Assembly: GCA_024680155.1 (NCBI GenBank) | Contig: JAILCM010000111.1 | Coordinates: 1 to 35,241, forward strand | DNA: 35,241 nt | From: Treponema sp. | GTDB taxonomy: Bacteria; Spirochaetota; Spirochaetia; Treponematales; Treponemataceae | Direction: 5' to 3' | Shown: piece by piece, positions 1 through 35,241 of the stretch | Position numbering within the stretch: position 1 is the stretch's first letter | How the letters are laid out: each line of letters begins with the position of its first letter | Notes under the pieces: generated by a model | Told to the model about the DNA's origin: nothing | The model's input: the letters and a program-made list of their open reading frames with translations, nothing else | The model's database searches: none | Made by a program: the position numbers and the translations under genes

Positions 1-518
1 AATTTTTGTGCCGGGAAGAAAGTTCCAATCATGTTTTTGTAGTTATTAAAATCACAACCGGTTTTTCCACCAATTGAAGCGTCTACCATGGCAAGAAGGG
101 TAGTTGGTACAAACTGAACGGCAGCTCCACGCTTAAAAATACTTGCGGCAAATGCAGTAATATCACAAATAACTCCGCCACCAATTCCTACAAAAAGGTC
201 TTTTCGGGTAAAGCCAGCTTCAAGAGCTTTTGTAACAATAGAAAGAACGCTTTCCAAAGTTTTGTAAGGCTCGCCTGAACCTAGAATAAGCAACTGATCA
301 CGTCCGCAAACGTCATCATCAAATTCTGCAATAAAATCTTTCATGCAATCAAGGCTTGCAACAGTTGCGTCTGTTACAAAAAAACGTCTCTGCTCGTCAG
401 ATTTTCCTGGTTTGAATACAGAAATTAAATCTGGAGTTCCTTTGCAAAAAAAGATTTCTGATTTTGCAGTTCCACTGTGGATTGCCGGATACTTAATTTT
501 AAATTTTTCACTTGCCAT
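1..518 (-). CDS. aroB: 3-dehydroquinate synthase, N-terminal part (truncated by window edge; absent from ORF track because it has no stop in the window)
   Basis: Manual reverse-strand translation from ATG at 518: MASEKFKIKYPAIHSG...FVGIGGGVICDITAFAASIFKRGAAVQFVPTTLLAMVDASIGGKTGCDFNNYKNMIGTFFPAQK; GGG(V)xxD and VDxSIGGKTG..KNxIG motifs are typical of DHQ synthase. Confidence 0.9.
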   Translation of the reverse strand, partial: MASEKFKIKYPAIHSGTAKSEIFFCKGTPDLISVFKPGKSDEQRRFFVTDATVASLDCMKDFIAEFDDDVCGRDQLLILGSGEPYKTLESVLSIVTKALEAGFTRKDLFVGIGGGVICDITAFAASIFKRGAAVQFVPTTLLAMVDASIGGKTGCDFNNYKNMIGTFFPAQK

Positions 519-527
519 AATATTGAT

Positions 528-556
528 ATTTTAGTGTTTTTTTTGTACAGATACAA
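528..556 (-). promoter_or_regulatory. Putative sigma70 promoter of aroB: TTGTAT-N17-TAAAAT (reverse strand), -10 ends 9 nt before ATG
   Basis: Plus strand ATTTTA 528-533 and ATACAA 551-556 with a 17-bp spacer. Confidence 0.55.
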
Positions 557-619
557 TCAGCCGACAGGGCAAAACGGGAATTTAGTATGAACTGGCAGGG
601 GCGAGTATAAGGGTGGGGG

Positions 620-1234
620 TTAGTAAGTCCCGTCCATTTGTTTTAATTCTGCAAGATTTTTTTCTACACGTGCAATTTCGCGGTTGAGCATTTTTTCGTA
701 ATCAAGTTCGCCGGTTCTAATTCGTTCTCGTTCATCTTCCCAATTCTGCTTGTCTTGAATAAACAGAAAATTGAATGATGGCGCGTCAGATTTTTCGTAC
801 CATAAAAGCGCTTCCTGCCAATAGTAAAGTCCTGCTTTATAACACGAAAGAGCTTTTTCAAGATTGCTCTGGTATTCATCTTTCCAAGGAGAATCATAAA
901 ATGTAATGCAGGTTTTGTCGTAAATTCGTCCTAGCCTCAAATGCTGTTCAATCAGTTTTAAATTAATGTGCATCTGGAACAGGTAGCGGTATTTTTCCCA
1001 TTCTTTTTCGGTAGTGATTTTTACGCCTGTATAAAGCGGATTGCAAAAATCAGCTTGAGCCGCTTTTTCGAGCCAGTAAATATTTTCTATACAATCATCC
1101 GGCAACTGCTGATGATGAACGTGGTAAAGTTTATAAAAATCTTCCTTATATTTAACAAGGTAAGCGTTCGCACGGTTTTGAGGAATAATCATCAGACAAA
1201 GAATAAATGCCGCTGTAAGAATGTTCTTTTTCAC
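620..1234 (-). CDS. Secreted/periplasmic hypothetical protein (GTG start, N-terminal signal peptide)
   Basis: 204-aa ORF, MKKNILTAAFILCLMIIPQNRANA signal-like N-terminus; no family recognised. Confidence 0.7.
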   Translation of the reverse strand: MKKNILTAAFILCLMIIPQNRANAYLVKYKEDFYKLYHVHHQQLPDDCIENIYWLEKAAQADFCNPLYTGVKITTEKEWEKYRYLFQMHINLKLIEQHLRLGRIYDKTCITFYDSPWKDEYQSNLEKALSCYKAGLYYWQEALLWYEKSDAPSFNFLFIQDKQNWEDERERIRTGELDYEKMLNREIARVEKNLAELKQMDGTY

Positions 1235-1285
1235 AAAATTATTATCGGCGGAATTCTTTTTTAGATTAGAGAGGTTATAAAAACT

Positions 1286-1915
1286 TCAATTTTTCGGGGG
1301 AACCGTGATATAATCCTGAATAAATGCGCTGATTTCTTCAATTGATTTTTCGGCGTTAATGCGTACGACCTTCATTTCTTTGTATTCTGGGGAAGTTTCG
1401 TATTCGGCAATTACTTTTTCGTACTGAGCGGCAATTTTTTTCTGTAAATCAATTTTTTCGTAGATTTCTTTTTTTTCGTTGCGGGATTCAACTCGTTTTA
1501 AAGAAATTTCCGGGTTAATTTGAAAATAAAACAGTATTTCCGGGAGCGGGAAGGGCGAATTTAAAAGTTCCGGCAATTCTTTTCCACAAGATGCAGACTG
1601 ATATGCAAGACTTGAAAAAAAGTATCGGTCGCTTACAACAATTTTTCCGCTGTTGGCAAGTTCTACAATTCCGCCTTTTCCGTAAAGATGTTCACAACGG
1701 TCTGCGGCAAAAAGATATGCGTTTGTGCGTTCATCAACGTGGAATTCTCCAGAAAGCATTCGACGCAGAAATTTTCCAGTTTCAAGTGAAGTTGGTTCTG
1801 CAGTTGCAACAAATTTTTGCGGATTACTTGCGACAAGTTTTTGAATTTGAGTTGAAGTTCCGGCTCCGTCTATTCCTTCAAATACAATAAAATTTTTAAG
1901 TACTGTTTTATTCAT
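1286..1915 (-). CDS. tmk: Thymidylate kinase
   Basis: NFIVFEGIDGAGTSTQ P-loop and DRYFFSSLAYQ motif. The track start at 2017 is replaced by ATG 1915 (MNKTVLKNFIVFEG), because the upstream extension translates the 15-bp repeats. Confidence 0.85.
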   Translation of the reverse strand: MNKTVLKNFIVFEGIDGAGTSTQIQKLVASNPQKFVATAEPTSLETGKFLRRMLSGEFHVDERTNAYLFAADRCEHLYGKGGIVELANSGKIVVSDRYFFSSLAYQSASCGKELPELLNSPFPLPEILFYFQINPEISLKRVESRNEKKEIYEKIDLQKKIAAQYEKVIAEYETSPEYKEMKVVRINAEKSIEEISAFIQDYITVPPKN

Positions 1916-1921
1916 ATTTTG

Positions 1922-1927
1922 ATTATA
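1922..1927 (-). promoter_or_regulatory. Putative -10 (TATAAT, reverse strand) of tmk, 6 nt upstream of the ATG
   Basis: Reverse complement reads CGCTATAATCAAAATATG. Confidence 0.4.
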
Positions 1928-1939
1928 GCGGCTTTGGAC

Positions 1940-1984
1940 AAAAAGGACTACACCAAAAAGGACTACACCAAAAAGGACTACACC
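1940..1984. repeat. Perfect tandem repeat, 3 x 15 bp (AAAAAGGACTACACC), in the tmk/tamB divergent intergenic region
   Basis: Three identical copies: 1940-1954, 1955-1969, 1970-1984. Confidence 0.97.
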
Positions 1985-1998
1985 GTTGTTTATTTTTT

Positions 1999-2007
1999 TG
2001 GTATAAT
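1999..2007 (+). promoter_or_regulatory. Putative extended -10 (TGGTATAAT) upstream of tamB
   Basis: TGnTATAAT; ATG of tamB at 2059. Confidence 0.5.
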
Positions 2008-2058
2008 CTAATAGCAAAAATTTTCACTAAATAAGTTTGAAGGTTCCTGCAAAAAAAT

Positions 2059-5000
2059 ATGAAGATTAAGGTATCTCGCGTTACAAAAATAAGCTTTATA
2101 ATCTTTCTCGCTTTAATAATTACAACGGCTTCCATTGCGTATCCGTTGTATAAACGCGTCGAAAGAACAATTGATACCGAAACTGGCAAACTGTTTTCGC
2201 TTTTTTCTAATCAGATTGGACTTGAAATTCAATATGAATCGCTTTCACCTTCAATTCTTTCATTTTTTAAAATCCGCAACATTACAGCTTCTAACTTAAA
2301 AGGCGAAGCGGTTGTTACAGTCAAAGATACAAGAATCCGTTACAAAATCATGAGTCTTGTAAAAGGTGATTTTTCTGATTTTTTGCGTTCTGTTTATGTT
2401 GACGGCGTTTCTGTAGATTTGGAAAAACTTATTGAATTTATTACTACAATTATAGAAAAAAATGCCGGGCTTGAAGAAACTCCGCAGATTCAATTTGACC
2501 TTCAGCTTATAAAAGATTTTATTCCTGCAAATATTACGGTAAAAAATGTTTCGTTAATTTATGAAATTGAAGCCATGCTTGCAAGAATGAATGTCCGCGA
2601 AATTCTTGTAGAAAATTCTCACCGCAAAGAAAGCATCGAATTTTCAATGAAAGGTTCTGCATCATCGCTTTTTAAGACAAATCAAATGGAACTTAGCGCA
2701 ATGGTAGACCTTAACGGAAACTTGGCGCAAACTTTAGAAAATTCAAACTTACAGATTCATGTTTTTAATCTTACAAACGGCGACATTTATTTAAATAGCA
2801 TAAATCTGCTTGCCGGTTATTCAGATAAAAAAATTGATGTTCACACAATTCAAAGTGTTTTTCCTCTTTCTATAAATGCCGTTTATGATTTAGAAAATAA
2901 TGCGCTTTCGGCAAGTCTTAAAACCCAGGATTTGAATCCTCTTTCAGTAGTTTCGTCGTCGGTAAACAGGGAAGTGATGGATTTATTAAAAAATCTAAGG
3001 CTCACACTTGATGCAAATCTAGACTGCGACCTAAGTTCTTTTATTCCGGCTCAGGAAAACAATTCACAAACTTCCGACAAAACATCCGGCTCTCAATCCG
3101 CACAAAATATTCAATCCGCACAGATTCTGCCAATAAAATATAATGTAAAATCAACTGCTTATATTCCCGGAACGATTATTCCTGGTGGTGCAAATGCTGC
3201 CTTTTCTCTAAACGGAAATCAAAAAAAAGTAAATATCGATTATTTAAAACTGATGGGCCCAAATTGCGAAGGTGAGCTAAATCTTTCATTTTTGTTCGAT
3301 ACATTCCAGATTTCGGGATTTGCTGAAATTCAAAATTATACGCTTCCAAACGGATGCCAGATTTCTACAGAATTATATTTTGACCCTCTTAATAAAGGAT
3401 TCATGCTTTTTTCTCCACAGATTTTTGTTGGTGAAAAAGCCCTTACCGCTTTGCAGCTTTCGGTTATTCCGCAAAAAGATTCTTACGATTTTGATTTTGA
3501 AGTTTCTGATTACTCGCATATCGAAGGTGATGAACGCGGTAGCATTAAAATAGAAGGAAGTTATCTTTTAGATTCAAATTATGTTCAGACAAATGTTGTT
3601 TTGGATCGAATTTATCTTGATACAGCCGCAGAACTTGTTCAGCAGGTAATTCCTCTTGAGCAGGCAGAAAAAATGTCGGAAGTTGTGCCGGTTCTTTCTA
3701 CTTACGCTCTTTCTGGTGATTTGTATTTTTCTACCGATTTTAAATCGATTTCGTATAATGTGCCTTATATAATTGCTGCTCATACTGGAAATAAAGTTCA
3801 GTACCTCATGATTTCGGGTAACGGTAACGAACAATCTGTTCAGCTGGATTCTCTTTCGCTTATTATTGGACAATATGCGGTTACGGCTTCTGCTTCTTTA
3901 GATACAATGGCTGATTCAAAAGAAATTTTCTTTGACAGTGATATTATTGCAGGTTCAGTACCGTATCATTTTTCGGGAGTTTATATGCCGGAAGTTGTAA
4001 AAGTAAGCGGAAGTTATGGAATGGACCTTGAATTGCGGCTTAATAAAGACAAAATTGATGCTAGTCTTATAATGGATAGTCTTCCGGTTATAATTGGAAA
4101 TCTTTCTCTTGTTTTTTCTACCGACAGTTATTTTACTTATACAAATCAGGACGGACCTTCTTTACAAATTTCGCGTTTTGAAATGGAAGAAGCGTCGGCT
4201 GGTGCAAATGTAAATCCAAAACTTTTGTTTACGGCGGATGCTACAAAATATGGTGCACAACTTAGTTCAATTTCGTATTCCGATATGTATTCGGTTTTAA
4301 ATGGAAGTGCAGATTTAGCCCTTAATTTGAGTGGAAATCAATTTGAATCGGCAACTTTAACCGGAAGCCTTAAAAATCATTTTTCGGAAGAAGAAATTGT
4401 AATTGATGCGTCTATTTCTAATCCGGAAGGTCTTGAACTTACTGCTAAAAATTTACTTAGTTCTTTGTATTTAAGTTCGCAGATAGAAATTAACAGTTTT
4501 GGATTAAGCCGATTTACAAAATCAAACAATGCAAATGACGAAATTTCCGCTTCTATGTCGCTTTCGGGAACTCTTGAACATCCGTTTGCAATGGCAGAAA
4601 TTTCCAAGCTTAATCTTTTTACCGGAACCGAAGTTATTTCTGGAACAGGAACGGTCATTCTGGAAGATAAAGATTTATCAATTGAAAATTTCAAAATCGG
4701 TTCAGACAACTGGAGCTTTAAAGATTTTAAAGGAATGTTCTCTCTTGAAAATATGACAGGAGCTTTTGATGCCGCAGTTTATGCTGATATGGGTGAAAAA
4801 GATATAGAAATTCCGCTTCATTTTTCTATAGAAGATTCTTACATTCCAGAAAACACTTTTATTCCAAAAGCAATGGTTGTAAACGTAAAATCATCTGGAT
4901 TGCGTGGTTCTTTAGTGCGAAAATCCGTTCCGTTCGGGCTTACAATGATGCTTTCCGATGATATTGTTACATTCTATTCTACGGATAACGTTGGTTTGTT

Positions 5001-6552
5001 TGGAAGTTTCCGTATGGATGGCGAAGTTTCTGCTTCCATTAAAACTGGTGATTTTTTGAGTGCTGAATTTACCGGTAATGTTCTTGCAAAAAATATGCTT
5101 TTAAAACTGAACAATATCAATTGTGATTTAGCAAAAATTACTTCTTACTTAAAGCTTGATGAAGTTCTTCAGATTAATTCAAGTTTTTTAAAAGGACACG
5201 TAAGTCTTGCAGGAACAATGTTTTCACCTGAATTTAGCGGTGCAATTTCTCTTTCTGATTTGGATTTTTCTATTCCAATGGCTTTGCCTTATCCAATTAA
5301 AACTGATAAAGTCTTAATCACAATTGTAAACAGCGAAATTAATATTTTTGATACAACTTTCTTTATAAAAAATTCAAAACAGAGTTTTACTGCAAGCTGT
5401 AAAATTGCCATGAATCAATGGATGCTTGATTATATGGAAGTAAAACTCGATACACCAAAAAAGACGCTTATTCCAATAAAAGTAAAAATGCCGTTCCTTT
5501 CTGTTGAAGGCGATACCGGTTTTAATTTGAATCTTTATTTTGAAAACAACAATTTTGATATTGAAGGTTCCGTCGTATTTGAAAAACTTGGCGTAATGGT
5601 AGATGTTACAAAACTTTCTATGGAAACTGAAGCTTCTTCTTCTGCAATGCCAGATATTGGAATTCGTACAAATCTTGATGTTTTATTCGGTACACATACA
5701 AACTTGAACGTAAATCCTCTTATGCGCTGTATTCTTGTTCCAGATACTCACGTGGCTGTAAAAATGGATTCTGCGGCCGAACTTTACGAAATTGACGGTC
5801 TTATAAAACTTAAATCAGGTGATATTGCGTATTTAAATAGAAACTTTTACATCAAAGAAGGAACGTTAAAATTCAATCCGGATGATATTACAAACCTTAT
5901 GGTAACAATCCGTGCCGAAACCAGAGAGCGTGATTCAAATAATCAAACTGTACGCATCATCCTTTCTGCCGAAAACCAGAGCATTTTGAATTTTAATCCA
6001 GTTTTTTCTTCAATTCCGCCAAAATCAGAATCAGAAATCCGTTCTTTAATGGGACAAATTATTGTTGCGGATGCTGATACTGCCAGCGAATTCCTTTTTT
6101 CTGCCAGCGATTATGTTTTGCAGAGTACCGTAATGCGTAATTTGGAAAACAAGTTGCGTGACTCCCTTAATTTTGATATATTCTCTGTACGTACTAATAT
6201 TTTGCAGAATACGTTGAGTAGTGTAACAGGAAATACTTTTGCCCGTAATGGAAGTGTAAATAATAATTCTATTACAATAGGTAACCTTCTTGATAATTCG
6301 ACTGTTTATATTGGTAAATACTTCGGTAGTGTTTTGTATGTAGATGCAATGCTTCATCTGTCGGCTCAAAATCCGACTTCTATCTTGGATAATGATATTA
6401 CAAAGCTTAGTTTTAAACCTGAATTTGGAATGGAACTTGAGCTTCCTATAGTAAATATCAGATGGAATATGGCACCGAATATAGATGCTTTGATGAAGCA
6501 GCAGTATGTTCCTTCTACATCAATTTCACTTAACTGGAAGTTTTCATTTTAA
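2059..6552 (+). CDS. tamB: TamB / DUF490-type inner-membrane-anchored AsmA-like translocation and assembly protein
   Basis: 1497 aa, N-terminal TM, beta-rich body, C-terminal GDIAYLNRNFYIKEGTLKFNPDD....IRAETRERD region typical of TamB; directly upstream of bamA. Confidence 0.85.
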   Translation: MKIKVSRVTKISFIIFLALIITTASIAYPLYKRVERTIDTETGKLFSLFSNQIGLEIQYESLSPSILSFFKIRNITASNLKGEAVVTVKDTRIRYKIMSLVKGDFSDFLRSVYVDGVSVDLEKLIEFITTIIEKNAGLEETPQIQFDLQLIKDFIPANITVKNVSLIYEIEAMLARMNVREILVENSHRKESIEFSMKGSASSLFKTNQMELSAMVDLNGNLAQTLENSNLQIHVFNLTNGDIYLNSINLLAGYSDKKIDVHTIQSVFPLSINAVYDLENNALSASLKTQDLNPLSVVSSSVNREVMDLLKNLRLTLDANLDCDLSSFIPAQENNSQTSDKTSGSQSAQNIQSAQILPIKYNVKSTAYIPGTIIPGGANAAFSLNGNQKKVNIDYLKLMGPNCEGELNLSFLFDTFQISGFAEIQNYTLPNGCQISTELYFDPLNKGFMLFSPQIFVGEKALTALQLSVIPQKDSYDFDFEVSDYSHIEGDERGSIKIEGSYLLDSNYVQTNVVLDRIYLDTAAELVQQVIPLEQAEKMSEVVPVLSTYALSGDLYFSTDFKSISYNVPYIIAAHTGNKVQYLMISGNGNEQSVQLDSLSLIIGQYAVTASASLDTMADSKEIFFDSDIIAGSVPYHFSGVYMPEVVKVSGSYGMDLELRLNKDKIDASLIMDSLPVIIGNLSLVFSTDSYFTYTNQDGPSLQISRFEMEEASAGANVNPKLLFTADATKYGAQLSSISYSDMYSVLNGSADLALNLSGNQFESATLTGSLKNHFSEEEIVIDASISNPEGLELTAKNLLSSLYLSSQIEINSFGLSRFTKSNNANDEISASMSLSGTLEHPFAMAEISKLNLFTGTEVISGTGTVILEDKDLSIENFKIGSDNWSFKDFKGMFSLENMTGAFDAAVYADMGEKDIEIPLHFSIEDSYIPENTFIPKAMVVNVKSSGLRGSLVRKSVPFGLTMMLSDDIVTFYSTDNVGLFGSFRMDGEVSASIKTGDFLSAEFTGNVLAKNMLLKLNNINCDLAKITSYLKLDEVLQINSSFLKGHVSLAGTMFSPEFSGAISLSDLDFSIPMALPYPIKTDKVLITIVNSEINIFDTTFFIKNSKQSFTASCKIAMNQWMLDYMEVKLDTPKKTLIPIKVKMPFLSVEGDTGFNLNLYFENNNFDIEGSVVFEKLGVMVDVTKLSMETEASSSAMPDIGIRTNLDVLFGTHTNLNVNPLMRCILVPDTHVAVKMDSAAELYEIDGLIKLKSGDIAYLNRNFYIKEGTLKFNPDDITNLMVTIRAETRERDSNNQTVRIILSAENQSILNFNPVFSSIPPKSESEIRSLMGQIIVADADTASEFLFSASDYVLQSTVMRNLENKLRDSLNFDIFSVRTNILQNTLSSVTGNTFARNGSVNNNSITIGNLLDNSTVYIGKYFGSVLYVDAMLHLSAQNPTSILDNDITKLSFKPEFGMELELPIVNIRWNMAPNIDALMKQQYVPSTSISLNWKFSF

Positions 6553-6571
6553 TTAAAAATAGAGGTTTTTT

Positions 6572-8992
6572 ATGCGAAATCGCGCGTTTTTTGTAATGCT
6601 GTTCCTTTTGTTAGGTTTTTCAGTTTTTGCTCAGGAATCTGATGATTGGTATGTTGACCAGCCTATTACAAAAATAGATTTTGAAGGTCTTAGAAATGTA
6701 AAAAAATCTGATTTGAACGGTGTAACAAGCTATTATTTGAATAAACCTTTTACAGATGATAATTACAACGATCTTCTTGACCGTTTATATGCACTTGATT
6801 TGTTTGAGGATATTGAACCTTACGCAAAACATGAATCAAAGAACAATAATAATGTAATGCTCGTTTTTGTAGTAAAAGAGCGTCCTGTAATTTCTTCAAT
6901 CAGTTTTTCAGGAAATAAAAAAATCCGTAATGCTGATTTGCGAGAAGTTGTAAAATCAAAAGCAACTGATGTTTATGTAGAAGGGAAAATCCTTTTGGAT
7001 GAACGAATGCTCCGTGATCACTATCTTTCAAAAGGATATTCTAATTCAAGAATAAGCCACAAAATTGAAGATACTGAAAGCGGTGTAAAAGTTACTTTTG
7101 TAATTGATGAAGGTTCAAATACTGTAATTAAGGCAATTAATTTTTCTGGTAATACAATTGCTTCTGCAAGAGCATTAAAATCGAAAATGCAGCTTAAAGA
7201 AGTTGGTTTTATGAAAGACGGTGCATTCCAACAATCACTTTTGGAAGCTGATAAAAAAGTAATTCTGAATTATTACCGTGAACGTGGCTATGTGGATGCA
7301 AATATTGTTGACGTAAGAATGGATTCTGAACTTAATGAAGCAAAACAGCGTCTTGAATATACTATTACTTTTGTAATTCAGGAAGGAACTCAGTATAAAT
7401 ATTCTGGAATTTCAGTTTCTGGTAACGAAGTTTTTTCTAATGAAGAGTTGCTTGCTAAGATGAAACTTCGTGAAGGTGCTGTATATAATGAAGTAAAATT
7501 CCAGGAAGGGCTTGCAAATATGTCTGGCCTTTACTACGAATACGGTTATATGTCTGCTGATTTTTACCCGATGCCAATTAAAGATATTGACCGTCACGAA
7601 ATTGGTTACGAAATCAAAATTACAGAAAATAAACGCAGTCACGTAGAAAATATTATAATCAAAGGAAATACAAAAACAAAGGATTATGTAATCCGCCGCG
7701 AAATTCCAATTGAACCAGGTGATGTTTTTTCCCGAGATAAAATTGTTAATGGTATAAGAAATCTTTACAATTTGCAGTATTTTTCTAACATCATTCCAGA
7801 ACCTCAGGCTGGTTCCGAAGAAAATCTTGTAGACCTTGTTTTTAATGTAGAAGAGCAGTCAACTACAACTTTGAACTTTGGTATGACCTTTTCTGGTGTA
7901 ACAGATCCAAACGAAATTCCAATTTCTCTTTATGGACGTTTGCAGAATACAAATCTTTTTGGAGAAGGAAAATCTCTTTCTACACAGCTAACTCTTTCTA
8001 ATACTCAGCAGTCAATTGATTTGACTTACGGACAAAACTGGATTGGTAATCTTCCAATTGCCTTCAGTCAGTCGTTGTCATTCTCTCATACAAATTCTAC
8101 AACTCAAACAAACTGGTATAGTCCAACAATGGGCCTGGATCAGTATTATTATTACATGGCTTATGAAGGATGGACTGGAAGTTTAGGAACCGCATTCTCA
8201 AGAAGATGGACTCCAGATTTTGCAATTCTTACAGCAGGTGCAGGTATTACAAACTCACTTACAAACTATGTATATGATGAATCTGCTTTTACTCCAACAG
8301 ACCTTGGTATTTCAATGTTTGCAAACCGCTGGGGATTGTTAAACAGTGTATGGACAAGTTTTTCTGTTGATGGCCGTGATATTAGTTATGATCCTTCAAA
8401 AGGATGGTTTACAAGCGAACGACTTTCGTGGTATGGACTTATTCCGGGGCTCGAAAAGGAATTCTTCTTAAAATCAGATACAAAACTTGAAGGTTACCTT
8501 ACTTTGTTTAATATTCCGTTCACCGATGAATATAGCTTAAAAGGTGTTCTTGCTGGACTTACAAGTTTTACAGCTTTGTTCCCTGCATTTGATACAACAA
8601 TCAGCGAATCAAACAGACTTTATATTGACGGTATGTTTAATGGCCGTGGTTGGACAGAAATTTATAAAACTTCTGCGGCTCGAGGACAGGCAATGTGGAG
8701 CAGTCAGGTTGAATTCCGTGTTCCAATTGTTCCAAATATTATTGGTGTTGATGTATTCCATGATGCAGTTGCAATTAAAGATAATGTTGGCGAAATGTTT
8801 TCTGGTCTTAATTTGAATGATTTTTACTTTAGTTTTGGTCCTGGAATCCGTTTCCTTGTTCCGCAGTTCCCGCTTCATCTTTTGTTTACATGGCGCTATA
8901 GAATTCAAGACGGTCAATTCCAGTGGGCAGATTCAAACAATATTAAAGATGCCTTCCAATTTGTATTGTCATTCAATATTACAAACAGGTAA
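6572..8992 (+). CDS. bamA: Outer membrane protein assembly factor BamA (POTRA domains plus barrel)
   Basis: Signal peptide, repeated POTRA signatures (ISFSGNKKIRNADLREVV, INFSGNTIASARALKSKM, IIIKGNTKTKDYVIRREIPIEPGDVFSRDKI), FGPGIRFLVPQFPLHLLFTWRY near the C-terminus. Confidence 0.95.
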   Translation: MRNRAFFVMLFLLLGFSVFAQESDDWYVDQPITKIDFEGLRNVKKSDLNGVTSYYLNKPFTDDNYNDLLDRLYALDLFEDIEPYAKHESKNNNNVMLVFVVKERPVISSISFSGNKKIRNADLREVVKSKATDVYVEGKILLDERMLRDHYLSKGYSNSRISHKIEDTESGVKVTFVIDEGSNTVIKAINFSGNTIASARALKSKMQLKEVGFMKDGAFQQSLLEADKKVILNYYRERGYVDANIVDVRMDSELNEAKQRLEYTITFVIQEGTQYKYSGISVSGNEVFSNEELLAKMKLREGAVYNEVKFQEGLANMSGLYYEYGYMSADFYPMPIKDIDRHEIGYEIKITENKRSHVENIIIKGNTKTKDYVIRREIPIEPGDVFSRDKIVNGIRNLYNLQYFSNIIPEPQAGSEENLVDLVFNVEEQSTTTLNFGMTFSGVTDPNEIPISLYGRLQNTNLFGEGKSLSTQLTLSNTQQSIDLTYGQNWIGNLPIAFSQSLSFSHTNSTTQTNWYSPTMGLDQYYYYMAYEGWTGSLGTAFSRRWTPDFAILTAGAGITNSLTNYVYDESAFTPTDLGISMFANRWGLLNSVWTSFSVDGRDISYDPSKGWFTSERLSWYGLIPGLEKEFFLKSDTKLEGYLTLFNIPFTDEYSLKGVLAGLTSFTALFPAFDTTISESNRLYIDGMFNGRGWTEIYKTSAARGQAMWSSQVEFRVPIVPNIIGVDVFHDAVAIKDNVGEMFSGLNLNDFYFSFGPGIRFLVPQFPLHLLFTWRYRIQDGQFQWADSNNIKDAFQFVLSFNITNR

Positions 8993-9001
8993 AATACAGA
9001 G

Positions 9002-9535
9002 GTGTGTATGAATAAATTTTCAAAATTGTTAGCAGTTGTATTTGTTCTTTTTGCTTGTTCTGCAGGACTTTTTGCTCAGCAGCAGATTACAAAATTTGGT
9101 GTTGTTGATACAGCAAAAGTTTATAATGCTTATTTTAGAACTTCGGCTCCAGTAAGAAATTACGAAAAAAAGAAGGCTGAATTTCAGGCAGAAATTAATA
9201 AGCGTACAGAAGAAATCCGTCAACTTCAGCAGAAAAAACTGGAATATGAAAAAAACGGAAATGATTCAATGGCTTTAAAAACTGAATCAGAAATTACAAA
9301 AAAGAAAGATTATATCACTGAATATACAAACGCAAAAAATGTAGAACTTGAATCTATGCAAAAATCGCTCCAGACATCTGATGATTTTTACAAAAAACTT
9401 TACAATACTCTTGCTCGAATTGCCGAAAGCGGTGGTTACAGTATGATTTTAAGTTTGCAGGATGCAAATGCAATTTTGTGGTACAGTTCTTCTGTTGATA
9501 TTACTGAGCAGGTAATATCGGATCTTGGCTTGTAA
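9002..9535 (+). CDS. OmpH/Skp family periplasmic chaperone
   Basis: Signal peptide, FGVVDTAKVYNAYF start, long central coiled coil, follows bamA. Confidence 0.8.
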   Translation: MCMNKFSKLLAVVFVLFACSAGLFAQQQITKFGVVDTAKVYNAYFRTSAPVRNYEKKKAEFQAEINKRTEEIRQLQQKKLEYEKNGNDSMALKTESEITKKKDYITEYTNAKNVELESMQKSLQTSDDFYKKLYNTLARIAESGGYSMILSLQDANAILWYSSSVDITEQVISDLGL

Positions 9536-9568
9536 CAATAATTGTAATTTTATTTAAGAAAACTACCA

Positions 9569-12175
9569 ATGGCTGAAGAAGAAACTCTAACCCCGATGAT
9601 GCAGCAGTATCAGGCGGTAAAAAAAAATTATAAAGACGAAGTGTTGTTTTTTAGACTGGGCGACTTTTACGAAATGTTCAACGAGGACGCTGTACAAGTT
9701 TCCCGGCTTTTGAATTTAACTTTAACACACCGTGCAAACCAACCAATGTGCGGAATTCCTTATCATGCGGCAAAAGTTTATATAGCTCGTCTTTTGCGTC
9801 TTGGAAAAAAAATTGTAATTTGCGAACAGGTTGGCGAAATTCCAAAAGGCGGAAAGGGAATTACCGAACGTAAAGTTACCGAAATAATCACTCCTGGAAC
9901 TGCCGTTGAATCTGAATATCTGGAAGGAAACAAAGCAAATTATCTTGCAGCTCTTTCAATTTATAAAGGCAGAACTGGTTACGCTTTTATTGATGTTACA
10001 ACAGGCTCTTTTAAAGCAACTTCATGGCCTGCAAACAAAATGTACGAAAATTTTGCAAAAGAGCTTAAACGTTCTTCTCCGCGTGAATTTTTGCTTCCAG
10101 TTTCACTTAAAAAAAATGATGATATTCAAACTGCACTTGCTCTTTATCCCGATATTGCAGTTTCTTATTATCCGGATTGGGATTTTTCTTACGAACTTTC
10201 TGCCAAAAAACTTAATGCTCAGTTTAATACCGTTTCTTTAAAATCATTTGGGCTTGAAGAAAATTCTGCCGAAATTGTTCCAGCCGGTTTCCTTCTTGAT
10301 TATCTTGAAAAAACTACAAGTACAAAAATTCCTCATATTGCAGGCATAAATGTTTACGAAGATTGCGAATATCTTATGATGGATGATTCTTCATTCCGTA
10401 ATCTTGAAATTACAGAAAATATGCACGACGGAACTTCTGCATTTACACTTTTTGAATGCGTTAATTTTACAAAAACTGCAATGGGAACTCGTCTTTTGCG
10501 TAACTGGCTCATGTTCCCGCTTACAAAACTTGAACTCATAGAAGACCGTCAGAATCGAATTTCTTCTTTGTATAATGACCGTTCACTTTTAGAAAAACTT
10601 CGTACAGATTTATCTTCGATTCTTGATGTAGAGCGACTTTCTGGCCGAATTGCAATGGATAAAGCTCATCCAAAAGATTTGCAGGCCTTGCGTTTTAGTC
10701 TGGAAGCATGGGTAAAAATTAAAAATTATCTTAATCAATACGATTTTTCATTTGTTTCCTCGGATGAATCTTTGCGCATTATTGAGCTGATAGCAAATTC
10801 TATTTTGGATGATCCTTCAACAGCAATTACTGAAGGCGGAATTATAAAGTCTGGCTGGTCAGAAGAACTGGATCACTGGCGTCAGATTCATGATAATTTT
10901 AATAAAGTTCTTTCTGATTATGAAAACGAAGAGCGTGAAGCAACCGGAATTTCAACTTTAAAGATTAAATATACAAATGCGTCCGGCTATTTTATTGAAG
11001 TAAGTAAGGGGAAACTTCAGTCGGTTCCGCCACATTTTATAATGCGACGAGTTCTTGTAAATGGTGACCGCTACACAACCGAAAAACTTCAGTCGCTTGA
11101 ACATGAATTAAATGAATCTTCTACAAAAATTCTTGAACTTGAGCGTGATTTATTTGTTGAAATTCGTGATAGTTTGCATAAAAGCGTTCCATATTTAATG
11201 CAGATAGCAAATGAAATTGCCAATAGTGATGTAGTAGCTTCTTTTGCGTATGCTGCAATTAAAAATCAGTGGATTTGTCCTGAAATTGATAATTCAACGG
11301 TATTTGAAATTAAAGATGGTCGTCATCCTGTTGTAGAAAATCATCTTCCTACTGGTGAATTTGTTCCGAATGATACTCTTGTTAGCGCAGAACTTGAAGA
11401 TGGAATTCCGTCTTTTAATTTGATTACCGGACCAAACATGGCAGGTAAAAGTACTTATCTGCGTCAAAATGCATTGATAGCCTTGCTTGCTCAAACTGGT
11501 TCTTTTGTTCCGGCTCAAAAAGCTCATATCGGTATTGTAGATAGAATTTTCTGCAGGGTAGGTGCTTCTGATAATCTTGCAAAAGGTGAATCAACTTTTC
11601 TTGTAGAAATGATTGAAACTGCAAATATTCTTCGGTCTGCAACAAACCGTTCGCTTGTAATTATGGATGAAGTAGGCCGCGGAACTTCAACTGAAGACGG
11701 ACTTTCTATTGCTCATGCAGTTTCTGAATATTTAATCGATACAATAAAATGTAAGACTCTGTTTGCAACTCATTACCATGAACTTACAAGAATGGAGCAT
11801 CCTGCTTTAAAAAAACTTTGTCTTGAAATTTCTGAAACAAACGGAACTGTGGTATTTTTGCGCAAAGTAAAAGAAGGTGTTACCGAAAATTCGTATGGAA
11901 TTCATGTTGCAAAGCTTGCAGGGGTGCCTCAACCTGTTATTGACCGTGCCAACGAAATTCTTGCTCATATTCAATCTGTCGCTGATGATAAGCCTCTTAT
12001 TCAGGAAGATAAGATTGCAGCTTCTAAAAAAATCAATAGTCCAACATCACCTGGGCTTTTTAGTGACGAAGAAATTATTATTTCGGAAATTCTTTCCACA
12101 GATGTTGATAATATGACTCCAATGGAAGCCTTGCAGATAGTTTCGCGCTGGAAAAAAGAATTATCAGGTCTTTAG
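9569..12175 (+). CDS. mutS: DNA mismatch repair protein MutS
   Basis: TPMMQQYQAVKKNYKDEVLFFRLGDFYEMF; GPNMAGKSTYLRQ Walker A; VIMDEVGRGTSTEDGLSIAHAV; TLFATHYHELT. Confidence 0.98.
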   Translation: MAEEETLTPMMQQYQAVKKNYKDEVLFFRLGDFYEMFNEDAVQVSRLLNLTLTHRANQPMCGIPYHAAKVYIARLLRLGKKIVICEQVGEIPKGGKGITERKVTEIITPGTAVESEYLEGNKANYLAALSIYKGRTGYAFIDVTTGSFKATSWPANKMYENFAKELKRSSPREFLLPVSLKKNDDIQTALALYPDIAVSYYPDWDFSYELSAKKLNAQFNTVSLKSFGLEENSAEIVPAGFLLDYLEKTTSTKIPHIAGINVYEDCEYLMMDDSSFRNLEITENMHDGTSAFTLFECVNFTKTAMGTRLLRNWLMFPLTKLELIEDRQNRISSLYNDRSLLEKLRTDLSSILDVERLSGRIAMDKAHPKDLQALRFSLEAWVKIKNYLNQYDFSFVSSDESLRIIELIANSILDDPSTAITEGGIIKSGWSEELDHWRQIHDNFNKVLSDYENEEREATGISTLKIKYTNASGYFIEVSKGKLQSVPPHFIMRRVLVNGDRYTTEKLQSLEHELNESSTKILELERDLFVEIRDSLHKSVPYLMQIANEIANSDVVASFAYAAIKNQWICPEIDNSTVFEIKDGRHPVVENHLPTGEFVPNDTLVSAELEDGIPSFNLITGPNMAGKSTYLRQNALIALLAQTGSFVPAQKAHIGIVDRIFCRVGASDNLAKGESTFLVEMIETANILRSATNRSLVIMDEVGRGTSTEDGLSIAHAVSEYLIDTIKCKTLFATHYHELTRMEHPALKKLCLEISETNGTVVFLRKVKEGVTENSYGIHVAKLAGVPQPVIDRANEILAHIQSVADDKPLIQEDKIAASKKINSPTSPGLFSDEEIIISEILSTDVDNMTPMEALQIVSRWKKELSGL

Positions 12176-12298
12176 TCTTTGCTTTTTTTTGTGGAATTTA
12201 ATAGCGTTTATTGTGTAGTGCAGGGATATAACAAAAAGTTATAAAAATCTTTTCTCTGCGATTTCCGTTTTTGATTCTTTTTTGCCTATTATATATAT

Positions 12299-13069
12299 GT
12301 GAATAAATTCTTGTTTGCGGCGGGCCATTTTGCTAAAAACTTTTTACGAGCATCTTTTATTACGATGAACGGCGGTGAAACTTGTACGGTTTGTGGAACC
12401 AGAACTTTGTTTTACCCGGTTTGTAAGTCTTGTTTTGAAGATAAATTTTTGAAACAGGCGTTGTGTTTTGAAGGACGGTGTAAAATTTGTGGCAGGGAGC
12501 TTTTGTCTGCGGATGAAATTTGTTTGCAGTGCCGGGAAAAATCTGTTTTACTGCACACGGATTTTGTGTTTCCTGTTTTTTCTTATAGATTGTGGAACAA
12601 AGAGCTAATGTTTTTGTGGAAGTCGGTAGGTGTTAGAACTTTGTCTGATTTATTTGGAAAAATTTTGAGCGTGGTTTTAAAACGAATTGAAGCTGATGTT
12701 ATAGTGCCTGTGCCTCCGAGACCTGGTAAAATTCAACAGAAAGGTTGGGACCAGATAGAGGAATTGGCGTCTATTTTGCAGTATCGATATGGTTTTAAGG
12801 TTGCGAGACTTTTGGAGAGGCGTTCTGTCGTTCAACAAAAAAAACTTGATAGAGATGAACGTCTGGACACTATTGGAAAGTCGTACTTTCTTAAGGATGA
12901 CAAAAAAATTATGCGTGTAATAAAAGAATGTGGTAATATCATCCCGCAAAAAGTTTGCATAATTGATGATGTAACTACAACTGGCGCTACAATAGAAAGC
13001 TGTGCCGCCTTACTTAAAGAATTTGGTATTCCAAAAGTTTGTGCGGTCACGCTTTTTATTGTTGATTAG
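12299..13069 (+). CDS. ComF family zinc-ribbon phosphoribosyltransferase (GTG start, or alternative ATG at 12365)
   Basis: Two CxxC pairs (CTVCGTRTLFYPVCKSC; CKICGRELLSADEICLQC) and PRPP loop VCIIDDVTTTGATIESCA. Confidence 0.85.
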   Translation: MNKFLFAAGHFAKNFLRASFITMNGGETCTVCGTRTLFYPVCKSCFEDKFLKQALCFEGRCKICGRELLSADEICLQCREKSVLLHTDFVFPVFSYRLWNKELMFLWKSVGVRTLSDLFGKILSVVLKRIEADVIVPVPPRPGKIQQKGWDQIEELASILQYRYGFKVARLLERRSVVQQKKLDRDERLDTIGKSYFLKDDKKIMRVIKECGNIIPQKVCIIDDVTTTGATIESCAALLKEFGIPKVCAVTLFIVD

Positions 13070-13164
13070 GCAGTCCAAAAATAGAAGTTTTTTGGAGATT
13101 GCCATTAGTAAAAATTAACTAAAATTTCGGAATCTGACGTGACTTGCAAAATAAAGTACTTATC

Positions 13165-13193
13165 TTGCAAAACGTGAAAAATAGGGGTATTAT
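13165..13193 (+). promoter_or_regulatory. Putative sigma70 promoter of the cheW cluster: TTGCAA-N17-TATTAT
   Basis: -35 13165-13170, -10 13188-13193, 17-bp spacer, SD (AGGAG) just before ATG 13233. Confidence 0.6.
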
Positions 13194-13232
13194 TGAATGA
13201 AGTAGAAAGAAAAATTTATCAGGAGATATAAT

Positions 13233-13709
13233 ATGGCTGCAGAAGATTCACAGTTTCAGTTGGTAACTTTTAAGTTAGGCGAGGAATTGTATGGTGTTAA
13301 TATCATGGATGTAAAGGAGATTCTAAGACAACAGAATGTCCGTATAATTCCAAATGCACCGTATTATGTTGAAGGTATTATCAATGTCCGTGGAGAAATT
13401 ATCCCGATTATTGATTTGCATAAACGTTTTAGACTTCAGGCTATGGCTCAAGTTGACGCAGATGGTCTTGAAGGTGGATTTATCATTCTTGATATTGATG
13501 GCAGTAAAGTTGGAATTATTATTGATAAAGTAGAACGTGTAGTTACTGTAAATCAAGGGGATATAAAAGAACCTCCTCAGATGCTTAGTGGAATTGGGTC
13601 GGAATATATTGAAGGTGTAATCCGTCAGGAAGTTGGTTATTTAATCGTACTCAATATTAGGAAAGTATTTAATCCTAAAGAATTGCAGAAGATTATAGAA
13701 ATTCAGTAA
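13233..13709 (+). CDS. cheW: Chemotaxis coupling protein CheW
   Basis: FQLVTFKLGEELYGVNIMDVKEILR...IRVxPNAPYYVEGIINVRGEIIPIIDLHKRF. Confidence 0.95.
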   Translation: MAAEDSQFQLVTFKLGEELYGVNIMDVKEILRQQNVRIIPNAPYYVEGIINVRGEIIPIIDLHKRFRLQAMAQVDADGLEGGFIILDIDGSKVGIIIDKVERVVTVNQGDIKEPPQMLSGIGSEYIEGVIRQEVGYLIVLNIRKVFNPKELQKIIEIQ

Positions 13710-13715
13710 AGTTAA

Positions 13716-14768
13716 ATGATACAAACATACAGTACAACTATTCGTAGAAAAGAAATGGATGCTGTGCTTACGTGTATGGTGGACGAAAAAATTGGTCCCG
13801 GTGAATTAAATACGCGTTTGATACAGCAGACTAAGGTATTTTTTAAATGTGACGGTTGCGTGGCATTCAGAAGTCCTGCCATTGCGCTTGAATATGCTTT
13901 AAAAGCTCTTGGAATTGAAAAACAGACAAAGATTATGATTTCCGCACTTGCTCCAGCCTGGCAGTATCAGGCTTTGGTTGCAATGGAAATGGAACCTGTC
14001 GTTCTTGATGTAGAAGAATCAAATGGACTTGTTTCTGTAGAAAGTGTTCAAAATGGAACTAAGGAAGGGGCAAATATTTTGATTCTTCATGAATCAGAAG
14101 GCATTCTTCCTGATATTGAGGCAATCAGTCTGCTTGGAGTTCAGATTATTGAAGATGTTTCCCGTAGTGCTGGTGCTTCGCTTGCTGTTCTGGATGAAAA
14201 TGGAAATGAATCTGGTCGTAAAAAGGCCGGTCTCTTTGGTGTATTTTCAATTCTTGGTCTTGAAGAACATGATGTAATTACTGCCGGTGGAGGGGCTGTT
14301 TTGATGGCTCCTGGCAGACGCGAATGGATTGTTCTTAAGAAATTTAGTGACGACGCTCCTGTAACTGATTTATTACCTGATATTAACTGTGCTCTTGCAT
14401 GGGTTCAGATGAAGGAATTTGAAAAGAACGAAAAAGTTCGAAAAGAAATTTTCAATATGTACCAGCATTCTTGTATGATTGGCAGACATAAAATGTATGC
14501 ACGTGATTTGGATGAAGGTTCAACAATGTGTTCTTTTCCGCTTGTTCTTAACAGTCCTTTTAAAGACGTTAAACAGTATGCAGAAAAAAAGGAAATTGAA
14601 ATTCATCTGGCTTATGAAGATTCTGTGATTGCAAAATATGAAGAATTATCTGAAAAATGTATTCATGCAAAATCACTGCTGCTAAGATGTGCCCATTTTC
14701 CTTTATATCCGCGACTTACAAGAAATGAAATTGCAAAAATTGTAAAAGTGCTTGGTTCTTTGCCATAA
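13716..14768 (+). CDS. DegT/DnrJ/EryC1/StrS-fold protein, apparently lacking the PLP-binding lysine
   Basis: Family-like layout: GPGELNTRLIQQ, ALEYALKALGI, PVVLDVEE, IIEDVSRSAGA, FSILGLEEHDVITAGGGAVL; canonical FSFHxTKxxTxGEGG lysine not present. Confidence 0.6.
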   Translation: MIQTYSTTIRRKEMDAVLTCMVDEKIGPGELNTRLIQQTKVFFKCDGCVAFRSPAIALEYALKALGIEKQTKIMISALAPAWQYQALVAMEMEPVVLDVEESNGLVSVESVQNGTKEGANILILHESEGILPDIEAISLLGVQIIEDVSRSAGASLAVLDENGNESGRKKAGLFGVFSILGLEEHDVITAGGGAVLMAPGRREWIVLKKFSDDAPVTDLLPDINCALAWVQMKEFEKNEKVRKEIFNMYQHSCMIGRHKMYARDLDEGSTMCSFPLVLNSPFKDVKQYAEKKEIEIHLAYEDSVIAKYEELSEKCIHAKSLLLRCAHFPLYPRLTRNEIAKIVKVLGSLP

Positions 14769-14804
14769 AATTGGTAAAATTAGCCGGGTTTAGTCAAAGA
14801 AAAT

Positions 14805-15647
14805 ATGGAAAAAGTTCTGATTATAATAAATGTAAGTAAAGATTTATCTATGTCTATGGCAAAAGATATTTCTTCGTATTTAAAAAAAAAGAACATTCAA
14901 TCTGATTTTTTGAGTTACGACGGTTTTTGCGATAATTTTGCTTGCGAAGGATATGATTTTGTAATTACGCTTGGCGGTGACGGGACTGTTCTTTACGCTG
15001 CAAGAAATTGTGTAGATAATAATATTCCTGTTTTTTCTGTTAATTTAGGACAATTTGGTTTTATTTCTGCTGTTCAACAAAATGAATGGCAGAATGCGCT
15101 GGATTTATTCTTGGAAGGCAAAGCTCCTTTTCAGGAAAGAAGTATGCTTAAAGCCTGTTTGTACAGAAAAAATGAAAAAATTATGGAATCATACAGTCTG
15201 AATGACGTTGTTATAAGTGCTAAAAATACAGCAAGAACAATCTGTCTTGATGTTTCTTATAATAATGCGCATTTGTGTCAGTTAAAATCGGACGGAGTAA
15301 TTATAAGTACTCCAACTGGTTCTACTGCATATTCTGCTTCTGCTGGTGGACCGATTGTTGATCCTGAACTTAATGCTTATGTTCTTACACCAATAAATTC
15401 GTTTTCGTTGTCTTCAAGGCCTGTTGTTTTAAATGCGGCGGGAAATCTTGAAGTTTCTGTGCAACCGAGTCGTACTAAAGAAATGTGCGTTATTGTAGAC
15501 GGTCAGGAACCTGTTTCTTTGGAAAACGGAGACTTGATAAAAATAGTTTGTAACGAGAAAAAGATAAAATTAATTCATTCAACGGACGAACGTTTTTACA
15601 ATGCGCTTCGTTCAAAATTAAACTGGACGGGAGGACCACATGCTTGA
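14805..15647 (+). CDS. nadK: NAD kinase
   Basis: VITLGGDGTVLYAAR, VNLGQFGFISAV, STPTGSTAYSASAGGPIVDP. Confidence 0.95.
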   Translation: MEKVLIIINVSKDLSMSMAKDISSYLKKKNIQSDFLSYDGFCDNFACEGYDFVITLGGDGTVLYAARNCVDNNIPVFSVNLGQFGFISAVQQNEWQNALDLFLEGKAPFQERSMLKACLYRKNEKIMESYSLNDVVISAKNTARTICLDVSYNNAHLCQLKSDGVIISTPTGSTAYSASAGGPIVDPELNAYVLTPINSFSLSSRPVVLNAAGNLEVSVQPSRTKEMCVIVDGQEPVSLENGDLIKIVCNEKKIKLIHSTDERFYNALRSKLNWTGGPHA

Positions 15648-17379
15648 AGAACTTACAATTAAAGATTTTGCCCTCATTGAGTCTGATTATCTTGAATTTG
15701 ATAAAGGATTTACGGTCCTTTCTGGTGAAACTGGAGCCGGAAAATCTATTTTAATAGGAGCTTTGTCTTTTCTTTTGGGTGGAAAGGCTGATGTTCATTT
15801 AATCCGCAATGGAAAAAGTGAAGCAAGTGTAAGTGCCGTTTTTTATGTAAAACCTCAGCCTGTTCGCCAGAACCTTACTGACGAAGATGAACCTTTAAAC
15901 GCAAGTGAATGGCTTTTTAAGCATGGAATTACTTTGGAGAATGACCGCGTTCTTTTGCGTCGTTTTATCCGTGATTCTGGAAAAACTGGTGCCTGGATTG
16001 ATGATACGCCTGTGACAAGAACAGATTTAGCTCAATTTTCGTCATTTTTGATTGATATTCACGGTCAGCACGAACATCAGTCGCTTATGAAAGTGCCGGA
16101 ACATCGAAAATTTCTGGATGCACATGCGGGAATTCAGGCAAAAGTAGCGGAATTTACCGAAAAATATGCGCTTTTGGTAAGTAAACGCCGTCTTTTGGAT
16201 GAATTTTCTTCTTCTGAAAGTGAACGTTTGCGAAAACTTGATATGCTTAGCTTTGCAGTAAAAGAAATTGCGGAAGCAAAACTAAAAAAAGATGAAGATA
16301 TTGAGCTTGAAAATGAAGAAGCAAGACTTTCATCCTATGAAAAAATCTTTTCCGAAGCCGAAGAAATCAATTCTCTTTTTAGCGGAACGGATTCTGGTGT
16401 TGTAGACGCTCTAAAAAAAGCATTGCGAAATTCTTCTCGACTTGCCGAAATGGATAAAAGCCTTGAAAAATTGAATGAACGCCTTGAAAGTTGTTTTTAC
16501 GAACTATCTGACATAAGCGAAGAGTTTTCTTCTTATCAGAACGGGCTTGTTTTTAATCCGAATCGTCTTACCGAAGTTCAGGAGCGTCTTTCTTTAATTT
16601 ACAATTTAAAGAAAAAATATGCTTCGTCGGTAAATGCTCCTCTTAGCGAAGTTTTTGATTATTTTGAGAAAGCACAGAAATATCTGGAAGAATATGGCGA
16701 CGGTGATGACAAGCGTTCTAAACTTGAAACAGAAATCAAAGTTCTGGAAAAAGACGTACTTGCCCGAGCCGCAGAAATTTCTTCCCTTCGTAAAGCCGAT
16801 GCTCAAAAATTGAACACCCAGATAAATGCTGTTCTTGCAACGCTTGGAATGAATGGTACAAATTTTTGCGTAAGTATTACTGATAAGCCTGGTTCTCAAG
16901 TAGAGCAGAAGTGTGGACCTTATGGAAAAGATGATGTTGAATTCCTTATAAGTGCAAATCCTGGAAACCCGCCGCTTCCTCTTGCAAAAATTGCATCTGG
17001 TGGTGAACTTTCGCGTGTAATGCTTGCACTAAAAACAATTTTTGCAGATTCAGATAATGTTGGAACTTTAATTTTTGACGAAATTGATACAGGAATTGGT
17101 GGTGAAGTTGCCGTTGCAGTAGGCTCTCATCTAAAAAAACTTGCACAAAATCGCCAAATTTTTTGCATAACACATCTAGCGAGTATTGCAGTTTATGCCG
17201 ATAATCAGATAAAAATAGAAAAATCTGTTACTGGCGGTATAACTTCTTCCAATGTTTTTGTGCTTGATGAAGAAAAACGCGTTGTAGAAATTGCGAGAAT
17301 GCTGTCAGGAGATTCAGAAAATGCCCAGTCTTTGGAACATGCAAGGGCTATGCTTAAAAAGTATCACGGAGGTATCTGA
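15640..17379 (+). CDS. recN: DNA repair protein RecN
   Basis: MLEELTIKDFALIES, GETGAGKSILIGALSFLLGGKA, IDIHGQHEHQSL, ASGGELSRVMLALK, LIFDEIDTGIGGEVA; overlaps nadK by 8 bp. Confidence 0.97.
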   Translation: MLEELTIKDFALIESDYLEFDKGFTVLSGETGAGKSILIGALSFLLGGKADVHLIRNGKSEASVSAVFYVKPQPVRQNLTDEDEPLNASEWLFKHGITLENDRVLLRRFIRDSGKTGAWIDDTPVTRTDLAQFSSFLIDIHGQHEHQSLMKVPEHRKFLDAHAGIQAKVAEFTEKYALLVSKRRLLDEFSSSESERLRKLDMLSFAVKEIAEAKLKKDEDIELENEEARLSSYEKIFSEAEEINSLFSGTDSGVVDALKKALRNSSRLAEMDKSLEKLNERLESCFYELSDISEEFSSYQNGLVFNPNRLTEVQERLSLIYNLKKKYASSVNAPLSEVFDYFEKAQKYLEEYGDGDDKRSKLETEIKVLEKDVLARAAEISSLRKADAQKLNTQINAVLATLGMNGTNFCVSITDKPGSQVEQKCGPYGKDDVEFLISANPGNPPLPLAKIASGGELSRVMLALKTIFADSDNVGTLIFDEIDTGIGGEVAVAVGSHLKKLAQNRQIFCITHLASIAVYADNQIKIEKSVTGGITSSNVFVLDEEKRVVEIARMLSGDSENAQSLEHARAMLKKYHGGI

Positions 17380-18182
17380 TGGCAAAAATTTCAGAGGAAA
17401 CAAGGCTTCATTTTAGCGAAATAATTCTTCCTTACAAAGACAAGATTAATTCTATTCTGATGAAAGAAAAAACAATGCAGAACGGAATGCACCCTGGCGA
17501 TGTAGACTTGGAATATAAAAAATTGCTTTTATGCGATGATATGATTTATGTTGCTTCGCTTTATATGGCGCAGAATAGTCTTTCTTTGAAAATAATGGAA
17601 GTTAAGAATAACGATGCCCTTAATGATGCCAGAAAGATGCTTTATAAAGCCATCATTTATCTTGAAGAAGTTGTTACAAACCTGATTGACGTTTCTTTTG
17701 TTGATTTATTCCCGAATTACGAAAGAATCAGAAATACTGTAATTGAAAAACGTTATGTTACAATCCGAAAACTTGGGCTTGCAATTAAAATTCTTAAAGA
17801 TTCGTTTGGTGATAACAGTAAATGGAAGTGGTCTTTTGTTGAATTGGAAGGCCGTTTTGCGACAGTAGCTAAAAATCTTCTTGATATGAAGGAAGCTGGA
17901 AAGGATTATTTTGATCCGCGTGGTGCTCATTATGAAACTACAGTTTTATATATGCGACTTATAATCAAGCTTTTGAATAATTCTGCTACAGCGTATCGTG
18001 ATAAATACGAACTTTCTACACGCCGAATTGATGATATGCGAAATGCCATTAAATATCTGCTTGCATTAAGAAAGGTTTACGTTGTAATTGGAAATTCTGA
18101 GCAGGCTGAAGAAGTAAAAAAGAAGGCCGTTGTCTGGAAAGATAAGATGGATTCTGACCAGAAAAAAGGATTAAGCAACTAA
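17379..18182 (+). CDS. Hypothetical protein, helical, in the recN cluster
   Basis: 267-aa ORF, 1-bp overlap with recN stop (TGATG), no family recognised. Confidence 0.7.
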   Translation: MAKISEETRLHFSEIILPYKDKINSILMKEKTMQNGMHPGDVDLEYKKLLLCDDMIYVASLYMAQNSLSLKIMEVKNNDALNDARKMLYKAIIYLEEVVTNLIDVSFVDLFPNYERIRNTVIEKRYVTIRKLGLAIKILKDSFGDNSKWKWSFVELEGRFATVAKNLLDMKEAGKDYFDPRGAHYETTVLYMRLIIKLLNNSATAYRDKYELSTRRIDDMRNAIKYLLALRKVYVVIGNSEQAEEVKKKAVVWKDKMDSDQKKGLSN

Positions 18183-18188
18183 AATAAT

Positions 18189-19406
18189 ATGAAAAAGAAT
18201 CTTGCACTCAAAATATTCGAAGGTTTTTCCATTCAGCGGTGGAATGATTTAGTACGCCCGTTTGATTTTGTTGAGATGGATAAAGCCGGTGAAAAAATGT
18301 TCATTGCATATCTGATTGGCAAATACGAAGAAAATAAAGGCGAAAAAATTGACTGGACCTGGATGATTTATGCGTCTTTGTTTGATTTATTAAAAAAAAT
18401 TGCACTTTGCGATATAAAAGCTCCGGTTCAGCAAATGTTAAAGCGTGAATATTCGCAGGAATATATGCGTTTGAATGAATGGGTTTTGAATCAGTATAAA
18501 AGTCTTCTTGATGATGATGAACTTTTTTCAAAATTTACAATTTATATCGGGCAAAAAGCAGGTTCTTTTCCAATTCCAGCTGAATTAAAAAAATCAGTTC
18601 ATATTTATAATGCGGCTCATAAATATTCTACAATGCGCGAACTTGAAATGTTGAGCGTTGTAAACGAAAAAGAGCGTCTTACTAAAATTGACAGTGAATT
18701 GCGTACAGAAATTCAGCATTATCTTGATTTAGAAGGCTTGCAGAAATTAATCACGCACCAGAAAGAATTTGATTTTCTCTTAAAAATTGAACAGCTGAGG
18801 TTCCAGACAAGATGGAATCAGACTCCGCGCGTTCCACAAACTTCTGTGCTTGGGCATTGTTTTTACGTTGCAATAATGACGCTTCTTCTTGGCAGAGAGT
18901 CAAATCAAAACATGTGCAGCCGTCGTGTTATAAATAATTATTTCAGTGCATTATTCCATGATTTACCTGAATCTGTTACCCGCGACATTATCTCTCCTGT
19001 AAAGCAGGCAACTGATGATCTTCCGATGATTGTAAAAAAAATTGAAGATGAAATTGTAAATAAAGAGCTTATTCCTTTGATGGCACCTTTTTACGTTGAT
19101 GAAGTTCTTTATTATACTTCTGATGAATTTTCTGACAGAATTATGAATTCGCAAGGAAAAATTAAGCAGGTTTCATGGGAAGATTTGAACGAAAAATATA
19201 ATTCTGAAGAATTTAATCCTGTTGATGGCAGGCTTGTTCGAATTTGTGACCATCTTTCGGCATTAATGGAAGCTGATATTTCTATAAAACATGGAATAAC
19301 TTCTATACATCTTGCTGGTGGGCGTGAAGGAATGTTGAATCATTATTTAAAAGGTGAAGTCATTAGCGGAATTGAAGTTCACGAATTGTTCCATGCAATG
19401 GTTTGA
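18189..19406 (+). CDS. HD-domain phosphohydrolase (YfbR-like core)
   Basis: VPQTSVLGHCFYVAIMTLLL...NNYFSALFHDLPESVTRDIISPVK gives the H...HD signature. Confidence 0.75.
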   Translation: MKKNLALKIFEGFSIQRWNDLVRPFDFVEMDKAGEKMFIAYLIGKYEENKGEKIDWTWMIYASLFDLLKKIALCDIKAPVQQMLKREYSQEYMRLNEWVLNQYKSLLDDDELFSKFTIYIGQKAGSFPIPAELKKSVHIYNAAHKYSTMRELEMLSVVNEKERLTKIDSELRTEIQHYLDLEGLQKLITHQKEFDFLLKIEQLRFQTRWNQTPRVPQTSVLGHCFYVAIMTLLLGRESNQNMCSRRVINNYFSALFHDLPESVTRDIISPVKQATDDLPMIVKKIEDEIVNKELIPLMAPFYVDEVLYYTSDEFSDRIMNSQGKIKQVSWEDLNEKYNSEEFNPVDGRLVRICDHLSALMEADISIKHGITSIHLAGGREGMLNHYLKGEVISGIEVHELFHAMV

Positions 19407-19439
19407 TTTATTTCTTAAATTGAATGGTTTGATTTATTT
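19397..19439. repeat. 17-bp direct repeat AATGGTTTGATTTATTT (19397-19413, 19423-19439); the first copy spans the stop codon of the HD gene
   Basis: Two identical 17-mers separated by 9 bp. Confidence 0.9.
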
Positions 19440-19484
19440 GAAATTCCAGAAAAGTTTTAGTAATTTTATGCCGATAATTAAAAT

Positions 19485-20438
19485 ATGAAAATGTATTTTA
19501 ATCATAAATTGGCAATTCTCGGATTACTTTTTGCTTTTGTTCCATTTTTTTCTTTTGCAGATACGTCATATAAAGTGGAAAAAGGCGATACTTTGTATTC
19601 AATCAGCCGAAAATATCAGATTACGGTTGCTGAATTGCGTGCTGCAAATAATCTTTCTGAAAATGATGTAATAAAAGCGGGGCAAAAGCTTACAATACCA
19701 ACTGCTGACATTGCAACGGCGGCTGCTCTTGCTACCGATAATTCCGCTACAACAAAAACTCCAGCAAATATTACAAATACAAGCGATTATACAGTAAAAA
19801 AGGGCGACACTTTGTATGGAATTGCAAAGAAAAATGGAATGACTGTTCCAGAACTTCTTGCATTAAATAATCTTGATTCATCAGTTGTTATAAAAGTAGG
19901 GCAGAAATTAAAAATTAAAGATGTTACATCTGCAAAAAAGCCTGATGATAAAAAGACTGAAGTTGTTGCAACTAATAAAAATGATAAAACAACTTCTACT
20001 ACAACTACAACAGAAAATCAGACAAAAATTGATGAAAAAATTCCTGATACACGCAGTTATGGAAATACGATTAATACTGACCCATCGGTTGTGTGGCCGG
20101 TAAATAATCCAAAAGTTACAACTGTAAAGGGAAAAGCTTCTGGGGTTCAATTGAGTGCAGAAATGAACGAAAGCGTAAAATGTATTCGTGAAGGAACTGT
20201 AATGTATGTTGGTGTTTATCGCGGATTCGGACAGGTTGTTTTTGTACAGTCTAAAATCGGGATTATTTATGCGTATGCAGGGCTTGGTTCTGTTGGTGTA
20301 AAAAAAGGTGATTACGTACTTTTTGGAAATCAGCTTGGAACTTCTGGTGTTGATTCTCGTTCGGGAAATCCTCAGATTACGTTTATGGTTTTCCAGAATG
20401 GTCAGCCGATTGATCCTGTAAAAGCTCCTAGAAATTAA
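19485..20438 (+). CDS. Secreted protein with two LysM domains and a degenerate M23/LytM domain (EnvC/NlpD-like)
   Basis: YKVEKGDTLYSISRKYQITVAELRAANNL and YTVKKGDTLYGIAKKNGMTVPELLALNNL; C-terminal LytM-like region ending NPQITFMVFQNGQPIDP. Confidence 0.85.
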   Translation: MKMYFNHKLAILGLLFAFVPFFSFADTSYKVEKGDTLYSISRKYQITVAELRAANNLSENDVIKAGQKLTIPTADIATAAALATDNSATTKTPANITNTSDYTVKKGDTLYGIAKKNGMTVPELLALNNLDSSVVIKVGQKLKIKDVTSAKKPDDKKTEVVATNKNDKTTSTTTTTENQTKIDEKIPDTRSYGNTINTDPSVVWPVNNPKVTTVKGKASGVQLSAEMNESVKCIREGTVMYVGVYRGFGQVVFVQSKIGIIYAYAGLGSVGVKKGDYVLFGNQLGTSGVDSRSGNPQITFMVFQNGQPIDPVKAPRN

Positions 20439-20450
20439 ATACAGATGAAC

Positions 20451-20500
20451 TAAAAAAAATCCTGTGAATTCGCGAATGGAATTCACAGGATTTTTTTTTT
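20451..20500. terminator. Bidirectional intrinsic terminator between convergent genes
   Basis: Perfect stem ATCCTGTGAATTC / GAATTCACAGGAT, 7-nt loop GCGAATG, flanked by A-run and T-run. Confidence 0.93.
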
Positions 20501-20518
20501 GAATCAGAAAACTAGCGC

Positions 20519-22303
20519 TTATTTTGAAGCAGCATCAATCTTTGCCTGAATGTCTTTTGAAATGTTGTCACAAAGAACTGCGGCTTTCTTCTTAGCATCT
20601 GCAAGCCATGCGTCGCTTCCGTCACCAGCTGGAATCAAAGAGTTGATGTAGAACTTAATCTTTGGTTCTGTTCCAGAAGGTCTTGCACTTACGATAGTTC
20701 CGCTTTCAAGGTAGAACTGAAGTACATTGCTCTTTGGAAGGTTGAACGGCTCTTTTTTAGATGGATTTGCAGGATCAAAAATTACGCTGTTCTGAACGTC
20801 GCGGATTTTTACGACCTTTTCGCCACCGAGTGTAAGAGGAGCGTGTTCACGAAGATCAGCCATAATGCCTTTCATTGTTTCTCCACCAGAAGCGCCTGGG
20901 AAATTCTGTGAAATTGCGCGGTCTTCAAAGTATCCGAATTCTTTGTAGAGTTCATCAAGGTGCTCAAGAAGACTCTTTCCTTTTGAACGCCAGTAAAGAA
21001 TCATTTCGGCACACATTGCAGCGGCAGAAACTCCGTCTTTATCCATAACTTCTTTTTCAACTTTGTAACCGTAGCTTTCTTCCAATCCGAATACGTAATC
21101 AGCAGAACCGTCTTTTTCAAAATCAGCTTCCATTGCGGCAATCCACTTAAAGCCTGTAAGACATTCCATCATTTTTACGTTGTGTTTTTTACAGATGTAA
21201 TCACCAAATGGAGAAGTTACAATAGAACGGATGATTGCAGGATTCTTTGGCATTTTGCCCAATTCTTCGCGAGAAAAAAGAACATAATCCATAAGAAGGG
21301 CTCCCATCTGGTTTCCGCTCAAAAGTACCCAGTTTCCGTCTTTGTCTGGGAATGCTGTACCAAAGCGGTCTGCATCTGGGTCAGTAGCCATCAAACCGTC
21401 AGCTTTTTCTTTTTTAGCAAGTTCAACTGCAAGAGTAAGAGCTGGTTTTTCTTCTGGATTTGGTTTTTCTACAGTTGGGAAGTTTCCGTCTGGTTCGCGC
21501 TGTTCTGGTACTGTGATGATATTTAATCCAAGGTCACCAAGAACTTTTTCTACGTGCATAGCACCTGTTCCGTGGAGTGGAGTGTAAACAATGCGAACAT
21601 CCTTTGCCTTTTCTTTAATCAAAGCAGGGCGGAAAAGCTGAGCCTTACACATTTCCCAGAATTTTTCATCAATTTCTTTATCAATGAGTTCGAGTTTGCC
21701 TGTTGCAATTGCTTCAACTCTAGTCATTGTCTTTACTTCTTTTACTTTGTTTACTTCTTCGATAATTCCCTTGTCGTGTGGTTCAATTACCTGTGCACCG
21801 TCATTCCAGTAAGCTTTGTAACCGTTGTACATTCTTGGGTTGTGAGATGCTGTTACTACAACACCAGTCTGTGCACCTAAAGTGCGGATTGCAAATGAAA
21901 GTTCTGGAGTAGGACGCAAACTTGAGAAAAGATAAGCCTTAATTCCGTTTGCGGCAAAAATAAGTGCAGTTGCTTCTGCAAAAACATCTGAGTTCAAGCG
22001 GCTGTCGTAAGCGATAACTGCTTTAAGAGTGCCTGCTTTAGCTTCTTTTGGGAAAGCCTTGAGAACGTAATTAGCCAATCCCTGAGTTGCCAAATTTATT
22101 TCAAGAGTGTTCATGCGGTTTGTTCCGCCACCCATAATTCCGCGGAGTCCGCCTGTTCCAAATTCAAGTGTCTGGTAGAATCGGTCTTCCAGTTCCTTGT
22201 AATCTTCTTTTGCAACAAGGTCTTCAACTTCCTTGCGGAATCTTTCATCCTGTTCTGCGGCAATGTATGCCTTTGCACGATTTAAAATTTCTGATTTATC
22301 CAT
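20519..22303 (-). CDS. Phosphoglucomutase/phosphomannomutase (alpha-D-phosphohexomutase family)
   Basis: VTASHNPRMYNGYKAYW, DPDADRFGTA, GLEESYGY, SARPSGTEPKIKFY; SD AGGAGA upstream. Confidence 0.93.
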   Translation of the reverse strand: MDKSEILNRAKAYIAAEQDERFRKEVEDLVAKEDYKELEDRFYQTLEFGTGGLRGIMGGGTNRMNTLEINLATQGLANYVLKAFPKEAKAGTLKAVIAYDSRLNSDVFAEATALIFAANGIKAYLFSSLRPTPELSFAIRTLGAQTGVVVTASHNPRMYNGYKAYWNDGAQVIEPHDKGIIEEVNKVKEVKTMTRVEAIATGKLELIDKEIDEKFWEMCKAQLFRPALIKEKAKDVRIVYTPLHGTGAMHVEKVLGDLGLNIITVPEQREPDGNFPTVEKPNPEEKPALTLAVELAKKEKADGLMATDPDADRFGTAFPDKDGNWVLLSGNQMGALLMDYVLFSREELGKMPKNPAIIRSIVTSPFGDYICKKHNVKMMECLTGFKWIAAMEADFEKDGSADYVFGLEESYGYKVEKEVMDKDGVSAAAMCAEMILYWRSKGKSLLEHLDELYKEFGYFEDRAISQNFPGASGGETMKGIMADLREHAPLTLGGEKVVKIRDVQNSVIFDPANPSKKEPFNLPKSNVLQFYLESGTIVSARPSGTEPKIKFYINSLIPAGDGSDAWLADAKKKAAVLCDNISKDIQAKIDAASK

Positions 22304-22393
22304 TAAAGTTTCTCCTATAAAAACTCTATCACCATAAATATAATGAATTTGACAAGAAAATAAAACAGTTGATACCTATAAAAATATGTTTAA

Positions 22394-22586
22394 GCATTAA
22401 AAAAAATCCATACAAAAAATTGGCTTATGGTCACGGCTTCGTGGTTCAGAACCGCGCAATATTGCGCTACACGCTTTTTGTTGCATAGGAACTATCTAAT
22501 GCCGCTTTGCGGCACAACAAAAAGAGTGTTTCTGCCCCACGAACCGTTCCCGCCCGCCAAGTTTCTACTTAAAGTGTTTTTAATGC
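22394..22586. repeat. ~193-bp fold-back (nested inverted repeat) element, MITE-like or structured RNA candidate
   Basis: 31-bp terminal inverted repeats 22394-22424 / 22556-22586 (22/31 matching by hand), inner arms 22433-22451 / 22530-22547 and 22469-22483 / 22515-22529 (14/15), plus palindrome GCGCAATATTGCGC 22454-22467 and apical hairpin GCCGCTTTGCGGC 22501-22513. Confidence 0.8.
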
Positions 22587-22710
22587 AACTCCCTCTCTAA
22601 GTTCCCTATCGCCAAGTTTTTACTTAAAAATTTTTTAATGCGGTAACATCTTAAAGTTCCCGCCAGCCAAGTTTATACTTACAATATTTTTAATGCGGAC
22701 TCCCTAACAA
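22546..22710. repeat. Degenerate tandem repeat, 3 x 55 bp, sharing its first unit with the right arm of the fold-back element
   Basis: GTTCCCnnncGCCAAGTTTnTACTTAnAnTnTTTTTAATGC at 22546, 22601 and 22656; exact 55-bp period. Confidence 0.9.
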
Positions 22711-22747
22711 TATTTATATGCATTAATAACTGTTTTCTTTTTTTTTC

Positions 22748-24511
22748 CTACTTATCTGCGCGTCCTAAAAGTTCGGTTTCCCAGGCCAAAAGGGCTTTTT
22801 CCATGTCGGGGTTGGCGCCTTTTACGTCGCAGAGAATGCGGAATACGGGTTCGGTGCCACTTCCGCGCATCCAGATGTAGGCAAGAGCGTTATTATCTTT
22901 GTCTTTGAACAAGATTTTTAAGCCGCCTTTGCCTGATTCTGAATAATCTTTTACATCATGTCGTTCTTTTGTACCGTTTGTGATTATTGCTTCGTATGAA
23001 GTGATTCCGTATTTTTTTGTAAGTTCAGCCTGTTTTGTTTTCCAATCAGATTCAAATTCTTTCTGGAAAGCTGCCTTTAATTTTGCGTGGTCTTTTGCTT
23101 TGATTTTTAGCAATGCACGTGGTTCAGAAACTCCAGTTGTTGTGTATTTTGGAAGACTTTCCATTACATCGCACAATGTAAAGTTTTCTTTGTATTTAAT
23201 GCCTGCTTTTTTGCACCAAAGTTCATAAAGTCCGTTTTCTTTGAGCATTAAAAGCTTGATGATTGCAAAAACAGTGTTCAACGGGTCGCGTACACTCGAA
23301 GGATAAGTGATAGTTCCGCCGTTTGAACCTTCACCCAAAATACGAACTGTATATCCTTCTGCAATTTTTTCGCGGGCAAGATTTACTACGTTTGCTTCAC
23401 CAACTTCTGCACGGAAAATTTGTGCTCCAAGTTTCGAAGCAATTTCGTCAATTCTCATGGAAGTTGGGCAATTTACAACAACTGCAGGTTTAAATCCAGA
23501 TTCCTTTCCATGCTGCCAGATTGAATAAGTTAATTCTGCAAGTACCGAAAGACTGAAAACTTCCTGTGCTTTAAGAACAACTGCCTTTTTCTGTTTTTCG
23601 TCCCAATAAACAATATTTCCGCGGTCACCATCGCAGTCTGGCATATATCCAAGTTTTACATCGGTATAGCCTGCGGCCTGTAAACGTTCCATTTCTGCGG
23701 CAACGTGAACAAGGTTTTCTGCTTCAGGGATAATTTCGTGAACAATTTTATCTTCATTGATTGCGTAAAAATTGATGTAATTTTCTGAAAAGAATTCTTT
23801 ATCAATACAAAGATGGCGTGAGCTTCCGTTAAAATCACAAACAACACCCATCGGATTTTCTTTTAAAAGTTCATGCAAAATCTGTAAAAAATCATTCTGG
23901 TATTCTTTGTTTTCGGTTCCTGTTATTGTTTGCATGATAAAATCTTTATAAGAATGAAGCGCATTAAATTTAGCACTTCCGCCGCTTGTATAAACCGATT
24001 TTAATTCAGAAGAACTGCAGCTTAAAGCCGATTTTACAAGTTCATCAAGTCTTGCGTCATCTGCAACAAGGGCTGAAAATTCTTTTATAAGTTTTGCGTT
24101 TTCAGTTCCGCTAAGAACTCCGCCTTCATTTGTACCAAATTTAATTCCATTATGGCCAATTGGATTATGACTTGCAGAAATATAAATGAATCCGTCAAGT
24201 TTTTTTGCATAAGCCATAATTTCTGGGGCAGATGTAATTCCCGAAAATTGTATGATTGCACCTTTTTTTACAAGAAGGTGGAGCATCGCATCTGCAATTT
24301 CTGCTCCTGTTGGGCGGGTATCCATTCCAACTGCAATAACTGGATTCTGTTGATTTGTAAGTGCTGAAATATAATCAAAGAAAACTGAAGCTGCTGCAAT
24401 TGAAAGTTTTTTGTCTTCTTCTTTGATTTGTGCCGAAGTGTCCTGTTCGTTTCCAGAAGCCGCAAAAACTTTTCGCCATCCGGAAGCAGATAAAATCATA
24501 TTATGTTCCAT
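22748..24511 (-). CDS. Second phosphohexomutase (phosphoglucomutase/phosphomannomutase family)
   Basis: YISASHNPIGHNGIKF, MPDCDGDRGNIVY, GEGSNGGT, RGSGTEPVFRI. Confidence 0.92.
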   Translation of the reverse strand: MEHNMILSASGWRKVFAASGNEQDTSAQIKEEDKKLSIAAASVFFDYISALTNQQNPVIAVGMDTRPTGAEIADAMLHLLVKKGAIIQFSGITSAPEIMAYAKKLDGFIYISASHNPIGHNGIKFGTNEGGVLSGTENAKLIKEFSALVADDARLDELVKSALSCSSSELKSVYTSGGSAKFNALHSYKDFIMQTITGTENKEYQNDFLQILHELLKENPMGVVCDFNGSSRHLCIDKEFFSENYINFYAINEDKIVHEIIPEAENLVHVAAEMERLQAAGYTDVKLGYMPDCDGDRGNIVYWDEKQKKAVVLKAQEVFSLSVLAELTYSIWQHGKESGFKPAVVVNCPTSMRIDEIASKLGAQIFRAEVGEANVVNLAREKIAEGYTVRILGEGSNGGTITYPSSVRDPLNTVFAIIKLLMLKENGLYELWCKKAGIKYKENFTLCDVMESLPKYTTTGVSEPRALLKIKAKDHAKLKAAFQKEFESDWKTKQAELTKKYGITSYEAIITNGTKERHDVKDYSESGKGGLKILFKDKDNNALAYIWMRGSGTEPVFRILCDVKGANPDMEKALLAWETELLGRADK

Positions 24512-24520
24512 ATTGGCTTT

Positions 24521-24549
24521 ATTTTATCATGAATCACAAGTTTTAACAA
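24521..24549 (-). promoter_or_regulatory. Putative sigma70 promoter of the second phosphohexomutase: TTGTTA-N17-TAAAAT, -10 ends 9 nt before ATG
   Basis: Plus strand ATTTTA 24521-24526, TAACAA 24544-24549. Confidence 0.6.
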
Positions 24550-24573
24550 ACGAAAGCTCTTTTTTGCTGTTTT

Positions 24574-26544
24574 TTATTTCTTTGACTTTTTAGAATGTTT
24601 TTTAGATTTTTTTTCTTTTTTAGATTTTGAATCTTTGTCTGAATTTTCTTTGTGTTTAGATTTTTTATGCGAATCTTTATGCGAGTCTTTGTGTTTTTTT
24701 GATTTTTCTGATTTTGAGTGCTTTTCGGCTTTTGAAAACTTTTGTAAATGTGATTTTGAATGTTCTTTCTTTCCTTTTTTACCAGACAAAATACGTTCTG
24801 AGTCGATGTAATCGGTTTTTGTGAAAGTGCAGAACATATAAATTGAATAAATCGCAAAAATTGCAATGCAAAGATATGGAAGCCAGTTGCCGAATCTTGC
24901 GTAAGTTGTCATTGTTCGTTTGTAAATTGGAACATCAAATGCACAAGCCGCTTCTTCAAATAAAGGCATGTCAGCTAAAATTCTTCCTGCTGGATCCAAA
25001 ACAACAGAATAACCCGAATTTGTTGAACGTAAAAGTGTGGTTCTGTATTCAATTGAACGGTAAGAAGCAATTACAAAATGCTGATATTCACTTGATTTTG
25101 TTTTTGACCACGAATCATCTGTCATGTTTACAAAAAGTTCTGCGCCATTTAAGAAAAGCGGACGTATAACATCGGTAAACGAATCATCAAAACAGATAGG
25201 AGCGGCAATTTTTACAGTTGGCTTTTTATTATCTTGGGCTTTAGCTTCGGAATAAGGAATTGTTGAATTTATTATTTTTTTGATTGGTTCATAATCAGGA
25301 CTTGTATAATCACACGGAATTTCAAAATATGTAAGCTGAGTTCCCTGCGACCATCCTGCCGAAATTCCAACTATCTTTCTTATTATGTCAGCGACAATTT
25401 TGTGGTCCATGTATGGAATTGATTCTGCGAACGGTACAAGATGAAGTTTTGCATAATGTCCGCGGTAATTGCCTTTTTCATCAAAAAATAATGCGGAATT
25501 AAAGAATTTTGTATAATCAGGATTTGAAGCAGAAGTTTTCATAACTCCGGCTCCAGTCATTAATGGGGTGTGAATTTCTTTTATAAATGGAATAAAAGGA
25601 TCTTCTGACGGTGCGTGATTATAATAGGTGTATGCTGATGGGAATTTACGTTGCAGAGCCCCTTCACTTAAAACAATTAACTGTGGATATTTGTCTTCTT
25701 CTTTCAGTTCTTTTATTTTTTCGCGAATCATTTGCTGTGAACGAACTAAAGTTTTTGAATCAGTTGATTGTTCCCATGGATCCTGATTTTGCTGAACAAA
25801 TATTGTTGTAAGTTTTTTTAGAGGAATACGAACTTTGTAGTAAGAAACTGTTCCGTATGCAATGACGAGTAAAAATAAAATAAGGGCGGTTTTTGCAATA
25901 TAGAACAAATCTTTTGAAATTATGCGTTTTTGATGAGGAGAAACTACCGCTTTTGAAGCAAAAAAGGCTTCTGTAATAATTCCATTTAAAAGAGAAATTA
26001 AGAATGTGATTCCGTAAGTTCCAGTGATTGCTGAAATTTGCATTAAAACCGGCCATCTAAACATAGCGCTTGAAACTGTTCCCCAAGGATAGCCAAGATA
26101 ACCACTTGATTTTAACCACTCAAAAGCCGTATAAGTCAATGCAAAATAAAAAATTCTGAATGATGGAAGTTTGTAAAATGGAACCGAAGCTGAATAAGAA
26201 TCTAATTCGTGATGTTTGTCTCTTGAGTATGGAAGAAAAAAGAAGATTGCAAAAAGTCCGCCTAATCCTGCTTCTGCAAATGCTGACCCGCCAAGTGTAA
26301 AATATGCGTATTTTTCAAATTTTCCAAGCCAGAAACTTGCACAAAGATGGACGGTTCCTGCCTGAATCAAGCCGTACCAGAATGCTTTTCCATAAGTTTT
26401 AGCGTTTTTTATTGCAAGATAATAAGGAATGAGCGCAATTATAGTTAAAACTGGGCATCCCAACAGAAAAAGTTCGTTAGGAATGGCTAGAGAAAGCAAT
26501 GCACCTGAAAAAACAGAATAAAAAACTTGTAAAATTGAACCCAT
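24574..26544 (-). CDS. lnt: Apolipoprotein N-acyltransferase with a Lys/His/Ser-rich C-terminal tail
   Basis: Multi-TM N-terminus, YPWGTVSSAMF, nitrilase-like VLSEGALQ, YAKLHLVPFAESIPY, IAAPICFDDSFTDVIRP; C-terminal KKGKKEHSKSH...KKSKK. Confidence 0.9.
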   Translation of the reverse strand: MGSILQVFYSVFSGALLSLAIPNELFLLGCPVLTIIALIPYYLAIKNAKTYGKAFWYGLIQAGTVHLCASFWLGKFEKYAYFTLGGSAFAEAGLGGLFAIFFFLPYSRDKHHELDSYSASVPFYKLPSFRIFYFALTYTAFEWLKSSGYLGYPWGTVSSAMFRWPVLMQISAITGTYGITFLISLLNGIITEAFFASKAVVSPHQKRIISKDLFYIAKTALILFLLVIAYGTVSYYKVRIPLKKLTTIFVQQNQDPWEQSTDSKTLVRSQQMIREKIKELKEEDKYPQLIVLSEGALQRKFPSAYTYYNHAPSEDPFIPFIKEIHTPLMTGAGVMKTSASNPDYTKFFNSALFFDEKGNYRGHYAKLHLVPFAESIPYMDHKIVADIIRKIVGISAGWSQGTQLTYFEIPCDYTSPDYEPIKKIINSTIPYSEAKAQDNKKPTVKIAAPICFDDSFTDVIRPLFLNGAELFVNMTDDSWSKTKSSEYQHFVIASYRSIEYRTTLLRSTNSGYSVVLDPAGRILADMPLFEEAACAFDVPIYKRTMTTYARFGNWLPYLCIAIFAIYSIYMFCTFTKTDYIDSERILSGKKGKKEHSKSHLQKFSKAEKHSKSEKSKKHKDSHKDSHKKSKHKENSDKDSKSKKEKKSKKHSKKSKK

Positions 26545-26640
26545 TATATTATTATTTTATATAGTACATTTTCGATATTTTTTTATTGAAATATAACGCT
26601 GAATAATGAAAAATTCAATATAGAAAGTTCGGGTGGGATT

Positions 26641-27822
26641 ATGAAAGCATTAAATGATGCTCATTTTTCAGAGTACGGTGTTAAGCCGGATGTTGTTGTA
26701 AAGGCTCCTGGAAGGTTTCATCTTATTGGTGAACATTCCTGGTTTTTTAAAGACAAGACTCTTTCAATGGCGGTCGACATTCCAGTTTACATTGCCATTA
26801 CTAAGAGGGATGATTCTGTTCTTCGTTTTTACTTTCATCAGCTTAATGACAGAAAACGCGCCAATATTTCTTCGCTTAAACTAAAAAAAGAAGACCGGTG
26901 GGCAAATGCCGTAAAATCAGTAATTTATGGTTATGTTTCTGGTGGCTTTGAAGTTGAAGGAATGGATATTACAATCTATAGCGAAATTCTTCCTTCTTCA
27001 GGATTTGGTATTACAACTGCAATTAAGGCTGCTTCTGTTGTTGCAGTCAAAGAATTATTTTCAATTCCGTGTACAGAAGTCCAGATGCTGCAGGTACTCG
27101 AACGCGGAAATAAACGTTTCTTAAAAATCAATAACTTTCTTGCTGATAATTATTCAGCTTTATTTTCAAAAAAAGATTCGCTCATCATTACAGACTATTC
27201 TCATAATTCGTGGGATTACATTCCTTATATGTTTGAAGGCAAAAAAATCTTCCTTATCGATACAAAAGTTCCACGAGTTTCTGTATGGAATGAAGATACT
27301 TTGTTTGAACCGGAATATGCACTTATTCTTGGAGACTTAAGGGAACGAAAGCATTCAGTTTATGGCGGATGGCAGTATATAACCAACGTAACCGATATTA
27401 ATGAAGTAATGGTTGAGCTTTCGGAAGATATTCGTCGTAAGCTGCGATGTATTATGAGTGAACATGGTAATGTTCTTGATGCAAAAGATGCTCTTGAAAA
27501 AAAGGATTTCTTTAAGTTTGCTCGTACAATTAATCACAGTCATGAAAGTTTGCGTGATATGTATAATCTTTCTTGTCCAGAAATTGAATGGATTTTTAAG
27601 CGAATAAGCGAGCTTGAACCAAATCTTGAACTTCTTACAAATCCTGTTTCTTGTGGAAGAATTACAGGAAAAGGTTTTGGTCGTTGTTTGTATGCCGTTA
27701 TCCGCGAAAGTGATGAAGAAAAATTCAGGAGTCAGCTTGTTCAGTTTGAAAAGATTTTTGGATATCATCCCGAAATTCATGTTGTTCAGCCGGCGGATGG
27801 AGCTTCTCTTGTTAAAGATTGA
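26641..27822 (+). CDS. Galactokinase-like GHMP kinase with divergent sugar-binding motif
   Basis: KAPGRFHLIGEHSWFFKDKTLSMAVD, ILPSSGFGITTAIKAA, NNFLADNYSALFS, SCGRITGKGFGRCLYAVI. Confidence 0.8.
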   Translation: MKALNDAHFSEYGVKPDVVVKAPGRFHLIGEHSWFFKDKTLSMAVDIPVYIAITKRDDSVLRFYFHQLNDRKRANISSLKLKKEDRWANAVKSVIYGYVSGGFEVEGMDITIYSEILPSSGFGITTAIKAASVVAVKELFSIPCTEVQMLQVLERGNKRFLKINNFLADNYSALFSKKDSLIITDYSHNSWDYIPYMFEGKKIFLIDTKVPRVSVWNEDTLFEPEYALILGDLRERKHSVYGGWQYITNVTDINEVMVELSEDIRRKLRCIMSEHGNVLDAKDALEKKDFFKFARTINHSHESLRDMYNLSCPEIEWIFKRISELEPNLELLTNPVSCGRITGKGFGRCLYAVIRESDEEKFRSQLVQFEKIFGYHPEIHVVQPADGASLVKD

Positions 27823-27892
27823 TGCTTTTATACAATAGACATTCTATAGACTGTAATGCTTTTTAGGTGTATTATAGTAGTAAGGTGGGGAA

Positions 27893-28570
27893 ATGACGGA
27901 CGATACTATAAATCCTGGAATACAATTATATAAAAAACGTGCTTATAACGATGCCCTTGCATTTTTTCTTTCGCTGCCATCAGATTCTGGTGCCGATAAA
28001 AATGAAATTGCGTATTACCTTGGACTTTGCTATTCAAAACTTCAGCGTTATGATGATGCACTTTTATATCTGGAACAGGTTGTAACTTCTGGAACTTATC
28101 TTGAACGAACTTTGCAGTGCCGCTTTCTTCTTGCCGTAATTTATGCAATTTCTGGTAGAAAACGTCTTGCCGATTTTGAATTAAACAAACTTCTTGAAAC
28201 CGGTTATATGACTTCTTCGGTTTATGCTTCCATTGCGTATGTTGCATGGGAACAGAGTGATACTCAAAAATGTCTTGAATATTACGAAGCTTCTTTACGC
28301 GAAGATCCGGAAAATCTTACTTCGTTGAACGGGCTTGGATATGTGCTCGCATGTGAAGAAAAAGATTTAACACGTGCGTTGAGTCTTTGTAAAAGAGCCG
28401 TAAAAGCTTCTCCTAATTCAGCTGCGTGTCTTGATTCTTTGGGCTGGGTTTATTACAAAATGGGCTTAATGAACGACGCAAAACATTATCTTGAAGAAGC
28501 CGAACAGATTGATACTGAAAATACAACAATTGCAGAACATATGAAGCTTGTTATGGAGGCAATCCACTAG
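27893..28570 (+). CDS. TPR-repeat protein
   Basis: Repeated TPR signatures: AYYLGLCYSKLQRYDDALLYLEQVV, TSLNGLGYVLACEEKDLTRALSLCKRAV, AACLDSLGWVYYKMGLMNDAKHYLEEAE; SD AAGGTGGGG. Confidence 0.85.
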   Translation: MTDDTINPGIQLYKKRAYNDALAFFLSLPSDSGADKNEIAYYLGLCYSKLQRYDDALLYLEQVVTSGTYLERTLQCRFLLAVIYAISGRKRLADFELNKLLETGYMTSSVYASIAYVAWEQSDTQKCLEYYEASLREDPENLTSLNGLGYVLACEEKDLTRALSLCKRAVKASPNSAACLDSLGWVYYKMGLMNDAKHYLEEAEQIDTENTTIAEHMKLVMEAIH

Positions 28571-28571
28571 A

Positions 28572-30638
28572 ATGAAACGACTGCTTCCTTTACTTTGTGT
28601 TTTATCCCTGATTTCCGCTTTTTCTTTTGCACAGGATATGAATGCAACGGCAGGACTAATTGTACCGGAAGACAGAATCCGTTCATCAAATGAAGGTTTT
28701 GCTGCAGAAGAATTCAGACGCGGGGTTCAGGCATATTACAAGGGAAGTTTTAACGAAGCAATCGTTCAGTTTGAAAAGGCTTTATCTTATCTTCCAGCTG
28801 ACAATTTAATTCTGGAATGGCTTGGAAAGGCTTACTACAAATCTGGAATGGAAGGTTCAGCTTTGTCTTACTGGCAGGCCGCTGCAGATAACGGTTATGG
28901 TGGACTTCTTCTTCAAAATAAAATTGAAATTGTAAGGGAACGTCGTGTTACCGGAGATTCAGCTGCAAAATTGATGAGGCTTTCGGAAGCAGGTTCTTTT
29001 TACGGCGAAAATAACGGAATTCAGATTTTTAATGGTCCAACATCGGTTCAGACAAATACAAACGGAACTATTTGGGTTACTGCATACAGTTCAAACGAGC
29101 TTTTGCATATAAATCAAAATGGAATGGTAATTGACCGCATAACTGGTCCTGTAAATGGTTTTGACCGCCCTGTAGATGTAATCAAACTTAAGGACGGTAA
29201 ACTTCTTGTAAGCGAAAGTGCGGGTAACAGACTTGCTCTATTAAATAAATACGGACTTTTTGAAAAATACATTGGTGAACGAGGAACTGCACTTGGTCAG
29301 CTGGTTGGTCCGCAGTATTTGGCACAGGATTCGTTGGAACGCATTTATGTTTCTGATTTTGGTAACCGCCGTATTGATGTTTTTGATAAAGACGGAAATG
29401 CTTTGTTTTTCTTTGGAACTAAAACTCAGGGCTTTGCGGGGCTAAAAGGGCCAACTGGAATTGTGGTTGCAGGTGACAGCATTTTTGTTGCAGATTCTTT
29501 GAGCGGTTGTATTTATGAATTTGATACAGCAGGAAATTTTCTGCGTGAACTTGTAGAAAAAGGTACGTTTATCCGGCCGGAAGCATTAAAACTTTGGGAA
29601 GATGTAATTATTGTTTGCGATCAGAACCGTATAATTTCGGTTGATAAGGATTCCGGGGCTTTGTTTGAATATGCTCGTACAGGAAATAATCCTTCGCGTG
29701 TAATGGCGGCTGCTCCAGATGTAAACGGCAATGTAATTGCGGCAGATTTTACTGCGAACGAAATTTATATAATGTCGCGGGTTCAGGAACTTGTAGGCGG
29801 TCTTTTTGTTCAGCTTGAAGAAATTGATGCATCTAAATTTCCGAACGTAACATTGGAAGTAAAAGTTGAAAATCGTCACCGTCAGCCGGTAGTAGGGCTT
29901 GCACAGGAAAACTTCTATCTTTCGGAAAATAAGCGGCAGGTTGGTAATGTAAAATATCTTGGAAGTGCGTCTAACAATACAGAAGCCGATATCACTATTG
30001 TAATAGACCGTTCTAATTCAAATAAACTTTACAAAGCAGAAATAGAAAAAGCCGTAAAAGAAATTGCGGAATCTATGAGTGAAAGCTCTGTTTTGCGTGT
30101 AGTTTCTGCAGGAGACATTCCTATTACAGAATATTTTGGAAAGCCTTATGGAGTAAAAGATTTTACTTTAGAAGCGTTAAAAGGCAAGCTTTCAGCCCAT
30201 GCACCAATAGATTTAGCGTTAAGACTTTCTGCAAACGACCTTATAAATGCGGCAAAAAAACGTGCAATCATTTTGATTACGGATGGTTCTGTTGGTACCG
30301 GCTCTTTTTCTAAGTATACGCTTGCTGAAATTGCTGCTTACCTTGATAATAATTCAATTGATTTTTCTATGATTCAGGTTTCGCAGAATTCTGTAAGCGA
30401 AGAATATGATTATCTTTTAAAAAATACTCCTGGTGAGTTGTATTATATTTACAGGCCGGAAGGTTTGGGCTTTGTAGTTAATGATATTGTGGAACTTCCA
30501 AAGGGAATCTATCAGCTTTCGTATACTTCTACAATGACTACAAATTTTGGAGAAAAGTATCTTCCTGTTGAAGTTGAAGTTTATCTTTTAAATAGAAGCG
30601 GACGGGATGAAACAGGATATTTTGCTCCATTGCAATAA
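28572..30638 (+). CDS. Secreted TPR + NHL-type beta-propeller + VWA-like protein
   Basis: Signal peptide MKRLLPLLCVLSLISAFSFAQ; propeller repeats (GFDRPVDVIKLKDGKLLVSESAGNRL, GPQYLAQDSLERIYVSDFGNRRIDVFDKDG); VWA MIDAS DRSNS and ILITDGS. Start moved to ATG 28572. Confidence 0.8.
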   Translation: MKRLLPLLCVLSLISAFSFAQDMNATAGLIVPEDRIRSSNEGFAAEEFRRGVQAYYKGSFNEAIVQFEKALSYLPADNLILEWLGKAYYKSGMEGSALSYWQAAADNGYGGLLLQNKIEIVRERRVTGDSAAKLMRLSEAGSFYGENNGIQIFNGPTSVQTNTNGTIWVTAYSSNELLHINQNGMVIDRITGPVNGFDRPVDVIKLKDGKLLVSESAGNRLALLNKYGLFEKYIGERGTALGQLVGPQYLAQDSLERIYVSDFGNRRIDVFDKDGNALFFFGTKTQGFAGLKGPTGIVVAGDSIFVADSLSGCIYEFDTAGNFLRELVEKGTFIRPEALKLWEDVIIVCDQNRIISVDKDSGALFEYARTGNNPSRVMAAAPDVNGNVIAADFTANEIYIMSRVQELVGGLFVQLEEIDASKFPNVTLEVKVENRHRQPVVGLAQENFYLSENKRQVGNVKYLGSASNNTEADITIVIDRSNSNKLYKAEIEKAVKEIAESMSESSVLRVVSAGDIPITEYFGKPYGVKDFTLEALKGKLSAHAPIDLALRLSANDLINAAKKRAIILITDGSVGTGSFSKYTLAEIAAYLDNNSIDFSMIQVSQNSVSEEYDYLLKNTPGELYYIYRPEGLGFVVNDIVELPKGIYQLSYTSTMTTNFGEKYLPVEVEVYLLNRSGRDETGYFAPLQ

Positions 30639-30640
30639 TG

Positions 30641-30649
30641 TGGTATAAT
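30641..30649 (+). promoter_or_regulatory. Putative extended -10 TGGTATAAT upstream of hexokinase
   Basis: TGnTATAAT, possible -35 TTGCTC 30622-30627 overlapping the preceding gene. Confidence 0.45.
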
Positions 30650-30680
30650 AAATAAAAATGTTTATAAGGTGGATAAAAAA

Positions 30681-31970
30681 ATGAATAAAGCAGTCAGCGC
30701 GTTTTTAGCACGTCACAATTTTGTAAATCATGTGGATATATACTCTTCGGCTCTTGCAATCCTTGATGATATGCAGAAAGGTCTTAAAAAAGAACCTGCC
30801 GACCAGGATATGATTCGTACATTTTGTAATCCACCGGAACAGTCTGCTTGTGGAAAATCTGTAATTGTAATTGATGCGGGCGGTACAAATTTCCGTTCAT
30901 GTCTTGTTAGTTTTGATAAAGATGGAAATGCCCAGATTAGCGAAATGGAAAAAACTCGTATGCCGGGCGTAGAAAAGGAACTTTCTAAAAAAGAATTCTT
31001 TGCCCAGATTGCGCATAATCTTGAACACCTTAAAAATAAATCTGACAGAATTGGATTTTGTTTTTCGTACCCAATGGAAATACAGGAAGACGGCGACGGA
31101 ATCTTGCTGGGATTTTCAAAGGAAGTAAAAGCTCCCGAAGTTGTTGGTGCAAAAGTAGGTGAGTGCCTAAAAGCTGCTCTTGCTGAACGCGGATGGAATT
31201 CAATTAAAAGAATTACTTTGTGTAACGATACAGTTGCCGCTTTGCTTGCTGGTGCTGCATGTGCCGCAAAAGGAACTTCATATTCATCTTATATTGGTTA
31301 TATTTTGGGAACAGGAATGAATGCCGCTTATCTTCAGCCGGATTGTGATGCTTGCAAAATTAAAAAACAGATTATTGTTTGCGAAAGCGGAAAATTCCTT
31401 AGTGTAAACCGTTCTGATTTTGACATTGATTTTGATAAAACTACAGTTCGTCCAGGAACCTTCTATCTTGAAAAGCTTTGTTCCGGGGCTTACCTTGGTC
31501 CTGTAAGTTTGATAGCACTCAAATATGCCGCAAAAGATAAACTTTTTTCTGACGCTGTAAACAAAGCAATTCTTGCAATAGAAAATCTTACACTTATTGA
31601 AATGGACGGATTTCTCCACGGACCTTACAACAAGGATAATGTGTTGGGTAAAATTGCTGCTGAAATTGCAACAGAAGAAGATAACGACCGTCTTTTCCAG
31701 ATTTTGAATGCAATTGTAGAACGTTCAGCACGATACGCTGCCGCAATTCTTACTGCGTGTGCTATTCAAACTGGCGAGGGTAAAAATGCTTCTAAACCAG
31801 TGTGCATTTTGTGCGATGGAACTACATTCTTTAAAACTTACATGGTTAAAAACAGAGTTTACGGTTATCTTGATGAAATTCTTACAAATCAGCTTGGAAT
31901 TTATTGGGAAATCGTTTCTTGTGATAATGATATTACACTTGGAGCCGCAATCTCCGGTTTGATTGACTGA
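30681..31970 (+). CDS. Eukaryotic-type hexokinase
   Basis: VIVIDAGGTNFRSCLV, GFCFSYPMEI, LCNDTVAALLAGA, YILGTGMNAAYL; SD AAGGTGG 8 nt before ATG 30681 (track starts at GTG 30669). Confidence 0.88.
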   Translation: MNKAVSAFLARHNFVNHVDIYSSALAILDDMQKGLKKEPADQDMIRTFCNPPEQSACGKSVIVIDAGGTNFRSCLVSFDKDGNAQISEMEKTRMPGVEKELSKKEFFAQIAHNLEHLKNKSDRIGFCFSYPMEIQEDGDGILLGFSKEVKAPEVVGAKVGECLKAALAERGWNSIKRITLCNDTVAALLAGAACAAKGTSYSSYIGYILGTGMNAAYLQPDCDACKIKKQIIVCESGKFLSVNRSDFDIDFDKTTVRPGTFYLEKLCSGAYLGPVSLIALKYAAKDKLFSDAVNKAILAIENLTLIEMDGFLHGPYNKDNVLGKIAAEIATEEDNDRLFQILNAIVERSARYAAAILTACAIQTGEGKNASKPVCILCDGTTFFKTYMVKNRVYGYLDEILTNQLGIYWEIVSCDNDITLGAAISGLID

Positions 31971-31990
31971 TTTTAGATTGACTGATTTTA
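31961..31990. repeat. Perfect 15-bp tandem duplication GATTGACTGATTTTA x2 over the hexokinase stop codon
   Basis: 31961-31975 and 31976-31990 identical; TGA at 31968-31970. Confidence 0.95.
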
Positions 31991-32003
31991 AGAGAGGAAA
32001 ATT

Positions 32004-32633
32004 GTGTCGGTAAAGAAAACGCTTGGAAAATCATTCGTTCTCATTTTGATAATTCTTATTCTGGTTGCCGCAGGACTTTTGTGGTTTAATTTTCTTGGAA
32101 TTATTCGCTTAAATTCGGTGTTTGCACCTGTTTATAAGTTAATTGGAAAAGAACCTCAAACTTCTGTTACCGTTACACAATCAAAACCTCTTGCCGTAAA
32201 TATTGACGAAGACCGTCTTAAAAAAATTCAAGAATCACTTGATATTCAGACTGAAGAACTTGAAAAACGCGAATCTGACATAACTGCAAAGGAAAATCTT
32301 CTTGCACAGACTGCTGCCGAACTTGACGAGCGGGAGAAAAATCAGGAAGAACGAGAAAAAACATTTAACCTCACCCAAAAAAAATACGAAGATATAAATG
32401 TAAACATTGAACAGATTGCCAATAACTTGAACGGTATGCGTCCTGAAGCGGCAGTAAATATTCTTCTTGCAATGAACGATCAGCTTGTAATTGATGTTCT
32501 GCGTAAGGTTGAAGAACTTGCAGCTCAAAACAATACTGCTTCCATGGGGTCTTACTGGTTGTCTCTTATGCCTTCCGAGCGGGCTGCAGAAATACAGCGC
32601 AAGATGGTGAGCAAACCGGAAACTTTGGAATAA
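32004..32633 (+). CDS. flbB: Flagellar protein FlbB (TM + coiled coil + MgtE-N-like domain)
   Basis: Single N-terminal TM, coiled coil LKKIQESLDIQTEELEKRESD, C-terminal MRPEAAVNILLAMNDQLVIDVLRKVEE; immediately upstream of fliK-flgD-flgE. Confidence 0.75.
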   Translation: MSVKKTLGKSFVLILIILILVAAGLLWFNFLGIIRLNSVFAPVYKLIGKEPQTSVTVTQSKPLAVNIDEDRLKKIQESLDIQTEELEKRESDITAKENLLAQTAAELDEREKNQEEREKTFNLTQKKYEDINVNIEQIANNLNGMRPEAAVNILLAMNDQLVIDVLRKVEELAAQNNTASMGSYWLSLMPSERAAEIQRKMVSKPETLE

Positions 32634-32685
32634 AAAAAAGATTCGGCAATCCTTCAATCCGTTTACGGAAAAAAAGGAGTGCTGA

Positions 32686-34146
32686 ATGCAGGCTATTGCA
32701 GACATTATCTTAAGTTCCGGGCAACCGCTTGAGAACGTTCAGATTTCAAAAAATACGCAAATTCCGCAAAACTCCTCAAATTCTATTTCTTTTGCAGAAA
32801 TGCTGAATTCCTTAAAATCAGAATCACAGACAGAAAAAAGTTCAGATACCACTGAGAAATCTGCCAAAGAACAGGTAAAAGACGTTGCTTCAGATAAAAA
32901 AACTGAAAAAAGTTCAAAAACTGAAGAAAACAAGCCTGAATCGCAGACAGAAACAGACGAAAAAATCAGTTCGGTAAAATCTGAAGAAAATGAAACTGTT
33001 CAAAAAACTGAAAAAACAAAAGATTTTGCAGTAAATGATTCTGAATCAGGACATAAAAAAAAGCTTGTAAAAAAGAATTCCGGCAAACAAAATGTACAGG
33101 AACTTAATGAAAATTCAAATATTCAAAGTCCTGTACAGGAAAATGCCGCAACAGAACAAGTTTCACGCTCTTTCAACCGAATTTCTGAGCTTACAGAAAA
33201 ATCTAAGACAGATGCAGCTGACGAAAAAGCTCTTGTCGTAGAAAATTCAACAGAAATTCTTGAAAAACCAGCGGAAACTGTTCAAAAAGCACAGATTGTG
33301 GCACAGGCAAACGTAAAATCTGCAAAAAAAGACGCGAACGAAAACGAAAAATTTGAGGATTTTAATCAGCTTTTAAAAAATGATGAAGCTGTTGGAAGTC
33401 GCGAAAAAACTGATTCAGATTCATTTGAAAATCTTCACAATCAGAAAGTTTCAAAAAATGAATCAGAAAAGAAAATAACAGTAACAGATTTACGTACAAA
33501 AACTGAATCAGAAGAAAAAGTTGAAAAAAACAACAATTCAGATTTTGGACTTAAAAATAAAACTGCGGAATTCACTGTAAATAAAGATGAAGCGTCGGTA
33601 ACAATGGAAATTGGAAGCCAGAACGCAGAAAATAACGTGCTTTCTTTGAATAATCAGACTGCAGGTGCTGACGGTTCAAATTATCAGGCAATGCTCAATA
33701 ATCAGTTGCAAGCAAATGTTCCTGATATTGTAAAAGCTGGTTCAATCGTTCTTAAAGATAATGATCAGGGAACAATCAACCTTATTTTGCATCCAGATGA
33801 CCTTGGAAATGTAAAAATTCATATTTCTATGGACGGAAAAACAATCAGCGGTCAGATTACAGTTAATTCAAAAGAAGCATTGCAGGTTTTTAAAGATAAT
33901 TCCGAAACTTTGCGCGAAGCTTTTATAAAACAAGGTTTTGACGTTTCTGGTTTTGATGTTGCAATGAATAACGGCTCACAGAATAAGGGAAATCAAAGTT
34001 TTGAAAATCTTTATGACGGAAATGAATTTGTTGCAAGACAGATGTACGCTGGTTCAGGTGCAGAAGTTCAAACTGCAAGTGATTTAGATTTTATGCAGGA
34101 AAATTTTGAAAAATTTTCTGAATATTCAATTAACATCGTTGCATAA
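32686..34146 (+). CDS. fliK: Flagellar hook-length control protein FliK (FlbC)
   Basis: Long low-complexity Lys/Glu/Ser/Thr region then Flg_hook domain INLILHPDDLGNVKIHISMDGKTISGQITVNSKEALQVFKDNSETLREAFIKQGF. Confidence 0.85.
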   Translation: MQAIADIILSSGQPLENVQISKNTQIPQNSSNSISFAEMLNSLKSESQTEKSSDTTEKSAKEQVKDVASDKKTEKSSKTEENKPESQTETDEKISSVKSEENETVQKTEKTKDFAVNDSESGHKKKLVKKNSGKQNVQELNENSNIQSPVQENAATEQVSRSFNRISELTEKSKTDAADEKALVVENSTEILEKPAETVQKAQIVAQANVKSAKKDANENEKFEDFNQLLKNDEAVGSREKTDSDSFENLHNQKVSKNESEKKITVTDLRTKTESEEKVEKNNNSDFGLKNKTAEFTVNKDEASVTMEIGSQNAENNVLSLNNQTAGADGSNYQAMLNNQLQANVPDIVKAGSIVLKDNDQGTINLILHPDDLGNVKIHISMDGKTISGQITVNSKEALQVFKDNSETLREAFIKQGFDVSGFDVAMNNGSQNKGNQSFENLYDGNEFVARQMYAGSGAEVQTASDLDFMQENFEKFSEYSINIVA

Positions 34147-34169
34147 ACAGACGATAAGATAAATACGGG

Positions 34170-34193
34170 TCTACAGGGGTAAAAGCCTGTAGA
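34170..34193 (+). other. Intercistronic hairpin between fliK and flgD
   Basis: Perfect 8-bp stem TCTACAGG / CCTGTAGA with 8-nt loop GGTAAAAG, no T-run. Confidence 0.7.
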
Positions 34194-34203
34194 TATAGCA
34201 AAT

Positions 34204-34704
34204 GTGAGTGAGGATATGATGGAAGTACTTAACACACAACAGTTCAGCGCAATGGATACAGCTCCAGCATTGCGTACACAGATGACGGCAGCGGAAAAAG
34301 CTTCTGTAGATAGTGCAGTTGATTTTTTCAATAAGTCAAATGTGATTAATGGTCGAAAGACTAGTCAGGAGCTTGGAAAAGATGATTTTCTGAAACTGCT
34401 TATTACGCAGATGCAGAATCAAGACCCGACAAGTCCAATGGAGAATACAGAATTTATTGCCCAGATGGCACAGTTCTCTTCTTTGGAACAGATGACAAAC
34501 ATGAGTACAGCTTTTGAAAAGATGGCTTCATTTATTAATGCTTCAGAGGCTGCTTCAACTTTAGGAAAAACTGTTCAGATAACGGCAGGTGGAAATCAAT
34601 TTGAGGGCGTTGTTGAACAGGCCACCCGTGGCGAGAATCCTCAAATCTTTGTGAATGGTAACTATTACACAATGGATAAGATTTCTGCAATTTATGCAAA
34701 TTAA
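34204..34704 (+). CDS. flgD: Flagellar hook assembly protein FlgD (start could be ATG 34216/34219)
   Basis: LGKDDFLKLLITQMQNQDPTSPMENTEFIAQMAQFSSLEQMTNM. Confidence 0.95.
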   Translation: MSEDMMEVLNTQQFSAMDTAPALRTQMTAAEKASVDSAVDFFNKSNVINGRKTSQELGKDDFLKLLITQMQNQDPTSPMENTEFIAQMAQFSSLEQMTNMSTAFEKMASFINASEAASTLGKTVQITAGGNQFEGVVEQATRGENPQIFVNGNYYTMDKISAIYAN

Positions 34705-34740
34705 GTTTGAATATAAAAATAGATAGGATGGTGTCTATAT

Positions 34741-35241
34741 ATGATGAGATCACTTTATTCTGGCGTTTCTGGTTTGCAGAATCATCAGACAAGAATGGAC
34801 GTAATTGGTAACAACATTTCAAACGTAAACACAATCGGTTTTAAACGTGGTCGTGTAAACTTTCAGGACATGATTAGTCAGCAGATGTCCGGAGCTGCAA
34901 AACCAACTGAAGAACTTGGTGGTGTAAACCCTAAGGAAGTTGGACTTGGTATGACTGTTGCTGCCATTGATAATATTTTTAATCAGGGTAACTTGCAGTC
35001 TACTGGTGTTTCAACTGATATTGCAATTCAGGGAAACGGTTTCTTTGTTTTGAAAAATGGTGAAGAAACTTTCTACTCAAGAGCCGGTGCATTCAGCGTA
35101 GACAGCGAAGGAACTTTGGTAAATCCTGCAAACGGTATGCGTGTTCAGGGATGGATGGCAGAAGAAGTAAACGGTCAGATGATGGTTACAACTGCTGCAA
35201 CTCCTACAGATCTTATTATTCCTGTTGGAGCTAAAGACCCT
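34741..35241 (+). CDS. flgE: Flagellar hook protein FlgE, N-terminal part (truncated by window edge; absent from ORF track)
   Basis: Manual translation [61 protein letters not shown]...[24 protein letters not shown]. Confidence 0.95.

Follow-up and report, generated by a model that had tools for sequence, protein, structure and literature searches.

A degenerate repeat between two Treponema phosphohexomutase genes: a probable ISAs1-type MITE with a conserved folded core

The noncoding gap between two phosphohexomutase genes in a 35,241-nucleotide stretch of Treponema sp. DNA (contig JAILCM010000111.1, referred to here as the window) raises the question of what kind of sequence folds back on itself there. 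The original prediction described a nested inverted repeat at 22394-22586, and considered it to be a miniature inverted-repeat transposable element (MITE), a REP-like unit or a structured RNA. Gene calls and Pfam domains confirm that the element lies in a noncoding gap between two co-directional phosphohexomutase genes, both on the minus strand, and that the window copy sits upstream of a gene, not directly behind one. The neighbouring genes and the outer parts of the gap are:

20519..22303, minus strand: phosphohexomutase gene (PF02878/PF02879/PF02880), with its start codon 90 nt from the element
22748..24511, minus strand: phosphohexomutase gene (PF02878/PF02880), upstream of the element in the direction of transcription
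22394..22424, plus strand: left outer arm, from the sequence and from comparison with other copies in the same draft genome (G000)
22556..22586, plus strand: right outer arm with a degenerate right terminal inverted repeat (TTTTTAATGCAACTCCCT), from the sequence
22587..22640, plus strand: right-end fragment of a second copy (CTAAGTTCCCTATCGCCAAGTTTTTACTTAAAAATTTTTTAATGC), from an alignment of the three right ends
22641..22706, plus strand: right-end fragment of a third copy, with its terminal repeat TTTTTAATGCGGACTCCCTA still recognisable, from the right-end alignment and the sequence

All named pieces of the predicted architecture are in place. The inner pairs (ACGGC..CAGAA with TTCTG..ACCGT, and ACACGCTTTTTGTTG with CAACAAAAAGAGTGT) lie at the positions given for them on checking the sequence, and so do the 14-nt palindrome (22454-22467) and the GCCGC-TTT-GCGGC hairpin at the apex. 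The outer arms are both 31 nt long, as described, yet their pairing is confined to the ends (10 bp and about 5 bp) and does not extend over the full length. The span proposed for the element is slightly short, as the two right-end fragments continue from 22587 to 22706. At the left, GCATTAAAAA (22394-22403) represents what is left of a degenerate terminal inverted repeat of ISAs1 type, namely its inner half, the outer CAGGGNNTCC having been lost; the left ends of the compared G000 copies read CAGGGATTCCGTATTATAA, TAGGGCTTCCGCAT and CATAGCTTCCGCATTAAAAA. The fragment at 22587..22640 is part of the DNA matches to G000:C237, C31 and C107. Judged by its eroded ends and the two further right-end fragments downstream, the window copy is an old, degenerate family member; it is decayed and without any sign of a special function at its site.

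The element is a member of a dispersed, genus-wide repeat family. A DNA search of the draft genome from which the window comes turns up relatives of the element on several contigs. A covariance model of the 144-nt core finds 16 copies there and detects the core in more than half of the genomes sampled from this Treponema genus (113 of 200). The original prediction would have been refuted by a single copy without homologues, and this is not what is seen. Plain DNA similarity gives matches in 10 of 39 related genomes, all of the same genus, and in an order-wide sample of 149 genomes from 62 genera the core is matched in this genus only, with none of the 61 other genera represented. In a named collection, the exact core pattern occurs in Treponema and Spirochaete records only (including T. 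bryantii and Treponema sp. JC4 and C6A8), and no match to it was found in viral contigs, phages or plasmids. No Rfam family matches at the gathering score, and nothing related appears at E up to 5. Lists of candidate structured RNAs exist (PMC8040213); in the literature searched, no description of the element and no MITE, ISAs1-type or other, or REP of Treponema was found.

The class of the family can be read from the ends of its intact copies, which are mostly 213-216 bp long and carry CAGGGC(AA/TT)(A/C)CGCATTATAA at both ends. Such ends are present in 84 copies and are eroded in the window copy. Among these 84 copies, the agreement between left and right flanks peaks only at k=10 (mean mismatch 0.44 vs 0.71-0.74 at other lengths), and the search for target-site duplications (TSDs) that the original prediction had proposed yields a 10-bp duplication with at most two mismatches in 32 of the 84, against 0.05% of shuffled flank pairings. 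Empty sites are found as well, as the joined flanks of three insertions in G021 are uninterrupted in the relative G166. Members of the ISAs1 family have inverted repeats of 14-22 bp starting with CAGGG and make a 10-bp duplication (PMC11946415; also PMC6305408). ISAs1-family transposases (PF13808) are present in 24 of the 200 genus genomes; the complete ISAs1 copies of G213 terminate in CAGGGCAAACGCATGTAA and lie between perfect 10-bp TSDs, and an ISAs1 insertion sequence of G165 has CAGGGCAAACGCATTATAG ends. Because its ends and 10-bp duplications match those of the ISAs1 insertion sequences of the genus, the element's membership of the ISAs1 group, as an ISAs1-type MITE, is well supported, and the MITE option is the one borne out by terminal repeats, duplications, empty sites and genus insertion sequences with the same ends. 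A genome-encoded transposase, also sought by the original prediction, exists within the genus in G213, G165 and, below cut-off, G166, but the draft genome of the window, which is 82% complete, yielded none, nor did G021 or G010, and across the genus the presence of ISAs1 does not track the presence of the element (p 0.28). An origin of the core as an internal-deletion product of an ISAs1 insertion sequence was rejected, as six insertion sequence copies examined contain no convincing core match.

Several loci show ISAs1-type ends or unusual duplications in other arrangements. In one (L073 972-1377, G000:C18), two oppositely oriented elements are enclosed by a single pair of outer ends with a single perfect 10-bp duplication (TAGAATGATT), as if both had transposed together as a composite. 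A 17.2-kb segment (L083 1015-18241, G003:C10:35014-52240) lies between 31-bp ISAs1-type inverted repeats with the 10-bp duplication AAAAGGGAAC and contains genes, named by eye, of GH32-like fructan utilisation, kinase, ABC-transporter and LacI type with no transposase inside; it is possibly metabolic cargo mobilised in trans. One G006 copy (L031 1440-1652) has perfect 24-bp direct repeats as its flanks, not 10-bp ones, and a decayed ISAs1 transposase gene (L082, G006:C150) has a TIR-like GGCTTCCGCATTATAA just upstream.

Inside the ends lies a core composed of a long stem, a lateral hairpin, a bulged conserved loop and an apical hairpin, with the following parts in the window:

22420..22560, plus strand: conserved folded core, the sole match to model R1 (144 positions, 49 pairs) within the window (cmsearch 141.1 bits, E 2.1e-32)
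22429..22449, plus strand: 5' variable arm with flanking GGTC, pairing with 22533-22550; hypervariable yet paired among copies
22454..22467, plus strand: lateral hairpin GCGCAATATTGCGC (helix 4), with 98.8% of cells paired and compensatory changes in 4 of 5 pairs
22469..22483, plus strand: 5' strand of helix 5 (ACACGCTTTTTGTTG), with the invariant G of a G/A mismatch, from covariation
22488..22495, plus strand: conserved unpaired motif GNAACTAT, with column conservation of 0.92-1.00 except at the N
22500..22514, plus strand: apical hairpin TGCCGC-TTT-GCGGCA (helix 6), with 98.2% of cells paired
22515..22529, plus strand: 3' strand of helix 5 (CAACAAAAAGAGTGT), from covariation
22533..22550, plus strand: 3' variable arm, pairing with the 5' variable arm

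The fold is strong on either strand. As RNA, the element has a minimum free energy of -68.4 kcal/mol on the plus and -79.0 kcal/mol on the minus strand (z = -7.4 and -7.7; 0 of 200 shuffles as good), and folded as DNA it has z = -8.6. It is also conserved among copies: in an alignment of 104 distinct sequences, which was fitted to the covariance model and hence is biased towards it, 96.1% of cells are paired, 46 of the 49 pairs have double-sided changes, and double-changed cells number 845, compared with 247 after shuffling and no more than 131 in slid controls. When 26 sequences were aligned separately with MAFFT, 38 of the 49 pairs had double changes. Helix 5 stands out with 99.7% of cells paired and double changes in 14 of 14 pairs. 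The compensatory changes whose absence would have counted against the original prediction are thus present, and covariation supports a conserved fold. The mismatches between helices are nearly invariant (T/C in 85 of 86, C/T in 85, G/A in 86 of 87) and the unpaired GNAACTAT is nearly fixed among copies, whereas the stems vary. In one G004 copy (L063 1535-1702), an extra hairpin of about 24 nt replaces the small lateral hairpin.

Two processes could keep the arms matched, and the pairs themselves fit both. G-U pairs are very rare in helices 3-6 (9 and 12 of 2585 cells on the two strands, 21 together; a tRNA control gave 8.5%, from only four tRNAs), as would be seen if the fold were needed on whichever strand is read, or if the arms were corrected at the DNA level. 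As arm correction can itself yield covariation, compensatory change alone is no proof of an RNA gene, a point that holds for multicopy fold-back elements. Arm correction alone would, however, erase the fixed mismatches, so that selection on the core as a folded strand, with stems that vary but stay paired around a fixed loop and fixed mismatches, is the simplest reading. Concerted evolution of the core was also considered; orthologues are overall more alike than paralogues, and gene conversion is therefore unneeded at most sites. A chance secondary structure in AT-rich intergenic DNA has nothing beyond the AT-richness in its favour and is already refuted by z values below -7, the multiple copies, the covariation and the TSDs.

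If a folded strand is selected, it may be the minus strand. Read on this strand, the fixed mismatches are purine-purine (G-A, A-G, G-G) and include a 5'-GA-3'/3'-AG-5' tandem, a pattern typical of internal loops in RNA. The minus strand has nearly double the number of G-U pairs (94 vs 52), and where the neighbouring genes are co-directional, it is the strand that is transcribed at 43 of 58 site clusters. These counts are partly dependent on one another. The window copy shares the orientation of this majority. Together with unpaired columns that are nearly invariant while the stems vary, these features suggest an alternative in which the core belongs to an undescribed class of functional structured RNAs, is read from the minus strand and rides on the MITE, with a position at gene 3' ends that reflects processing or cis-regulation and not termination. 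The scarcity of G-U pairs in helices 3-6, the lack of an Rfam match, the flips of orientation at orthologous sites described below and an orientation bias that is weak among copies lacking transposon ends alone (20 vs 9, p 0.06) all speak against it, and we regard this alternative as possible but somewhat doubtful.

Copies with and without transposon ends differ in where they are found, a contrast partly confounded with taxonomy as the two sets come from different species; the position statistics rest on genes called by a simple script and a background from two contigs. Copies with ends (G021, G010, G207, G213, G166) are mostly located upstream of genes, with 34 of 68 between divergent genes vs 54 of 288 intergenic gaps. 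In the T. bryantii-like clade, many copies lack transposon ends. End-less copies (G004, JC4, C6A8, G169) lie a median of 28.5 nt behind stop codons, with 27 of 91 between convergent genes vs 34 of 288 intergenic gaps (p 1e-4), and T-runs of at least 4 are present on both sides of 61 of 104 end-less copies vs 14 of 88 copies with ends. A stable hairpin and a T-run, two hallmarks of intrinsic terminators, are thus combined in the end-less copies with a place near stop codons and a preference for convergent pairs, and this position and anatomy predict a role like that of two-way intrinsic terminators. Termination needs neither invariant mismatches nor the GNAACTAT loop, and a terminator role hence leaves the conservation of the core unexplained; the window copy's own place upstream of a gene also counts against such a role. 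Simple empty sites for end-less copies were sought in G004/G169 without success, as flanks are too diverged and mostly decayed remnants were found.

At about 10 of some 22 orthologous intergenic sites with end-less copies, the element is oriented in opposite directions in different species while the flanks are collinear. In the close relatives G021 and G213, its orientation agrees at those shared sites that were inspected. Inverted repeats are known to undergo template switching, which makes their arms uniform and inverts the spacer between them (PMC8604942), and the Treponema elements are probably inverted in place by such switching between their arms. The opposite orientations could also stem from independent insertions into the same terminators, as a few orthologous sites carry cores of different types (L274/L288, L131/L289). 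This would demand very frequent hits on the same site, the arms at inverted sites are alike in the genomic frame (distance 0.36 vs 0.475 for random pairs) and rare arm sequences are shared at several sites (AGTGAGG at L278/L292), which makes independent insertion unlikely.

Taken together, the explanation that we consider probable, with some reservation, is that the window element belongs, as a degenerate copy, to an ISAs1-type MITE family that is spread through the genus and has a conserved folded core, and whose end-less copies are kept as terminators or 3'-end hairpins and whose arms undergo switching. In the proposed model, an ISAs1-family transposase acting in trans would move copies by cut-and-paste, and copies that lose their ends would persist where the hairpin is useful, near stop codons and between convergent genes, acting there as two-way transcription terminators or as stabilising 3'-end hairpins. 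Template switching of DNA polymerase between the arms would keep these perfectly complementary and occasionally invert the element in place. A bolder version, which we put forward only tentatively, is that the core is a folded nucleic acid of a new class, most likely a minus-strand RNA, in which the G-A type mismatches and the loop opposite GNAACUAU are bound by a host factor; it would have been spread by an ISAs1-type MITE, persist without its ends at dozens of 3'-end sites in each genome and flip in place by template switching.

The element goes beyond an ordinary MITE, but its identity as an ISAs1-type MITE is recognisable, and the new part is the conserved folded core together with the end-less copies. 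ISAs1 insertion sequences and MITEs derived from insertion sequences share with it terminal repeats starting with CAGGG, a 10-bp target duplication and a short, non-coding, many-copy nature, but its interior is no deletion derivative of an insertion sequence and carries the fold. Intergenic repeats of the ERIC/IRU, Correia, RUP and BOX type are also short, mobile and foldable, some with transcript-level effects. The likeness to these lies in such general traits, and unlike them the Treponema element has invariant unpaired bases, hypervariable arms and in-place inversion. Quasipalindrome correction with spacer inversion (PMC8604942) likewise involves homogenised arms and an inverted spacer between inverted repeats, but concerns short repeats with few-base spacers in yeast genes, whereas the inverted unit in Treponema is about 145 bp long and belongs to a dispersed family. 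The family thus offers a clear case of a bacterial MITE in which the interior, and not just the ends, appears to be under selection, with end-less copies that appear co-opted as 3'-end signals across a genus and about 22 natural sites for studying the in-place inversion of a hairpin element in bacteria.

Two further readings involve single-strand transposases. REP/BIME repeats with their RAYT transposases resemble the element in being palindromic, intergenic and often located behind genes, but its size and TSDs do not fit and the RAYTs of the genus carry a different repeat, so that the REP-like option of the original prediction fails in its RAYT form. A statistical association does link RAYT-type Y1 transposases to the element (19 of 21 vs 94 of 179 genomes, p 0.0008); as mobilisers they were rejected, as 20 RAYT-type loci carry GGGGTCTGTCCCC-type repeats and no core copy. 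The core could alternatively be a folded single-stranded DNA site for a recombinase or single-strand transposase, comparable to an attC site or an IS200/IS605 end, a reading suggested by the almost purely Watson-Crick pairing on both strands, the invariant extrahelical bases, the existence of end-less copies and the in-place inversions. It appears quite improbable, as the TIRs and TSDs of copies with ends are of the duplex type, the copies are dispersed with no integron-type array and no adjacent recombinase seen, attC boxes (RYYYAAC/GTTRRRY) were not seen by eye at element ends, and the Y1 transposases, besides being flanked by the other repeat, are absent from G056 and G057, both of which are rich in end-less copies. 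The RAYT-like Y1 transposases themselves (L377-L396; about 250 aa, in about 21 genus genomes), with their flanking GGGGTCTGTCCCC-type repeats, are a separate REP-like system.
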